Shown here: positions 1-64,000 of the stretch, in pieces | Position numbering within the stretch: position 1 is the stretch's first letter | Layout: each line of letters begins with the position of its first letter | Source: Flavobacteriales bacterium | GTDB lineage: Bacteria; Bacteroidota; Bacteroidia; Flavobacteriales_D; Cryomorphaceae | Assembly: GCA_022448105.1 (NCBI GenBank) | Contig: JAKVAV010000008.1 | Location: 62,001 to 126,000 of the forward strand | Reading direction: 5' to 3' | DNA: 64,000 nt | Translations under genes and position numbers: made by a program | Notes under the pieces: model-generated | Databases searched by the model: none | Told to the model about the DNA's origin: nothing | The model's input: the letters and a program-made list of their open reading frames with translations, nothing else

Positions 1-522
1 GGTATAGTAGCGCGGTACCTTGAGCTAAAGGGCGTTGAATACGGAATTCGTGCATTTAGAGAATTACTAGCAGATTATCCCAAAGCACATCTAGTACTCG
101 CCAATGCCAAAGGACCGTATCGGCGTCAAATTCAAGAAGAGCTCTCAAGTCTTCCTCATTCGGCATTCACCGAAATAGTTTTTGAATCAGATCTCACCGC
201 GCTATTTGGATTGTTTGACGTCTACCTCCATCTTCCCATCCAAAATGATATTGAGGCATTTGGTCAGACCTACATCGAAGCTCTGGCTGGGGGAGTGCCA
301 TCAGTTTTTACCATTTCTGGTATCGGCGCCGAACTAATCAGAACAGAAGAAAACGCAATAGTAGTACCTTACAAGAATAGCCGAAGAGTGTATGAAGCCA
401 TCAAGCGAATTTTAGAGGATGACGAGTTTCGAAATAAGTTGGTGAAAAACGGTAGAGAAACGGTAATGCCCTTTGGATTAAAACCGTTTATTTCGCGACT
501 TGAAGATCTCTACCGTGCCTGA
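1..522 (+). CDS. Glycosyltransferase family 4, C-terminal part (5' end off window)
   Basis: The frame is open from the first base, so the N-terminal domain lies outside the window and 173 residues remain. The visible part is the nucleotide-sugar-binding half of a GT-B enzyme. It shows a VARYLELKGVEYGIRAF stretch typical of GT4 proteins, then FGQTYIEALAGGVPSV, which holds the acidic residue and glycine loop that bind the donor phosphates. The downstream glycosyltransferase gene overlaps its 3' end by a few bases, pointing to translational coupling in a surface-glycan operon. The family is clear; donor and acceptor cannot be told. Confidence 0.85.
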   Translation, partial: GIVARYLELKGVEYGIRAFRELLADYPKAHLVLANAKGPYRRQIQEELSSLPHSAFTEIVFESDLTALFGLFDVYLHLPIQNDIEAFGQTYIEALAGGVPSVFTISGIGAELIRTEENAIVVPYKNSRRVYEAIKRILEDDEFRNKLVKNGRETVMPFGLKPFISRLEDLYRA

Positions 523-1393
523 ATTTTCTATCATCATCCCCACTTATAATCGCAAAAAGTTTGTATCAAAAACCATTGATTCTGCTTTGAACCAATCTGA
601 AGCTTCATTTGAAGTTATCGTGATCGACGATGGCAGCACAGATGGAACTAAGGACTTGATTGGGAGCACTTATTCTGATGAGGTGAAGTATGTGTTTCAA
701 AACAACAAGGAGAGGGGAGCTGCAAGAAATCGGGGCGGCACTATAGCAAAAGGAGACTATATTTATTTCCTTGATTCAGATGATTTACTTTATCCAAATC
801 ACTTAGCTGCCGCAAGTGATTATTTATCTTCTTTTGTGGATAAACCTGAGTGGTTTTTTCAAGAATATGATATTCAAGACAAGGACCAGAAGATAGCGAT
901 TAGTTACAACAGAAGTAACCCTCTTCAAACCTTGATTGAGGAAGGAAACTTCATGAGCTGTCATGGAGTTTTTTTGAGAAGAGATGTTTTTTTGGCAAAT
1001 CAGTTCAAGGAAGATCGGAGACTCTCGGGTTCAGAAGACTACGAACTTTGGCTCAGACTTGCCGCTCAGTACGAATTGCACATTAATCCCATCGTGACAT
1101 CATCTTTAGTACAACACGACGATAGGAGTGTGTTCAATTTTAAATCAGAGCCTTTAATTCAAAGGAAAAAGATTTTACTTGAATCCCTTAAGTCAAACAA
1201 AGCTTTTATAAATAAATTTGGGGATAGATACAGGAGCATTGAAGAGAATTCTTATTCCTATATCGCACTCCACTTAATGATGAGCGGTTATAAATCAAGA
1301 GCTCTGGATTATTTATGGAAATCACTTAAAATGAGCCCTCGAAGAGCTTTTTCAAAGAGAACTCTGGCAACAATAAAGTTTCTATTGAAATGA
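515..1393 (+). CDS. Glycosyltransferase family 2
   Basis: This is a GT-A fold enzyme that transfers a sugar from a nucleotide donor, presumably at the cytoplasmic face during polysaccharide assembly. The N-terminus reads PEFSIIIPTYNR, followed by the nucleotide-binding IDDGSTDGT motif and a metal-binding LDSDD (DxD) motif. A SEDYELWLRLA segment supplies the ED acceptor/catalytic-base region. I chose the GTG at 515 because it places the first beta strand directly after the start; a TTG at 500 in the same frame is the alternative. It overlaps the upstream glycosyltransferase and shares ATGA with the following sulfotransferase. The substrate is unknown. Confidence 0.9.
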   Translation: MPEFSIIIPTYNRKKFVSKTIDSALNQSEASFEVIVIDDGSTDGTKDLIGSTYSDEVKYVFQNNKERGAARNRGGTIAKGDYIYFLDSDDLLYPNHLAAASDYLSSFVDKPEWFFQEYDIQDKDQKIAISYNRSNPLQTLIEEGNFMSCHGVFLRRDVFLANQFKEDRRLSGSEDYELWLRLAAQYELHINPIVTSSLVQHDDRSVFNFKSEPLIQRKKILLESLKSNKAFINKFGDRYRSIEENSYSYIALHLMMSGYKSRALDYLWKSLKMSPRRAFSKRTLATIKFLLK

Positions 1394-2217
1394 CGAGCTA
1401 CAAAGGGCCTCAGGCCGCCTATTTTGGTCACCCTAAAAGTGCTAGTTCTTGGTTGGCTGGATATATGATGAGAACCACGAAAGTCCAGGGCAAAAAGTTT
1501 TGGCAGGGTCAGCTAACACTTACACGTTTTCGTGTAGAGGATATCTTGGCACAAAAACCCGAGGTTATCATTACTCAGAACTCAGAGCTCAAAAAGTGTC
1601 AGCAGCTTAAGTTTGAAAAGGCCTTTCACGTGATCCGAGATCCCCGTGATATTATAGTATCCAGCTATTTTTCATACGCTGGCACCCACGATACTGAAGG
1701 ATGGAGTGAGTTGCTTGAATTGCGTAGAGAACTCGAGGATAAGCCGATAGAATACTGCATCGAACGGATGATATACTTCAATGAAAGAGATGTCAATTTC
1801 ATGAAAAATTGGGACTATAATCAAGCCAATGTGCTTGAGTTGAAGTATGAAGATATGATTCAAAATATGACTAAATACCTCACCAAGGTCATGGAATATT
1901 TGGGCTGGTTGAAGAACGATGAATCTCCTTTGCAAGGACCCATTCACTTTTACAATAGAGTAGGCTATACCAAAAACTTCTTGTGGCTTCCAAAGATTCG
2001 AAACCATGCTGTTTCAGAGAGTTTTGTTCAAAACCTGAATGATGAAATCAATATCGAGAAACTAAAGAGAAAAAAACCTTCTTCAAAAAATCATTATCGA
2101 AAAGGTAAAAGTGGTGATTGGAAGAACTATTTCAACGACCGTCATCGATCAATTTTTCGAGAACTATACGGTGACATTTTGATCGATCTGGGTTACGAGG
2201 AGGGCCATAGCTGGTGA
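1390..2217 (+). CDS. Sulfotransferase-domain protein
   Basis: A likely PAPS-dependent sulfotransferase of 275 residues. GHPKSASSWL at residues 13-22 matches the 5'-phosphosulfate-binding loop. VIRDPRDIIVSSY at 81-93 matches the 3'-phosphate-binding motif (Arg and Ser contacts). The rest is mixed alpha/beta with no signal peptide, so it should act in the cytoplasm. Start and stop overlap the flanking glycosyltransferase genes by 4 bases (ATGA, GTGA), so the three are coupled. The context suggests sulfation of a cell-surface or exported polysaccharide, which is common in marine bacteria. Distant sulfotransferase families also act on other acceptors, so the carbohydrate substrate is inferred. 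Confidence 0.82.
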   Translation: MTSYKGPQAAYFGHPKSASSWLAGYMMRTTKVQGKKFWQGQLTLTRFRVEDILAQKPEVIITQNSELKKCQQLKFEKAFHVIRDPRDIIVSSYFSYAGTHDTEGWSELLELRRELEDKPIEYCIERMIYFNERDVNFMKNWDYNQANVLELKYEDMIQNMTKYLTKVMEYLGWLKNDESPLQGPIHFYNRVGYTKNFLWLPKIRNHAVSESFVQNLNDEINIEKLKRKKPSSKNHYRKGKSGDWKNYFNDRHRSIFRELYGDILIDLGYEEGHSW

Positions 2218-3464
2218 TCAAAGTCTTGTACTTGAGCTACGACGGACTCACTGACCCGTTGGGTCAAAGTCAGATTTTGCCCTACTTAAAAGGCCTTAGC
2301 GCTAGAGGTTATTCATTTACCATCATAAGTTTTGAGAAGCCAGATGCATTTTCAAAGCGTAAGAATCTTATCCAGAAGATTTGTGATGAAACCAAAATTG
2401 ATTGGAGACCCCTTAACTACACCAAAACCCCACCTGTTTTAAGTACTATTTATGATTTGAGTAGAATGAATAGTAGAGCCTCCTCCGTCATAAGGAGTGC
2501 GGATTACCAGCTTGTACATGTTAGATCATATATACCAGCTTTAGTTGCCCTCCGCGTGAAACGTAGATTTGGAATTCCTTTCATATTTGATAAACGAGGC
2601 TTTTGGATTGAAGAACGGGTAGAAGGGGAGATCTGGAATCCAAATAATCCTCTTTTGGCAATTGTGATGCAGTATTTCAAGAAAAAAGAACGAAAGTTCT
2701 TTATTGAGTCTGAAGCGGTCGTATCACTAACCGAAAGTGCCGTCGAAGCCATATGTCGACAACAGGTTATAAAAATGACAGGTCGTGAACTAAAGGAGTT
2801 CAAGGAAAAAACATTCGTGATCCCCTGTGCTGCTGACCAGAATCTCTTTTCGTTTGTGTCATCCGACGAACGAAAAAGAGCCAAAGAAAAAATTGGAATT
2901 TCTCCGGACAATCCAGTTTTTGTCTATCTCGGTTCTGTTGGGACTTGGTACTTATTGCAAGAGATTCTCGAATCGTATAGAGCCCTGAGGGAAGTGTTGC
3001 CTGAACTTTGGTTTTTCATCTTTACAGGAGGTGATAAAGAATCAATCCTTCGTTTAGCGGCACAGCTGAATGTGCCTACAGATCGCATGAAAATAGAATT
3101 TGTGCACCGTGAAAATCTGCCTGATAAACTCAAGTTGGCCGATTTCTCAATAAACTATATGCGACCAGGGTATTCTCGAATGGCTACTTCCCCAGTAAAG
3201 ATAGGCGAGCTTCTTTCAATGGGGGTGCCCTTCATAGTAAATTCTGGAGTTGGTGATAGCGAAAGTCAGATAACAACTTTGGGGGCAGGAATGGTTACCA
3301 AGCCTTTTCCTGACGAGGAATCTTATAAGATCCTTTGTGAGAATTATTCTACATTATTTGAAGTAAATAGAGAGGATGTCGCCAATCAAGCGAGAGAAGT
3401 ATTTTCTTTAAAGAACGCAATCAAGAAATATGAGAAAGTATACCAGTATGCCCTCAAAAGGTGA
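2214..3464 (+). CDS. Glycosyltransferase family 4
   Basis: A full-length GT-B enzyme of 416 residues with a GTG start that overlaps the sulfotransferase stop (GTGA). The N-terminal acceptor domain begins with VLYLSYDGLTDPLGQSQILPYL, whose glycine-rich loop follows the first strand. The C-terminal domain has VFVYLGSVGTWYLLQE (first strand and donor site) and a late PVKIGELLSMGVPFI segment matching the E-x7-E type donor-binding region in a shortened form. It probably adds one sugar in the same glycan pathway as its neighbours. Donor and linkage are unknown. Confidence 0.88.
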   Translation: MIKVLYLSYDGLTDPLGQSQILPYLKGLSARGYSFTIISFEKPDAFSKRKNLIQKICDETKIDWRPLNYTKTPPVLSTIYDLSRMNSRASSVIRSADYQLVHVRSYIPALVALRVKRRFGIPFIFDKRGFWIEERVEGEIWNPNNPLLAIVMQYFKKKERKFFIESEAVVSLTESAVEAICRQQVIKMTGRELKEFKEKTFVIPCAADQNLFSFVSSDERKRAKEKIGISPDNPVFVYLGSVGTWYLLQEILESYRALREVLPELWFFIFTGGDKESILRLAAQLNVPTDRMKIEFVHRENLPDKLKLADFSINYMRPGYSRMATSPVKIGELLSMGVPFIVNSGVGDSESQITTLGAGMVTKPFPDEESYKILCENYSTLFEVNREDVANQAREVFSLKNAIKKYEKVYQYALKR

Positions 3465-4530
3465 GGTTTTTCATGTTTACAATCAAATGGATGAACACTT
3501 GGTAATTGACTGGATTGAAGAGCTGGTCAGCCTCACATCCTTGCTTTTGAATCCCTTCAAACACTCTTTTTCAGGTGAATCGAGATTGCTTGACCAATTG
3601 GAAAAGAAATCGTCTCCTTCTATCGTTCATTATCATGATTTGAATTCTGCCATGCGCCATAGGAGTTATAGACATCTAAGAGTTCCATTTGGCGTAGATT
3701 TCGAAAATTTTGTTGAACCAAACAGAACAAAGAAACATTCAGCCACAGAAACCAGATTCTTGGAGAATCAACGATGGGTTCTGGAAAATGCACGATTCAT
3801 TGTGGTGAGAGATAAACATGACATCAGAAGAATTGAAGATTGGTTTGTAGAGCAACCAATTTTTGGAGGTGGTGAGTTCTACTACAATTACGACAATGCA
3901 CAAAAGGTAGCCTCAAAGTGCTACTTTCAGCCTTATCTTCTCGATGAGAAAAGGTTTGATTTTCAGCAGGTGAGCCGAAATAAGACACTTTGGATGAGTG
4001 CAGTTCACGGGGTAGATTTGGAATATGTCTACTTGAGTATGAGCGGAGAAAATATAGATTGGCTCAAGGTGAAAGATTTTTTCGGTGATGTCCAAATGGG
4101 TTCTGATCAATTGAGATTCATGATTTTTACAGGGACTGACTCCAATAAGTTAAGAGCTGATTTAAAAAGAGCGAATCTTCCAGGTTCCAAATTTGTTTTT
4201 ATTACTCCGCAGAACATTGATCTGCATTGTTGCCTTGAAATGGCTCGGGCGCATATTGATTTTAGTGGTGATAATTCGAAAGAAGAGAGGTTATTGCAAA
4301 CCGCTCAAGGACTGATGGGTAAATATGCTATTGCATCAGGTCTCGAATTTGAAGTGAATGGTATTTCTCCACATGGGAGGGATCAAATTAGAAGATTGAT
4401 TCAATCCGAGCCAGAGTTATCGAATCGAATGAATATTAGAAAATCGATCATTGATTCAAATGGGATTCATTCGAATCTTTCAAGCCTAAACGAAGTTTAC
4501 CGTTCAGTCTTTGAATACGCTCCGGTATGA
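3448..4530 (+). CDS. Unrecognised glycan-locus protein, possibly degenerate GT-B
   Basis: I do not recognise a named family. About 360 residues, with no signal peptide or membrane segment. An IVHYHDLNSAM stretch and a GVDF segment look like the end of a GT-B N-terminal domain. A later RFMIFTGTDSNKLRADL stretch resembles the C-terminal domain of GT4 enzymes, but the usual E-x7-E donor motif is not visible. The ATG at 3448 gives a 17-base overlap with the preceding gene; an in-frame ATG at 3430 is possible. The 3' end overlaps the convergent gene by 27 bases. Position argues for a role in the same polysaccharide pathway, either as a divergent transferase or as an accessory protein. Confidence 0.6.
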   Translation: MPSKGEVFHVYNQMDEHLVIDWIEELVSLTSLLLNPFKHSFSGESRLLDQLEKKSSPSIVHYHDLNSAMRHRSYRHLRVPFGVDFENFVEPNRTKKHSATETRFLENQRWVLENARFIVVRDKHDIRRIEDWFVEQPIFGGGEFYYNYDNAQKVASKCYFQPYLLDEKRFDFQQVSRNKTLWMSAVHGVDLEYVYLSMSGENIDWLKVKDFFGDVQMGSDQLRFMIFTGTDSNKLRADLKRANLPGSKFVFITPQNIDLHCCLEMARAHIDFSGDNSKEERLLQTAQGLMGKYAIASGLEFEVNGISPHGRDQIRRLIQSEPELSNRMNIRKSIIDSNGIHSNLSSLNEVYRSVFEYAPV

Positions 4531-5685
4531 TTCTATTTGAGATTTTACCGAATACTTTTTATCAACCACTTCCCGCCCAAGGGCACCAAGCTTTTTTCTA
4601 AGCGGTTTCTCTTTAATAAGCTCTAGTAAGGATTCTTTCCAGTCTGACACAGACTTAAGTGGTAAGGATTCTCCGAGGTATGCTGCTTTGCCGGATTCTG
4701 ATATTTCTATGTTCACTCCTACTTCAGAAAGCACTGTGGGTATTTCGAGTGCCATGTATTGTAGCGCCTTGAAACCACATTTTCCTTTTTCCCATTCAGT
4801 ATCGAATAGAGGCATAACTCCTATATCTATTTCAAGAAGATCTTCGATTTCGCTTTCTTTTTTCCATTTCCTAAATTCTACGAATTTAGGAAGTTTAGGA
4901 GGGGCTTTATCTGCAATTAGTAAGAAGCGGAAAGGCTCATGGTCGTGAAGCTCATTTAGAACTGTGAAGAGAGGAATTAGTTGTTTTAAAGTGCTGTGAG
5001 TACCTGTCCAACCAATTGTTAATTTCCTTTTTTTCGCAATGTCAATTTCATTTGCACCCTTTTCAGCTGGTTTATTGACCACCTTTTTAATGTTAATGCT
5101 AGGATAGTCTGCCTGTTTTCTCCATTTTCCAAGAGACCTTTTATATAGCTTACGGTTGTGGTATGTATCCGTATCAATAGTAGTTGGAATGATTCTCACG
5201 TCCGCACAATACTGTCTGGCATATTCTGCTAAAAACTCGTTTCCTACAACACAGATAGAAGCCCAAGAGCAAATTTTTCCCGCTTTTGTATGATTTTTGA
5301 ATTTTCCCGCGATTTTTCGGTTCGCATCAGAACTGTTGGGGAGCCAGATGGAGTCATCAAAGTCGTAGATAACCTCCTTTTTTAAGAATCTTACAGCGAG
5401 CCATTCAAACCATGGAGGGCCAATTGGTGTGGCTTCTCGGTGAATAAATATCTTCTTGTATTTGACGAGCCTGAACAAGAGATAGAAACGTCTTAAAAAT
5501 CCACCAATAGTCCTATATACCTTAAAAACTACACTTCCCCTCTCATAAATCTTGGGCCATTCATCTTCTTTCCAAAAACTTACTTCGTCAAACTCAAGGT
5601 CTAATAAATCCAAATATTGCTCAAACCTAAAGCGCTGAGAAGGCGCTTTACCTTTTGGATAGGGACAAATGATTAGGATTTTCAT
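4504..5685 (-). CDS. GT4-like glycosyltransferase
   Basis: A 393-residue protein of GT-B appearance. It starts KILIICPYPKGKAPSQRFRFEQY, a glycine/lysine loop after the first beta strand seen in Bacteroidota GT4-like enzymes. EVIYDFDDSIW and SICVVGNEFLAEYA lie near the end of the acceptor domain, and TIGWTGTHSTLKQL opens the donor domain. FDTEWEKGKCGFKALQYMAL corresponds to the donor-phosphate region, with K and E as likely contacts. The start overlaps the upstream membrane-protein stop by 4 bases (ATGA), so they are co-transcribed. The 3' end runs 27 bases into the convergent neighbour. Probable polysaccharide assembly; the sugar is not identifiable. Confidence 0.82.
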   Translation of the reverse strand: MKILIICPYPKGKAPSQRFRFEQYLDLLDLEFDEVSFWKEDEWPKIYERGSVVFKVYRTIGGFLRRFYLLFRLVKYKKIFIHREATPIGPPWFEWLAVRFLKKEVIYDFDDSIWLPNSSDANRKIAGKFKNHTKAGKICSWASICVVGNEFLAEYARQYCADVRIIPTTIDTDTYHNRKLYKRSLGKWRKQADYPSINIKKVVNKPAEKGANEIDIAKKRKLTIGWTGTHSTLKQLIPLFTVLNELHDHEPFRFLLIADKAPPKLPKFVEFRKWKKESEIEDLLEIDIGVMPLFDTEWEKGKCGFKALQYMALEIPTVLSEVGVNIEISESGKAAYLGESLPLKSVSDWKESLLELIKEKPLRKKLGALGREVVDKKYSVKSQIESYRSVFKD

Positions 5686-7115
5686 GCGTATTGAGGAACC
5701 TTGGATGTCATTTTCCGTCTCTTGGCCCTCACCTCATGAAACTGTTCTCTTTTTAATGTTTTTGATTCCAAATACCTATGGCGAATGATGAAGAGAGATG
5801 CGACATAGAAGGGCACACAGGGAATCTTATATCTAGATAGTGCCCCAAAGTTATAGGATGAAAAGCCTACTGCAAAACCAAAGAAAATTGCAAATATCAC
5901 ACACATCAAAAGAAGCGAATCATTCGATATGTAACGATAGATCCTCAGAGGGCCGACTCTGAAAAGAGTAACAATTGTAAAGAGAAGAAGTAAGAAGCTC
6001 TCAATAGCCTGTGCAAGCATCGCGGCTCCATTGATTTCCCAAAAATAAGGCCTAAAAAAAGTGACGTTTACCGCAGCTGGGAAGATCTTCAATAAACCTT
6101 GCCAAGAATCTGCGTCATAGTCACCAAGTGTATAACTCGAACCTCTTCCGTGTTTATCGCTAGTGTTTTCCCCTTCTACATAATGCCAACCTTGCATACT
6201 TTGTGCGGTATTTACAAAGCTGTCTACAGAGTACTTTTTATTGTATTCTGATAAGAAATCTAAAGTATAAACAATCGATAACAGTGAGACCGCAGCAACA
6301 ACAGGTAAGGCAGCGGCTCGAATGAAGTTACTCTTAATTTTATCTCTTAGATAGAGGCTTCTCCACAGCACAATAGCCGGTGCGAGAGAAATTAATACAT
6401 AGGCCTTGACGGTAAACATGATATACGAGGCTAAGGCTATCAGAATCAAAGATTTAATGTTCCAAAATCGACCAGAAAAAATGATATCAATATGGTATAA
6501 GATGAGCCCAACACCACAAAAAATAAAAGAGTCCTTACTTATACCACTGCCCCAAAAGAAGACAGACGGCACAAAAAGAATAGCAAAGGCCATTTGTTTT
6601 TCAAGTTTGGGGAATTTCGATACCATGAGCAAGAAAAAATGCCAAACTCCCCAATAGGTGAAAAGAGCTACGAGCAGCGTGGTAGAGAAATAGCTTCTTA
6701 AACCTAAAAGTGTAAATATGGACGTTATATTAACTACAAAGTATTCTCTTGGATCTTTAAATTTTGTTCTTAACGAGAAGTCCAATGATGCGGTATCCAC
6801 GTTTTGTAGACTTCTATGCAGAACTTCCCAAAGAACTTTTGGGCCTTCCCAGAACGCGTCGATTACAATTAGAGTATCTCTATAATAACTCCTAGTATCC
6901 CCTCCGTATTCATAATAAAAGGTGTACACAAGAGCAAAAGCTAAACCTCCTAGCAATTTCGCACTTAGCCCTTTTATAAACCATTTTCTGTAGATTGGAT
7001 TAATTGGATGCCTCGATCTAATCTGATAGCCGATGAGGTAGCAGATTGGCAGATAAATGATTATAAGTATAACGTCCAGAAAGTCCAACAGCAAAGACAA
7101 TAAATACTCTAGCAA
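5682..7115 (-). CDS. Polytopic membrane protein, candidate polysaccharide polymerase
   Basis: 477 residues with about ten hydrophobic segments and a short basic C-terminal tail. A GGDTRSYYRD motif follows the second segment; GDT-x-x-Y motifs in this position occur in Bacteroidota membrane proteins of glycan loci. A large loop (roughly residues 285-350) with many Tyr, Gly and Asp lies between later helices, as in Wzy-type polymerases. No ATG lies near the N-terminus, so the TTG at 7115 is used, which leaves the exact start uncertain. It is coupled to the GT4-like gene downstream. Polymerase function is inferred from topology and context; a lipid-linked sugar transferase is an alternative. Confidence 0.6.
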   Translation of the reverse strand: MLEYLLSLLLDFLDVILIIIYLPICYLIGYQIRSRHPINPIYRKWFIKGLSAKLLGGLAFALVYTFYYEYGGDTRSYYRDTLIVIDAFWEGPKVLWEVLHRSLQNVDTASLDFSLRTKFKDPREYFVVNITSIFTLLGLRSYFSTTLLVALFTYWGVWHFFLLMVSKFPKLEKQMAFAILFVPSVFFWGSGISKDSFIFCGVGLILYHIDIIFSGRFWNIKSLILIALASYIMFTVKAYVLISLAPAIVLWRSLYLRDKIKSNFIRAAALPVVAAVSLLSIVYTLDFLSEYNKKYSVDSFVNTAQSMQGWHYVEGENTSDKHGRGSSYTLGDYDADSWQGLLKIFPAAVNVTFFRPYFWEINGAAMLAQAIESFLLLLFTIVTLFRVGPLRIYRYISNDSLLLMCVIFAIFFGFAVGFSSYNFGALSRYKIPCVPFYVASLFIIRHRYLESKTLKREQFHEVRAKRRKMTSKVPQYA

Positions 7116-7201
7116 ATAAACAAAGAATAGAGCTCTTTGAGTGTTCTAAGTTGACGAGAAGTGTAAATTGTACTTCTTGTTCTATCTCTTAGATTTACAT
7201 T

Positions 7202-7702
7202 ATGATCAATACTTTGGAGGGTATCGTCAAAAAACTCAATCTACTCCCCCACCCAGAAGGGGGCTATTACCGGGAGACTTACCGAGCCGATCCGTTTTCT
7301 GTTCCACCAAAAGAACTTGGTATAGACAAAGAAAGAAATCTGTCAACTGCAATTTATTTTCTATTGACCAAAGGCAATTTCTCTGCATTTCATCGTATTA
7401 AGCAAGATGAAGTATGGCACCATTACCTTGGTGATGCTATCGCCATTCATTGTATTTCCCCGGAGGGCGCGTACGAAAAGCTCTTACTCGGAAAAGAATT
7501 TGAGAATGGAGAGTTGCCTCAACATGTGGTCACTGGAGGAACTTGGTTCGCCTCAGAAACCCTTGGCGAGTATTCACTCGCCGGTTGCACCGTAGCACCA
7601 GGTTTCGACTTTGCGGATTTTGAGATGGCTGAACGAACTATATTGTTATCATATTACTCAGAGCACCGAGATGTTATTACAGCTTTGACGAGGAATACAT
7701 AA
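7202..7702 (+). CDS. DUF985 cupin-fold protein
   Basis: A compact 166-residue protein that matches the cupin_5 (DUF985) family from end to end. It has HPEGGYYRETYR near the N-terminus, then AIYFLL, HRIKQDEVWHHY with the cupin histidine/glutamate set, a GGTWF turn and the family-typical GCTVAPGFDFADFEMA near the C-terminus. Members are small single-cupin proteins, probably binding a sugar nucleotide or acting as epimerase-like enzymes, but no reaction is firmly established. No signal peptide is present. It is transcribed alone, divergently from the membrane-protein gene 86 bases upstream. Confidence 0.9.
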   Translation: MINTLEGIVKKLNLLPHPEGGYYRETYRADPFSVPPKELGIDKERNLSTAIYFLLTKGNFSAFHRIKQDEVWHHYLGDAIAIHCISPEGAYEKLLLGKEFENGELPQHVVTGGTWFASETLGEYSLAGCTVAPGFDFADFEMAERTILLSYYSEHRDVITALTRNT

Positions 7703-7910
7703 TTCCTTGCGTGTTACGAAAACAGAAAGTTTTCAATTCTTTCAAATCGTATTTTCAAAAGATGCTCCCTGATTTTTATTCCCCAAATTTTATTAACGAT
7801 GTTTGTTGTGATCAATAAGAATAAAGAGAACGGTTATAATGCGATATTTCTTTCACGTGTTAATGTCACGTGTTGTAATCCAAAAACTCTGAAAGGTCTA
7901 TAGAAGCATA

Positions 7911-9131
7911 ATGACTATGAAATTTATATTAGCCATAGTTGCCATTCTGATAGCCACTATCTCTTTTGCTCAGAAAACCAAGAAGGTTAAAGTATCATCA
8001 GCAGATAATGAAGTAATAAGAAATTATAACGTTCTTAAATCTGATCTTTCTACCCTTCACGGTCCATTTAGACGCACATATTTTGGGATTGTTGTCTGTC
8101 AAGGCGAATATAAGCTTGGCAATCGCCACGGTTTTTGGGAGTTTGGAACCGAAAGAGAAGGGTTATACCTTAAAGCGCAATTTTACGAAGGAACAAGGGA
8201 TGGAAGTTTTCGCTATTCTGAAAAAGGAATTGTTCTGGGTGAGGTTTTCTATGATCGAGGTAAAGTAGATAGCCTTTTTTCTTATTCGAAGGAAGGCACG
8301 ATATTGAAAGAACTAAGAATAGATGATTCAGGAAATGGAACCGAAAAGAGCTACTATGATAACGGTCAGCTGATGCAACACATCCCCATTAAGAATTTTC
8401 TCATGAACGGGAATGTAAAGACTTACTATCGTAATGGTCTGTTATTTAACGAAGTGATTTTTAAAAATGATCAACCAGTTACAGCAGTAAAAACTCTCAC
8501 CAAAAAAGGGGATCAGATGTACGGTGGAGATCTTAAAAACGGTACTGGCGAAATTCTCTTATTCAGAATTCATAAGGAAGGTGAAGTCAAGGTTAGGGAA
8601 AGAATCAACCTCAAAAACCATCAAAGGCAAGGTGACTATTGCACCTATAACGAGGATGGTGGTTTAGCTATTAAAGGTCAATATTTTAATGGAGCGCGCG
8701 AGGGAGAATGGATTACATTCTTGAGCGGTGATTCTATTGTTGAAGTTTATGAAGATGAAGAACCATTAGTAGCGGATACCTTGGGAGATTCTTCACGTTC
8801 AACTTACCGGACTATTTTTGCTTACACCGAATTAGAATTAATGCCGGAGTTTCCTGGTGGTGAGTCTGGATTGATGAATTTTTTAGGTAAAAACATCAAA
8901 TATCCGAAGCAGGCGCGATTCGACGGAGCACAAGGAACTACCTATGCAAGTTTCATAATAAGTGAACTAGGAGAGATAGAAGACGTCAAAATCGAGACTA
9001 GTATTCACCCGGCAATAGACAGCGAAGTAATAAGAGTCATAGGACTTATGCCAAACTGGCAACCAGGCTTTCAGAATGGTGTTGCTGTAAAAGTGCAATA
9101 CAATTTGCCAATACGAATGACCATGAATTAA
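7911..9131 (+). CDS. Secreted MORN/YwqK-type repeat protein with TonB C-terminal domain
   Basis: Residues 1-20 form a signal peptide ending near SFAQ. The central part (about 50-280) has repeated G-x-x-x-G-x-W/F and K-x-Y-Y-x-N-G-x-L units such as KSYYDNGQL, KTYYRNGLLF and GEWITF, as in MORN/YwqK repeats. The last 100 residues are a TonB C-terminal domain: MPEFPGGESGLMNFLGKNI opens it, then YP..A and a closing NLPIRMTM strand. No N-terminal TonB membrane anchor is visible, so it is unlikely to be a canonical energy transducer; a periplasmic protein-interaction role is more probable. A second in-frame ATG is at 7917. Transcribed alone. Confidence 0.8.
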   Translation: MTMKFILAIVAILIATISFAQKTKKVKVSSADNEVIRNYNVLKSDLSTLHGPFRRTYFGIVVCQGEYKLGNRHGFWEFGTEREGLYLKAQFYEGTRDGSFRYSEKGIVLGEVFYDRGKVDSLFSYSKEGTILKELRIDDSGNGTEKSYYDNGQLMQHIPIKNFLMNGNVKTYYRNGLLFNEVIFKNDQPVTAVKTLTKKGDQMYGGDLKNGTGEILLFRIHKEGEVKVRERINLKNHQRQGDYCTYNEDGGLAIKGQYFNGAREGEWITFLSGDSIVEVYEDEEPLVADTLGDSSRSTYRTIFAYTELELMPEFPGGESGLMNFLGKNIKYPKQARFDGAQGTTYASFIISELGEIEDVKIETSIHPAIDSEVIRVIGLMPNWQPGFQNGVAVKVQYNLPIRMTMN

Positions 9132-9177
9132 ATTTTAACAGCTCTTCCAAACCAATCAGTGGTCTCATAATAACTTA

Positions 9178-11577
9178 CTAAACCTCCTCCGTCACAACTC
9201 CAACAACTTCCTGCATTTCTTTCTCAAATGCCTTTTCAATGGTGTTGTTCTCACTTAGATTCACCGTTATCCGGATCGCTTTTAGCCCACTAACCCCTTG
9301 CATCTGCTCAAGATCGAAGCGCTCGATATTGGCTTCTATGAAATTGAGATGAGTCAAATACTTTATATAAGACATGTATTCGGCTTCCTCTCTGGCTTGA
9401 GAGAAAATGACCGATACCGTATGCGGCTGAGTAAGACGTTCGCCTGTGCCAGCAATGGTGGCTTTGTCAATTCGCTTTTTCATAATCTCGTAGCGAATGT
9501 TGTAGGCGCCATCCACATCAAACTTCTTCTCATCGGTTCTAAACCTAATCGAAAGCGGTGCACTTTGCACGAGAATAAGTTGAGCAGTTTGAAGCGCAAT
9601 TGGGAGTTCGGGCAAAATTTTGTTTGTTTCTCTTGTCACTTTGCACATGAGCATGAGCTGCCACAATCGCAGATTTTGAAGATAGATGGGGTTGTACTTT
9701 TTCTTCTTCTTGGCAATGGATTGGCCTATGTAAATGTTGTACTCTACCCCGTCAGTCTTATAGTTTTCGAAGTAGTAGGGGAACATCTGTTGGGTTTTTT
9801 CCTCCTCTTTTTCAATCAATGAGTACGACATATGATTGATCATCTCTATCGAATCTTCGAAAGCCTTTCTCTTATGATAAATGATCCCATGGTTGTCATC
9901 AAGCGCATCGAAGTATTTGTCGATATGCTCTTGAAGATCTTTGTTGTCGTCGTAAAGATGCTTGAAGAGCGGCTCAATTTCCGTTCTGATAAATTCTACA
10001 ACTTGAACCTCTTCGTCTGAGAGCAGTCTATCTGATACTCTTACCCGGAAATTCTGAACTTCAAATTCCAATTCCTTGTAAATCGGGAAAGGATGCTTCT
10101 TAATCACATGCTTCAATACATCTGACACCATATCGAGCTGACTTACCAGGTCGATCTGAATACAACCGTTTCGGATAGTTGAAGAGTTTCTTACGTCTGA
10201 TGATCCGTACAAGGGATGTACATTTTCGAAGACAACTTCGCCGAGGCTTTTCTCTTCGTTTTTCTTTTCTGCGTCCAAATAGTCCAGCGCCACCTCCTGA
10301 AATTTCCACTCCACCGCTGAGTGAAGCGAGGTGAATTTATCTTTAATAATTCGCGTGACTTCGGTTTCTTCCTCGTTTCGTACCCTCTCTACTGAAATCG
10401 CTAAAAGAGGGATGAGGTCATTAAATCTCAGCAGATCTAAAGAACTAAACGCATTGACCTCTTCGGAAACGATCTCGAATAATCCCACGACATGGTTATT
10501 CAATACGAGCGGTATGAGAATCATGCTTTTGATGTTAAACTCCAAAAGGGTAGAACGCATCATTTCATTGATCTCTGCCGTATGCACATTTGTAAGGACG
10601 ATGGGCTCCTTACTCTCAAAGAAAGGTCCCATTATTGCCTTGATATCAAGGTCGTTCATGCCGCACTTAAAATCATCTGCTTTTTCTTGGTCCGAGGCAT
10701 CCAACTTCGTTCCCATAAATATGATTTCGTCCCGCAATCGTTGGTAGAATGCAATACCTATTTTGGCGTCTTTTCTTCCCATTAAACTCTGAAAACACTT
10801 CTCTATAGAAAGGATGCTTTCCGGCGAACTCAGAGCTCCTGGTTTCAATAGATCAGCTTTGAGTCGAGACAAAATTTCTTGCTCAGTAACATCAACCAGA
10901 TCAATGATGCTTACACCCGAAAACTTGAAGATTCGTGGAGGGAGTTTTTCTAACCAGAGATCGAGATTTTTATAGTTATTGATCAATTCAATTAGTTCCT
11001 CTTCGCTAAGTTCTGGAAGCTCGTCCTCTAAAACTAGATCAACAAATTCCATACTCATCTGCCCATAAAATGATCGCTCTAAACCTGTTTTAGGATCTAT
11101 CAAACTAATAACCCTGTAGGGACGTCTTTCTACGGGAAAATCATAGAAATTCTCTAGAATCTCAACATAAGCTCCGATGATTTGAAAGTATATAGTTTCG
11201 GCGTATTCTTCTTCCGTTATGCCTCCATTCTCAGACCTAAAGATGTTAATCACATCATGAAAAGATGGAGTCTCGTAAAAGCAATCCGAATCAAAGGCTG
11301 CAAGAACACCTTTCATTTCATTCTTCCACGTGGCCTTACTGAAAATATCAGAGAGTAAAAGTTCCACTTTGTCGAAGTGCTTCTTGATGATACTTCGGTC
11401 TTCAATCACACCTTTCAGTTCAGGTTCTGATTGAACAGTTTCCAAAATTGATTTTGCATTCTCTGCAACTACTCGGTTGGAAGAATTTGCCTGATCCTCC
11501 CAGAATTCAAAAATTCTATCAAAATTTAGCTCTGTTTTGAATGGGAAGTTTTCTCTGAATAGCTGATGAACATCCAT
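9178..11577 (-). CDS. Large GAF-domain protein
   Basis: 799 residues with no signal peptide or membrane segment. A GAF-type domain spans about 250-400: strands around KIGIAFYQ and EPIVLTNV, a central SMILIPLVLNNHVVGLFEIVS core, and a helix carrying LLAISVERV. The long flanking regions are acidic, helix-rich and have no recognisable catalytic motif (no histidine kinase, GGDEF, EAL or sigma-54 signature). Proteins of this size and layout occur in Bacteroidota without assigned function. A small-ligand or redox sensor passing a signal through protein contacts is plausible. It is divergent from the HD-PycTM gene across 144 bases, so joint control is possible. Confidence 0.72.
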   Translation of the reverse strand: MDVHQLFRENFPFKTELNFDRIFEFWEDQANSSNRVVAENAKSILETVQSEPELKGVIEDRSIIKKHFDKVELLLSDIFSKATWKNEMKGVLAAFDSDCFYETPSFHDVINIFRSENGGITEEEYAETIYFQIIGAYVEILENFYDFPVERRPYRVISLIDPKTGLERSFYGQMSMEFVDLVLEDELPELSEEELIELINNYKNLDLWLEKLPPRIFKFSGVSIIDLVDVTEQEILSRLKADLLKPGALSSPESILSIEKCFQSLMGRKDAKIGIAFYQRLRDEIIFMGTKLDASDQEKADDFKCGMNDLDIKAIMGPFFESKEPIVLTNVHTAEINEMMRSTLLEFNIKSMILIPLVLNNHVVGLFEIVSEEVNAFSSLDLLRFNDLIPLLAISVERVRNEEETEVTRIIKDKFTSLHSAVEWKFQEVALDYLDAEKKNEEKSLGEVVFENVHPLYGSSDVRNSSTIRNGCIQIDLVSQLDMVSDVLKHVIKKHPFPIYKELEFEVQNFRVRVSDRLLSDEEVQVVEFIRTEIEPLFKHLYDDNKDLQEHIDKYFDALDDNHGIIYHKRKAFEDSIEMINHMSYSLIEKEEEKTQQMFPYYFENYKTDGVEYNIYIGQSIAKKKKKYNPIYLQNLRLWQLMLMCKVTRETNKILPELPIALQTAQLILVQSAPLSIRFRTDEKKFDVDGAYNIRYEIMKKRIDKATIAGTGERLTQPHTVSVIFSQAREEAEYMSYIKYLTHLNFIEANIERFDLEQMQGVSGLKAIRITVNLSENNTIEKAFEKEMQEVVGVVTEEV

Positions 11578-11721
11578 ATTTTCGAGAGTTAATCTGATTC
11601 TTAAATTTGAAGAATGCTGAGAATCAGATATTAAAATTACAAATTATCTAATTCAGTTTCTCACTGCAAGTTATACCCTGCAAGGCAATAGTTCTATATT
11701 TAGCCTGTTATATTTCCCTAA

Positions 11722-12903
11722 ATGGAACAAAACATCGTCACAGCGGCAGAAGAATTCGCCATACAGAAGTTGAAGAATGAACTTCCTGAATATGCAAAGT
11801 ATCACGATCTTGTTCATACTAAGATCGTTGCACGAGAAGTTGCTGACCTTGCCCTAAAGGAAGGGTTAGACGACAACAAACAAAGCCTTCTCAAGGTAGC
11901 TGCATGGTTTCACGATTTAGGTTACCTGCATAGGGCCGATGGCCATGAAAAACTGAGTGCTGAAATAGCTGACGGCTTTCTTGCCGAGCAAGGCGCGAGT
12001 GAAAGTGATAGACAGCATGTGAGAAGGATCATTCTGGCCACTGAAATGAAATACGAGCCTCAGGATATTCTCGAAGAGCTAATAAGAGATGCGGACCTGG
12101 CGCACCTCGGAATGAGTGAGTTTGAGGAGAGATCAGAGTTGCTTAGGCAAGAGAAAGGAATACTCCTCAACTCGCCCATAAAAAGAGCTCAATGGCTAAA
12201 GATGAATATCGAATTTTTTGAGACTTATCGATACCATACTAAATCGGCCATTGAAAAATATGGAGCTAAAAAGCAGGCCCATTTGGAATCTCTTAAAGCA
12301 GATCTGGCAAAAAAAAAGAAACCCAAAAAGAAGAAAGGAGATGTGAAAAAAACTCCAAGCAAAGGGCGCGGTGTAGAGACCATGTTCAGGGTAACTTTGA
12401 AAAACCACACCACATTGAGTCAAATCGCTGACAATAAAGCAAACATAATGCTCAGTGTAAATGCTATAATTATTTCTATTGTCTTGACTTCATTATTGCC
12501 AAAATTGGACAACAATACTTATCTGCTGTGGCCGTCCGTTTTGCTACTTGCCGTGTGCATTGTTGCCGTAATTTTTGCTACCATATCTACGATACCGAAA
12601 GTTACCCGAAACGGTGCCAGTGAAGAAAGTGTTCGGAATCGTACAACAAATCTTCTATTCTTCGGGAATTTTCAAGGTCTTGACCTCAATGTCTACGTTG
12701 ACGGCATGCACGATTTAATGGAGGATGAAAAATACCTCTATGAAACACTTATGAAAGACCTTTACTTTTTGGGAAAGGTTTTGAATAAAAAGTATTACTA
12801 CTTGAGGCTTTGTTATACCGTTTTTGTAATAGGAATCGTTTTGTCAGTTTTTGCATATCTCATATCTCTTCAAATTATGTTTTCTGCACCAGCCCAGCTG
12901 TAG
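11722..12903 (+). CDS. HD-domain phosphohydrolase fused to Pycsar-type (PycTM/DUF5706) membrane domain
   Basis: A two-part protein of 393 residues. Residues 1-185 are an HD domain with H32, the H64-D65 doublet, H75 and D125 as probable metal ligands. A lysine-rich linker (about 190-215) follows. Residues 220-390 match the Pycsar effector transmembrane domain: TLSQIADNKANIML leads into a hydrophobic helix, a second helix follows LLWPS, and a third lies near the C-terminus. The PycTM family is known as the membrane-disrupting effector of cyclic-pyrimidine defence systems. No nucleotide cyclase lies nearby. The HD part may hydrolyse a nucleotide signal. Transcribed alone, divergent from the GAF gene. 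Confidence 0.85.
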   Translation: MEQNIVTAAEEFAIQKLKNELPEYAKYHDLVHTKIVAREVADLALKEGLDDNKQSLLKVAAWFHDLGYLHRADGHEKLSAEIADGFLAEQGASESDRQHVRRIILATEMKYEPQDILEELIRDADLAHLGMSEFEERSELLRQEKGILLNSPIKRAQWLKMNIEFFETYRYHTKSAIEKYGAKKQAHLESLKADLAKKKKPKKKKGDVKKTPSKGRGVETMFRVTLKNHTTLSQIADNKANIMLSVNAIIISIVLTSLLPKLDNNTYLLWPSVLLLAVCIVAVIFATISTIPKVTRNGASEESVRNRTTNLLFFGNFQGLDLNVYVDGMHDLMEDEKYLYETLMKDLYFLGKVLNKKYYYLRLCYTVFVIGIVLSVFAYLISLQIMFSAPAQL

Positions 12904-13055
12904 ACTGACTTTCGGTTGTTGAACAGAGAGTTTATCTTCAATTTATTTCTTTCCTTTAGGATTTGTTTGCCACAGCTCACAGAACAAGTCTGGTGAAATC
13001 ACTTTGAATAAAAAGGCGTTCGCGCGCCAGCCAACCAAAACATTAGAGGTAAAGA

Positions 13056-15404
13056 ATGAAAAAGTACTTAGTAGGCTTTTGTCTTTTATTGCAATGCTCA
13101 CTTTTTTCTCAAACTAAAGAAACATACCAAGTTGGTCTTCTTCTAGATTTCAGAACGGCCGAATTGGAGCCATTAATTCAAATTCTCCAAGATCAAATTA
13201 TTGCCGTAGTCGGGGAAGATGCGAATATTATTTTTTCCGAAAAAAATATCCTCGTCAATAATTACGATACAAACCTAGCAAAGGCTCATTATGATCAAAT
13301 GATAGAAGGTGATGCTGACATTATTATCGCTTTTGGTGCAGTAAACAATGAAGTGTTCTCTAACATAAAAAGCTTTGAGAAACCCAGTATCCTCTTTGGT
13401 TCGGTGACCAGCGAGTTTTATAATCTTGATTACGATAAAAAGACATCGGGCCGTGAGAACTTTACTTATCTCCTGGCTCCTCTGACCTATGAGGATGATC
13501 TTAGGGTTTTAAAAGAACTCACCGGTTTTACGAAAGTAGGAATAGCCGTGGAAGAGGGATTGATGGACATTTTGAGTTTTGATCAAGTATTTTCAAAAAT
13601 TGCTAAAGACCTTGGCATTGAATACAAACTCATTCCCTACACCACTGCTGATGAAATACTCAATGGGATAGACTCTGAGATCGATGCGTATTATCAGGCC
13701 ACTGGTATAGCTTTGAGCAATGCGGAGATAAAGCTCGTCGCTTCCAAATTGTTAGAAGAAAAAATTCCCTCCTTTACCACCACTAGCATCGGAGATGTTG
13801 AACTCGGGTTTATGGCAACGAATCGCTCTCTTGAAAACACGAATATTTTCTTTCGTCGAATAGCTTTAAATATTGAAGCCTATGTAAATGGTGTCAAGCT
13901 TTCTGAAATGCCCCTTTTCCTCGAGTTTAATGACAAGATCACACTCAATATCAATACTACACAAGTCGTCGGGATCCCTATCAAGTACAGCATGATTGGA
14001 GATGCTAATATTATTGGTGACCTCAAGAATTCGGTTTCTGAAAAAAGGTACAACCTGCTCGATGTGATGGAAGCTGTTTTGGGTGGAAATCTGCTTTTGA
14101 AGTCCTCAAGGAAGGATGTAGAGCTGAGTGAACAGAACGTGAGAACTGCTTGGAGTAATTACTTTCCGAGCGTAAATGGTTCAGCCAGTTTTGTATATGT
14201 AAATCCGGAAACAGCAGAGAGGTCTTTTGGCAATAACCCAGAGTATTCAACCTCAGGTGCCGTCACTTTAGACCAAGTAGTCTACTCTCCTGATGCCAAT
14301 GCCAATATTTCTATACAGAAGTATATTTTGTCGGCACAAAGAGAGATTCTCACGGCCAATGAGCTAGATGCCGTTTACAATGCCTCCTTGGCTTATTTTA
14401 ATGCGCTCATAGCTAAGGCGAACTTGTCTATCCAGAATGAAAACCTCAATCTCACCAAGACTAACCTAGAGATAGCCTCACAAAATTACGAGGCTGGGCA
14501 ATCAGGAAAATCTGATGTTCTGCGTTTTACGAGTGAAAAAGCTCAAAACAAGCAAGGCCTTGTAGAAGCGGTGAATGCCCTAAACCAAGCTTTTTACAAC
14601 CTCAATCAGCTTCTCAATAATCCCATTGAGATGGAAATAGATGTTGTTGATGCAGAATTAGGGAAAGGAGTACTTGCCAATTACAATTATCAAGAGCTGA
14701 AGGTCTTGATTGATGATCCTTCCATGAGAGAGTCTTTTGTAGAATACTTAACTGAAGTTGCTATTCAGAACTCTCCAGACATCAAGTCATTGGATTATAA
14801 TTTGAGTGCAACCGAGCGATCTTTGCAACTCAATGGTGCTGGAAGGTTTATTCCGACAGCTTCCCTTCAAGGTCAGTACAATTATATTTTTAACCGATGG
14901 GGGGCAGGGAGTACGGCCAACGAATTTATAGGGCTTGATTTGATAGACGAAAGGTACAACATCGGGGTTGGAATAAGTATTCCTATTGTGGATCGAAATC
15001 TGTCGAATATTAATCGCCAAATTGGTCAAATACAGCAAGATCAATTGATGATCAATCGAGAGAATATTGAGCTCAATATAAAAGCGAATATTAATGCAGC
15101 GATCCTCGATCTGTACAATCAAATTGCAAACATAGAAATATCGAAGATATCAGAAGAAGCTGCAGAAGAGTCTCTTGAGCTGGTTCAAGAATCGTATTCC
15201 AATGGCGCCGTGAATATTGTGCAGCTACTCGATGCTCAAAACAACTTTCTTTTAGCTCAGCAAGCACGAGTAACTGCCGTTTACAGCTTCCTCGCAAGCT
15301 CCATAGAGCTAGAGCGCTACCTGAGCTACTTCTTCTTACTACATACGCCAGAAGAAAATCAATCATTTATTCAAGGATTTTACGAGTATGTCCAATCGAA
15401 ATAG
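13056..15404 (+). CDS. TolC-like outer-membrane efflux protein with N-terminal substrate-binding-like domain
   Basis: The signal peptide covers residues 1-19 (ending SLFSQ). Residues about 25-325 look like the ABC-type substrate-binding fold (PF04392-like): YQVGLLLDF, a GDADIIIAFGA strand-turn, PSILFGSV, and a second lobe starting at GFTKVGIAVEEG. From about residue 330 an outer-membrane efflux protein domain begins (YNLLDVMEAVLGGNLLLKSS). It has two long coiled-coil repeats, each with the QNVRTAW/ENLNLTK and SYSNGAVNIVQLLDAQN patterns of TolC. At 782 residues it is far longer than the usual 430-490. It is first in an operon with the membrane-fusion and RND genes, 3 bases upstream of the former. 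Confidence 0.87.
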   Translation: MKKYLVGFCLLLQCSLFSQTKETYQVGLLLDFRTAELEPLIQILQDQIIAVVGEDANIIFSEKNILVNNYDTNLAKAHYDQMIEGDADIIIAFGAVNNEVFSNIKSFEKPSILFGSVTSEFYNLDYDKKTSGRENFTYLLAPLTYEDDLRVLKELTGFTKVGIAVEEGLMDILSFDQVFSKIAKDLGIEYKLIPYTTADEILNGIDSEIDAYYQATGIALSNAEIKLVASKLLEEKIPSFTTTSIGDVELGFMATNRSLENTNIFFRRIALNIEAYVNGVKLSEMPLFLEFNDKITLNINTTQVVGIPIKYSMIGDANIIGDLKNSVSEKRYNLLDVMEAVLGGNLLLKSSRKDVELSEQNVRTAWSNYFPSVNGSASFVYVNPETAERSFGNNPEYSTSGAVTLDQVVYSPDANANISIQKYILSAQREILTANELDAVYNASLAYFNALIAKANLSIQNENLNLTKTNLEIASQNYEAGQSGKSDVLRFTSEKAQNKQGLVEAVNALNQAFYNLNQLLNNPIEMEIDVVDAELGKGVLANYNYQELKVLIDDPSMRESFVEYLTEVAIQNSPDIKSLDYNLSATERSLQLNGAGRFIPTASLQGQYNYIFNRWGAGSTANEFIGLDLIDERYNIGVGISIPIVDRNLSNINRQIGQIQQDQLMINRENIELNIKANINAAILDLYNQIANIEISKISEEAAEESLELVQESYSNGAVNIVQLLDAQNNFLLAQQARVTAVYSFLASSIELERYLSYFFLLHTPEENQSFIQGFYEYVQSK

Positions 15405-15407
15405 AAA

Positions 15408-16511
15408 ATGAGTACGTCAAAAAATATGTTTATCAAAACATCTAAAATAGCTGCCCTTTTGATGGGTGTTTTGTTGATCTCTTGCGGAAGAAGTCAAGAA
15501 GAGGAAAAAATTATTCTGAGGCCCGTCTCTTACACTGAGGTGGGAGTTTCTGGGAAAAACTTTTCAAGGACCTTTAGTGGTACAGCGACTACAGACAAAG
15601 TCGTCAATTTGAGTTTTCGAAACAGTGGAATCATCACGGAATTCAACCTTTCACTAGGTAAAACGGTGAAGAAAGGGGAGTTGCTGGGAAGACTTGATAA
15701 TGTTCAAGCTCGTCTTAATTATGAGAACTCCTTATCTTCCTTAAACAGCGCAAAATCACAGCTCAATACATCTAAGCTGAGCTTGGATCGTGTTCGCGCT
15801 CTCTTCGAAAAAGGAAGTACCTCACTCAGTGATTACGAAGCGGCCAAGAACAATTACCGCTCAGCCAAAGCCAACTATGAATCTGCCGAGAGAGGGGTAG
15901 ATATTCAAAAAGAACAAGTGAACTATGGCTACTTGTACGCACCGGGTGATGGTGTCATCGCACAGGTAAATGCGGAAATAGACGAAAATGTCACTCCAGG
16001 CCAGATTATCGCTGTTCTAAATCAAGGTCGAGATATGCAAATCTCACTGGGACTGCCCGAAAACGTAATTAATAGAGTGAAAGAAGGAATTGAAGTGAAT
16101 ATCCAGATGTCTTCCATTCAGGGAGAGTCTTTTAGAGGAATAGTTGATGAGGTTTCACCATCTATCGATCCTCTTTCTTCTACTTATCCGGTTTCCGTGA
16201 AGGTGATTGATACTTCGGATCAGATAAAGTCTGGAATGGCGGCTAATGTGACCTTCCAATTTGAAGAAGCTTCAAAAACTGAGGAGGCACTCGTAATTCC
16301 TGCAAAAGCTGTCGGAGAGGATGATCAGGGGAATTTCGTATTCCTCGTAGAATCTATTGGCGATAGCACCGTAGTCAAAAAGCAACCTATAAAAGTCGGA
16401 GAGCTCACATCTGAAGGTTTTGAAATTTTAAATGGATTAAATCCTGGCCAAAGGGTGGCTATTGCAGGACTGCAAACACTACTCGATGGTCAGCAAGTAA
16501 AGCTGCAATAA
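15408..16511 (+). CDS. RND efflux membrane-fusion (periplasmic adaptor) lipoprotein
   Basis: An HlyD/AcrA-type adaptor of 367 residues that links the inner-membrane pump to the outer-membrane channel. The N-terminus carries a lipobox ending in LLISC, predicting a lipidated, membrane-anchored form. Residues about 60-100 form the first half of the lipoyl domain (NLSFRNSGIITEFNLSLGKTV). A short coiled-coil hairpin with SALNSAK-type heptads follows, then the second lipoyl half (YLYAPGDGVIAQV). Beta-barrel and membrane-proximal domains end the protein (VIPAKAVGEDDQGNFVFLV). An in-frame ATG at 15426 is an alternative start. It lies between the channel and pump genes of the same operon. Confidence 0.93.
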   Translation: MSTSKNMFIKTSKIAALLMGVLLISCGRSQEEEKIILRPVSYTEVGVSGKNFSRTFSGTATTDKVVNLSFRNSGIITEFNLSLGKTVKKGELLGRLDNVQARLNYENSLSSLNSAKSQLNTSKLSLDRVRALFEKGSTSLSDYEAAKNNYRSAKANYESAERGVDIQKEQVNYGYLYAPGDGVIAQVNAEIDENVTPGQIIAVLNQGRDMQISLGLPENVINRVKEGIEVNIQMSSIQGESFRGIVDEVSPSIDPLSSTYPVSVKVIDTSDQIKSGMAANVTFQFEEASKTEEALVIPAKAVGEDDQGNFVFLVESIGDSTVVKKQPIKVGELTSEGFEILNGLNPGQRVAIAGLQTLLDGQQVKLQ

Positions 16512-16570
16512 ACTGCTGATGTGCAAAGCTGTCTGCGAAATATTCTTCACGCTCTGAAAAGATATAAATA

Positions 16571-19500
16571 ATGAATCTTACTCAGTTCTCAATTGAAAAA
16601 AATCGGATCACTTATACACTCGTTGCTACGATCGTATTATTGGGCATCTCCTTATATCAAGGACTTCCTCGCGATAGCATGCCACCAATGACAATTCGCA
16701 TTGCCTCTGTCGTTTCCGTTTTTCCAGGAGCGGCGCCCGAAAGAGTGGAAGAACTAGTAACGGATAAGGTAGAAAAAGCAGCACAACAACTCTCAGAATT
16801 AAAAGAGCTTACAAGTACCTCAAGGACTGGTCTTTCAGTGGTGATGGTGGAGCTAAAAGACGATGTGAGCGATCAGGATCTTCAGAACGTTTGGGACCGA
16901 TTGAGACGAAAGCTGAATCAAATCGAAAATATGCCTGATGGTGTGGTTCCAGTAGTTGATGATGAGAGTATTGGAGACGTGTATGGAATTGTGCTAGGGC
17001 TTACCAGCGATGGCTACTCTTATGCTGAAATGAAAGATTATATAGATGATATAAGGGACGACTTGGTCAAACTTGATAATGCCGCTGAAGTCGAGATTGG
17101 AGGAGATCAAGACGAAAGAGTTTTTATTGAATTTGACGATTCTCGATTAAAGGAATACGGTCTTTCATCTCAGATTTTGAGTGGAATGATTTCGTCTCAA
17201 AACATCCTGAGCACTGGAGGACAAATCAATGTAGAAGATGAGCGAATCGTTCTAGAGCCAACCGGGAACTTCGATGAGTTGGAGGATATTCGCAATATGC
17301 TTATCCCCGTGGGAGACGGTAGTCAGCTCGTCTACCTTAAGGACATCACGTCGGTGAATAAAGGGTACATTTCTCCTCCTACGCAGAAGGTGCGCGTCAA
17401 TGGTAACGACGCTATTACACTTCACATTTCTTTGAAGGACGGTGCCAATATTATTGATCTAGGTCAAGAAGTCAATCAGGTGAGGCAAGAGTGGGAGGAA
17501 CGATTACCAATCGGTCTCGAACTCCATACATTGTCGTCTCTCGATGTCTACGTGGATGACCAAGTCGGAAGCTTTATGGTCAACCTCATGCAGTCAGTTG
17601 TCATCGTATTTCTGGTCATGCTCGTTTTTTTGGGAATGCGCACAGGTGTGATCATCACTACACTTATACCCATGGTCATAGTGACCACTTTCATGGTCAT
17701 GGGGATCATGAACATTGGTATCAACAAAGTTTCTTTAGCGGCACTTATCATGGCACTAGGGATGATGGTTGACAACGGCATTGTAGTAGCGGAGACCATC
17801 GTTGTCAAACTCGAAGATGGAATCGCTCGAAAAGATGCAGCTATTCAAGCCTGCTCTGAGTTATTTACTCCTTTGTTGATTTCAACCCTCACCACTTCTG
17901 CAGCATTTCTCTCCTTTTTCTTGGCAGAATCAAACATGGGAGATGTAGTCGGACCAATTTTCTTGGTTATTACTATTGCCCTCCTGTCTTCATGGCTCGT
18001 CTCGCTTACCGTGATTACACTACTCTCTTATCAATTTATGAAAGTCAAAGAAAAAGACGGGAAGGAGAGCTTAGTGGATAGAATTATTAATTGGTTGAAG
18101 GGATATTACAAGAATTATATTCTCGTCGCACTCAAGAACAAACAGGTTACCATGATTATGCTGGTTGCAGTTTTTGTTCTGGCCATGTTTGGGTTTACTA
18201 AAGTCCCTTTTGTTTTCTTCCCTGATAGTGATCGAAATATGATCACAGTAGATATTAACCTGCCTGAAGGAACCAAAATTGAGCGGACTACAGAAGTGGT
18301 GACAAAGATTGAACAGTATATGTCAGACTCTCTGGAAATCAGTGATTCGCGACTCGACGGAATTGTGGATTGGTCCTCTTACATCGGTGAAGGACCTACC
18401 TCTTATGATCAAGGTTATCAGCTCGATGAGGCCAATTCTAGCTACGGTCATATTTTGGTTAATACAACTAGATTTGAAGTGAATCAACAGCTTATCAATA
18501 AGCTGGACGTATTTTGTTTTAATCAGTTTCCAAATGCGGATATAAAGGTTGCTTTTTTAGGCGCTGGTCCTTCAGGAGACCCTGTTGAAGTAAGGGTGAC
18601 AGGAAATGAGCCTGATAATCTCTCAGTTATTTCAGAGCAAATAAAAATTAAACTAAATTCTATCTCTGGCACAAAGAATATTAAGGACGATTGGGGCCCG
18701 AAGTCTAAGAAGTTTATCATCGATATTGACCAAGTAAGAGCTCAAAGTGCAGGTATATCCAGTCAAGATATTGCAATTTCTCTGCAGACTGTTCTTGATG
18801 GTTTTGCTACCGGAGAGTACCGAGAGGAGGATAAATCTATACCGATCCTCATGCGAAGCGACAAAAGCCAAGAACAGACCTTAGAGTCAATAGAAACGCT
18901 CAACGTATTTTCCCAAAATTCAGGGAGAAACGTGCCTCTTCTTCAAGTGGCTAGTGTAAAACCCGTTTGGCAATATGCCAAGATAAAGAGAAAGGACATC
19001 GATAGAACAATCACCATCACTTCACAACTTAGAGAGGGAGGAAATGCCTCGGAGATTACTGCCGAACTTACCCCTTGGTTAGAGGAATATGCAAAAACGT
19101 GGGACGCAGGCTACACATACGAATTTGGAGGGGATGCCGAGAGCACAGCTGAGAATATGGGAGCCGTAATCAAGTATTTACCTCTTTGTGGTTTCATCAT
19201 TTTGTTGCTTCTGATTATCCAATTCAATTCCTTCAGAAAGATGATAATGGTATACTGTACCATACCGCTCTCGCTTATTGGTGTGTCCATTGGGCTATTG
19301 ACATTTCAGCAGCCATTCGGCTTTATGCCTTTTCTTGGAGTAATTGCCCTGGCCGGTATTATTATCAATAATGCGATTGTGCTTATTGATAGGATGGAGG
19401 TCGAACAAAGTGATCTGGGTAGAAGAGAGATCGATGCCGTTATCACTGCTTGTCTACAAAGGTTTAGACCTATTCTCTTGGCGACTTTTACTACGGTGTT

Positions 19501-19681
19501 GGGGCTCACCCCGCTCTATTTAACCGGCGGAGAAATGTGGGAAGGAATGGCGATTGGAATAATGATTGGTCTTCTTTTTGGTACCATCATCACGCTATTC
19601 TTCATTCCTGCATTTTACGCAATGCTTTACAAGATTGATTACAAGTCATATGTTTTTGATGAAAAGCTTTTGCAGGAGTAG
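16571..19681 (+). CDS. RND-family efflux pump, inner-membrane permease
   Basis: 1036 residues, the usual length for AcrB/MexB-type pumps, with two repeats of six membrane helices and large periplasmic loops. The N-terminus has GLPRDSMPP and VFPGAAPERVEELVTDKVE, which are family landmarks. In helix 4 the proton-relay position reads GMMVDNGIVVAET (D401, N402), so only one of the two AcrB aspartates is present. In helix 10 IIINNAIVLID has Asn where AcrB has Lys940. This alternative set is found in several RND subfamilies, so the pump is not expected to be dead. Substrates are unknown. It is the third gene of the efflux operon. Confidence 0.94.
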   Translation: MNLTQFSIEKNRITYTLVATIVLLGISLYQGLPRDSMPPMTIRIASVVSVFPGAAPERVEELVTDKVEKAAQQLSELKELTSTSRTGLSVVMVELKDDVSDQDLQNVWDRLRRKLNQIENMPDGVVPVVDDESIGDVYGIVLGLTSDGYSYAEMKDYIDDIRDDLVKLDNAAEVEIGGDQDERVFIEFDDSRLKEYGLSSQILSGMISSQNILSTGGQINVEDERIVLEPTGNFDELEDIRNMLIPVGDGSQLVYLKDITSVNKGYISPPTQKVRVNGNDAITLHISLKDGANIIDLGQEVNQVRQEWEERLPIGLELHTLSSLDVYVDDQVGSFMVNLMQSVVIVFLVMLVFLGMRTGVIITTLIPMVIVTTFMVMGIMNIGINKVSLAALIMALGMMVDNGIVVAETIVVKLEDGIARKDAAIQACSELFTPLLISTLTTSAAFLSFFLAESNMGDVVGPIFLVITIALLSSWLVSLTVITLLSYQFMKVKEKDGKESLVDRIINWLKGYYKNYILVALKNKQVTMIMLVAVFVLAMFGFTKVPFVFFPDSDRNMITVDINLPEGTKIERTTEVVTKIEQYMSDSLEISDSRLDGIVDWSSYIGEGPTSYDQGYQLDEANSSYGHILVNTTRFEVNQQLINKLDVFCFNQFPNADIKVAFLGAGPSGDPVEVRVTGNEPDNLSVISEQIKIKLNSISGTKNIKDDWGPKSKKFIIDIDQVRAQSAGISSQDIAISLQTVLDGFATGEYREEDKSIPILMRSDKSQEQTLESIETLNVFSQNSGRNVPLLQVASVKPVWQYAKIKRKDIDRTITITSQLREGGNASEITAELTPWLEEYAKTWDAGYTYEFGGDAESTAENMGAVIKYLPLCGFIILLLLIIQFNSFRKMIMVYCTIPLSLIGVSIGLLTFQQPFGFMPFLGVIALAGIIINNAIVLIDRMEVEQSDLGRREIDAVITACLQRFRPILLATFTTVLGLTPLYLTGGEMWEGMAIGIMIGLLFGTIITLFFIPAFYAMLYKIDYKSYVFDEKLLQE

Positions 19682-19707
19682 GTCAATACCAGTAAATAGA
19701 GGGTGGA

Positions 19708-20382
19708 ATGAATAAGAATCTTTATAGATATCGCTTTGAATTATTTCTGCTCACTCAGTTCTTCACTTTGTTTGGGTCGCTCTTTTTTGATGATGATTTC
19801 TTTGAGAAATCTTTGCTTCCAGCTCTATTTCTTCTCAATATTGGGTCGGGAATTGTAATGATTTCCAAAAGAAGAAAGCTAATGTGGCTTTTCATAGCCT
19901 TCTTTGCGATCGCCGCATTCAACTTTGGCTCTGATCTCCTATCTGCCGAACCATCAAGATTTACCTGGAGCCGTTTAATGGTTTACTTCATCTTTAATAT
20001 CGTAGTGACATGGAATATCATTGAGCAGGTATGGAAGGAGAAGGACGTGGATCGAAAGGTGATCTTCGGGCTTATGAGTGGCTATATTTCTCTTGGTTTC
20101 TTAGCTTTCTTTCTCTTCATTTCTATTGAGATTACGTACCCTGGTTCGCTCAAAGGTTTTATGAATCCTGACGCGGATGCATTTTTGAAAGGTGATGCCA
20201 TTATGTATTATGCTTTTGTTACCCTCATGACCATCGGTTACGGTGATATTGTTCCCGCTGCCCCCATTGCTCGAAAAGCTTCTATGTTAGTTGGGTTGGT
20301 CGGTCAATTCTACGTGATTATTGTGACAGGAATTGTGATGGGAAAATATATAGATGGATTAAAGCTTCCCTCCAAGAAATAA
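19708..20382 (+). CDS. Potassium channel family protein
   Basis: 224 residues with about six hydrophobic segments. The last two flank a pore loop that carries the K+ selectivity filter TIGYGD at residues 175-180, preceded by YYAFVTLM. The segment before the pore pair lacks the regularly spaced arginines of a voltage sensor, so this is probably not voltage-gated. No C-terminal RCK/TrkA domain is present; the protein ends soon after the inner helix. It starts 26 bases after the RND pump gene and may be co-transcribed with it, though a functional tie is not evident. Confidence 0.88.
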   Translation: MNKNLYRYRFELFLLTQFFTLFGSLFFDDDFFEKSLLPALFLLNIGSGIVMISKRRKLMWLFIAFFAIAAFNFGSDLLSAEPSRFTWSRLMVYFIFNIVVTWNIIEQVWKEKDVDRKVIFGLMSGYISLGFLAFFLFISIEITYPGSLKGFMNPDADAFLKGDAIMYYAFVTLMTIGYGDIVPAAPIARKASMLVGLVGQFYVIIVTGIVMGKYIDGLKLPSKK

Positions 20383-20491
20383 TAAATCTAAATCACTATA
20401 ATGGCCTCTTCCTAAAGATGTGACGAGTATATTAGGTATGGAAAAAATACCCCTCTGTTTCTTAGGCTGACAAAGGTGAATTTCCAACTCT

Positions 20492-23400
20492 TTAGAAGAA
20501 ATGACCAAGCCCAATTAAGAGGACCTCATCATCACTTGATACTCCATAAGTAGTAGTTAAAACAGCAAAATTGGCCAAATTAAAGTAGAAGCCACCACCG
20601 AATGATGGATGCCAGGTGTCAGAATCTTCACCCTCAAGCCATACTCGCCCATAGTCCGCAAACCCTAAAACTCCCAGATTGAAAGGCAGTACATAGTTTT
20701 TCGATTCGAAGAGCTTGAACCGCAGCTCGGCGTTATTGTAGAAAGTTACATCACCTGCGTATCGGTTTCTTCGGTAACCCCGCATTTGTTCGTAGCCATC
20801 AATGAAATTGGCTAAGAAAAATGGGTAGTCCCCAAAACTAGCTGCAGTACCCGTCCTTAACGCAAGAGTAGCTCTATTCGGTAGTACGGAAAATGGTATA
20901 TAAAAAGTCAACTGTGACTTCACATTGAAAAAATCGGTTTCCGCATCATCTAGTTCGGTCGTGTACGATAGCTGAGCATCCAATCTGATTCCACGGTGAG
21001 GATTCACTCGATCATCCACATTGTCTAGCTTATAGCCAACCCTTACACCGACATATGATTCATTTTCAAAACTAAGATTTGCTGATAAATTCCCGATCTT
21101 ATCAAATGTAGGGTCGTCAGGTTCGTCAGGTGGGTTGGCCAGTAGGTATGTTGGCCCGATCTCAAGTCGATGAACGTCTCTTTCTGAACTTCGAGCAAAG
21201 GCTGGATTGAATTCGATAAAATTTAATCGAATTTGATTGTCCCTAAAATTTTTACTTACCCATTCGGTGTCGTTTCCCAGTCCGAAAAAATTGAAAAGGT
21301 AGTCGGGAGCTTTCACTTTAAGACGGCCACCTAAATCCCATTTGGAGTGGAATATGGATCGGCAATCAAAACGGTAATCAAAGTTAAAAGCTCCAGTTTT
21401 TATGGCATATTGCCCAGTAAGCCTTTGGCGATATCTGTAAGGAGACCGATTAAAGCCATATTTGGTAAACTGTGCTCCTCCTCCGAGGAACACCCCATCA
21501 TCAGGATTGAATCCTATCGAGATGAGCGGCATTAAAATATCATAGAGAAATGCCATCCTCTCATATTCTACACGGTCGTCTTCATCGGTAAGGTATAGTT
21601 TGCTGTCCTTGCCTAAATCAAACTTGTTTCTGTTTTTCTTCTTCTTCTCACGAGAATCGTGAATTTCTAACTTATGAGACAGCCCTTTAACATTTGATTC
21701 ATTGATATAACGATCTTCTTCAGGGCCGCCAATCAGTCGAATTAGTGGACCCTTTTTAACTTCGCCTTCCAACACATAAACATCATCATTGTCCAGACCG
21801 TAGATTCTAATCTCTTTAGTTTCGTCAGTTCTAAACGTCCGCTCAAATATTGGATCTCCCTTTTTCTTTTTGTCTTTTTTCTTCTTTTTAGGATAGATTC
21901 GAACCCGTGTGGAGTCGTCGTTTTGTCTGATTACTTCGAAGTATTCTTCTCGGTAAGTTCCCACTACATCAACCTCTTTGGCTAGAATTTCGTAGTACTC
22001 ACGAGCAAACTCTTTTAATTTTTCCCTATGTATTTGGAGAGTTTTGAATATTCTTTCTTCATGCAGCGCTCTAGCCGTATCGGGAAATTGAGCAAGGGCT
22101 TCTCTAAAAACTGAGTCGGTCAGTACCTCCTGAAGAGTATCACAAATAGATTCCCAGTCGCTCCATTCCAGCTCGTCCAGATAGGCTCGGTCAACGTATT
22201 TGCCGTTAAAGTTCATTCCCGGCATGTCCTTTATTTCTTCCTTGAATGGCTGAAAACGACGATCTATAAATTTACATTTGATCAAATTTGGAAGCAAGCC
22301 GTCTACTTTATAATAGACCTGATCGCGATCTCGAGGTATGGGTCTATAAATATTCATGCCATCTTCCTTAAATCTTGCCCACCGCCATTGGTCGTCGTGT
22401 CTATCCCAATCCCCGATCACCAAATCGAAAAGTCGTGCTTTCAGAAAAGCCTGTGCATCTACCTTGTTCTTGTAGTCTTCACGTACTTTCTCAATGACTT
22501 TAGACGAACTTTCTACTTTTTTGGAAAACCCGAATGAGGCCATATCGCTCATGTCATCGTCTGGCCTCTCTTCGTAGAGGCAAAGAAGGTTGGCGAATTC
22601 ATTTCTGAAAGGTCCTAATAAGGTATCGTCAGCTAAATAAACCAGCTTAGGATTTGTGTGTAAAACTCCGGCGGCATTAGCCATTGGGGCCACAGTTATC
22701 GAAGCATAAGGATGCGATGCAGCGATAACATCTTGAATTAAATCAGTGGCGAAGGTTTGTTGCAGTTCAGTTGGTAAAATGGTCTCGGGAAACTTTTGGA
22801 TTGATCTTAAGACATATTGTTTCCCGTCAGGCGCTTGCAGCCGCAAAGACTTTGACTGCATTCCACCACCTCTTTTAATCGGTGTCAAACCCCCGTGCTC
22901 TTCCGCAAGATTGATAATTGGTACTTCAATTGGCGCTCTCCAAACATCGCGGTAAAGTTCACCCATCATGAGGTCTTTTGTTTTTCCGCGGTGGTAATAA
23001 TCTCCAGCAGGTATCACTACCGCAGTGCTGTCCCTAACTTCTACCGTTTTTTTTGCAGTCTCGACTATTTCTAGCTGCCGATGACCCGAAACGATTTGTT
23101 CTCTGTACGTTGGTTGAGCAGGTTTCTCAGAATTGGGAGAGAAAAACTCGAGCCATACTTCACCGTTTTTGAAATAGGAAAGGGTAGCAAAGCCTTTGTC
23201 GCCTTTACCGTATATTAGATCATTGTTCTTTCGTACGTAGCCTCTTTTTGAGCCAGATCCACTGATTACATAGTGCGCAGTGCCATGTTTCTGATACTGA
23301 AGATTATGCTCATGACCAGAGGTGTAAATGATTCCATCATATCCATCAAATAAATCAGTCAGCTCATTTACCAAACCTGTGTATTTGTAGTGAGGGATAT

Positions 23401-24235
23401 CTTGAATATCGCCTATCAAACTTCTATAAAGAGGATAGATACTTCCAACCACTGGCAGGGGTATGTAGAGGTTTTTGTTAAGTTTTTTCAGAGGAAAGAT
23501 GTGATCGTCAAGTGGAAAGTACCCTCCGTGATTTCCATTACTGTAAAGAGGGTGGTGACCCGAAATGATTACCTGGTTGTTCCGGTTTTTCTTTAAAACA
23601 TCCTCAACTTGTTGAATGAACTCCGCTTCGTCGTATACATCGCAATCATCTTGATCTCCTCTTGACTTATCTTCTTCATGCAGCCACCATTGAGTATCTA
23701 TAATCATCCAAGTAAGACGTTCCGAAAGCCGAATTTCTACAGGTCCAGGGCAACCCCCGTCTGGTAGAAAAGTGTTCCCTTTGTTCAAGTATTTTTCAAT
23801 GTATCTCTCCTGCCGTTTTATGAATTTGTCTCCTTCCCCTTTTCCTTCTTTCCAGTCGTGATTTCCTGGAATGAAGACAATCTTTCCATCGTAATTCTCC
23901 AGAATATCAAGTTGAGCATTGATGTGGGCTTCATCCTCAGCACGCATCGAATGCTTTTTCTTGTGCAAACCTGAAGGGTAAATATTATCTCCGAGAAACA
24001 CCACCGAAGACAAGGCGTCGTCCACTTCATCCATCTTTTGCTTGAGGAGCAAAAGATTAGGGTCCGTATTATTTGTGTCAGCCACACCAGCGTCGCCAAT
24101 GAGAAACATCTTGTGTTCTAAGGGGGAGGATGGATTTAACTCTGGTAGAGAATAGTTTGAACTCACCAGGTCTTTTGTGGAATCACAAGCTGCGAATCCA
24201 AATGAGAATAGAAGAATGAATATAGCGCGCTTCAT
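20492..24235 (-). CDS. Metallophosphatase fused to Omp85-type outer-membrane barrel
   Basis: 1247 residues. The N-terminus is a lipoprotein signal (FGFAAC). Residues about 40-350 form a calcineurin-like metallophosphatase: FLIGDAG, FLGDNIYPSG, PGNHDW, SGHHPLYS and SGHEHN supply the metal ligands. A middle region of about 450 residues contains RDRDQVYYKVDG and lysine-rich stretches of unclear role. The last 370 residues look like an Omp85/surface-antigen barrel: NVDDRVNPHRGIRLDAQL, repeated amphipathic strands, and a C-terminal LGHFF suited to BAM recognition. The phosphatase would sit at the outer membrane. It shares TAATG with the upstream beta-propeller gene. The physiological substrate is unknown. 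Confidence 0.85.
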   Translation of the reverse strand: MKRAIFILLFSFGFAACDSTKDLVSSNYSLPELNPSSPLEHKMFLIGDAGVADTNNTDPNLLLLKQKMDEVDDALSSVVFLGDNIYPSGLHKKKHSMRAEDEAHINAQLDILENYDGKIVFIPGNHDWKEGKGEGDKFIKRQERYIEKYLNKGNTFLPDGGCPGPVEIRLSERLTWMIIDTQWWLHEEDKSRGDQDDCDVYDEAEFIQQVEDVLKKNRNNQVIISGHHPLYSNGNHGGYFPLDDHIFPLKKLNKNLYIPLPVVGSIYPLYRSLIGDIQDIPHYKYTGLVNELTDLFDGYDGIIYTSGHEHNLQYQKHGTAHYVISGSGSKRGYVRKNNDLIYGKGDKGFATLSYFKNGEVWLEFFSPNSEKPAQPTYREQIVSGHRQLEIVETAKKTVEVRDSTAVVIPAGDYYHRGKTKDLMMGELYRDVWRAPIEVPIINLAEEHGGLTPIKRGGGMQSKSLRLQAPDGKQYVLRSIQKFPETILPTELQQTFATDLIQDVIAASHPYASITVAPMANAAGVLHTNPKLVYLADDTLLGPFRNEFANLLCLYEERPDDDMSDMASFGFSKKVESSSKVIEKVREDYKNKVDAQAFLKARLFDLVIGDWDRHDDQWRWARFKEDGMNIYRPIPRDRDQVYYKVDGLLPNLIKCKFIDRRFQPFKEEIKDMPGMNFNGKYVDRAYLDELEWSDWESICDTLQEVLTDSVFREALAQFPDTARALHEERIFKTLQIHREKLKEFAREYYEILAKEVDVVGTYREEYFEVIRQNDDSTRVRIYPKKKKKDKKKKGDPIFERTFRTDETKEIRIYGLDNDDVYVLEGEVKKGPLIRLIGGPEEDRYINESNVKGLSHKLEIHDSREKKKKNRNKFDLGKDSKLYLTDEDDRVEYERMAFLYDILMPLISIGFNPDDGVFLGGGAQFTKYGFNRSPYRYRQRLTGQYAIKTGAFNFDYRFDCRSIFHSKWDLGGRLKVKAPDYLFNFFGLGNDTEWVSKNFRDNQIRLNFIEFNPAFARSSERDVHRLEIGPTYLLANPPDEPDDPTFDKIGNLSANLSFENESYVGVRVGYKLDNVDDRVNPHRGIRLDAQLSYTTELDDAETDFFNVKSQLTFYIPFSVLPNRATLALRTGTAASFGDYPFFLANFIDGYEQMRGYRRNRYAGDVTFYNNAELRFKLFESKNYVLPFNLGVLGFADYGRVWLEGEDSDTWHPSFGGGFYFNLANFAVLTTTYGVSSDDEVLLIGLGHFF

Positions 24236-25083
24236 TATTTCATTTTAAGTTCGGTGATTTTGCCTTTTCCCTCTCCGCCCTCTGAAGATAGGTACATTGT
24301 GCCATCAGGGGCGAAGCAAATTCCTTCGGCCTGATGGGCATAAGATTTAGGTAGACGAATAACTTCTTTGAGTTGTTTGTTTGTATCAAACACTGCAAGA
24401 ATTCTGTTGATGGCAGAAATGACGTACAGTTCTCCAGTAAATGGGTGAAATTCTAACCCAGAAGGTTTGAAATTATTTCCAATTCGGTCTCCGTATTTGA
24501 CATGGATTATTTCCATCAATTCATCCTCATTGATCAGCAGATAGGGATCATCATCAATTTCATCCTCGTCATATTTTAATTCATAGACCACCCGTTTTCC
24601 CTTGTGCTCTCCGTGCTCTTTGGCGCCGATCAGAAAGCGATCTTTCCTTTTTGAGTAGCAAAGTCCTTCGAGATCGTCATCTTTAGATAGAGCCGTATCT
24701 ATTTTTTTGGCTTTAGCTTCTTCTTTCAATGGATCTTTCACTTTAAAGATATCTCCGTTGCTCTTCAGTATGAAAATTTTCCGCTTTCGAACAGCAATGT
24801 CTTCGTAATCCCCTTTTTCTCCAAAATTTGTCTTGTGAATGACCTGGCCGTTTTTTGCATTTAGAAAGTAGATTTTACCTTTTTCATCTTCATTGGCTAC
24901 GAGAGTATCTTTCCCCCACCAAGCAATGCCCGAAATTTCCACCAAGTCGTTTTGCAATTCCATGATGCGGAGAGGTTGTTCAAAATCATAAGGTAAAGTG
25001 TAAGATACCTTCTTTTTTGGGGCTTGACACTGGAGTGCTACAGTACCCAATAAAAAAGCCATTAAGGGCAATTGTTTTATCAT
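24235..25083 (-). CDS. SdiA-regulated/YjiK-like beta-propeller protein, exported
   Basis: 282 residues with an N-terminal signal whose last residues (TVALQC) could be a lipobox, although Gln before Cys is unusual. The body has propeller-type repeats: ISGIAWWGKDTLVANEDEKG, DLEGLCYSKRKDRFLIG, PSGLEFHPFTGELYVIS and QAEGICFAPDGTMYLSSEGG. This pattern fits the SdiA-regulated (YjiK) family and also resembles phytase-like propellers. Several acidic clusters could bind calcium. Its stop overlaps the start of the metallophosphatase gene (TAATG), so the two proteins are probably made together and may act together in the cell envelope. Confidence 0.72.
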   Translation of the reverse strand: MIKQLPLMAFLLGTVALQCQAPKKKVSYTLPYDFEQPLRIMELQNDLVEISGIAWWGKDTLVANEDEKGKIYFLNAKNGQVIHKTNFGEKGDYEDIAVRKRKIFILKSNGDIFKVKDPLKEEAKAKKIDTALSKDDDLEGLCYSKRKDRFLIGAKEHGEHKGKRVVYELKYDEDEIDDDPYLLINEDELMEIIHVKYGDRIGNNFKPSGLEFHPFTGELYVISAINRILAVFDTNKQLKEVIRLPKSYAHQAEGICFAPDGTMYLSSEGGEGKGKITELKMK

Positions 25084-25245
25084 AACGCGTATTGAGATCT
25101 AAAGTAAAATTTTTCTCACTTAGTCTTTGTTTCATTCGCCAGACGATTTTTGGAATTAATGCGACGGAACTTTTTGTGATCGAATACCAAATTTCTACTT
25201 CCCTCGTTTTTTAGCCTATCTTTCTCGTCTTTTTATAAAAGCGTT

Positions 25246-26031
25246 ATGATTTCGTGCAGAATAAAATACTTGGCCTCTTGTTTTTTAGGAGTGATTAGTT
25301 TCCTGCTATTCTGCAAGAGTTCGTGTGGTCAGACAAATGCTGCAAAACATAAAGATCTTCCCTCTTATCACATTCCCACTTCGGAAGAAAAAAAGAAGGA
25401 GTTCAAAAAATCTATGATTGCACCAGCAGCCCTATTTGTAGCCGGGGGTATCGCATTTACTGACAATGATTTCTGGAGTGATGACGCATGGGCGGATGGA
25501 CGAAATCGATATTTTTCTGATTTCAGAGTCCGAGTCGATGACTATTTGGCATTTGCTCCCGTAGCAACGGTTTATGGTCTTCAGCTTGCAGGAATTAAAG
25601 GGAAACATACCCTTTACGATCAGACAGCTATTTTGCTTAAAGCTGAACTTATAGCATTTACGGTTGTTGGATCGCTAAAAGGGATTACGATGAGAGAAAG
25701 GCCGGATATGGCGAATAACCAGTCATTTCCATCTGGACACACAGCGCAGGCATTCATTGGGGCTACTTTTCTTCATCGCGAATATGGCCACTTAAGTCCG
25801 TGGTATTCTATTGGAGGATACACGGCAGCTACTGCGGTGGGAGCAATGCGGATTATGAACAACAAACACTACTTGAGTGATGTGCTTTTTGGGGCTGGGA
25901 TCGGTATTCTAGTCACCAATTTATCCTACCTCACCCATGGATATAAGCGAACCAAAAGGAGGCAAGGCTTAACGGTATTGCCGACCTATAATCAAGGAAC
26001 GCTGGGATTTTCCGCTGGTCTCAGGTTTTAA
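25246..26031 (+). CDS. PAP2-family phosphatase
   Basis: 261 residues with an N-terminal signal or anchor and several hydrophobic segments. The three acid-phosphatase motifs are complete: K145-x6-R152-P153, PSGH at 162-165, and R202-x5-H208-x3-D212. The two histidines are the expected nucleophile and acid/base. The family hydrolyses lipid phosphates such as phosphatidate or undecaprenyl diphosphate, usually on the periplasmic side of the membrane. Its 3' end overlaps the convergent ppk gene by 4 bases. The substrate is not predictable; an undecaprenyl-PP or phospholipid substrate is the likeliest. Confidence 0.9.
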   Translation: MISCRIKYLASCFLGVISFLLFCKSSCGQTNAAKHKDLPSYHIPTSEEKKKEFKKSMIAPAALFVAGGIAFTDNDFWSDDAWADGRNRYFSDFRVRVDDYLAFAPVATVYGLQLAGIKGKHTLYDQTAILLKAELIAFTVVGSLKGITMRERPDMANNQSFPSGHTAQAFIGATFLHREYGHLSPWYSIGGYTAATAVGAMRIMNNKHYLSDVLFGAGIGILVTNLSYLTHGYKRTKRRQGLTVLPTYNQGTLGFSAGLRF

Positions 26032-28058
26032 ACGAGCTTAACGTTACTGGCACTTGCCTTTGATGCGAGTAAATTATAAAAAGCTTCTTGGGCCGTGACC
26101 TTTGAATCTTCGTCAAAGGGAAAATGATTCCTAAGTTCTCCATCCAGTACTGCAGTTCCTCTGTGAGCCGAGAGTTGAATGGACAAAAATTCCTCTATCT
26201 CCAATTTGAGTGATTCATCTTTCAATGGGAATATCACTTCGATTCTATGGTGAAGATTTCTTTTCATCCAATCAGCAGACCCGAGAAAAATCTCTCGATT
26301 GCCGTCGTTTTCAAATCTGAAGATTCTCCCGTGTTCCAAGAACCGACCGACCACTCGGTAAACAGAAATGTTCTCACTCATTTCTGGATTTAGGCAACAG
26401 ATTCCTCTCACCACCAGCTTCACAATAACTCCATTGGCGGCAGCTTCATAGAGCTTTCTAATCATCTGCTTGTCTTGGAGATTATTCAGCTTAATAGTGA
26501 TTTCGGCCTTCTTGCCCAAGCGAGCAAAATCAATCTCCCGATCGATCAGTTGATTAAATTTCGCCACCATGTTGAATCGGGCTATCAGCAGTTCATTTGG
26601 TTTTGGATCAGTCTTTCCATTTTCCAAATGCAGAAGCAATCGATGAAGCTCTTCGTTCAATTCAGAGTCCGATGTGAGGAGAGCGTGGTCAGTGTAAATA
26701 GCGGCCGTTTTTTCGTTGAAATTGCCCGTGCCGTAAAATGCAATTTTCGATTCACTCACTTCTCTTTTTCGCGCGATTAAAGCCACTTTGGCGTGCACTT
26801 TGATATCTGGAATGCTGTAAATGATCTTCACCCCTGCAGCTCTCATTTTCTCAGACCAGTCTATGTTATTTTGCTCATCAAATCGGGCTTTGAGCTCTAT
26901 GAATACCACAACTTTCTTTCCATTTTTAGCCGCATTTATGAGTGCTTTGGCAATGGCCGAAGACGAAGACATTCTGTACATGGTTGCGCGAATCTCCGTA
27001 ACGGTGTTGTCAGTCGCGGCTTCGTTAAATAGCCGCAATACATAATCGTAAGGATGATAGGGGAAATGCAGAAGCTGATCCTCGTTTTCGATCAAATCGA
27101 GCATAGATTTTGCCTCTTCGATCTTGGAAATTTTAACCTCTTCTTGCTTTGGATATTCTAGTTCTTTGTCACCAGCATTCGGGAAACCGAAGAAGTCGAA
27201 ATAGTTGTGGTATCGAGCGCCATCAGTAAAACTTTGGATATTGATATCCAGCGATTTACCAACCAATGTTCTTACATTCATAGGCGTCCTCTCGTCAATT
27301 AATAGGCGCGTCGGAGCTCCGCCAGAACGCTTGGACAAACTCTTGAGTATTTTCTTTTTGATATCTCCGCGATATTCCTCTTCAAGGTATAGCTCAGCAT
27401 CGCGGTTCATTTTAATGGAATAAGCATCATGGACCTCGTAGTGTGGAAGAAGGATATCCAGATGAATCCTGATAAGGTCGTCTAGATAAATGAAAGCCTG
27501 TTTAGAAGCAGCAGGATAGGAGATAAACCTTGGAGAATCATTGGGGATATTGATATAGATCATTGAAAGTGTCCCAGCATCATCCTTTACCAAAACAGCC
27601 AGGTACAACTGCCGATTTTCCAGAAAAACCTTCTCTTTTTGAAAGTGAATGAGGCCCCTTACTTTGGTTTGGAAATACCTGTTGAGGTAAAATTTTTGTT
27701 TTGAACTGAGTTTTTCACCTTTCCATAACGAGATTCCTTTTTCTTCTAGTTCTGGTAGGACTATATCTCGATAAATTCTTCCGAAATGATTTTGTTGACG
27801 GTTGATGATTTCTTGACTCTCCCTTAGAAGTAGTTTAATCTCTTCTACATCTTTAGGCTTACCTTTGGCATCGGCCACAGCTCGCTGAAAAGCCGCCATT
27901 CTCACTCGATAAAACTCATCGAGGTTGCTCGAATAAATGGCTAGAAATCGCAATTTTTCGATGGTAGGCGTATATGTTTTGGTAGCCTCGAGCATCACTC
28001 TCTCATTGAAAGAGAGCCAGCTTTTATCTCGGTCTTGGAAGGTGGAACCTTTGCTCAT
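26028..28058 (-). CDS. ppk: Polyphosphate kinase 1
   Basis: Makes inorganic polyphosphate from ATP by way of a phosphohistidine enzyme intermediate. At 676 residues it matches the family length. The N domain begins FQDRDKSWLSFNERVMLEA, and the head domain includes YSSNLDEFYRVRMAAF. The first catalytic domain has FHPYDYVLRLFNEAA and KVHAKVALI, which carries the autophosphorylated His. GTGNFNEKTAAIYTDHALLT and RGICCLNP belong to the active site, and GSADWMKRNLHHRIEV to the second catalytic domain. The ATG start is followed by the family N-terminus without extra residues. It sits beside PAP2 and metallophosphatase genes. Confidence 0.96.
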   Translation of the reverse strand: MSKGSTFQDRDKSWLSFNERVMLEATKTYTPTIEKLRFLAIYSSNLDEFYRVRMAAFQRAVADAKGKPKDVEEIKLLLRESQEIINRQQNHFGRIYRDIVLPELEEKGISLWKGEKLSSKQKFYLNRYFQTKVRGLIHFQKEKVFLENRQLYLAVLVKDDAGTLSMIYINIPNDSPRFISYPAASKQAFIYLDDLIRIHLDILLPHYEVHDAYSIKMNRDAELYLEEEYRGDIKKKILKSLSKRSGGAPTRLLIDERTPMNVRTLVGKSLDINIQSFTDGARYHNYFDFFGFPNAGDKELEYPKQEEVKISKIEEAKSMLDLIENEDQLLHFPYHPYDYVLRLFNEAATDNTVTEIRATMYRMSSSSAIAKALINAAKNGKKVVVFIELKARFDEQNNIDWSEKMRAAGVKIIYSIPDIKVHAKVALIARKREVSESKIAFYGTGNFNEKTAAIYTDHALLTSDSELNEELHRLLLHLENGKTDPKPNELLIARFNMVAKFNQLIDREIDFARLGKKAEITIKLNNLQDKQMIRKLYEAAANGVIVKLVVRGICCLNPEMSENISVYRVVGRFLEHGRIFRFENDGNREIFLGSADWMKRNLHHRIEVIFPLKDESLKLEIEEFLSIQLSAHRGTAVLDGELRNHFPFDEDSKVTAQEAFYNLLASKASASNVKLV

Positions 28059-28142
28059 AGCTTACAAAGGAAATCAATTGACCTATTCGAAAACCTCAAA
28101 AGAAAAAGCTTAATAAAACCTTCATGCTGGACAACCAAGGGC

Positions 28143-28754
28143 CTATTTGGCTACAACGAGTTTACCAGTCGATACTACTTCTGAGTCTTCGTCCAAAATT
28201 CTGAAGACATAGACCCCTTGATTCAGTAACGCTCCGTCGATTCTGAAGAATTCCTCCCTGCTGATCAATCGTTCCTTCACTTGCCCATTGTAAGAAACTA
28301 TTTCAAGTGTATGAGGTCTCCTTCTTTCATTGGAAAAGAATATTTGGCCGATGGATGTAATCGGGTTTGGCCTCACTTGGGTGCTCGAGCCTTCTAGGTT
28401 GATCACTTCTATGGAGACCACCTGCGATGGACCGAGGTTCCCCAGACTTAAGCGATAGTGATTCGTTTGATTTGGTAAGGGCGATTCGTCCACGAAAGAA
28501 AATCGCACAGTGTCAGTGGGACTTCCACAGATCCCCAGAATAGATCCGATCGATGTAAAATTGAGAGAATCACTTGATCTGGTAATGTCAATCCCGTTGC
28601 ATGTTTGACCAAAGTTCATCGTCCAATCTAGAAATACTTTTCCGTTCGTCTCCGTTGCAGAGAAACGCAATTGAATTCGCCCATCTTGTGCAATGGAAGC
28701 CAATGAAATAGTCAGAAGCGTCAGTAGAAGCAGATATAAAAATCCCCTTGCCAT
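28143..28754 (-). CDS. Secreted protein with type IX secretion C-terminal sorting domain
   Basis: 203 residues. An N-terminal signal peptide (LLLLTLLTISLASIAQ) sends it across the inner membrane. The last 75-80 residues form a T9SS type A-like sorting domain: RPNPITSIGQIFFSN, then SYNGQVKE, a GVYVFRIL strand and a closing GKLVVAK. The mature part between them, about 100 residues, is a small beta-rich domain that may itself be a fibronectin-like fold (TNGKVFLDWTM, NHYRLSLGNLGPSQVVSIEV). It is therefore probably surface-exposed or released. There is no enzyme signature; an adhesin or structural role is possible. Confidence 0.82.
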   Translation of the reverse strand: MARGFLYLLLLTLLTISLASIAQDGRIQLRFSATETNGKVFLDWTMNFGQTCNGIDITRSSDSLNFTSIGSILGICGSPTDTVRFSFVDESPLPNQTNHYRLSLGNLGPSQVVSIEVINLEGSSTQVRPNPITSIGQIFFSNERRRPHTLEIVSYNGQVKERLISREEFFRIDGALLNQGVYVFRILDEDSEVVSTGKLVVAK

Positions 28755-28858
28755 ACATTGAAATTACATAGGAGCTTGAGTTTTACGCCCATTAGAGCCA
28801 AGAGATAATTGACTTTGTCAGAAAAGCGTCAAAAAATATGAGCGGCAGAACCGAGTGT

Positions 28859-29782
28859 TCATTCGATAGAAAATACCGGTTGTTTTGCCAGATATGTTGA
28901 AAAGATAGTCGCTCCAGCCGAATTCATGTGATCTATGTTTCTATAGTGCATCTCCTCCAGATGATTGTCAAAAGTTACAAGAGAATAGCGGTCTGCAAGT
29001 TCTGTCAGAAAGTTTTCATACTCTTGAATAAAATCAGGTTTCAAAAATTCGCCCAGCTTATTTGTAGGCATTTCAATGAAAACAATCTCTATGTTTTGTG
29101 CAGCTAAGCTTTTTGTGAGATCGAGTATTTGGAGACCTTTGTCGGCATCGAATAAGTCTTCTCGAAGAGGAGCGTAGAAGTCTTGAGTTCCATCATAAAT
29201 ACTGTCGTTGTAAGCTTCATCTGAAGGATAGAATCCCTTTTGTGTAATGGGTTCAGTGGGTTCAAGGGTTGATTCTACTCTTTTTAGGTTTTCGATTCCT
29301 TTTTCTACCGATTTGGAAAGAAGCTCAAAATAAAGTTTCAGAGAAGCAGTCTCCACTAGGATTTTTTGATTGGAAATAGGTTGGGCTAGGTATCCGTGAA
29401 TTGGATATGTCTCAAAATTATCGCTCAATACTGACAATGTAGTTGGCGAAATACAAAGAGCAATAATCTTAGGGTTTTGTGAAGCTATTGCCAAATAATC
29501 ACTCGACAGAAACTCATAGAATCTTGGTCCAGCTGAGGCTGTGCCGAGGTTAAAAGTGTTGGTTTTTAACGCATGGAAAATTGATGGGTCGATGGAAGAG
29601 TAAGTTTACAAGTTCCCGAGGAAGAGAATGTCGAGACTGTCGAATGCTTGGACCTAATTTAGTCTGACAATGTTTTGATTTGAGGATGTATTGTAATCGA
29701 GATTATCAGCATTTCCTATGAGTCGTAGGAGAGCAAAAAGGATTAGGGCGAAGAAAGTAAGTTTTATGGTGAATGTTTTCAT
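28859..29782 (-). pseudogene. SGNH-hydrolase-like protein, inactivated by two in-frame stops
   Basis: The frame from the ATG at 29782 to the TGA at 28859 would code for about 307 residues with no frameshift, but TAG at 29654-29656 and TAA at 29606-29608 interrupt it. The N-terminus is a membrane anchor (KLTFFALILFALLRLIG). Between the stops lies DSLDILFLGN, the block I strand of SGNH hydrolases. The next codon, where the catalytic Ser is expected, is TTG (Leu), and the TAA follows it. After the stop come TYSSIDPSIFHAL, FNLGTASAGPRFYEFL and a C-terminal HMNSAGA block. It begins 3 bases after the GT-B-like gene and was probably an acyl/acetyl-modifying partner of it. Confidence 0.85.
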
Positions 29783-29785
29783 TTC

Positions 29786-31042
29786 TCAACCATTATAGAT
29801 TTTTCTTGACAAAACATTTAAGATGAGCTCTGTTCCCTTTCCCTCAAACTCCGTCCCTAAATTGTTTTGATAACGCTTTGCCCTATCCCTACGAACAGCT
29901 ATTTCAAAAGGCTCTCCATATTGCTGAATGACTTCTTTTACTGTCAGACAAGCCTCCTTGCAAATACCTTCTTTTACAAATCCGTAGTAATCGATGTTTT
30001 CGCCAGTGGAGGCGAAGTAGATGGGCTGGCGTTTGAGGATAATGGCTTCAAGCAAAATATTACTATCACCCGAGATGATCTTGCCGCATCTCAAAATGAA
30101 GTGGCCGGCTTTTTCATCTTTTGAGGAAATCTCCCATCCGCGGTCTGAGAAGCGTTTTTGGATCGCCTCATCCATCAAGGGGTGAAACCTCATGCAAAAA
30201 GGGATTTTCATTTCTTCGAGCTTCTCACACAGCTCAAAGTTTTTGTCCACCTCGTGATAGACCATCCCAAAGCAAACTCCCACCAGCTCTTTCTTTTCAT
30301 CAATTTCCCTGCTCTTCAGGTACTTGTCGTACTTCATCGCACCTACTAGGTGAATATCGGTATTCGTCTTACCCGATGAGAGGTACTTTTCTTTGGCATT
30401 TTCTCCATCAAGAAAAGCAACATCCGCCTTGAGTGGGGGAAACCTTTCATTTACTGAAGCGTGCTGAATGTAGATGGTTTTTATCCCGGCGTCTCGAGCC
30501 GCCACAAATCCAACCTGGCTAAGACCTGAATGATCATTGGAAGCAATGAATGCTTTTACATAATCTTTAGAACGCTCGAAAGCTTGACGATAATAGTTGT
30601 ATTGACCCAAGCGACGGTAGAAGTTGTAGTAGCGGGATCGAAATACCTCTTTGTCTCTTCCTTTAAAAGAGTAAAACCATCTCAGCATTTTTGACGAATA
30701 CTTAAGTGATTCTGATTTCAGAAAGGCGTCTGGCAATTGTTCTTCTGTAAAATCTGGATTTTCAGAGATCAAATCTGCTTGATCCTCTAAAGCTTCAAAT
30801 AATGGAATGAGGGCCTCTCTCTGATTGATCGTGTTGAAGGAGAAAACGTAGGGTTTTGTGAAGGTTTTTGGCTTAACTTGTTTGATTACATCTTTTGCCA
30901 ACTTCACCTCACGGTGTTTCTTTCTCTGATCAGCAATGATTTCTCTAAATCCAACTCTCATCTCTGGAATGGGGCGGCCGAATGGCTCCCAGAAATTGAT
31001 GAGGTCTAGTTCTTTTAGTAAATTATGGGAGTTCTGCTTCAA
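29786..31042 (-). CDS. GT-B-like protein of surface-glycan type
   Basis: 418 residues, soluble, with no signal peptide. It lacks a perfect family motif but has the layout of GT-B or CDP-glycerol-transferase-like proteins. VKAFIASNDHSGLSQVGFVAARDAG and IKTIYIQHASVNERFPPL fit the interdomain region; IPFCMRFHPLMD and CGKIISGDSNILLEAI resemble the donor-binding end, with the SGDSN...E pattern. The ATG at 31042 lies about 40 bases below a consensus promoter. It is followed after 3 bases by the SGNH pseudogene. A transferase building a cell-surface polymer or glycan is the best guess. I do not see the PseG N-terminal signature. Confidence 0.6.
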   Translation of the reverse strand: MKQNSHNLLKELDLINFWEPFGRPIPEMRVGFREIIADQRKKHREVKLAKDVIKQVKPKTFTKPYVFSFNTINQREALIPLFEALEDQADLISENPDFTEEQLPDAFLKSESLKYSSKMLRWFYSFKGRDKEVFRSRYYNFYRRLGQYNYYRQAFERSKDYVKAFIASNDHSGLSQVGFVAARDAGIKTIYIQHASVNERFPPLKADVAFLDGENAKEKYLSSGKTNTDIHLVGAMKYDKYLKSREIDEKKELVGVCFGMVYHEVDKNFELCEKLEEMKIPFCMRFHPLMDEAIQKRFSDRGWEISSKDEKAGHFILRCGKIISGDSNILLEAIILKRQPIYFASTGENIDYYGFVKEGICKEACLTVKEVIQQYGEPFEIAVRRDRAKRYQNNLGTEFEGKGTELILNVLSRKIYNG

Positions 31043-31086
31043 GAGAGTTTTAGCTCGATCAATAGACCATTAAGACATGATTCAAA

Positions 31087-31117
31087 CAAATGTATTGATT
31101 CTAGAAGGCCACTCAAA
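31087..31117 (-). promoter_or_regulatory. Bacteroidota sigma-type promoter for the GT-B-like gene
   Basis: On the minus strand TTTG (31117-31114), 19 bases, then TACATTTG (31094-31087). This is an exact match to the Bacteroidota -33 TTTG / -7 TAnnTTTG consensus with standard spacing. It lies about 45 bases upstream of the start codon at 31042. Confidence 0.8.
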
Positions 31118-31197
31118 ATCATTTAGTACATCGAAGATTTTGCTTACCTGAAACGAAATTTCAGAATTGATAAAACTCTTCTTTCCGAAATTAATAA

Positions 31198-31231
31198 TTG
31201 ACTTTCAACCATCATTGAAAGACTATATTTG
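31198..31231 (+). promoter_or_regulatory. Probable promoter of the nonulosonate operon
   Basis: A perfect -7 element TATATTTG at 31224-31231, with TTGACT at 31198-31203 as the upstream element, spaced 20 bases. It lies 36 bases upstream of the pseB start and is the only promoter-like signal seen before the ten overlapping or closely spaced genes. Confidence 0.6.
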
Positions 31232-31267
31232 CTCACTCTTGTAGATCATTAAATCTGAGGTTAAATA

Positions 31268-32278
31268 ATGCTAGACAATAAGTCGATATTAATTACGGGT
31301 GGAACGGGTTCGCTTGGTCAGGCATTGACTGAGCACATATTGAGTAATCATCCCCAAGTAAAAAGGCTAGTCATTTTTTCGCGAGATGAGCAAAAACAGT
31401 TTGTAATGGCTCAGAAGTTCCCTTTCTCTAAGTATCCATGTATCCGTTACTTTTTGGGAGATGTAAGAGATGGAGATCGACTGAAAAGAGCGCTAAAGGG
31501 AATCGACTATGTGATACATACCGCAGCCATGAAGCACGTGCACTTGGCGGAGTACAATCCCATGGAGTGCGTTAAGACGAATATAATTGGTGCAGAAAAT
31601 CTCATCAATGCTTGTCTCGAAACCGAAGTAGAAAGAGTAGTAGCACTTTCTACCGACAAAGCGGCTGCTCCAATAAATCTTTACGGTGCAACCAAATTAG
31701 CTTCAGACAAGTTGTTTGTGGCCGCAAATAATATTGCCGGATGGAACCCTATAAGATTCTCTGTAGTACGCTACGGTAATGTCATGGGTTCTAATGGTTC
31801 GGTCATTCCATTTTTCCTAAAGAAAAGAAAAGAAGGTGTATTACCGATTACGGATCCTTCAATGACACGTTTTAATATTCCTTTGCAAGGAGGTGTTGAG
31901 CTAGTCATGTATGCCCTAGAGCATGCCTGGGGAGGAGAGATTTTTGTTCCAAAGATCCCTTCCTACCGCATTACTGATGTGGCAGAGGCAATAGGTCCAG
32001 ATTGCGAAAAACCCATAGTTGGAATTCGTCCAGGAGAGAAGGTTCATGAGGAGATGATTACAATGTCGGACTCTTTTTACACCTACAACCTTGGAAATTA
32101 TTTTACGATTTTACCGACAGTTCCACGTTGGAACACATCGGAGTACATCGAGCACTTCAAAGCCGAAAAAGTTGAAGAGGGCTTTAGGTACAATTCTTCT
32201 GACAATGACCAATGGGAGACGGTGGACAGCTTACGTGAATCTATTAAAGAACATGTAGACCCTAATTTCTCAGTGTAG
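31268..32278 (+). CDS. pseB: UDP-N-acetylglucosamine 4,6-dehydratase (inverting), PseB
   Basis: First enzyme of pseudaminic acid synthesis: 4,6-dehydration of UDP-GlcNAc with C5 inversion. It is an extended SDR of 336 residues. GGTGSLGQA at 11-19 binds NADP. The active site has the PseB-type STDKAAAPINLYGATK, with D130, K131 and Y139 in the positions known from FlaA1. HTAAMKHVHLAEYNP and TRFNIPLQGGVELV are also typical of the inverting subfamily. It is the first gene of the operon, 33 bases upstream of pseC, below a TATATTTG promoter. Confidence 0.96.
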   Translation: MLDNKSILITGGTGSLGQALTEHILSNHPQVKRLVIFSRDEQKQFVMAQKFPFSKYPCIRYFLGDVRDGDRLKRALKGIDYVIHTAAMKHVHLAEYNPMECVKTNIIGAENLINACLETEVERVVALSTDKAAAPINLYGATKLASDKLFVAANNIAGWNPIRFSVVRYGNVMGSNGSVIPFFLKKRKEGVLPITDPSMTRFNIPLQGGVELVMYALEHAWGGEIFVPKIPSYRITDVAEAIGPDCEKPIVGIRPGEKVHEEMITMSDSFYTYNLGNYFTILPTVPRWNTSEYIEHFKAEKVEEGFRYNSSDNDQWETVDSLRESIKEHVDPNFSV

Positions 32279-32311
32279 TTTTTATGGAAATTGGCAATTG
32301 ATTATTAGAAG

Positions 32312-33529
32312 ATGGAGTCACCCAAAAAGCAGAAAGTGTCAAGACCAATTCCTTACGGTAGACAACACATTACCGATGGGGATATATCAGTAGTTGTTGA
32401 AGCATTGAAGTCTGATTATCTAACTCAAGGACCAAGAATCAATGAGTTTGAAGAAGCGTTTGCTGAATATGTTGGATCAAAATACGCTGTTGCTGTTGCT
32501 AATGGAACCGCCGCTTTGCATCTAAATGCAATCGCTCTCGGTGTGGAACCTGGAAAGAAAGTGATCACTACACCTATTACCTTTGCTGCTTCTGCCAATT
32601 GTGTGCGCTACTGTGGAGGTGAAGTTGTGTTTTCGGATATTAATCCTGACACCTATCTCCTGGATATTGATAATGTAAGAGCACTCATAGAATCCTCACC
32701 CAAAGGCACGTACTCCGGAATAATTCCGGTTGATTTTGCTGGGCGATCTGTGGATTTGGAAGCTTTCAGGCAGCTGGCAGATGAACATGATCTATGGATT
32801 ATAGAAGATGCCTGCCACGCCCCCGGAGCTTCATTTATAAATTCTCTCGGAGAAACCACCAAGGCAGGTTCTGGACGTTATGCAGATCTCGCAATTTTTT
32901 CCTTTCACCCAGTAAAGCATATTGCGGCTGGTGAGGGCGGTATGATTACCACAGATGACCAAGAGCTTTATGAAAGACTCTTGAACCTTCGTACTCATGG
33001 TATCTCAAGAGATGCTTCCCGTTTTCAGAATTCGATGGACATAGCGACTGGACACCAAAGTAATGCAAGCGATCAGTATCCTGGATGGTATATGGAAATG
33101 CAAGAGCTGGGATACAACTATAGAATAACAGACTTCCAAGCCGCATTGGGTGCGAGTCAACTGAAGAGAGCAGAGCCAGGAATCGCAAGGAGGCGCACCA
33201 TTGCAGCTCGCTACAAAGACGCTTTCAAAGACTTGAAAGAGGTTCTTGATAAGAACCCTGGAGATGATGGTCACCACGCGTACCATCTTTATGTGATTGA
33301 GGCAGAACGTAGATTAGATTTGTATAATCATTTAAGGAGCAAGAGTATTTTCGTGCAAATTCACTACATCCCGCTTCATCTAATGCCATACTACAAGAGA
33401 GATGGAGTTATCTTTCACCAGTCAGAAGCCTACTATCAAAGATGCTTGAGTTTACCCATGTTTCCCACTTTAACCGACGAAGAACAAGAATTTGTAATTG
33501 ATGAAATTAGAAGATTCTACAAGCAGTAA
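32312..33529 (+). CDS. pseC: UDP-4-keto-6-deoxy-HexNAc aminotransferase, PseC
   Basis: PLP-dependent transaminase that converts the PseB product to UDP-4-amino-4,6-dideoxy-beta-L-AltNAc, with glutamate as donor. 405 residues of the DegT/DnrJ/EryC1 fold. PYGRQHITDGDISVV at the N-terminus is PseC-like. FSFHPVKHIAAGEGG carries the Schiff-base lysine K202. IEDACHAPGA contacts the cofactor and YNYRITDFQAALG lies at the dimer interface. An insertion around residues 235-265 (ATGHQSNASDQYPGW) is a little longer than in most relatives. The following aldo/keto reductase gene overlaps its end by 29 bases. Confidence 0.94.
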   Translation: MESPKKQKVSRPIPYGRQHITDGDISVVVEALKSDYLTQGPRINEFEEAFAEYVGSKYAVAVANGTAALHLNAIALGVEPGKKVITTPITFAASANCVRYCGGEVVFSDINPDTYLLDIDNVRALIESSPKGTYSGIIPVDFAGRSVDLEAFRQLADEHDLWIIEDACHAPGASFINSLGETTKAGSGRYADLAIFSFHPVKHIAAGEGGMITTDDQELYERLLNLRTHGISRDASRFQNSMDIATGHQSNASDQYPGWYMEMQELGYNYRITDFQAALGASQLKRAEPGIARRRTIAARYKDAFKDLKEVLDKNPGDDGHHAYHLYVIEAERRLDLYNHLRSKSIFVQIHYIPLHLMPYYKRDGVIFHQSEAYYQRCLSLPMFPTLTDEEQEFVIDEIRRFYKQ

Positions 33530-34361
33530 GCTTGCAATTGGCTCTGTTCAATTCGGTTTGGATTATGGGATTTCAAATCAAGAAGGTAAAACTAGCCCAG
33601 CCGAAGTCGGGCAAATTCTGAAACGGGCATCTGAGAATGGTATTTCGCTAATTGATACAGCATATGCCTACGGCGAAAGTGAAATGGTCTTAGGGCAAAA
33701 TGACCTGAGTTCCTTTCAATTAGTTTCTAAGTTTCCAGCTTGCCCGACTCATCCATTGAGAAATTTGCTTGAAGCGTCGCTGGATAGATTAGAAGTGGAG
33801 TCCATTTATGGATACATGGCGCATCGGGCAGAGGATCTAATTGAAAAACCTTCTCTCTGGGAAGAGCTTCGAGAGCTGAAATCAGACGGTAGAGTGTATA
33901 AAATTGGTTGTTCTCTTTATCGTCCTGAGACTTTACAATGTCTTTGGGAGAAAGGCTTTCATCCTGAAATTATTCAAATTCCTTTCAATGTTTTTGATCA
34001 GCGTTTTCAGCATTTACTAATGAGGATAAAAGACACCGGATGCGAGATACATGCGCGCTCCGCATTTCTGCAAGGTATTTTCTTTAAAGACCCTCGAAAT
34101 CTCGATTCATTTTTTGATCCCTTAAAAGAACCAATTCGAAATATTCAAACTAGATTCCCGAATGCAGCAGATAGAGCAGCACAGCTTGTGCATTTTTGCC
34201 TAAAAAACCCGTTAATTGATAGAGTGATCATTGGAGTCATTTCTGCGAATCAACTCGATGAGAATTTGAGGGCATTATGGTCGAATAACATATCCAATCT
34301 GGAACCACAAGAGTTCACCGAAGAACTATTAATGCCTCATTTATGGCCGAAAGGGATCTAA
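33501..34361 (+). CDS. Aldo/keto reductase family protein
   Basis: About 286 residues of the AKR (beta/alpha)8 barrel. LAIGSVQFGLDYGIS opens the barrel. ISLIDTAYAYGESE gives the catalytic Asp and Tyr, and GYMAHRAED the His position. FNVFDQRF and VIIGVISANQLDENL are typical of AKRs found in sugar-nucleotide loci. The ATG at 33501 is chosen over a TTG one codon upstream. It overlaps pseC by 29 bases and the next gene by 19, so it is firmly inside the nonulosonate operon. Its job is probably reduction or oxidation of a sugar intermediate not present in the standard Pse pathway. Confidence 0.88.
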   Translation: MKLEDSTSSKLAIGSVQFGLDYGISNQEGKTSPAEVGQILKRASENGISLIDTAYAYGESEMVLGQNDLSSFQLVSKFPACPTHPLRNLLEASLDRLEVESIYGYMAHRAEDLIEKPSLWEELRELKSDGRVYKIGCSLYRPETLQCLWEKGFHPEIIQIPFNVFDQRFQHLLMRIKDTGCEIHARSAFLQGIFFKDPRNLDSFFDPLKEPIRNIQTRFPNAADRAAQLVHFCLKNPLIDRVIIGVISANQLDENLRALWSNNISNLEPQEFTEELLMPHLWPKGI

Positions 34362-35227
34362 ATTTTGGTGTAATTGGTCTCAGTGAGGGAAATGGTCATC
34401 CATACTCTTGGTCCGCTATATTTAATGGCTATGATAAGGTGGCAATGAGGAAATGCCCGTTTCCTGCAATTCCTGAGTATTTAGCTGAACAAAAGTTCCC
34501 AGAAGATTCTATTAAAGGTGCCAAGGTATCCCATATCTGGACTCAGGACCTGTCCATATCTAAAGAGGTCGCTAGTGCTTCGTTGATCGAAACAGTTTGC
34601 CTCCATCCAGACGATATGATCGGGAGGGTAGATGGAGTACTGTTGGCCAGAGACGACGCAGAGCATCATAAGGAAATGGCGGAGCCATTTTTGGAAAATG
34701 GAATACCCGTTTTTATCGATAAACCAATTGCGTTGGACGTTAAGTCTGCTCAGGAAATCTTCTCTTTTGGTGATCTCGTCTATTCTTGCTCTTCTCTCCG
34801 GTTTGCTGAAGAGTTTGCTCTTCATCATTTGGAAGGACTCGGCGACATTCATTTCATCAAAGGAACTGTACCCAACTCATGGGAGAAGTATGCTGTTCAC
34901 ATCATTGAACCAGCATTAAACCTAATTCCGAATAGAGGTCATCTGACCGCTTGGAACAGAAAGTCAAAAGCAGAGTCAAGATCACTTAAAGCGGATTGGT
35001 CTAGTGGAATTACGACAGAATTTATCACTACTGGCTCAGTAAGGTCTCCTCTTCAACTCACCATTACCGGAAACGAAGGCTCCAAAATTCTCAAGTTCAC
35101 AGATAGTTTTTTAGCTTTTAAACGATCACTTCAATATTTTCTTGATTTGATCAATGGTAAAGTGGCTAACTTGCCAAGGGAATTAACACTAGACGTGGTA
35201 GATCTCATTGAAAAAGGAATCGAATGA
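34343..35227 (+). CDS. Gfo/Idh/MocA-family oxidoreductase
   Basis: 294 residues. The N-terminal Rossmann half has NFGVIGLSEGNGHPYSW in place of the usual GxGxxG, so the dinucleotide loop is atypical. DGVLLARDDAEHH and FLENGIPVFIDKPIALDV contain the EKP-like (here DKP) motif of the family. The C-terminal half is shortened compared with the usual 330-380 residues. It overlaps the AKR gene by 19 bases and the SDR gene by 4 (ATGA). It would act on a sugar or sugar nucleotide in the same pathway; the reaction is unknown. Confidence 0.8.
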   Translation: MAERDLNFGVIGLSEGNGHPYSWSAIFNGYDKVAMRKCPFPAIPEYLAEQKFPEDSIKGAKVSHIWTQDLSISKEVASASLIETVCLHPDDMIGRVDGVLLARDDAEHHKEMAEPFLENGIPVFIDKPIALDVKSAQEIFSFGDLVYSCSSLRFAEEFALHHLEGLGDIHFIKGTVPNSWEKYAVHIIEPALNLIPNRGHLTAWNRKSKAESRSLKADWSSGITTEFITTGSVRSPLQLTITGNEGSKILKFTDSFLAFKRSLQYFLDLINGKVANLPRELTLDVVDLIEKGIE

Positions 35228-35970
35228 AGAAATGTATCCTCATAACCGGTGGTACAGGCAAAATTGGGAAAACCATTAGCTTGCACTTTGCCAAAGAAGG
35301 ACATAGAGTTCTTTTTACTTCTACAACCCAAGATAAGGTTGATGATTTGCTCAAAGTAGGGAGAGATCTAGAAGGGGAGTTGATTCCAATTATAAGCGCT
35401 TTTGAGAACGATGATTCTGCAAGCGAAGTCTTCAAACGAATTAAAGCTTCAGGACCATTCCCGAGTACAATTATTCACAATGCGCGGAGCTTAAGTTCTT
35501 TAGCCATTGGAGATAACGGTGTTTCGGAAAGGAGCAATCTTTTAAAGGAGTATGATATGGCCGTTGCTTTCCCTTATCAACTCACGATGAAACTCAGAAC
35601 GCAATCACTCAAGAATATAGTTTTTGTTTCATCCATCTACGGAATGGTTGCTCCAACACCTTCTCTTTATGATAAATTCGAAGAGTCATCTCCTATTCAA
35701 TATGGTATCGCTAAGTCGGCTCAGCTTCATCTCACCAAAGAGTTGGCTGTTAGACTCGCTCCTGAGGTAAGAGTAAATGCTGTGTCATATGGAGGAATTA
35801 TGGGGCGAGTAGATACGGAGTTCCAAAAACGTTATAAAAACTTAACACCAATGCAGAAAATGCTGGATGAAAAAGATGTGATCGGCCCTATTGACTTCCT
35901 GGTGAGTGATAAATCAAAAGATATTACTGGTCAGAATATTCCTGTCGATGGCGGCTGGACAATTTGGTAG
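35224..35970 (+). CDS. Short-chain dehydrogenase/reductase
   Basis: A classical SDR of 248 residues. ITGGTGKIGKTI is the cofactor loop (TGxxxGxG-like), IIHNA the NNAG-equivalent, and VSSIYG carries the Ser. QYGIAKSA is the catalytic YxxxK. VRVNAVSYGGI and a C-terminal NIPVDGGWTIW close the fold. It resembles the SDRs of legionaminic/pseudaminic-type loci (PtmA group). It overlaps the preceding oxidoreductase by 4 bases and ends 3 bases before the cytidylyltransferase gene. Confidence 0.9.
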   Translation: MKKCILITGGTGKIGKTISLHFAKEGHRVLFTSTTQDKVDDLLKVGRDLEGELIPIISAFENDDSASEVFKRIKASGPFPSTIIHNARSLSSLAIGDNGVSERSNLLKEYDMAVAFPYQLTMKLRTQSLKNIVFVSSIYGMVAPTPSLYDKFEESSPIQYGIAKSAQLHLTKELAVRLAPEVRVNAVSYGGIMGRVDTEFQKRYKNLTPMQKMLDEKDVIGPIDFLVSDKSKDITGQNIPVDGGWTIW

Positions 35971-35973
35971 GTA

Positions 35974-36786
35974 ATGAAGACGGTAGCATGCATTATTGCC
36001 AGAACGAATAGTAGTCGATTGCCTCTCAAGGTGTTGAGAGATTGTGGGTTAGGGTATAGCGTTTTGGAGCTTTTAATTCGTCGGGTTAAGACAGTTTCGG
36101 CAATTAACGAGATATATCTGTGTACCTCTTCCCATCCTGGAGATGATATCATGGAGGACATTGCTATTCGTGAGAATATTAAACTTTATCGAGGTTCTGA
36201 AGAGAGTGTTATTGATCGAATGATAGAGGTTGGCAAGAGAACAGAGGCTGATGCTGTAATTCGCATTACAGGAGATAACCCGCTAACATCGGTCGAGTAT
36301 TTACCTTCTCAAATTAAGGCGATGGAAAAGCACGATCTCGATTATGTGAGACTGGTTGATGTGCCAATCGGAGCTACCGCAGAATTGATCAGATACTCTG
36401 CCCTTGTTGATTGTTATGAGAGCATGGATCCCAATATTAGTGAGTACATGATGTTATTCCTATTTAATCCTGATACATATCGTTGTGGTATTTTGAAGCC
36501 TTTTTCAGAGGATTATTCTGACTACAGCGTCACGGTTGACACATCTGAAGATCTTGCGCGATTGAAACAAACAGTAAAATTTGGAAAGGAGCGAATAGAG
36601 AGTCCAGAAAGAATAAGCCTCGATATTATTCTAGATGCCTACAGAAAAAACACTCATTGGCCAGCACTTAAGCTATCAAATGGAGGACCTGTTAAAATGC
36701 CGTATGGCAAAAGCATGCCCTTCAATGAGTTTAAGAGAGATATGGATAGTCGAAAGGATAAGTCACACCAAATTAGAATGAACTAA
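35974..36786 (+). CDS. SpsF-type cytidylyltransferase
   Basis: 270 residues of the NTP-transferase fold, SpsF/acylneuraminate cytidylyltransferase group. VACIIARTNSSRLPLKVL is the nucleotide-binding loop with the conserved R and K. EIYLCTSSHPGDD and VIRITGDNPL provide the metal-binding Asp. DYSDYSVTVDTSEDL is the late conserved block. It is the only nucleotidylyltransferase in the operon, so it is the candidate for activating the final nonulosonic acid with CMP (a PseF-like role). It shares TAATG with the next gene. Assignment of the exact sugar is an inference. Confidence 0.85.
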   Translation: MKTVACIIARTNSSRLPLKVLRDCGLGYSVLELLIRRVKTVSAINEIYLCTSSHPGDDIMEDIAIRENIKLYRGSEESVIDRMIEVGKRTEADAVIRITGDNPLTSVEYLPSQIKAMEKHDLDYVRLVDVPIGATAELIRYSALVDCYESMDPNISEYMMLFLFNPDTYRCGILKPFSEDYSDYSVTVDTSEDLARLKQTVKFGKERIESPERISLDIILDAYRKNTHWPALKLSNGGPVKMPYGKSMPFNEFKRDMDSRKDKSHQIRMN

Positions 36787-37751
36787 TGTATATCTACGCT
36801 GAAACTGCTTTTCATCATGAAGGTGATATTAATTACCTAAAGCGACTGGTTTCTGCAGTAGCTCGTACTGGCTGTCAGGGTATTAAATTTCAGGTTCTTC
36901 CCAGTGCAGCGGATTTTATTAGCTCAAGGCATTCTCAGTACTCTTCTTTAGCCTCTTATTGTTTAAATATGTCGCAGTGGGATGAGGTCTTTTCTCACAC
37001 TTCAGCAGAAGGGCTTGAGATTGTATTGATGCCGCTAAGTCTCGAAGCATTGACACTAGCCGATCAGCACGAGGTGCGATTTTTAGACGTTCATTCTGTA
37101 TCCTTTTATGATGAGCGTTTGCTTGAAGCCATTCAAGTGAGAGACGAAAAAATTATTCTTGGAATCGGGGGTAGAACTAATGAAGAGATTGAGCAGTTCT
37201 ACAAAAGATTTCAGAATCGCCTCAAAGTTTTGATGTTAGGTTTTCAGAGTTTTCCTAGCAAGCTCAGCGAAATTAGGCTTGGGAGAATAGCTGACCTTAA
37301 GAGAACTTATTCAGACTTGGAAATTGGCTATGCGGATCACTCAGGATACGATGAGGAAGATGCTGTCAGATCTAATGAGTACGCTTCCCTTCTGGGTGCA
37401 ACGTTTTTTGAGAAGCATGTCACACTCGATGAAGGCGTGAAAAGGGTTGATTATGAGAGTGCAGTTGGGATTGAAAGATTCAAGCTTATCATTGAGAGAC
37501 TAAATTTTGTCAAAAAAAATATTGTTGATGGAAGCTCAGTATCTATGTTTCCCTCCGAAAGGAAATACAGAGATCGCGAAGCGAAACTCGTGGCCAGCAG
37601 GGATATAAAATCAGGAGAAACCTTCTCCTTAAATAACCTTGCCTTAAAAATGACAGATATGGAAGCTCCATATTCACGGTATGATCAAGTTTTAGGGAAA
37701 ACAGCTCATTCAGATATTATGAAAGATTCACCAATCACAAATTTAGATTGA
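36786..37751 (+). CDS. Divergent NeuB/SpsE-family synthase with SAF domain
   Basis: 321 residues of the sialic acid synthase TIM barrel plus a C-terminal antifreeze-like (SAF) domain. GIKFQVLPSAADF matches the KxQ motif, GYADHSGYD the usual LSDHT region, and FFEKHVTLDEGVKRVD the EKH motif. LVASRDIKSGETFSLNNLALK begins the SAF part. The FQSFPSKLSEIRL stretch replaces the usual YPAP..D..L, and identity to the pseI product in the same operon appears low. It probably condenses PEP with a six-carbon sugar, but on a substrate different from PseI. It overlaps both neighbours by 1 base. Confidence 0.82.
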   Translation: MYIYAETAFHHEGDINYLKRLVSAVARTGCQGIKFQVLPSAADFISSRHSQYSSLASYCLNMSQWDEVFSHTSAEGLEIVLMPLSLEALTLADQHEVRFLDVHSVSFYDERLLEAIQVRDEKIILGIGGRTNEEIEQFYKRFQNRLKVLMLGFQSFPSKLSEIRLGRIADLKRTYSDLEIGYADHSGYDEEDAVRSNEYASLLGATFFEKHVTLDEGVKRVDYESAVGIERFKLIIERLNFVKKNIVDGSSVSMFPSERKYRDREAKLVASRDIKSGETFSLNNLALKMTDMEAPYSRYDQVLGKTAHSDIMKDSPITNLD

Positions 37752-38311
37752 TGACCCTGAGGCGTGTATACAAACCACTGCATTCTGATTCTTTTAGTTT
37801 AGGAGATTTTCAATTGGTTCCGATTCGTTTGGAAGATCGCTATCACATCATGGAATGGAGAAATCAACAATTATTTCATTTGCGCCAAGAACGTCCTCTC
37901 ACGAAACAAGACCAGGATCATTATTTTGATGAGGTTGTAGAGGAGCTTTTTGAGCAAGAAAAACCAATCCAATTGCTCTTCTCCCTCCTTGAGCGTGGCA
38001 AATGTATTGGCTATGGCGGACTGGTTCATATCAATTGGAAAGATCTAAATGCAGAGGTTTCTTTTATCATGAATACTGAGCTCGAAGCATTAAGATTTAA
38101 TGAACTTTGGGGCGCTTATCTTTCACTGATCAAGATGGTTGCATTTGAGAACTTAATGCTTCGAAAAATCTATACGTATGCCTACGATTTGAGACCTCAC
38201 TTATACCCTGTTTTGATTAATGCAGGATTTAAAGAAGAAGCCCGGCTTAGGGATCATGTTCAATTGGACAGAAAGTTTTTTGATGTTTTAATTCATTCTT
38301 GTTTGAGATGA
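37751..38311 (+). CDS. GNAT-family acetyltransferase (RimL-like)
   Basis: About 186 residues. FQLVPIRLEDRYHIMEWRNQQ is the typical N-terminal strand-helix of RimJ/RimL-like GNATs. IGYGGLVHINWKDLNAEVSFIM forms the central beta core, and the acetyl-CoA region is the LIKMVAFENLMLRKIYTYAY stretch, with no clear Q/RxxGxG/A. INAGFKEEARLRDHV near the end is typical. The ATG at 37751 is taken rather than the TTG one codon earlier. It probably N-acetylates an amino sugar in the pathway, but could modify the finished nonulosonate. Confidence 0.8.
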   Translation: MTLRRVYKPLHSDSFSLGDFQLVPIRLEDRYHIMEWRNQQLFHLRQERPLTKQDQDHYFDEVVEELFEQEKPIQLLFSLLERGKCIGYGGLVHINWKDLNAEVSFIMNTELEALRFNELWGAYLSLIKMVAFENLMLRKIYTYAYDLRPHLYPVLINAGFKEEARLRDHVQLDRKFFDVLIHSCLR

Positions 38312-38763
38312 GGTATTCGTTGCGGCGAGCAAATACAGCAGATGAGGAGGTTACATTTCGCTGGGTAAATGATCCCGTCATTCGAAAGTTTTCTCATAGA
38401 GGGGAGTGCGTTTCCCGTGACGATCATAATTACTGGTTTTCTAAGGCCATTAAATCAAATGATCATGCTTATTACCTCCTTGAATCAGAGCAAGGCGAGC
38501 CTGTCGGTTCAATACGATTTGATATAAAAGGAGTTAAAGCGAAGATTAATTATCTTATTGATCCAAAGTATCATGGTCAAGGTTTAGGACGAACACTCCT
38601 CAAATTGGGGATGAACAGCTTAAAAAATGACCATCCAGAGATCGATGAAGTTTTTGGTCAGGTATATGAAAAAAATCTAGCCTCCATTAAAATTTTTGAG
38701 AAACTAAATTATAGTGCACGTAAAACAGAAGGTGACCTCCTAACTTTCGCAAGTTCATTATGA
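38308..38763 (+). CDS. GNAT-family acetyltransferase, PseH candidate
   Basis: 151 residues. YSLRRANTADEEVTFRWVNDP is the N-terminal block, and VGSIRFDIKGVKAKINYLIDP the core. YHGQGLGRTLLKLGMN holds the acetyl-CoA pyrophosphate loop (QGLG). VYEKNLASIKIFEKLNY is the family C-terminal block. The ATG at 38308 overlaps the preceding stop (ATGA). Its length and position directly before pseI agree with PseH, which acetylates the 4-amino group of the PseC product. The neighbouring GNAT is the other candidate, so the assignment between the two is not certain. Confidence 0.83.
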   Translation: MRYSLRRANTADEEVTFRWVNDPVIRKFSHRGECVSRDDHNYWFSKAIKSNDHAYYLLESEQGEPVGSIRFDIKGVKAKINYLIDPKYHGQGLGRTLLKLGMNSLKNDHPEIDEVFGQVYEKNLASIKIFEKLNYSARKTEGDLLTFASSL

Positions 38764-39806
38764 GAATAGGTGATTTCCAATTATGCCAAGGCCGAGTATT
38801 CATCATTGCTGAACTATCGGCTAATCACAATCAAGATATACAGGTGGCCATAGATACCATTCGGGCAGCAAAAGAAGCTGGAGCAGACGCCATTAAACTT
38901 CAAACTTACACTCCTGACACTATAACTATAGATAGTGATCAAGAATACTTCAAGATTGACGGGACCATTTGGAATGGTCGCAATCTATATGACTTGTACA
39001 AAGAAGCTCATACGCCTTGGGAATGGCATAAGCAGCTCTTTGATGTGGCCGAAGAGGAAGGTCTGATTTGTTTCTCTTCTCCTTTTGATGTCACTGCTGT
39101 AGACTTTCTTGAAAACTTAAGTGTACCCGCATATAAAATTGCCAGCTTCGAAATCAGAGATGTGGGATTAATAGAGTATGCCGCCAAGCAAGGAAAGCCC
39201 ATCATTATCAGCACGGGTATAGCAGAAGAAGAGGACATTGAGCTTGCCGTGCAGACCTGTCGTCAAGCTGGGAATGATCAAATCGTTTTATTGAAATGCA
39301 CATCTTCCTATCCAGCTCCAATAGATTTAGCAAACCTAAAGACCATGGTGGATATGCGGAAAAAGTACAATGTACTCACAGGTTTATCTGATCATACCAA
39401 TGGAGAAATTGTTCCGACTGTAGCTGCCTCTCTCGGAGCATGTCTCATTGAAAAACACTTTATATTGGATCGTTCAATTGGAGGCCCTGACGCGTCGTTC
39501 TCTTTAGATCCTGCAGCGTTCAAGAAGATGGTGACTCATGTTAGAAGTGCTGAACTGGCTTTGGGTAAGGTGACCTACGATGTACCTAACAAAATAAAAG
39601 CGAGTCAGAAATTTGGTCGATCCCTCTTCGTAGTGAATGATATTGCAGAGGGAGAACTCTTCACGGCTGCTAATATTCGGTCCATCCGACCAGGTAATGG
39701 ACTACACCCAAAGTATTTGAAAGATGTCTTAGGTAGAAAAGCGAAATCTTCACTTAGTCGAGGAACTCCTCTGAAGAAGGATGATGTACTTGGTCTAGGA
39801 CTTTGA
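38760..39806 (+). CDS. pseI: Pseudaminic acid synthase, PseI
   Basis: Condenses 2,4-diacetamido-2,4,6-trideoxy-L-altrose with PEP to give pseudaminic acid. 348 residues: FIIAELSANHNQDI, AIKLQTYTPDTITI, FSSPFDVTAVDFLE and ISTGIAEEEDI are PseI hallmarks. LTGLSDHTNGEI and LIEKHFILDRSIGGPDASFS complete the TIM-barrel active site, followed by an SAF domain (GRSLFVVNDIAEGE). It starts in ATGA overlap with the GNAT gene and ends 12 bases inside the convergent exporter gene. With pseB and pseC it marks the operon as a pseudaminic-acid-type pathway. Confidence 0.95.
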   Translation: MRIGDFQLCQGRVFIIAELSANHNQDIQVAIDTIRAAKEAGADAIKLQTYTPDTITIDSDQEYFKIDGTIWNGRNLYDLYKEAHTPWEWHKQLFDVAEEEGLICFSSPFDVTAVDFLENLSVPAYKIASFEIRDVGLIEYAAKQGKPIIISTGIAEEEDIELAVQTCRQAGNDQIVLLKCTSSYPAPIDLANLKTMVDMRKKYNVLTGLSDHTNGEIVPTVAASLGACLIEKHFILDRSIGGPDASFSLDPAAFKKMVTHVRSAELALGKVTYDVPNKIKASQKFGRSLFVVNDIAEGELFTAANIRSIRPGNGLHPKYLKDVLGRKAKSSLSRGTPLKKDDVLGLGL

Positions 39807-41024
39807 AACCTCTCCCGGCAAATAGACTACTGCTGGGACATAACCAAGTGTGCTGCTGGCCTTTACTCGAAATTTCGTCCAATATCGATAAAGTCCGAGT
39901 AGATTCCATTTTTTAAGCACCATATCCCGCTGTTGGATGAAGATGCTGACACTGTATTCGCCATTAATGAAAATGCAGTTAGGTATTACAGCTTGAAGAT
40001 CGTGGATGTCCTGGTCATTTTGAATCGCCTCCTGAAATTGGAAACTGTCATATATCCCGACAATTTTCAAATCCTTATCTGTAATCTGAACTTTCACATG
40101 AAACCAGTCGATATTTCGATCTACTTTCACTCGGATACGGACGTTTAAATCGTCTTGATAATCAATAGCTGGAATTCCTCCAAGCGAGGCATATTTCTGC
40201 GATGGAACGACTTCGACCTCTTCGACTTGAGCAAATTCATTGAACTCTAGCTTCGGGTCATTTCCACCGAAATGCTCGAAGTATTTATCAATTCCTGAAG
40301 AAACATCTTCACCATAATGCTCCATTTTGCCGTATTCCATCAAGAGAATCTTGTTGCTGATGATCGCCACATTGGGCATGGAATGACTAACGAAGATCAC
40401 GGCGGCGTTCTTCATCATCTCATTGATCTTGTTGAAGGATTTTATCTTGAAACCAGAGTCGCCAACAGCAAGTACTTCATCGAGAATCAGAACATCGGGC
40501 TTCATGTGAACGGCTACAGAAAAACCAAGTCTTACCTTCATGCCTGAGCTGTAGTAGGCTACAGGAGTATCTATAAATTTCTCTATTTCAGAAAACTCGA
40601 TTATTTCGTCAATGACCTGATCGATTTCCTTCTTGGGAATCCCAAGTACAGATCCATTATTGTAGATGTTTTCTCTACCAGTAAGTATGGGGTTGAATCC
40701 AGACCCTAATTCTATCAAAGCCCCAACGCGACCTTCGATGGTAATCTTACCCGTGTCAGGTTTGATGAGGCCGTTGAGCATTTTGAGCATCGTGCTTTTC
40801 CCAGCACCATTGCGGCCAATAAGACCAAGACACTCTCCTCTTCTCAATTCGAAGTTTATACCATTTACCGCCCAAAACTCTTTAGGACGAAGATTGGCTT
40901 GATCATGTCTCCCACCTAGTAATTCGCTCGTAAGATCCTTTACTCCATACCACAGACTTGTCTTTAAATCCCGACAGAACTTCTTAGAAACACCTTCTAC
41001 CTTAACGAGAACCTCTCCTGCCAT
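39795..41024 (-). CDS. wzt: Polysaccharide ABC exporter, ATP-binding subunit (Wzt)
   Basis: 409 residues. The ATPase domain has Walker A GRNGAGKST at 70-78, signature YSSGMKVRLGFSVA, Walker B VLILDEVLAVGD and a late switch His (FVSHSM). Residues about 255-409 are a beta-rich extra domain (FNEFAQVEEVEVVPSQ..., NVRIRVKVDRNIDWFHVKVQI) like the C-terminal carbohydrate-binding domain of Wzt proteins, which can recognise a capped glycan end. It lies 1 base after the permease gene on the minus strand and overlaps the pseI end by 12 bases. It exports an O-antigen or capsule-type glycan; a nonulosonate-containing one is inferred. Confidence 0.93.
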   Translation of the reverse strand: MAGEVLVKVEGVSKKFCRDLKTSLWYGVKDLTSELLGGRHDQANLRPKEFWAVNGINFELRRGECLGLIGRNGAGKSTMLKMLNGLIKPDTGKITIEGRVGALIELGSGFNPILTGRENIYNNGSVLGIPKKEIDQVIDEIIEFSEIEKFIDTPVAYYSSGMKVRLGFSVAVHMKPDVLILDEVLAVGDSGFKIKSFNKINEMMKNAAVIFVSHSMPNVAIISNKILLMEYGKMEHYGEDVSSGIDKYFEHFGGNDPKLEFNEFAQVEEVEVVPSQKYASLGGIPAIDYQDDLNVRIRVKVDRNIDWFHVKVQITDKDLKIVGIYDSFQFQEAIQNDQDIHDLQAVIPNCIFINGEYSVSIFIQQRDMVLKKWNLLGLYRYWTKFRVKASSTLGYVPAVVYLPGEVSKS

Positions 41025-41025
41025 G

Positions 41026-41868
41026 CTAAGCGTTCATTCGTTCGATTAAGATGGGCATGGCCAGTCGATAAGCTACAAAAACGATGATGAGCATGATGAT
41101 GATGACCAGATTCATCCACAAATATCCATTCAGGAATTCTGGTTCCACTCCAGTCAGCCAGTCGCGTGCGGTCATAATAAGTGGAGTAATTGGATTATGT
41201 CTTACAATTTGAGATGAAAATCCTTCTTTAGGCACTGCATAGACTACGGGAGTAGTGTACATCAAAAATTGCATTACCAGTGGAATGGCTTTGCTGATGT
41301 CAGTGTAGAGCATGCCCAGTGGAGTGAGTAGAAGACCGATCGCCGTACCTCCTAAAACCAGTGATACAATTCCCAGAGGAAAGAGCAGAAGACTCCAGCC
41401 GCCGAAGTATCCCATGATGGCTAAGGCGATCACCAAAATAATCAACTTTACTCCAGCATTGAACAAACCTTGGTAAATACCAGCCACTACTAAAGCTTCT
41501 CGAGGGAAATTTACCTTAGCAAGTATGCTTTTATTCTGGGTTGTTTTCTCAATGGGCGCTTGCATGCTTTCCATAAAAATGGCCCATATCATGGTTCCCG
41601 AAAACACGTAAATTGGATAAGGTATGTCCGTTTCACCCATAGCAACAATTCCGCTGTTGTTTAGGAAAACCCAAACTAATGTATTTGCAAGTGGCAAAAT
41701 AAAGGCCCATAGAATCCCTAAGAAACTTTGCCTGTATAGCGCTTTTATATCCCGAATGGTAAGCCTTTTGGCTAAATCATTTCCGCGGCGAATGTCGACA
41801 ATCATTTCTCTGATCATCAACCACGGTTTTCGAATGTTTGAGTGAGGTGTATAAACTCGTTGTTGCAT
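41026..41868 (-). CDS. wzm: Polysaccharide ABC exporter, permease (Wzm)
   Basis: About 280 residues of the ABC-2 transporter family. The N-terminal helix MIREMIVDIRRGNDLAKRLTIRDIKALYRQSFLGILW is the amphipathic gate segment of Wzm-type permeases. About six membrane helices follow, with FSGTMIWAIFMESM and PVVYAVPKE as typical loops. The ATG at 41868 is preferred over a TTG at 41877, because the latter falls inside a TATCTTTG promoter-like element. It pairs with the ATPase gene 1 base downstream and carries lipid-linked glycan across the inner membrane. Confidence 0.92.
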   Translation of the reverse strand: MQQRVYTPHSNIRKPWLMIREMIVDIRRGNDLAKRLTIRDIKALYRQSFLGILWAFILPLANTLVWVFLNNSGIVAMGETDIPYPIYVFSGTMIWAIFMESMQAPIEKTTQNKSILAKVNFPREALVVAGIYQGLFNAGVKLIILVIALAIMGYFGGWSLLLFPLGIVSLVLGGTAIGLLLTPLGMLYTDISKAIPLVMQFLMYTTPVVYAVPKEGFSSQIVRHNPITPLIMTARDWLTGVEPEFLNGYLWMNLVIIIMLIIVFVAYRLAMPILIERMNA

Positions 41869-41874
41869 TCGCGG

Positions 41875-41882
41875 CAAAGATA
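41875..41882 (-). promoter_or_regulatory. Possible -7 element of the wzm-wzt operon
   Basis: TATCTTTG on the minus strand fits TAnnTTTG exactly, but no good TTTG lies 19 bases upstream. If it is used, the transcript would start within a few bases of the ATG at 41868 and be nearly leaderless. Confidence 0.35.
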
Positions 41883-41924
41883 GTTTTTACAATCAAACAC
41901 CTGTCTTATTAGGCATTACAGTCC

Positions 41925-41959
41925 AAAAATAAAAAGCGCTTTCTCTATTAAGAAAGCGC
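41925..41959 (-). terminator. Intrinsic terminator after the thioredoxin-like gene
   Basis: Read on the minus strand, GCGCTTTCT, a 6-base loop and AGAAAGCGC form a perfect 9-bp stem (41959-41936), followed by TTTTTATTTTT. It lies just after the stop codon of the TlpA-like gene and separates it from the wzm-wzt operon. Confidence 0.85.
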
Positions 41960-41980
41960 CTCCAGACTTTGAAATTTGAT

Positions 41981-42544
41981 TTAGAAACTCTCAACCAGCT
42001 CGTCTAAGGCCATATGAAGGTATTGGCCTCGGAGGTTCTTCGCTAAAATTACTCCATCTTGGTCAATGAGAATGCTCATAGGAATGCTACGCACATTGTA
42101 AATCTGAGCTGGCTTAGAACTCCAGCCACCAAGGTCACTTATATGCCATTTCCAGTCCAAATTATCCTGCTTTATTGCTGCAATCCATTTGTCTTTTGAC
42201 TTGTCTAGGCTCACACTAAATACTTCAAAACCCTTTGCTTCCTTGAACTTCGCCTTACTGTACTTTTCGTGTGCGCTTACCACGTTTGGATTTTCTCTTC
42301 TGCAAGGTCCACACCACGAAGCCCAAAAGTCAATGAGAACTACTTTTCCTCTGAGATCGGAAAGTTTTAAGGTTTTGCCCTCGGGATTTGAAAATTCCAA
42401 CTCAGGAGCTGTATCACCTATATTTAAACCAACCTCTCCGGTTTTCTCTATTGGTTGCAATTTTTCTTTGGTTGGGTTTTTGACGGCAAATGAAGCAAAA
42501 AGCAAAAATGCCATAACCCCTAAACCTGACTTAATTATTTTCAT
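41981..42544 (-). CDS. TlpA-like periplasmic thioredoxin
   Basis: 187 residues with an N-terminal signal (LGVMAFLLFASFA). The AhpC-TSA/TlpA fold follows, with DTAPELEFSNPEGKTLKLSDLRGKVVLIDFW, split here by FWASWCGPC. The redox pair is C78-G-P-C81, and a late RSIPMSILIDQDG contains the cis-Pro. Such proteins reduce or exchange disulfides of exported proteins or serve cytochrome assembly. The start is 48 bases downstream of the murA stop, so it may share that transcript; it ends at a strong terminator. Confidence 0.9.
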   Translation of the reverse strand: MKIIKSGLGVMAFLLFASFAVKNPTKEKLQPIEKTGEVGLNIGDTAPELEFSNPEGKTLKLSDLRGKVVLIDFWASWCGPCRRENPNVVSAHEKYSKAKFKEAKGFEVFSVSLDKSKDKWIAAIKQDNLDWKWHISDLGGWSSKPAQIYNVRSIPMSILIDQDGVILAKNLRGQYLHMALDELVESF

Positions 42545-42592
42545 GATAGCTATTTTAATCTTTTGATAATTCTACCCAAAGCTTGTACCAAA

Positions 42593-43900
42593 TTACGAAA
42601 TACGGGTGATATTTGCACCCAGAGCTTGCAGTCTTGCATCGATATTCTGATACCCTCTGTCTATCTGCTCAATATTGTGAATGGTGCTCTTTCCGTCCGC
42701 ACTTAGCGCTGCAATGAGGAGGGAAACTCCCGCTCGTATATCGGGAGAAGTCATGGAAATGCCTCTCAAATTCACTTGCTTATCCAGCCCAATGACGGTT
42801 GCCCGGTGAGGGTCACAAAGGATAATCTGCGCTCCCATATCTATAAGTTTATCTACGAAAAAGAGTCGGCTCTCAAACATCTTTTGGTGAACTAAAACCG
42901 ATCCTTTTGCCTGCGTAGCGACCACAAGAACGATGCTCAACAGATCGGGCGTGAAACCCGGCCAAGGATGATCAGAGACGGTCATGATTGATCCATCGAT
43001 GTACGTATCAATAGCATAGTGCTCCTGAGCAGGAATGTGAAGATCATCTCCCCTCAAATCCATTTTTATGCCGAGCCTTCTGAATGTGTCAGGTATGATG
43101 CCAAGTTTTGGATAGTTCACATCCTTGATGGTGATCTCCGAGCCTGTCATCGCCGCCAAGCCGATGAAACTGCCGATCTCAATCATGTCCGGGAGAACAC
43201 GGTGTTTTGTCCCACCGAGATATTCTACCCCTTCGATGCTGATCATATTTGAACCCGCTCCCCGAATTTTGGCACCCATGTCATTCAACATCTGGCAAAG
43301 CTGCTGGATATACGGTTCGCAAGCAGCGTTGTAAAGCGTCGTCGTTCCCTTGGCCATCGAGGCGGCCATTATAATGTTGGCTGTGCCTGTTACTGAAGGC
43401 TCATCCATGTGGTGAAACACACCATGAAGATTATCCGCCTCCACTTGGTAGAAATTTTCACCTGGATTGTAGTTGAATTTGGCTCCTAGTTTCTCAAAAC
43501 CAATGAAGTGAGTGTCTAGTCTTCGTCGACCTATCTTATCCCCTCCTGGCTTGGGGATATAACCTTTTCCAAAACGAGCCAGAAGTGGCCCGACAATCAT
43601 TATCGATCCTCTTAATCCACTTCCTTTCTTTTTAAAAGTTTCGGTGTGCAAGTATTCTATATCGACGTCTTCTGCGGTAAAGGCATAGTGCTCTGGACCT
43701 AGTTTTTCTACTTGTACTCCAAGATCTTTTAAGAGGTCAATCAGCTTATTGACATCAATGATGTCCGGCACATTTTCAATTTCTACTCTTTCAGGAGTAA
43801 GCAGAACTGCGCATAAAATTTGAAGAACTTCGTTTTTTGCTCCTTGAGGAACGATCTCACCCTTTAATTGATTGCCACCAACAATCTCGAATGCTCCCAT
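42593..43900 (-). CDS. murA: UDP-N-acetylglucosamine 1-carboxyvinyltransferase, MurA
   Basis: First committed step of peptidoglycan synthesis: enolpyruvyl transfer from PEP to UDP-GlcNAc. 435 residues, EPSP-synthase fold. QGAKNEVL contains K22, and KGSGLRGSIMIVGPLL and GGDKIGRRRLDTHFIGFEKLGA line the active site. The loop that has Cys115 in E. coli has Asp here (D121), a natural change known to block fosfomycin alkylation. PWPGFTPDLLS and the ESRLFFVDKL region are standard. It starts 2 bases after the DUF4290 gene, so the two form an operon. Confidence 0.96.
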   Translation of the reverse strand: MGAFEIVGGNQLKGEIVPQGAKNEVLQILCAVLLTPERVEIENVPDIIDVNKLIDLLKDLGVQVEKLGPEHYAFTAEDVDIEYLHTETFKKKGSGLRGSIMIVGPLLARFGKGYIPKPGGDKIGRRRLDTHFIGFEKLGAKFNYNPGENFYQVEADNLHGVFHHMDEPSVTGTANIIMAASMAKGTTTLYNAACEPYIQQLCQMLNDMGAKIRGAGSNMISIEGVEYLGGTKHRVLPDMIEIGSFIGLAAMTGSEITIKDVNYPKLGIIPDTFRRLGIKMDLRGDDLHIPAQEHYAIDTYIDGSIMTVSDHPWPGFTPDLLSIVLVVATQAKGSVLVHQKMFESRLFFVDKLIDMGAQIILCDPHRATVIGLDKQVNLRGISMTSPDIRAGVSLLIAALSADGKSTIHNIEQIDRGYQNIDARLQALGANITRIS

Positions 43901-43902
43901 TT

Positions 43903-44541
43903 CTAATTTCTTTTCTTGCGTCTCTTCTTTTGACCTTTTCTTTGATTCTGACGCTGCGGCTTCTTGTTGACGCCCATTTGCTGCATCACTTTATTGGTAG
44001 CCTCTAGATCCTCCTCAGGGTTTTCAAGTTTTAGCTTTCCTCCTGAAAGTTTTTCCAAGTCAGAAGCAATTACTACATCCTTCACACTGTTCTGATTCCA
44101 AACTACATAGGTTCTTTTCATCAAGTTGGCAATGCTTATAGTGGCTTTTTGCCTCTCCTCAGCCTCTTCGATAGCTAGTACTTCTTCAATTAGCTTTTCG
44201 ATAGTCTTCCCGTAGTGGCCTAGTTTGATTCGAGTGTTTGGGTATTGAACCTTTTTTGGCTTGGTTTTAAAAGACTCTGGCTCCGGCTTTGGATATGGAG
44301 AGTCTACATCCAGCTTAAAGTCTGACATTACGTGTAAATGATCCCAAAGCTTATGATTGAAATCCTCAACGTCTCTGAGTTGAGGAAATAGATTACCCAT
44401 GGTTTTAATAATTGAGCGGGCACACTTATTACGTTCCTCTCTGTCTTCAATCGAAACACAGTGAGCAACCATTTGATGGATGCTACGACCGTACTCAGCA
44501 ATTTTTAGGTCAGGTCTTGTGCTGTTATATGTTAATTTCAT
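43903..44541 (-). CDS. DUF4290 family protein
   Basis: 212 residues and no signal peptide. The N-terminal block YNSTRPDLKIAEYGRSIHQMV and RNKCARSIIKTMGNLFPQLRD are typical of DUF4290, a family restricted largely to Bacteroidota and often found beside murA. The C-terminal 30 residues are extremely rich in K, R, Q and N (KKPQRQNQRKGQKKRRKKRN), suggesting RNA or ribosome binding. Function is unknown. Position 2 bases upstream of murA points to co-expression with cell-wall synthesis. Confidence 0.85.
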   Translation of the reverse strand: MKLTYNSTRPDLKIAEYGRSIHQMVAHCVSIEDREERNKCARSIIKTMGNLFPQLRDVEDFNHKLWDHLHVMSDFKLDVDSPYPKPEPESFKTKPKKVQYPNTRIKLGHYGKTIEKLIEEVLAIEEAEERQKATISIANLMKRTYVVWNQNSVKDVVIASDLEKLSGGKLKLENPEEDLEATNKVMQQMGVNKKPQRQNQRKGQKKRRKKRN

Positions 44542-44631
44542 TCGGTGAGTTTGTTGTCAGAACTTTCGACAATCCGCGCGCAAAGTAAGTATGATTTATT
44601 GGTTGAAAAAGGTTTTCAGCACCTTTTACAC

Positions 44632-46956
44632 TTATTCTACGATTTCAAGCTTGGCAAATTTAAGAAGAAGCTGCTTTTGGCCTACTGATGGGAAGAATAC
44701 CGTAGCTTTTTCATTCGGTGACTCACCTTCAAGATTGACCACTTTTCCCATGCCGAATTTTGCATGAGATACTTTCGTTCCTACTACCACAGAGCCTGAA
44801 ACGATTGTCTTCCTAGATGTTGTTGGAACTTGACTCACTCGTTTTAGATTTCTTGGAACCGCGCCTCCAGAAGTCTCCTTCCTAGAAGCTGACTTTCTTT
44901 TAAAGTTTGATCCTCTCGAATAGGAGTTCCCTCCACCTGATCCGAGTCCACCCCAAGGGGTGTCGTCGAACGAAGAAGCCGGTCGGCGTTCTTCTACCTC
45001 GGGGAGATCTACATATTTGGTGTCAATCTCTTCGATAAACCTGCTTGGCTCACAGTAGTTTAGGCTTCCATATCGGTAACGGCTCATAGCGTAAGTGAGC
45101 GTTACTTTCTTTTCGGCTCGAGTCAAGGCTACATAGAACAACCTCCGCTCTTCTTCGAGTTCGCTTCGTTCGTTGAGCGATAGTTGAGAAGGGAAGAGGT
45201 TTTCTTCAAGACCGACTATATATACGTAAGGGAACTCTAGACCTTTCGATGCGTGGATGGTCATCAGGCTCACTTTGTTGTCGTCGTCATCATTTTGATC
45301 TGCATCAGTTAAAAGTGCAACGTCAAGAAGAAAATCACTCAAAGTTGGCTTTCTACCATCAAATTCGGGTCGATTACTTTCAGTGAATTCTTTGATACCA
45401 TTCAAAAGCTCCTGAATATTCTCAAACCTGCTCAGTCCTTCTGGGGTTTTATCTGCATAGAGCTCTCTGAGCAAACCGGTGCTTTTTGCGATGTGCTCAG
45501 CCAATGCGGCGGCCTCTTCTGATTGAAGTTGAGCCGAAAAGCTCTTCATCATCGTGACGAAGTTGGCCAGCTTAGTTTTCGTGCCCGAATTCACATCGAG
45601 TTGATCACGATAGGTGGTCATCATTTCCCACATACTTCTATCGAGCTCATTCGCCTTGATGGTAATTTTCTCCAACGTTGTTTTACCTATACCTCTTGCA
45701 GGGTAGTTGATGACCCTTTTTAATGATTCTTCATCATTAGGGTTTGCGGTCAATCTGTAGTACGCCAAAAGATCTTTGATCTCCTTTCTCTGATAAAAAG
45801 AAAGTCCACCATAGATGCGGTAAGGAATGTTGAGTTTTCTTAGAGCTTCCTCCATAGATCTACTCTGAGAATTGGTCCTGTACAAGATGGAGAAACTCTT
45901 ATTATCGAGTTGAGCATTATTCTTCTCCTGAAAAATATCATTAGCAACGAAGAGGCCCTCTTCATTATCGGATAGATTTCTTACCACTCGTATAATCTCA
46001 CCTTCATCATTTGAAGTCCAAACATCCTTTTTGATTCGGTCGCGATTCTTTTCAATTACGCTATTTGCAGCACCGACAATATTCTTTGACGATCGATAAT
46101 TTTGTTCCAGTTTATAAAGGTTGTAGTCAGGATAGTCTTTTTTGAAATTGAGGATATTCTGAATATTCGCTCCTCTAAACCCGTAAATGCTTTGCGCATC
46201 GTCACCAACCACACAAAGGTTTTCATTCAAGGCAGCCAACTTCTTCACTATAAGGTACTGGCTGAAGTTGGTATCTTGATACTCATCTACTAATAAATAG
46301 CGGAACTTGTGCTGATATTTATGGAGGACTTCAGGAAAATCTCTGAGAAGAACATTGGTCTTATATAATAGGTCGTCGAAGTCCATTGCTCCTGCCTTAA
46401 AGAGTCTCTTGTTATACTCATAATATATTTCGACTAATTTAGGTCTTCCGCCTACTTCATCATCGCTCATGATTTCGGCGTGTTCGCGATAGGCTTTCGG
46501 AGAAATAAGGTTGTTCTTTGCTGCTGAGATTCGGTTCTGGACAAAGGCAGGCTTGTACAGTTTGTCGTCTAGTCCCATTTCCTTGACAATACTCTTTAAG
46601 AGGTTCCGACTGTCTTGGGTGTCGTAGATAGAAAAGTTCGAAGGATAATGAATCTTCTCAGCTTCCATTCTCAGGATTCTTGCGAAAATACTGTGAAAAG
46701 TTCCCATCCAAATATTCCTAGCTTCACTAGAGCCAATAATGTTTGAGATTCGCTCTTTCATTTCACGGGCAGCCTTATTGGTGAATGTTAAAGCGAGTAT
46801 TCTAAATGGATCTACACCCTTTTGAATAAGGTAGGCAATTCGATAGGTGAGCACTCTCGTTTTGCCCGATCCTGCTCCTGCAATAACCATTGATGGTCCT
46901 TCTGTGTTGACTGCGGCTTCTTTTTGTGCCGAATTAAGTGACTCCAAGTAATCCAT
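44632..46956 (-). CDS. UvrD/PcrA-type ATP-dependent DNA helicase
   Basis: 774 residues, superfamily 1A. GAGSGKTR is motif I, FTNKAAREMKERI motif Ia, VDEYQDTN motif II, GDDAQSIYGFRGA motif III and LEQNYRSSKNIV motif IV. MTIHASKGLEFPYVYIVGLEENLFPS and EEERRLFYVALTRA cover motifs V and VI. The C-terminus has a Ser/Gly/Arg-rich linker (about 660-715) and a final VSHAKFGMGKVVNLEGE Tudor-like RNAP-binding module, as in PcrA/UvrD. It unwinds DNA in nucleotide-excision and mismatch repair. It is divergent from the ribosomal operon. Confidence 0.95.
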   Translation of the reverse strand: MDYLESLNSAQKEAAVNTEGPSMVIAGAGSGKTRVLTYRIAYLIQKGVDPFRILALTFTNKAAREMKERISNIIGSSEARNIWMGTFHSIFARILRMEAEKIHYPSNFSIYDTQDSRNLLKSIVKEMGLDDKLYKPAFVQNRISAAKNNLISPKAYREHAEIMSDDEVGGRPKLVEIYYEYNKRLFKAGAMDFDDLLYKTNVLLRDFPEVLHKYQHKFRYLLVDEYQDTNFSQYLIVKKLAALNENLCVVGDDAQSIYGFRGANIQNILNFKKDYPDYNLYKLEQNYRSSKNIVGAANSVIEKNRDRIKKDVWTSNDEGEIIRVVRNLSDNEEGLFVANDIFQEKNNAQLDNKSFSILYRTNSQSRSMEEALRKLNIPYRIYGGLSFYQRKEIKDLLAYYRLTANPNDEESLKRVINYPARGIGKTTLEKITIKANELDRSMWEMMTTYRDQLDVNSGTKTKLANFVTMMKSFSAQLQSEEAAALAEHIAKSTGLLRELYADKTPEGLSRFENIQELLNGIKEFTESNRPEFDGRKPTLSDFLLDVALLTDADQNDDDDNKVSLMTIHASKGLEFPYVYIVGLEENLFPSQLSLNERSELEEERRLFYVALTRAEKKVTLTYAMSRYRYGSLNYCEPSRFIEEIDTKYVDLPEVEERRPASSFDDTPWGGLGSGGGNSYSRGSNFKRKSASRKETSGGAVPRNLKRVSQVPTTSRKTIVSGSVVVGTKVSHAKFGMGKVVNLEGESPNEKATVFFPSVGQKQLLLKFAKLEIVE

Positions 46957-47099
46957 TAATGCAAAAATACGCTTTAGTCAAAGACAATTTATCTTTGTGA
47001 CTAAGGTTTACTAACACCTCGAAATCCTGCTGCATCAAGCCTTTCAAAGCACAGCTAAAGAAATTCTCAAAAAAGCCTGAAAAAACTGGTAAACCCGCT

Positions 47100-47130
47100 G
47101 TTGTATAATTGATTTATTCTTGTACATTTG
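47100..47130 (+). promoter_or_regulatory. Promoter of the str-S10-spc-alpha operon
   Basis: GTTG at 47100-47103, 19 bases, then TACATTTG at 47123-47130. The -7 element is an exact TAnnTTTG and the spacing is standard; the -33 differs from TTTG by one base. A leader of about 65 bases to rpsL follows. Confidence 0.78.
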
Positions 47131-47198
47131 CAGCCCCAATTATGCTAGGGATGCGCTCCTTTGCGCTTTAAAACACTGATTAAGAGTAAGTTTATCAT

Positions 47199-47573
47199 AT
47201 GCCAACGATACAGCAGCTAATACGAAAAGGTAGAACTACCAAGCCACAGACAAGTAAGTCAGCGGCCTTGACATCATGCCCTCAAAGAAGAGGGGTGTGC
47301 GTTCGTGTGTACACCACAACACCCAAGAAGCCGAATTCAGCGATGAGAAAAGTAGCCAGGGTAAGACTTACCAACGGACGTGAAGTGAATGCGTACATCG
47401 GTGGAGAGGGTCATAATCTACAGGAACACAGTATCGTGCTTGTGAGAGGTGGTAGAGTCAAAGATTTACCGGGTGTGAGGTATCACATCGTGAGAGGTGC
47501 TCTCGATACAGCTGGAGTCGACGGACGCACCCAGCGACGATCTAAATACGGAACCAAAAGACCTAAGAAATAA
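47199..47573 (+). CDS. rpsL: 30S ribosomal protein S12
   Basis: 124 residues, full length. [11 protein letters not shown] opens the protein and [21 protein letters not shown] is the decoding-site loop. K43 and K88 ([14 protein letters not shown]) are the residues whose changes give streptomycin resistance elsewhere; both are wild type. It is the first gene of the operon, with a 14-base gap to rpsG. Confidence 0.98.
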
Positions 47574-47587
47574 TAAGGAACTGAGTC

Positions 47588-48058
47588 ATGAGAAGAAAGA
47601 CCGCCAAAAAACGTATCACTCTACCAGATCCAAAGTTCAATGAAGTTCTGGTAACCAAGTTTGTGAACAATATGATGTACGCTGGAAAGAAAAATACTGC
47701 GTACGCCATCTTTTATGATGCCATTGCTATTGTTGATGAAAAAAGTGGCGAAGAAGATGGGTTAGAGGTTTGGAAAAAAGCATTGAGCAATGTAACTCCA
47801 GCGGTTGAGGTGAAAAGCCGTCGAGTTGGGGGGGCTACTTTTCAAATTCCCCAGCCAATCAGGGACAGTAGAAAGTTGTCAATGGCTATGAAGTGGTTGA
47901 TCCTTTACTCTCGCAAAAGAAATGAAAAAACGATGAGTCAAAGAATGGCCAATGAAATTTTGGCTGCTGCCAAAGAGGAAGGAGCGGCCTACAAAAAGAA
48001 AGAAGATACGCACAGAATGGCAGAGGCAAATAGAGCTTTCTCTCATTTCAGATTCTAA
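47588..48058 (+). CDS. rpsG: 30S ribosomal protein S7
   Basis: 156 residues. MRRKTAKKR is followed by the helical RNA-binding body: [28 protein letters not shown] (the loop at the E site) and RAFSHFRF at the C-terminus. It nucleates the 30S head on 16S rRNA. In E. coli the protein represses its own operon by binding mRNA; no such structure is evident in the short spacer here. Confidence 0.98.
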
Positions 48059-48088
48059 ATTATATATAGACAGTTAATTGATAAAATA

Positions 48089-50206
48089 ATGTCTGGTAAA
48101 AGAGATTTAACGTACACAAGAAACATCGGTATTGCTGCTCACATTGACGCAGGGAAAACGACCACTACCGAGCGTATTTTGTATTACGGTGGAGTAAGCC
48201 ACAAAATCGGTGAGGTACATGACGGTGCCGCTACGATGGATTGGATGGAGCAGGAGCAAGAAAGAGGTATTACGATTACTTCTGCAGCGACCACATTAAA
48301 TTGGAATTACCGTGATAAGAAGTATCACGTTAATATTATTGACACCCCAGGGCACGTTGACTTTACCGTAGAGGTGAACAGGTCACTGCGTGTTCTCGAT
48401 GGATTGGTTTTCTTGTTTTCTGCAGTTGATGGTGTTGAGCCTCAGTCTGAGACGAATTGGAGGCTGGCCAACAACTACAATGTTCCAAGAATTGGATTCG
48501 TCAATAAGATGGATCGACAAGGTGCAGACTTTCTCAACGTTTGTGCCCAAGTGAAAGAAATGCTCGGTAGCCACGCTCTGCCGTTGCAAATCAACATTGG
48601 GGCTGAGGACGACTTCAAAGGTGTAGTTGATCTCATCAACTTCAAAGGGATTGTTTGGAATGAAGAAGATATGGGAATGACTTTCAAGGAAGTGGAAATC
48701 CCAGCTGATATTCTGGATGAAGCATCTCAGCTAAGAGAGGAATTGCTCGAAGCGGTAGCTGAATTTGATGAGTCGGAAACCCTTATGGAGAAATTCTTTG
48801 AAGATCCAGCGTCAATCACTGAAAGAGAAATTTTGGATTGCTTGCGCGAGGCGACTATCGCTGGGAAAGTAGTTCCTATGATGTGTGGTTCTGCCTTCAA
48901 AAACAAAGGTGTTCAGGCTATGCTAGACATGGTTATGGAAATTCTTCCTGCGCCAACCGATATCGAAGGTATCAAAGGAACGAATCCTGATACCGGCGAG
49001 GAGGATATTAGACGACCAAGCTATGATGAACCCTTCTCAGCCCTTGCATTTAAGATCGCTACCGATCCTTTCGTTGGCCGTCTTTGTTTTACAAGAGCCT
49101 ACTCAGGCATGCTTCCCTCTGGTTCATATGTGTTGAATACACGTACAAGAAAGAAAGAGAGAATTTCGAGAATTTTCCAGATGCACTCAAACAAGCAGAA
49201 TCAAATCGATGCGCTCGGAGCAGGTGATATTGGAGCTCTTGTTGGATTTAAAGACATTAAGACCGGTGATACTCTTTGTGCGGAGAAAAGTCCAATTGTT
49301 CTTGAATCCATGGACTTCCCGGATCCAGTTATTGGATTGGCAATTGAGCCAAAAACGCAATCTGATGTAGATAAGTTGGGAGTCGCTCTTGGTAAATTGA
49401 CCGAAGAGGACCCTACATTCCAAGTGAAGACTGACGAAGATTCTGGACAAACAGTGATTAGTGGAATGGGCGAGCTTCACCTGGACATCATCATGGACCG
49501 CCTGCGACGTGAGTTCAAAGTTGAAGTGAATCAAGGTGCACCTCAAGTATCTTACAAAGAATCTATCAAGGGATCAGTCGACCATAGGGAAGTTTACAAA
49601 AAGCAAACTGGTGGACGAGGTAAGTTCGCTGATATCGTGGTGACAATCGAGCCTGGAGATCCAGAAAATCCTGGATTGATATTCGAGAACTTAATCAAAG
49701 GTGGTAACGTCCCCAAAGAATTTATCCCTTCAGTTGAAAAAGGATTCAAAGAAGCCATGAACAATGGAGTCCTCGCTGGATACCCGATCGATAACCTCAA
49801 AGTGTCACTGAAAGACGGTTCCTTCCATGCCGTTGACTCTGATCAACTATCTTTTGAATTAGCAGCTAAGCTGGCTTTTCGAGAGGCAGTTCCGAAAGCG
49901 CAGCCAGTTCTTCTCGAACCGATAATGAAGTTGGAAGTTCTTACTCCAGAGGAAAATATGGGAGATGTCGTAGGTGACCTCAACAGGAGAAGAGGAATCA
50001 TGGAAGGAATGGGCGACAGAGCTGGCTCTAAAGTGGTCAAAGCAAAAGTGCCTCTTTCTGAAATGTTCGGTTACGTTACGCAGTTAAGAACGATCTCATC
50101 CGGTCGTGCGACTTCAACAATGGAATTCTCTCACTTTGAGGAAGCTCCGAAAAACGTAGCAGAAGAAGTGATAGCAAAAGCAAAAGGTAAATCAGTAGAA
50201 GCTTAA
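48089..50206 (+). CDS. fusA: Translation elongation factor G
   Basis: 705 residues with all five domains. GTPase motifs are AHIDAGKTT (G1), DTPGHVDF (G3), NKMDRQGAD (G4) and a GSAFKNKG-containing G5 region. Domain IV starts near VSYKESIKG and ends with [19 protein letters not shown]. It translocates tRNA-mRNA on the ribosome. The usual Bacteroidota context is kept: fusA is followed directly by rpsJ, with no tuf gene. Confidence 0.98.
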
Positions 50207-50222
50207 GTATTTATTCATAACG

Positions 50223-50528
50223 ATGAGTCAAAAAATTCGAATTAAGCTAAAGTCGTACGATCACAATTTGGTCGACAAATCGGCAGAAAAAATCGTAAAG
50301 ACTGTAAAGTCAACAGGTGCTGTTATCAGTGGTCCGATTCCATTGCCAACGCACAAGCGCATTTACACAGTTTTGCGTTCTCCACATGTCAATAAGAAAT
50401 CAAGAGAGCAGTTTGAATTGAGCTCCTACAAACGACTCTTGGATATTTACAGCTCTTCTTCGAAGACTGTAGATGCGCTGATGCGCTTAGAATTGCCCAG
50501 CGGGGTTGAAGTAGAGATTAAAGTATAA
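50223..50528 (+). CDS. rpsJ: 30S ribosomal protein S10
   Basis: 101 residues, canonical length. [20 protein letters not shown] and [29 protein letters not shown] contain the RNA- and NusB-contact loop. It also acts with NusG and NusB in antitermination. First of the S10 group, 16 bases after fusA. Confidence 0.98.
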
Positions 50529-50544
50529 TAATCAATAATTAAAG

Positions 50545-51168
50545 ATGCCTGGTTTAATTGGTAAAAAAATAGGTATGACCAGTACGTTTGTTGGCGAAGA
50601 CGGTAAGAACGTCGCGTGCACAATCATTAAAGCTGGTCCTTGCGTTGTAACGCAAGTGAAGACTGAAGACAGCGACGGCTACAATGCGGTGCAGCTTGGC
50701 TTCGGCGAACGGAAGGAGAAAAATACTCCCGCTCCACTCAAAGGGCATTTCAAGAAGGCCAAAACATCTCCTAAAAAGAAATTAGTTGAGTTTGCTCATT
50801 TCGAAGGTGATTATAAGCTCGGAGATGAAGTAACGGTTGAGATTTTTGAAGAGGGCGAGTATATCGATGTATGCGGGAGATCGAAAGGTAAGGGTTTCCA
50901 AGGTGTAGTTAAGCGACACGGCTTTCGTGGTGTAGGTGATGCTACTCACGGCCAGCACAACAGATTGAGAGCACCAGGCTCTATTGGAGCTGCATCTGAT
51001 CCTGCTAGAGTATTTAAAGGCATGAAAATGGCTGGTCAAACAGGTAATGCACGTGTTACGCTTGAGAATATCCAAGTGATAAAGGTGATGCCCGAAGAGT
51101 CATTGCTAGTTGTAAAGGGTTCTGTGCCAGGAGCCAAAGGTTCATTTCTAATCCTAGAGAAAAACTAA
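50545..51168 (+). CDS. rplC: 50S ribosomal protein L3
   Basis: 207 residues. [13 protein letters not shown] starts it. A long loop ([37 protein letters not shown] region) reaches the peptidyl transferase centre. It has the Q of GNARVT near the site methylated in E. coli (TGN-type turn). It shares TAATG with rplD. Early assembly protein. Confidence 0.97.
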
Positions 51169-51803
51169 TGGAACTTTCAGTCTATAATATCGAAGGTAAA
51201 GAGACTAAAAAGGTTAAGCTGGACGATTCAGTTTTCGGCATCGAGCCAAACGATCACGCCATCTACATGGATGTGAAACAGTATGGTGCGAATAACCGTC
51301 AAGGTACTCACAAGGCAAAAGAGCGCTCTGATGTGAAGGGAAGCGGCCGGAAAATTAAAAAGCAAAAAGGGACGGGTACGGCTCGTGCTGGAGATATCAA
51401 GAATCCACTGTTCAGAGGTGGGGGTAGGGTTTTTGGTCCCCGGCCAAAAGACTACAGCTTCAAATTGAATAAAAAGCTGAAGCAGCTCGCTAGAAAATCA
51501 GCGCTTAGTTACAGGGCCAAAGAGAATCAAATCACCATCATCGAAGATGTGAAGATGGATGCTCCAAAAACGAGCAAGTACATGGAGATGATGAGTGCCC
51601 TTAAATTGGCCGATCAAAAACCATTGGTAATTACCAATGGCACAGATAAAACATTATCTTTGTCCTCCCGAAATGTAAAAAAGCATAAAGTCGTGAGCGT
51701 CAATGAGTTAAGCACTTATGACATCATGAATTGTAATCGCTTGGTTATTTCGGAAAGTGCGATTGAGGTAATCGAGAACACATTAAAAACAACTTCTAAG
51801 TAA
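51168..51803 (+). CDS. rplD: 50S ribosomal protein L4
   Basis: 211 residues. The exit-tunnel loop is present (KKQKGTGTARAGDIKNP then RGGGRVFGPRPKDY), and this is where macrolide-resistance changes map in other species. The globular part has ITIIEDV and KPLVITNG strands. Starts in TAATG with rplC and ends in TAATG with rplW. In E. coli L4 regulates the S10 operon; no leader structure was identified here. Confidence 0.97.
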   Translation: MELSVYNIEGKETKKVKLDDSVFGIEPNDHAIYMDVKQYGANNRQGTHKAKERSDVKGSGRKIKKQKGTGTARAGDIKNPLFRGGGRVFGPRPKDYSFKLNKKLKQLARKSALSYRAKENQITIIEDVKMDAPKTSKYMEMMSALKLADQKPLVITNGTDKTLSLSSRNVKKHKVVSVNELSTYDIMNCNRLVISESAIEVIENTLKTTSK

Positions 51804-52096
51804 TGAGTCAGATTGTTTTAAAACCGATTGTCACTGAGAAGATGACTACGATTTCGGAGAATTTGAATCGCTATGGTTTTTTCGTTAGCAAAACAGCCAA
51901 CAAAATCGAGATTAAAGAGGCTATCGAGAAGTTGTATGACGTCAATGTGGACAAAGTATGGACGATTCGCTACGCAGGAAAGACCAAATCGAGGTATACA
52001 AAAACTGGTTTGGTTACAGGCAAGAGCCCGGCTTACAAAAAAGCGATCGTTACTGTTGCTGAGGGCGAAACAATTGATATTTACAGTAATATTTAA
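51803..52096 (+). CDS. rplW: 50S ribosomal protein L23
   Basis: 97 residues. IVLKPIVTEKMT and YGFFVSKTANKIEIKEAIEKLYDVNV are the family core. It sits at the tunnel exit, where trigger factor and SRP dock. The TKSRYTKTGLVTGKSPAYKKAIVTV tail contains the extended loop. Confidence 0.97.
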   Translation: MSQIVLKPIVTEKMTTISENLNRYGFFVSKTANKIEIKEAIEKLYDVNVDKVWTIRYAGKTKSRYTKTGLVTGKSPAYKKAIVTVAEGETIDIYSNI

Positions 52097-52107
52097 AGTA
52101 CTGAGAG

Positions 52108-52932
52108 ATGCCAGTTAGAAAACTGAAGCCCACGACACCGGGGCAAAGACATAAGATTCTAAGTGCTTTCACCGAGATTACCGAGTCGAAGCCAGAAAAA
52201 TCACTTCTAGCTCCGAAGAGTAAGTCAGGTGGACGTAACAACCAAGGTCGTATGACTATGCGATACATTGGAGGTGGGCACAAGAAGCGTTACCGAATTA
52301 TTGATTTCAAGCGTGATAAGCATGGTGTTGAAGCTGATGTGAAGACTGTAGAGTACGATCCAAATAGAACTGCGCGCATCGCATTGGTTCAATACAAGGA
52401 TGGAGAGAAGAGATACATTATTGCTCCAGAAGGAATCAAAGTTGGTCAAAAGATCAACAGTGGAAAAGGAGTTTCTCCGGATGTGGGTAATGCACTTTTC
52501 TTAAGTGAAATCCCCTTGGGTACGGTAGTTCACAATATTGAACTCCGTCCAGGACAAGGAGGTGTTTTGGCAAGAAGTGCTGGTGCTTACGCCCAACTTA
52601 CTGCGAGAGATGGTAAGTATGCTATTCTCAAAATGCCTTCTGGTGAAACGAGAATGGTACTGGTGACCTGTCTTGCCACTATCGGAACTGTTTCCAATGG
52701 AGACCACTTCTTAATTCGTTCAGGAAAAGCAGGTAGATCTAGATGGTTGGGCCGTCGCCCACGAGTGCGTGGTGTGGTTATGAATCCAGTGGATCATCCA
52801 ATGGGTGGTGGTGAAGGCCGTAACTCTGGAGGGCACCCGAGATCACGTAACGGTATCCCGGCAAAGGGATTCAAAACACGCGACAAGAAGAAAGCGTCGA
52901 ACAAGTATATTATTGAAAGAAGAAAGAAATAA
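52108..52932 (+). CDS. rplB: 50S ribosomal protein L2
   Basis: 274 residues. [15 protein letters not shown] at the N-terminus; the C-terminal [19 protein letters not shown] loop reaches the peptidyl transferase centre. D229-H230 keeps the conserved pair; the next His of the E. coli HPHGGG motif is Met here (M232). It is an early assembly protein on 23S rRNA. Confidence 0.98.
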
Positions 52933-52939
52933 TTGAGAT

Positions 52940-53218
52940 ATGAGTAGATCACTCAAAAAGCCACCTTTCGTTCATTATAAGCTTATGGCTCGTGTTGAGG
53001 CCGCTCAAGAAAGTGGAAAGAAGTCAGTAATTAAGACTTGGTCAAGAGCGAGCACAATTACCCCCGAGTTTGTAGGTATGACTATCGCAGTGCACAACGG
53101 GAATAAATTTATTCCAGTCTACGTGACCGAGAATATGGTTGGACACAAATTTGGTGAGTTCGCGCCGACTAGAACGTATCGCGGACACGCAGGAAATCGA
53201 AAAGACAAAAAGCGGTAA
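52940..53218 (+). CDS. rpsS: 30S ribosomal protein S19
   Basis: 92 residues. [52 protein letters not shown] and [11 protein letters not shown] match the family throughout. It binds the 30S head near S13 and the P-site tRNA. Confidence 0.98.
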
Positions 53219-53241
53219 ACCCGTCCTAAATTGAATTGACC

Positions 53242-53637
53242 ATGGGATCAAGAAAACAGATCGCAGCTGAAAAGAGAAAAGAGGACCGAAAGTCGCTGGC
53301 AATTGCCAAGCTTAACAACGTCCCAACCTCTCCAAGAAAAATGAGAAAAGTAGCTGACGTTATAAGAGGTGAAAATGTTCTTCATGCATTGAACATGCTG
53401 AAGTTTATGCCTCAGGATGCAGCGAGAAGACTCGAGAAACTTGTTCTTTCGGCCATTGCAAATTGGCAAGCTAAGAATGAAGATTCAAGCGCTGATGAAG
53501 AAAATCTTATTATCAAAGAAATTTCCGTGGACAGTGCAAGAATTTTGAAGAGATTGAGACCAGCCCCACAGGGAAGAGCTCATCGCATAAGAAAAAGATC
53601 AAATCACGTAACCATCATTTTAGATACGGTCAAGTAA
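53242..53637 (+). CDS. rplV: 50S ribosomal protein L22
   Basis: 131 residues, about 20 longer than E. coli L22 because of a basic, helical N-terminal extension ([19 protein letters not shown]). The core starts at [20 protein letters not shown]. The beta-hairpin [20 protein letters not shown] lines the exit tunnel. The ATG at 53242 is chosen over a TTG 6 bases upstream. Confidence 0.96.
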
Positions 53638-53638
53638 T

Positions 53639-54358
53639 ATGGGACAAAAAACCAACCCAATAGGAAATAGATTAGGATTCATCCGTGGATGGGATTCTAA
53701 CTGGTACGGTGGTCGCAACTATGGCGATAAGATCGTAGAAGATGATAAAATTCGGAAATACCTGAATGTACGTTTGGCAAAAGCAAGCGTTGCAGCTGTA
53801 ATCATAGAGAGAACTCTAAAGCTGGTCACGATAACCATCAAAACCGCAAGGCCAGGTGTTATAATCGGACGCGGAGGTTCAGAGGTAGATAAGCTCAAAG
53901 AGGAGTTGAAGAAACTTACCGGAAAGGAAGTACAGATTAATATCTTCGAAGTGAAGAGGCCAGAGCTTAACGCAAGACTGGTAGCAGAGAGCATCGCGAG
54001 ACAGATAGAAGGAAGGATTTCTTTTAGGCGTGCGGTAAAAATGTCTATAGCTTCCACCATTAGGATGGGGGCAGAAGGAATTAAAGTTACCGTCTCCGGT
54101 AGGTTGAATGGTGCTGAAATGGCTCGAACAGAAACTTACAAAGAAGGAAGAACACCACTCCACACTTTCAGAGCGGATATTGATTATCACCAAGCAGAAG
54201 CCCATACCAAAATGGGTAGATTGGGGGTGAAGGTGTGGATCTGTAACGGTGAGGTCTACGGGAAAAGAGATTTATCTCCTTCTATTGAGAAAGGAGCTCA
54301 AGGAGGCCCAAGAGGGGGCGGTTCAGGAAACCGTAAGCCAAGAGCTAGAAGGAAATAA
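53639..54358 (+). CDS. rpsC: 30S ribosomal protein S3
   Basis: 239 residues with a [12 protein letters not shown] start, a KH domain ([17 protein letters not shown]), and [15 protein letters not shown] facing the mRNA entry. The C-terminal tail [14 protein letters not shown] is basic. The start is 1 base after the rplV stop. Confidence 0.98.
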
Positions 54359-54385
54359 GTATTAATTGGATTAAGCTAAAGAGCA

Positions 54386-54805
54386 ATGTTACAACCGAAA
54401 AGGACTAAGTTCAGAAAAATGCAAAAGGGCCGCATCAAAGGTAATGCGTCCAGAGGTGCCTCTATTGCTTTCGGATCTTTTGCGATAAAGACTATGGATG
54501 AGGGATTCATTACCTCTCGCCAAATTGAAGCCGCCCGTATCGCTTTGAATAGATACATGAAGCGTGAAGGTAAAGTGTGGATCAGGATTTTCCCAGACAA
54601 GCCAATCACATCCAAACCAGCAGAAGTAAGGATGGGTAAAGGTAAGGGAGCACCAAGTCACTGGGTCGCTGTTGTAAGGCCTGGTAGGATCCTTTTCGAG
54701 GTGGACGGGGTACCAATGGAAATCGCCCAAGAAGCGATGAGACTCGCTTCTCAAAAGCTTCCAGTTAAAACAAAATTTGTCGTAAGACGGGATTATAGCG
54801 CTTAA
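54386..54805 (+). CDS. rplP: 50S ribosomal protein L16
   Basis: 139 residues. [46 protein letters not shown] and [17 protein letters not shown] are family blocks. It contacts A-site tRNA and helps place the 5S rRNA region. Confidence 0.98.
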
Positions 54806-54818
54806 GTATAGGTAAGTT

Positions 54819-55019
54819 ATGAAATCTTCAGATATAAGAGATCTTACTACTGACGAGCTAGTGGAAAAGCTCGAAATAGAAAGAGAAAACTTTGGAAAGT
54901 TAAGATTGAGTCATGCTGTGGCCTCTTTGGAGAACCCAATGCAGATCAGAGCTCAAAGACGAACAGTGGCTCGACTAGAAACTGTATTACGCGAACGTCA
55001 GCTTGGCGAAAAGAAATAA
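54819..55019 (+). CDS. rpmC: 50S ribosomal protein L29
   Basis: 66 residues, two-helix coiled hairpin: KSSDIRDLTTDELVEKLEIERENFGKLR and ENPMQIRAQRRTVARLETVLRERQLG. It lies near the tunnel exit beside L23. Confidence 0.97.
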   Translation: MKSSDIRDLTTDELVEKLEIERENFGKLRLSHAVASLENPMQIRAQRRTVARLETVLRERQLGEKK

Positions 55020-55031
55020 AGACAACCTGAA

Positions 55032-55289
55032 ATGTCAGATAGAAATTTAAGAAAACAGAGAATAGGTGTGGTGTCCTCAAATAAGATGGACAAAAGCATC
55101 ACTGTAGTTGTCGAGCGAAAAGTAAAGCATGGTCTTTACGGTAAATTCGTTAAGAAAACGACCAAGTTTGTCGCTCATGACGAAAAAAATGATTGTAACC
55201 CTGGTGACACGGTGAAAATCATGGAAACAAGACCACTCAGTAAGCGCAAGAACTGGAGGCTGGTTGAAGTATTAGAAAGAGCTAAATAA
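55032..55289 (+). CDS. rpsQ: 30S ribosomal protein S17
   Basis: 85 residues, OB fold. [37 protein letters not shown] and [18 protein letters not shown] are diagnostic. Binds the 5' domain of 16S rRNA. Confidence 0.98.
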
Positions 55290-55298
55290 TATTTTGAA

Positions 55299-55667
55299 AT
55301 GATACAACAGGAAAGTAGGCTGAGAGTTGCCGACAACAGTGGTGCCAAAGAAGTGGCTTGTATCCGAGTTCTCGGAGGTACCAAGCGTCGGTACGCCTCT
55401 ATTGGTGATCAGATAGTGATTACAGTAAAGGATGCCATGCCTTCGGGAAACGTCAAAAAGGGAATGGTTTCCAAAGCAGTTGTTGTTCGTGCCAGAAAGG
55501 AAGTGCGTCGTGCTGACGGATCTTACATTCGTTTTGATGACAACGCAGTAGTGCTGTTGAACAACGCCGGCGAAATGAGAGGAACCCGAATCTTTGGGCC
55601 TGTCGCTCGTGAACTTCGAGAGAAGCAATTTATGAGAATCGTATCACTTGCGCCAGAAGTAATATAA
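55299..55667 (+). CDS. rplN: 50S ribosomal protein L14
   Basis: 122 residues. [52 protein letters not shown] and [13 protein letters not shown] are family blocks. It forms an intersubunit bridge and is the first gene of the spc-type group. Confidence 0.98.
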
Positions 55668-55685
55668 ACCACAGACAGCGAAAAG

Positions 55686-56000
55686 ATGAAATTCTATATC
55701 AAAAAAGGAGATACGGTAGAGGTTACGGCCGGCGAGTTCAAAGGAAGCCAAGGCCGAGTAGTAAGCGTCCTCAGAGATAAGTACAGAGCTATCGTGGAAG
55801 GTGTTAACGAAGTTTCGCGACACACGAAACCAAGTGCTGCCAACCCGCAAGGAGGTATCACGAAAAAGGAAGCTCCAATCCACATCTCTAACCTGCTGGT
55901 GGTAAACCCATCATCTAAGAAGGGTGAAAGAGTAGGATATAAGAAAGATGCTGACGGAAAATCAGTTAGATATTTTAAGAAATCAGGAGAAGAGGTATAA
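55686..56000 (+). CDS. rplX: 50S ribosomal protein L24
   Basis: 104 residues with the KOW motif ([19 protein letters not shown]). [25 protein letters not shown] follows. Assembly-initiating protein near the tunnel exit. rplE begins 2 bases after its stop. Confidence 0.97.
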
Positions 56001-56002
56001 GC

Positions 56003-56551
56003 ATGTACACACCTAGATTAAAAACCAAATACACCGAAGAGGTCGTTCCGGCATTAAAGAAAGAATTCGGTTATAAATCGTCAATGGAAATCCCTCGTAT
56101 TGAGAAGATTATTTTGAGTCAAGGCCTTGGCGAGGCAGTAGCAGACAAAAAGATTGTCGAAGCCTCTGTCAAAGAGATGACTGCAATCTCCGGTCAAAAG
56201 GCAATTCCAACATACTCGAAGAAAGACATCTCTAATTTCAAGCTGAGAAAGGGCATGCCCATCGGCGCGAAGGTGACGCTCAGAGGAGAGAGAATGTATG
56301 AATTTCTCGACAGACTCATTTCCGTAGCACTTCCAAGAACTCGGGATTTCCGTGGAGTAAAGGCTACTGGATTCGACGGTAGAGGGAATTTTAATATGGG
56401 TATCACCGAACAAATCATTTTCCCGGAGATAGATATCGAAAAAGTTAATAAGATAAATGGGATGGACATCACTTTTGTTACGAGTGCAAACAGTGACGAG
56501 GAGGCTAAAGCACTTCTAGGCGCCTTCAAATTTCCATTCACTAAAAAGTAA
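56003..56551 (+). CDS. rplE: 50S ribosomal protein L5
   Basis: 182 residues. [45 protein letters not shown] and [20 protein letters not shown] are diagnostic. It binds 5S rRNA and touches P-site tRNA. A few residues differ from the usual consensus (SQGLG for NMGVG), as often in Bacteroidota. Confidence 0.98.
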
Positions 56552-56563
56552 AGAGTACACGGC

Positions 56564-56833
56564 ATGGCAAAAGAATCAATGAAAGCCAGAGAGCGAAAGC
56601 GCGAGAGAATGGTAGCAAAATATGCGGCTAAGCGCGAAGCACTCAAAGAAGCAGGTGACTGGGACGCACTCCAGAAGCTTCCAAAAAATTCGTCAAAGGT
56701 TAGAATGCACAACAGATGTAAGCTGACTGGAAGACCAAGAGGATACATGAGGCAATTCGGTTTGTCGCGTGTGACCTTCCGTGAGATGGCTTTGGAAGGG
56801 AAGATCCCAGGTGTCAAAAAAGCAAGCTGGTAA
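56564..56833 (+). CDS. rpsN: 30S ribosomal protein S14, zinc-free form
   Basis: 89 residues, the long form. [38 protein letters not shown] is diagnostic. Only one Cys is present, so the zinc ribbon of the short S14 form is absent. Confidence 0.97.
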
Positions 56834-56852
56834 CTCAAAGAATTAGAAGATT

Positions 56853-57251
56853 ATGTATTCAGATCCAATCGCAGATTACCTTACACGCATCAGAAACGCA
56901 ATGACCGCTAAGAAGCGTGTAGTAGTTATACCGGCTTCGAATATGAAGAAGGAAATTACAAAGATCCTAATGGAAAAAGGATATATCCTGAACTATAAAG
57001 TTCTTGATGATTCTCCACAAGGTTCGATTAAGATTGCTCTAAAATACCACCCGATTACCAAGACGCCGGCTATTAAAAAGCTCCAAAGAGCTTCTCGTCC
57101 AGGCCTGCGTCAGTATTCAGGTTCAGATGAGTTGCCAAGAGTATTGAACGGCCTAGGTGTGTCAATCGTTTCTACCTCTAGAGGTGTCATGACAGACAAA
57201 GAAGCTAGGGCTCAAAATGTAGGCGGCGAAGTAGTCTGTTACGTATACTAA
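56853..57251 (+). CDS. rpsH: 30S ribosomal protein S8
   Basis: 132 residues. DPIADYLTRIRNAMTAKK opens it, and SRPGLRQYSGSDELPRVLNGLGVSIVSTSRGVMTD is the RNA-binding C-domain. In E. coli S8 represses the spc operon at the rplE start; the rplX-rplE spacer here is only 2 bases. Confidence 0.98.
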   Translation: MYSDPIADYLTRIRNAMTAKKRVVVIPASNMKKEITKILMEKGYILNYKVLDDSPQGSIKIALKYHPITKTPAIKKLQRASRPGLRQYSGSDELPRVLNGLGVSIVSTSRGVMTDKEARAQNVGGEVVCYVY

Positions 57252-57269
57252 AACGAAAAAAGCACAGAA

Positions 57270-57821
57270 ATGTCTCGAATAGGAAATGCACCAATATCAA
57301 TACCTGACGGAGTAACCGTTGACGTAAACGATGCTGTTGTTACTGTTAAAGGAGCTAAAGGAGAGTTGACCCAAGAAATCAGTCCTGCTATTAAGTGCAA
57401 GATTGAAGAAGGTATTCTTACGCTAGAAAGAACCAATGAAGAAAAGCAAACCAAGGCACTTCACGGTCTCTATCGTTCGCTCATTAACAATATGGTCGAA
57501 GGCGTAAGTCAAGGATACACCATTAAACAAGAATTGGTAGGAGTAGGTTACAGAGCCAAAGTGCAAGGCCAAAAACTAGAAGTGGCCTTGGGATTCTCTC
57601 ACCCGATAATTTTTGAACTGCCCACAGAAATTAAAGTTTCTGCTGAACAAGCTAAAGGTCAAAATCCAATTATCACACTTGAGTCGCATGATAAGCAGTT
57701 GATTGGCCAAGTAGCAGCGAAGATTAGATCGTTCAGAAAACCTGAGCCATACAAAGGTAAAGGAGTGCGTTTTGTAGGAGAACACATTAGAAGAAAAGCA
57801 GGTAAAGCTGCTGGTAAATAA
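57270..57821 (+). CDS. rplF: 50S ribosomal protein L6
   Basis: 183 residues with two related domains. SRIGNAPISIPDGV, LHGLYRSLINNMVEGVSQGY and KPEPYKGKGVRFVGEHIRRKAGKA are diagnostic. Lies near the factor-binding site of 23S rRNA. Confidence 0.98.
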   Translation: MSRIGNAPISIPDGVTVDVNDAVVTVKGAKGELTQEISPAIKCKIEEGILTLERTNEEKQTKALHGLYRSLINNMVEGVSQGYTIKQELVGVGYRAKVQGQKLEVALGFSHPIIFELPTEIKVSAEQAKGQNPIITLESHDKQLIGQVAAKIRSFRKPEPYKGKGVRFVGEHIRRKAGKAAGK

Positions 57822-57828
57822 TTGAGTT

Positions 57829-58182
57829 ATGGCAAACACGAAGCTATTACGTCGAAGAAGAATTAAGAAGAGCATTCGCAAGAATGTGGCCGGTACTACC
57901 GAAAGACCAAGACTTTCTGTATACCGCAGTAACACCCAGATATATGCCCAAATCATTGATGATTCTGAGGGAAAGACCATCGTGGCTGCAGACTCGTTGA
58001 AAAATGAGGCAGCACAAAGTATTCCCAAAATTGAGCAAGCAGCTATGGTTGGTAAAGATGTTGCTGAGAAGGCAGTGGCCGCTGGAATTACTGAGGTCGT
58101 ATTCGATAGAAACGGATACCTCTACCACGGAAGAGTTAAATCATTAGCAGATGCTGCCCGCGAGGGAGGCCTAAAATTTTAA
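57829..58182 (+). CDS. rplR: 50S ribosomal protein L18
   Basis: 117 residues. [38 protein letters not shown] and [26 protein letters not shown] match the family. Binds 5S rRNA. Confidence 0.98.
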
Positions 58183-58189
58183 TTAGAAA

Positions 58190-58708
58190 ATGGCAAAAGC
58201 AAACATTAAGCGCGTAAAGTCTAGCGATCTTGAGTTAAAAGATAAGCTGGTAGCGATAAATCGTGTCACCAAGGTGACAAAAGGAGGTCGTACCTTCAGC
58301 TTCTCTGCTATCGTGGTAGTAGGTAACGAAAATGGAGTAGTCGGACACGGCCTCGGTAAAGCAAAAGAAGTAACTACAGCGATTGCGAAAGGTATCGATG
58401 ACGCCAAGAAAAATTTGATCAAAGTGCCTATTGTTAACGATACTGTACCTCACAGCCAATATGGTAAATATGCAGGTGCCAGAGTTCTTCTCAAGCCGGC
58501 TTCGAATGGTACAGGTGTGATTGCCGGTGGGGCAATGCGCGCGGTGCTGGAGAGTGTTGGAATTAAAGACGTACTTGCCAAGTCGCAAGGTTCTTCAAAT
58601 CCTCACAACGTGGTAAAAGCTACTCTCGACGCATTGACGCACATGAGAGATGCACGAGCAGTGGCAAATCAAAGAGGTATTTCTTTAGAAAAAGTATTTA
58701 ACGGTTAA
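58190..58708 (+). CDS. rpsE: 30S ribosomal protein S5
   Basis: 172 residues. [30 protein letters not shown] contains the fidelity/spectinomycin loop. [10 protein letters not shown] and [23 protein letters not shown] make up the second domain. Confidence 0.98.
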
Positions 58709-58718
58709 GCTTAAGGAA

Positions 58719-58901
58719 ATGGCTAAAGAAGTTATTGTAACACAAGTAAGAAGCGCAATCAGAAGACCAAAGAGTCAGAAAAGAACTCTTGAAGCGCTTG
58801 GATTGAAAAGACTACATCGTCCAGTGACAAAAGTGGCTACCCCACAGATTTTAGGGATGATCGCTAAGGTGAGTCACCTCGTAACTGTACAAGACAAGTA
58901 A
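58719..58901 (+). CDS. rpmD: 50S ribosomal protein L30
   Basis: 60 residues. VTQVRSAIRRPKSQKRTLEALGLKRLHRPV is the family signature; the C-terminus ends MIAKVSHLVTVQ. The gene is present here although it is lost in some lineages. Confidence 0.96.
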   Translation: MAKEVIVTQVRSAIRRPKSQKRTLEALGLKRLHRPVTKVATPQILGMIAKVSHLVTVQDK

Positions 58902-58920
58902 ACTAGAAAATTATTGAGTG

Positions 58921-59367
58921 ATGAACTTAAGTAATCTCAAACCTGCCAAAGGATCCAACAAGAATAAAAGACGTCTCGGAAGAGGAGAAGGTACTGGATT
59001 TGGTGATACTGCTGGTAGAGGACATAAAGGTGCCAAATCAAGAAGTGGATACAGTAAAAAGCGTGGGTTCGAAGGCGGTCAAATGCCTTTGCAACGTCGT
59101 GTGCCAAAATTTGGTTTTACTAATCCTAATAGAGTGGAGTATAAGGGAGTAAACCTAGATACCATCGAAAAATTGGCCTCCGAAAAGAAGATTGAAGTCT
59201 TTACTCCAGAGACTTTTATAAGCAACGGTCTTTGTTCAAAAAATGAATTGATCAAAATACTGGGCAGGGGAGAATTGAAATCCAAAGTCTCGGTAACGGC
59301 ACACGCATTTTCGGCTACTGCAAAAGCAGCAATTGAAGGTAAAGGCGGAGAAGTAACAATTAAATAA
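58921..59367 (+). CDS. rplO: 50S ribosomal protein L15
   Basis: 148 residues. [43 protein letters not shown] is the basic, glycine-rich tail; the globular C-domain follows VNLDTIEKL. The ATG at 58921 is used instead of the GTG one codon earlier. Confidence 0.97.
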
Positions 59368-59394
59368 TACTATCAAGGGAATCGACTAGCTACT

Positions 59395-60723
59395 ATGAAG
59401 AACTTTATTCAAACATTAAAAAACATCTGGAGCATAGATGAACTGAGAAATCGTATTCTCACTACTCTCGCATTGCTTCTAGTTTTCAGAATTGGTTCTT
59501 ACATCGTTCTTCCTGGAATCGATGCTGCCAGACTTGCGGCTGCGAATGAAGGTGGTGGAGGACTTGCTGATCTTCTGAACCTGTTTACAGGTGGAGCTTT
59601 TAACAGGGCCAGCATATTTAGTTTAGGTATTATGCCTTATATATCGGCGTCTATCATCATGCAGCTAGCTGGTATTGCAGTTCCTTCTATTCAGAAAATG
59701 CAGAAAGAAGGTGAAAGCGGTAGAAAGAAAATCAACCAGTATACTCGATTTCTCACAATTGTCATTACCTGTTTTCAAGCTCCAGGATTTATTGCGGCTT
59801 CTGTGCCTGCTGAAGCGAGACTATTTGATACGCCGTTTTGGTGGGCAATGTCTATCGTAATTCTCACTACTGGTACTCTCTTCGTGATGTGGTTGGGGGA
59901 GAGAATAACAGACAGAGGAGTTGGGAATGGAATCTCCTTACTTATTATGATCGGTATCATCGCAGGTTTGCCTGCAGCGTTTTTCCAAGAAATAGTAGCA
60001 GCAACAGGTCCAGAAGGAAACGGCTTAGTTGTGCTTTTGATTGAAGTAGTAGCCTTACTTGTAGTTATAGGTGCTACCGTGGCTCTAGTGCAAGCGGTGC
60101 GTAAGGTGCCTATCCAGTTTGCCAAACAACAGCTAGGAAATAGGGAGTACAGTCAAGGAGCGCGACAATACATACCTCTCAAGGTGAATAGTGCTGGTGT
60201 AATGCCAATCATTTTCGCTCAAGCGATCATGTTTGTTCCTCTTTACATTGCCCAGTATTCTGATACGCAGTCTGGATTCGTAGTGGAGCTAGCCAATTTT
60301 AACGGTCTGTATTACAATATCCTATTCTTTTTAATGGTGGTTGCGTTTACCTACTTCTATACAGCCATTACTGTTAATCCAAATCAGATGGCAGACGACC
60401 TAAAGAGAAATGGTGGTTTTGTTCCAGGAGTGAAGCCAGGTAAGTCAACTGCTGACTTTTTGGATACAGTGCTGTCAAGAATCACCCTTCCTGGTGCAAT
60501 TTTCCTCGGACTGATTGCTATACTTCCGGTGTTTGCGGTCCAGGCAGGAGTGAAACAGGCTTTTGCCATTTTCTTTGGAGGTACATCTCTTTTGATCATG
60601 GTAGGAGTTATCCTAGATACATTGCAACAAATAGAAAGTTATTTGCTAATGCGTCATTACGATGGATTGATGAAAACTGGCAAGCTTGCCGGAAGGGCAT
60701 CAACTTTTGGGATGGCAGGTTAA
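59395..60723 (+). CDS. secY: Preprotein translocase subunit SecY
   Basis: 442 residues, ten membrane helices. It forms the protein-conducting channel with SecE and SecG. FRIGSYIVLPGID precedes the plug and LGIMPYISASIIMQL is helix 2. VTYFYTAITVNPNQMADDLKRNGGFVPGVKPGK (split over a loop) is the SecA/ribosome-binding C5 region with the conserved Arg. As usual it lies after rplO; no adk or map gene follows. Confidence 0.97.
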   Translation: MKNFIQTLKNIWSIDELRNRILTTLALLLVFRIGSYIVLPGIDAARLAAANEGGGGLADLLNLFTGGAFNRASIFSLGIMPYISASIIMQLAGIAVPSIQKMQKEGESGRKKINQYTRFLTIVITCFQAPGFIAASVPAEARLFDTPFWWAMSIVILTTGTLFVMWLGERITDRGVGNGISLLIMIGIIAGLPAAFFQEIVAATGPEGNGLVVLLIEVVALLVVIGATVALVQAVRKVPIQFAKQQLGNREYSQGARQYIPLKVNSAGVMPIIFAQAIMFVPLYIAQYSDTQSGFVVELANFNGLYYNILFFLMVVAFTYFYTAITVNPNQMADDLKRNGGFVPGVKPGKSTADFLDTVLSRITLPGAIFLGLIAILPVFAVQAGVKQAFAIFFGGTSLLIMVGVILDTLQQIESYLLMRHYDGLMKTGKLAGRASTFGMAG

Positions 60724-60744
60724 AATTTGAATAATTATTAAAGT

Positions 60745-60963
60745 ATGGCGAAACAATCATCTATCGAGCAAGACGGAACAATCGTAGAGGCCCTGTCAAA
60801 TGCGATGTTTAAAGTCGAACTTGAAAACGGTCATGTTATCGTGGCTCACATTTCTGGGAAGATGAGAATGCACTACATTAAAATCTTACCCGGAGATAAG
60901 GTGAAAGTTGAAATGTCCCCATACGACTTGAGTAAAGGTAGAATTACCTTCAGATACAAATAA
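60745..60963 (+). CDS. infA: Translation initiation factor IF-1
   Basis: 72 residues, OB/S1 fold. [64 protein letters not shown]-type blocks are read in order, covering the complete family. Binds the A site during initiation. Followed by an unusually long 95-base gap. Confidence 0.97.
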
Positions 60964-60970
60964 AGGATTG

Positions 60971-61054
60971 ATGAACCGAGCCGAAAGAAATTTTTTAAAA
61001 CTAAGAAGGATGTTCACCAGCGAGCTGCATGTGACCACTTTAACCAAATATTGA
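60971..61054 (+). other. Possible 27-codon micro-ORF in the infA-rpmJ gap
   Basis: ATG at 60971 to TGA at 61054, basic peptide beginning MNRAERNFLKLRR. An AAAGGA stretch lies 3 bases before the ATG. There is no recognisable family, and a random ORF of this size is common, so this is only a candidate. Confidence 0.2.
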
Positions 61055-61058
61055 ACAC

Positions 61059-61175
61059 ATGAAAACAAGAGCGAGTGTAAAAAAGCGTTCCGCAGAGTGC
61101 AAAATCGTACGTCGTAAAGGAAGATTGTACGTGATTAACAAGAAGAACCCAAAGTTCAAGCAACGTCAAGGATAA
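61059..61175 (+). CDS. rpmJ: 50S ribosomal protein L36, zinc-site-degenerate
   Basis: 38 residues: starts [11 protein letters not shown] and ends [10 protein letters not shown], a full match to L36. Of the zinc ligands of the classical form (C11, C14, C27, H33), only C14 remains; the others are Ser, Asn and Phe, so this is the non-zinc form seen in Bacteroidota. The gene sits 10 bases before rpsM and is too short for default ORF thresholds. Confidence 0.96.
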
Positions 61176-61185
61176 ATAAAGAATT

Positions 61186-61563
61186 ATGGCTAGGATAGCT
61201 GGTGTAGATTTACCAAAAAATAAAAGAGGAGTAATTTCTCTGACCTACATTTTCGGAATAGGCCCAACGAAAGCTGCCGAAATTTTGTCAAGAACGAGCG
61301 TTGATGAAAATATCAAAGTTCAAGATTGGACCGACGAACAAACTGCTGCTATTCGTCAACTTATAAGCGACGAATACACTGTTGAAGGTTCTTTAAGATC
61401 AGAAATCCAAACCAACATCAAGCGATTGATGGATATTGGATGTTACCGAGGTATTCGTCACCGTTCCGGACTTCCGCTTAGGGGCCAGAGAACCAAGAAT
61501 AACTCGAGAACGAGAAAAGGAAAGAGAAAGACCGTAGCCAACAAAAAGAAGGCAACCAAATAA
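61186..61563 (+). CDS. rpsM: 30S ribosomal protein S13
   Basis: 125 residues. [58 protein letters not shown] are diagnostic. Contacts P-site tRNA and bridges to the 50S subunit. Confidence 0.98.
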
Positions 61564-61589
61564 TAACTAGGTAGATAAAGCAATTTAAG

Positions 61590-61976
61590 ATGGCAAAGTC
61601 TAACGCTAAAAAGAAGTTGAACGTAAAAGTGGATGCAGTCGGAGAGGCTCACATCCAAGCTTCATTCAACAACATCATCATCTCTATGTGCAACGCCTCA
61701 GGACAAGTGATTAGCTGGTCTTCTGCGGGTAAGCAAGGATTTAGAGGTTCTAAGAAAAACACACCTTACGCTGCTCAGGTAGCGGCAGAAGATTGTGCGA
61801 AAGTCGCTTTTGATTTAGGCCTGAGAAAAGTAAAAGTATACGTTAAAGGTCCTGGATCAGGAAGAGAATCAGCAATAAGATCTATTCACAACTCAGGAGT
61901 TGAAGTTACTGAGATAGTCGATGTAACTCCAATGCCCCACAATGGTTGTCGACCACCAAAGCGCAGAAGAGTATAA
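61590..61976 (+). CDS. rpsK: 30S ribosomal protein S11
   Basis: 128 residues. [44 protein letters not shown] and [16 protein letters not shown] are diagnostic. Platform protein near the mRNA exit. Confidence 0.98.
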
Positions 61977-62011
61977 CAACGCATTCGTTCAAAGACATTA
62001 CAGTTTAAGAC

Positions 62012-62620
62012 ATGGCAAGATACACAGGCCCCAAATCAAAAGTTGCACGTCGCTTCAAAGAGCCAATTTTTGGCCCAGATAAAGCACTCGAAAGGAAGAA
62101 CTATCCTCCAGGGTTCCACGGACCAAACAAGCGTCGCTCCAAGCAGTCTGAATACGCAGTTCAGCTTCAGGAAAAACAAAAGGCAAAATACACTTACGGA
62201 ATCCTAGAACGTCAGTTTGCAAACCTTTTTGACAAAGCTCAAAGAAAGGTTGGAATTACTGGTGAGCTCTTGCTACAATTCTGTGAGGCACGATTAGATA
62301 ATGTTGTCTACAGAATGGGAATTGCTCCTACAAGAAGGGCCGCCCGTCAGTTGGTAGGCCACCGCCACATTACCGTGAATGGAAATGTGGTTAACATACC
62401 ATCATATTCGCTTCGTCCCGGTGACAAAGTCGGGGTGCGTGAGAGATCCAAATCACTCGAGGTGATTAGTAACTCACTGGCATCAACGGGACGTCAAAAA
62501 TTCGATTGGATTGACTTTGAGCGCACATCGCTCGAAGGAACATACGTTCAACATCCTTCCAGAGAGCAAATTCCTGAGAATATCAAGGAACAGTTGATCG
62601 TCGAGCTTTATTCAAAATAA
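62012..62620 (+). CDS. rpsD: 30S ribosomal protein S4
   Basis: 202 residues. The N-terminus lacks the Cys cluster of zinc-binding S4. [39 protein letters not shown] is the S4 RNA-binding domain. Primary 16S rRNA binder; in E. coli it represses the alpha operon. Confidence 0.98.
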
Positions 62621-62644
62621 TAACCTTAACTAAGGAAAACCTTC

Positions 62645-63637
62645 ATGGCCATTTTAGATTTTCAGAAACCCGACAAGGTCATAATGATCGAGTCAGACAA
62701 CAACGATGGAAAATTCGAATTTCGTCCCTTAGAACCTGGTTACGGGATTACTATTGGGAACGCACTTCGCAGAATTCTCCTCTCTTCATTAGAAGGATTT
62801 GCAATTACTTCAATTAAGATTGAAGGTGTAGACCACGAATTCTCCACAATTGAAGGAGTTGTTGAAGACGTAACTGAAATCGTACTCAACCTAAAGCAAG
62901 TTCGATTTAAACGTCAAATAGAAGGAACTGATTCTGAAAAAGTAACAGTTTCTATAAGCGGAAGTGATGCCTTCACTGCTGGTGATATAGGCAAGTTTAC
63001 CACTGCTTTTCAAGTGTTGAATCCAGATCATGTTATCTGCAACAAAGAAAAGTCGGTTAAGTTAGAAATGGAAATCAGCATCGGGAAAGGTAGAGGTTAT
63101 CGTCCGTCTGAAGAAAACAAGGTGGGTAATGCCCCTATGGGTACAATATTCATCGACTCGATTTTCACGCCTATTAGAAAAGTGAACTACACGATTGAAA
63201 ACTACCGTGTTGAGCAAAAAACGGACTACGAGAAGTTGATTATGGATGTGGTGACTGACGGTTCAATTACACCTAAAGACTCACTTCAAGAAGCAGCAAA
63301 AATCCTGATCCATCATTTTATGCTCTTTTCAGATGAGAAAATTACTTTGGACAGCGAGCAAAAGTCAGAAACTGAAGAATTTGACGAAACTTCTCTTCAC
63401 ATGCGACAGCTTCTTAAAACCAAGCTTGTTGACATGGACCTTTCAGTTAGAGCATTGAATTGCCTTAAGGCCGCAGATATCGATACACTTGGAGATTTAG
63501 TGTCATTCAATAAAAATGATCTCTTGAAGTTTAGAAACTTTGGTAAGAAATCGTTGACAGAGCTTGAAGATCTCATCGAGTCCAAAGGTCTCTCTTTTGG
63601 CATGAACGTTTCCAAGTACAAATTAGACAAAGAGTAA
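62645..63637 (+). CDS. rpoA: RNA polymerase alpha subunit
   Basis: 330 residues. The N-terminal assembly domain (about 1-235) has [22 protein letters not shown]. The C-terminal domain (about 255-320) has [45 protein letters not shown], for promoter UP-element and activator contact. A short acidic linker joins them. Confidence 0.98.
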
Positions 63638-63685
63638 TAAAATACTTTCAGTCGGTTGAAAGATTGACTGTTAATACGAACACAA

Positions 63686-64000
63686 ATGAGACACGGTAAG
63701 AGAAATAACGCACTAGGCCGCAAAACCGCACACAGAAAGGCGATGTTGGAAAATATGGCTTGCTCATTGATAGAGCATAAGCGTATCACTACCACGGTCG
63801 CCAAGGCGAAGGAATTGCGAAAGTTTGTTGAACCGATCATCACACGATCAAAAGCAGATTCCACGCACAACCGACGCGAAGTTTTCAAGAATCTTCAAAG
63901 CAAGAATGCGGTTACTGAACTTTTCAGAGAAGTTGCTCCAAAGGTTGCTCAAAGAGAGGGTGGTTACACAAGAATTATCAAGCTGGGCACCCGACTAGGT
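63686..64000 (+). CDS. rplQ: 50S ribosomal protein L17 (3' end off window)
   Basis: The first 105 residues are visible, and the frame is still open at the last base. [45 protein letters not shown] is the L17 signature. It lies 48 bases after rpoA, the usual last gene of the alpha operon. The start is the ATG at 63686. Confidence 0.97.

Follow-up and report, generated by a model that had tools for sequence, protein, structure and literature searches.

MBOAT-SGNH acyltransferases include PatA/PatB, DltB/DltD and AlgI/AlgX, and bacterial MBOATs carry a C-terminal FXYXXF motif, whose tyrosine passes acetyl to the SGNH partner in the PatA/PatB system, as described in PMC12148441. PMC9487903 lists DUF1574 (PF07611) among the SGNH families for which no activity is known. 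With respect to surface-glycan loci, sequence replacements altering a complex sugar pathway are described for the K loci of Acinetobacter baumannii in PMC7200062. Pseudogenes and the exchange of sugar-synthesis genes are each already well known. The locus described here, from a Flavobacteriales bacterium, combines an SGNH-type pseudogene with a set of sugar-synthesis genes that differs from the set found at the same site in a sister genome of the same genus. The window, i.e. the whole stretch of DNA analysed, comprises 64,000 nucleotides of genome G000 (3.52 Mb in 99 contigs, 92.72% complete), and the pseudogene sits inside a surface-glycan locus, in line with the context proposed in the preliminary description of this DNA.

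Inactivation of an SGNH-type gene by point changes

Translation of 28859-29782 on the minus strand gives a single frame of 308 codons with a terminal TGA at 28861-28859, in which the TAG at 29656-29654 and the TAA at 29608-29606, already pointed out for the frame running from 29782 to 28859, were found as claimed. The relevant features are as follows.

28859..29782, minus strand: SGNH-type pseudogene, full read-through frame; 308 codons including the end, 51% identity to a stop-free 309-aa copy from the same genus
29654..29656, minus strand: premature TAG, codon 43, from translation
29609..29611, minus strand: Leu (TTG), codon 58, where the catalytic Ser of block I belongs, from translation and alignment
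29606..29608, minus strand: premature TAA, codon 59, from translation
29657..29782, minus strand: 42 codons still readable from the start, with one hydrophobic stretch

These three separate lesions, the TAG, the Leu and the TAA, lie within 51 bases and none of them is a frameshift. With X placed at the stops, the frame aligns end to end with the stop-free 309-aa protein found at the same place in the sister (51% identity), which upholds the proposal of inactivation without frameshift. In this alignment codon 58 faces Ser, and since the block I Ser is present in all 20 relatives used, the reported replacement of the nucleophile by Leu is also borne out. The 248-codon piece past the second stop matches the sister protein with E = 3.2e-74, a sequence similarity that is beyond chance. 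At the two stop positions, where the ancestral codons proposed earlier would encode Lys or Gln, this nearest stop-free copy, only 51% identical, carries Leu and Tyr. The region 28859-29782 is best read as a real pseudogene, whose lesions are point changes.

When the post-stop fragment was used as query, one copy was found in G000 at E 0.001 and four of 60 genomes gave a match, the window's own included, while named genomes, among which near records may be left out, yielded no relative. The stop-free sister protein matched 21 of 399 genomes of the order, including those of the window and the sister, and internal stops were present in the window's copy only (one TAG and one TAA). The set of 20 relatives was obtained from these matches by dropping the window's own copy and L025 (a different, long protein), taking L002 for the sister and adding L004, which came from the post-stop-fragment search; L003 is a duplicate of L007, and two members (L016 and L018) reach contig ends. 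Window and sister retain the block V His. Where 16 of 18 outgroup rows show the block V Asp, both copies carry Asn, and a further Asp immediately precedes the His. Additional SGNH relatives of the family occur near MBOAT matches in G000, G001, G002 and G005; those of G000 lie on contigs C3 and C89, and their matched stretches are without stops.

The hydrophobic stretch within the first 42 codons is probably a membrane anchor. A single-sequence model of the read-through product has a pLDDT of 37.4, too poor for fold assignment, and within this otherwise useless model a helix is placed at residues 2-23 with pLDDT of about 75. Among the ORFs that begin later with a bacterial start codon, the longest spans 29494-28859 and is missing block I.

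Genetic code, assembly quality and age of the decay

An explanation by read-through or recoding, under which a protein with an altered active site would still be made, would fit the open remainder of the frame and its ordinary codon usage (0.056 as compared to a gene mean of 0.052, sd 0.028), but is very improbable, given that none of the 34 tRNAs of G000 (92.72% complete) has an anticodon for TAA or TAG, that RF1 is over its cut-off (a second release-factor-like match falls below), and that TAA or TAG ends 76 of the 97 orthologues agreeing in length within 15 codons (54 TAA, 22 TAG and 21 TGA). The nucleophile is gone too, and none of the relatives has the stops, whose sharing by intact homologues had been named as a pointer to recoding. 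With no suppressor tRNA, RF1 present and TAA and TAG as normal gene ends, recoding or suppression was rejected.

Similarly, an error of assembly or a mixture of strains, with the gene open in the organism and the consensus wrong, could be suspected from the division of the genome into 99 contigs and from N bases elsewhere in the contig, and yet three separate lesions within 51 bases without a frameshift and the complete absence of N from the window argue against it. Assembly noise was assessed by setting 400 kb of sister sequence against contig C78 in full (183.8 kb, with the window in it) and against 13 more stretches of G000, each 20 kb long, from which few extra matches came. Out of 326 non-overlapping sister ORFs, 136 had a match and 110 were well matched (40% identity and 60% coverage, with shorter or less similar genes outside the comparison). 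Four of these 110 showed an internal stop. Upon inspection, one was the SGNH gene; in the other three the stop preceded the likely start codon, belonged to an antisense shadow frame or fell at the match end, leaving the SGNH gene as the only convincing break. In the reverse comparison (360 ORFs, 143 matches, 109 well matched, four with a stop) no convincing break was seen in the sister, two stops being near the match start and two resembling shadow frames. Assembly noise is thus an unlikely source of the lesions as judged from these alignments, and the error explanation as a whole is improbable. Seven single N bases occur at 140681 to 159933 of contig C78, outside the window, and are perhaps strain differences left in the assembly.

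Because synonymous sites between window and sister are saturated (pS 0.79), dN/dS is of no use for the age of the decay. The two stops correspond to about 45, 55 or 69 neutral substitutions under three transition biases, with 95% limits of 5 to 248, and such wide limits mean that the age is poorly known; a recent loss, as suggested before, is compatible with these values, which do not establish it. Summed over 19 overlapping outgroup comparisons, 352 changes are confined to the window copy and 276 to the sister copy, and at outgroup-conserved columns the corresponding changes number seven and six, with 34 columns kept by both copies and 52 by neither, so that this relative-rate comparison gives no clear excess of decay in the window copy. 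The SGNH gene ranks 18th from the lowest identity among 115 reciprocal contig pairs. Its second-position differences (0.32) are at the top, tied with one gene, among 18 genes of similar identity (the SGNH gene itself and 17 genes within 0.08 of its identity), which is a hint, no more, of relaxation.

Predicted function of the lost enzyme and of its operon partner

The gene had been called a hydrolase. A tailoring acyltransferase of the MBOAT-SGNH kind is a likelier ancestor, because 16 of the 19 non-sister relatives lie behind an MBOAT-motif protein and the only PDB sequence matches of the SGNH profile that make sense are two DltD chains, which are also its best ones (E 5.8e-4 and 2.7e-3, both weak). 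In these 16 cases a protein ending in FxYxxF is encoded directly upstream, and all ten of those scanned with Pfam are MBOAT; for the other three relatives, no upstream ORF was found for two and an unrelated frame was picked for one. PF07611 is matched by 13 of the 21 aligned proteins (best E 5.7e-11), and the NCBIfam lipoprotein family TIGR02171 by two of the 21; the sister protein itself matches no family of Pfam or NCBIfam at E 0.01. The non-sister relatives most likely acylate envelope glycans. No MBOAT gene stands beside the copies of this genus, whose neighbours in window and sister are a GT-B gene and a T9SS-tail gene. With no MBOAT adjoining it, and with Asn in the place that Asp usually takes in block V, even the sister copy is a putative enzyme.

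The neighbours of the pseudogene on its own strand are the following.

29786..31042, minus strand: intact gene with a predicted GT-B fold, 418 aa; upstream in the operon, 73% identical to that of the sister
28143..28754, minus strand: T9SS sorting-tail protein, downstream of the pseudogene; Por_Secre_tail, E 2.6e-06
31087..31117, minus strand: weak promoter-like match ahead of the GT-B and SGNH genes, with TTTG, 19 nt and TACATTTG

The pseudogene starts 3 nt past the end of the GT-B gene (10 nt in the sister), which together with the modelled fold of the neighbour agrees with the coupling to a GT-B-like gene put forward earlier. An AlphaFold2 model built with 30 relatives from named-genome loci (pLDDT 86.1, pTM 0.85) shows the GT-B fold for this product. 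Its top fold matches are non-hydrolysing UDP-GlcNAc 2-epimerases (best Z 22.2, rmsd 3.7 over 300 residues), with TagF, TarL, polysialyltransferase, WaaA and PseG lower in rank; the profile found no sensible match among PDB sequences, and PF04464 is matched by three of 31 relatives. Given where it lies in these loci, together with the PF04464 matches, the protein may transfer a nonulosonate, and it might alternatively have an epimerase or PseG-like role. Its identity to the sister's protein is at the median of the 115 pairs of the contig (0.737). An alignment of this protein searched against named genomes led to 57 loci, and in the flanking DNA examined none had an SGNH relative beside the GT-B gene. 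The T9SS-tail gene adjoins the stop-free SGNH copy in the sister too (56% identity). The promoter-like match follows the Bacteroidota-type consensus (TTTG, 19 nt, TACATTTG); four such matches occur in the window, with 2.48 expected, which by itself is not significant. Further downstream, a 676-aa ORF (26028-28058, minus strand), presumably polyphosphate kinase, lies between PAP2-like and T9SS-tail genes; in the sister nothing stands between these two, and no match to this ORF was found within 45 kb.

Different nonulosonic acid sets at one site

On the far side of the GT-B gene, window and sister differ, a point absent from the preliminary description.

31268..39806, plus strand: ten genes, a predicted pseudaminic-acid cassette, at the place of the sister's KDN-type set by synteny
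31268-32278, 32312-33529 and 38760-39806, plus strand: PseB, PseC and PseI, respectively, over NCBIfam cut-offs
31268..39806, plus strand, remaining genes: aldo/keto reductase-like, Gfo/Idh-like, SDR, cytidylyltransferase, NeuB-like and two GNAT, below cut-offs or assigned by Pfam domain
39795..41877, minus strand: ATPase and permease genes of an ABC exporter, 86% and 84% identity with the sister; Pfam ABC_tran and ABC2_membrane, with a weak Wzt_C

A single strand of the sister holds, in this order, the exporter genes for permease and ATPase, then those for a four-helix protein, a NeuB-like synthase, a protein of 276 aa, a KDN-9-phosphatase and a NeuB-cytidylyltransferase fusion, and finally the GT-B, SGNH and T9SS-tail genes. 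The window keeps the exporter (86 and 84%), GT-B (73%) and T9SS-tail (56%) genes, with ten genes of opposite strand between exporter and GT-B gene. In G002, which belongs to a different genus of this family, the same four biosynthetic genes recur in unchanged order, enclosed by exporter and GT-B gene and with 66 to 79% identity, so that the order exporter, NeuB-like protein, 249-276-aa protein, KDN-9-phosphatase, fusion and GT-B is common to both, and the genes enclosed look like a KDN-type nonulosonic-acid set. The KDN-9-phosphatase of the sister scores 248.8 bits as compared to a curated cut-off of 180, a cut-off exceeded in two of eight family genomes (G001 and G002) and in none of 14 controls. 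A genome-wide search of G000 for genes of the sister's set covered this phosphatase, and its best match reached 95.9 bits (cut-off 180).

For the cassette of the window, PseB scores 500.1 bits (curated cut-off 407.75), PseC 448.8 (423.5) and PseI 515 (340.25), and PseC is over its cut-off in one of eight family genomes, that of the window. PseH reaches 49.4 bits (cut-off 93.1), the cytidylyltransferase is assigned by Pfam, and no gene of the cassette is named PseG. Three of the ten genes remotely match (25 to 35%) the NeuB-like and fusion proteins of the sister, and the composition of the cassette bears no mark of foreign origin. The cassette holds two NulO synthase-like genes, with 36786-37751 below the NeuB and PseI cut-offs and 38760-39806 over that of PseI. 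The Gfo/Idh-like gene has a relative in one other of the 399 order genomes, G396, where the first five cassette genes stand in the same order; this similar pseudaminic cassette (L177, 1615-15383), from another family of the order, is near an ABC ATPase gene. In G005 (L075, 3371-9200), a third nonulosonate set lies next to the exporter ATPase and the GT-B gene; its NeuB exceeds the cut-off, whereas its LegC-like aminotransferase stays below the one that applies to it. Three different sets thus occur beside exporter and GT-B gene in one bacterial family, so exporter and GT-B gene stay together while the sugar set varies.

A model for the decay and comparison with known systems

The explanation favoured, with modest confidence, is that a tailoring enzyme related to the MBOAT-SGNH kind was orphaned by the replacement of a KDN-type set by a pseudaminic cassette and decayed afterwards. 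In the ancestor, a membrane-anchored SGNH enzyme would have stood at the end of an operon for synthesis, transfer and export of a KDN-type glycan, an arrangement that is probably the older one because it is common to two genera. The pseudaminic-acid cassette, on the opposite strand, would then have taken the place of the operon's central genes for sugar synthesis, with the exporter and the GT-B gene staying in use. The SGNH enzyme, which would have acylated the old sugar, would have lost its substrate and decayed by point changes leading to two stops and the loss of the nucleophile. That the exchange preceded and caused this decay is suggested by a single contrast, that of the window's genome with its sister in the genus. 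In G002 the KDN-type set occurs with no SGNH relative next to it, so the enzyme is not obligatory for a KDN-type sugar. A narrower version, in which the stop-free SGNH protein is a KDN-dedicated acyltransferase working without an adjacent MBOAT, the exchange of sets made it useless and the decay dates the glycan switch, is rather doubtful.

An appreciable probability, if short of even, attaches to a real pseudogene whose decay is unrelated to the cassette, with a dispensable surface-modifying gene lost by drift or by selection (e.g. phages or predators) before or after the swap. SGNH loss and cassette difference co-occur only once, the absence of the SGNH gene beside GT-B in all 57 named loci points to a general dispensability, and the gene ranks 18th of 115, among the contig's less conserved ones. 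Set against this, the loss was selective, given that the operon's GT-B gene is intact, and the sole other genome with the gene keeps its copy beside a KDN-type set. The orphaning model predicts that broken SGNH copies occur only together with the new, pseudaminic set.

The case is ordinary as a pseudogene and modestly interesting as a trace of a glycan switch, and the pairing of broken gene and exchanged set points, on purely genetic grounds, to a substrate for an SGNH group that is so far uncharacterised. A literature search joining pseudaminic acid with SGNH gave as its sole match a work on Acinetobacter phages, which does not show that the case is unpublished. Compared with MBOAT-SGNH systems, the likeness lies in the 16 of 19 non-sister relatives placed directly behind an FxYxxF-ending protein and in DltD as best PDB match, whereas a GT-B gene precedes the copies of this genus, which carry Asn in place of the block V Asp, and the window copy is also without the Ser. 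DUF1574 is matched by 13 of 21 aligned proteins, with the sister protein giving no match at E 0.01. As in the A. baumannii K loci, conserved export and transferase genes flank a variable complex-sugar block; unlike there, the present locus belongs to the family holding Cryomorpha, has an ABC exporter, exchanges whole nonulosonate sets and carries a dead tailoring gene at its edge.
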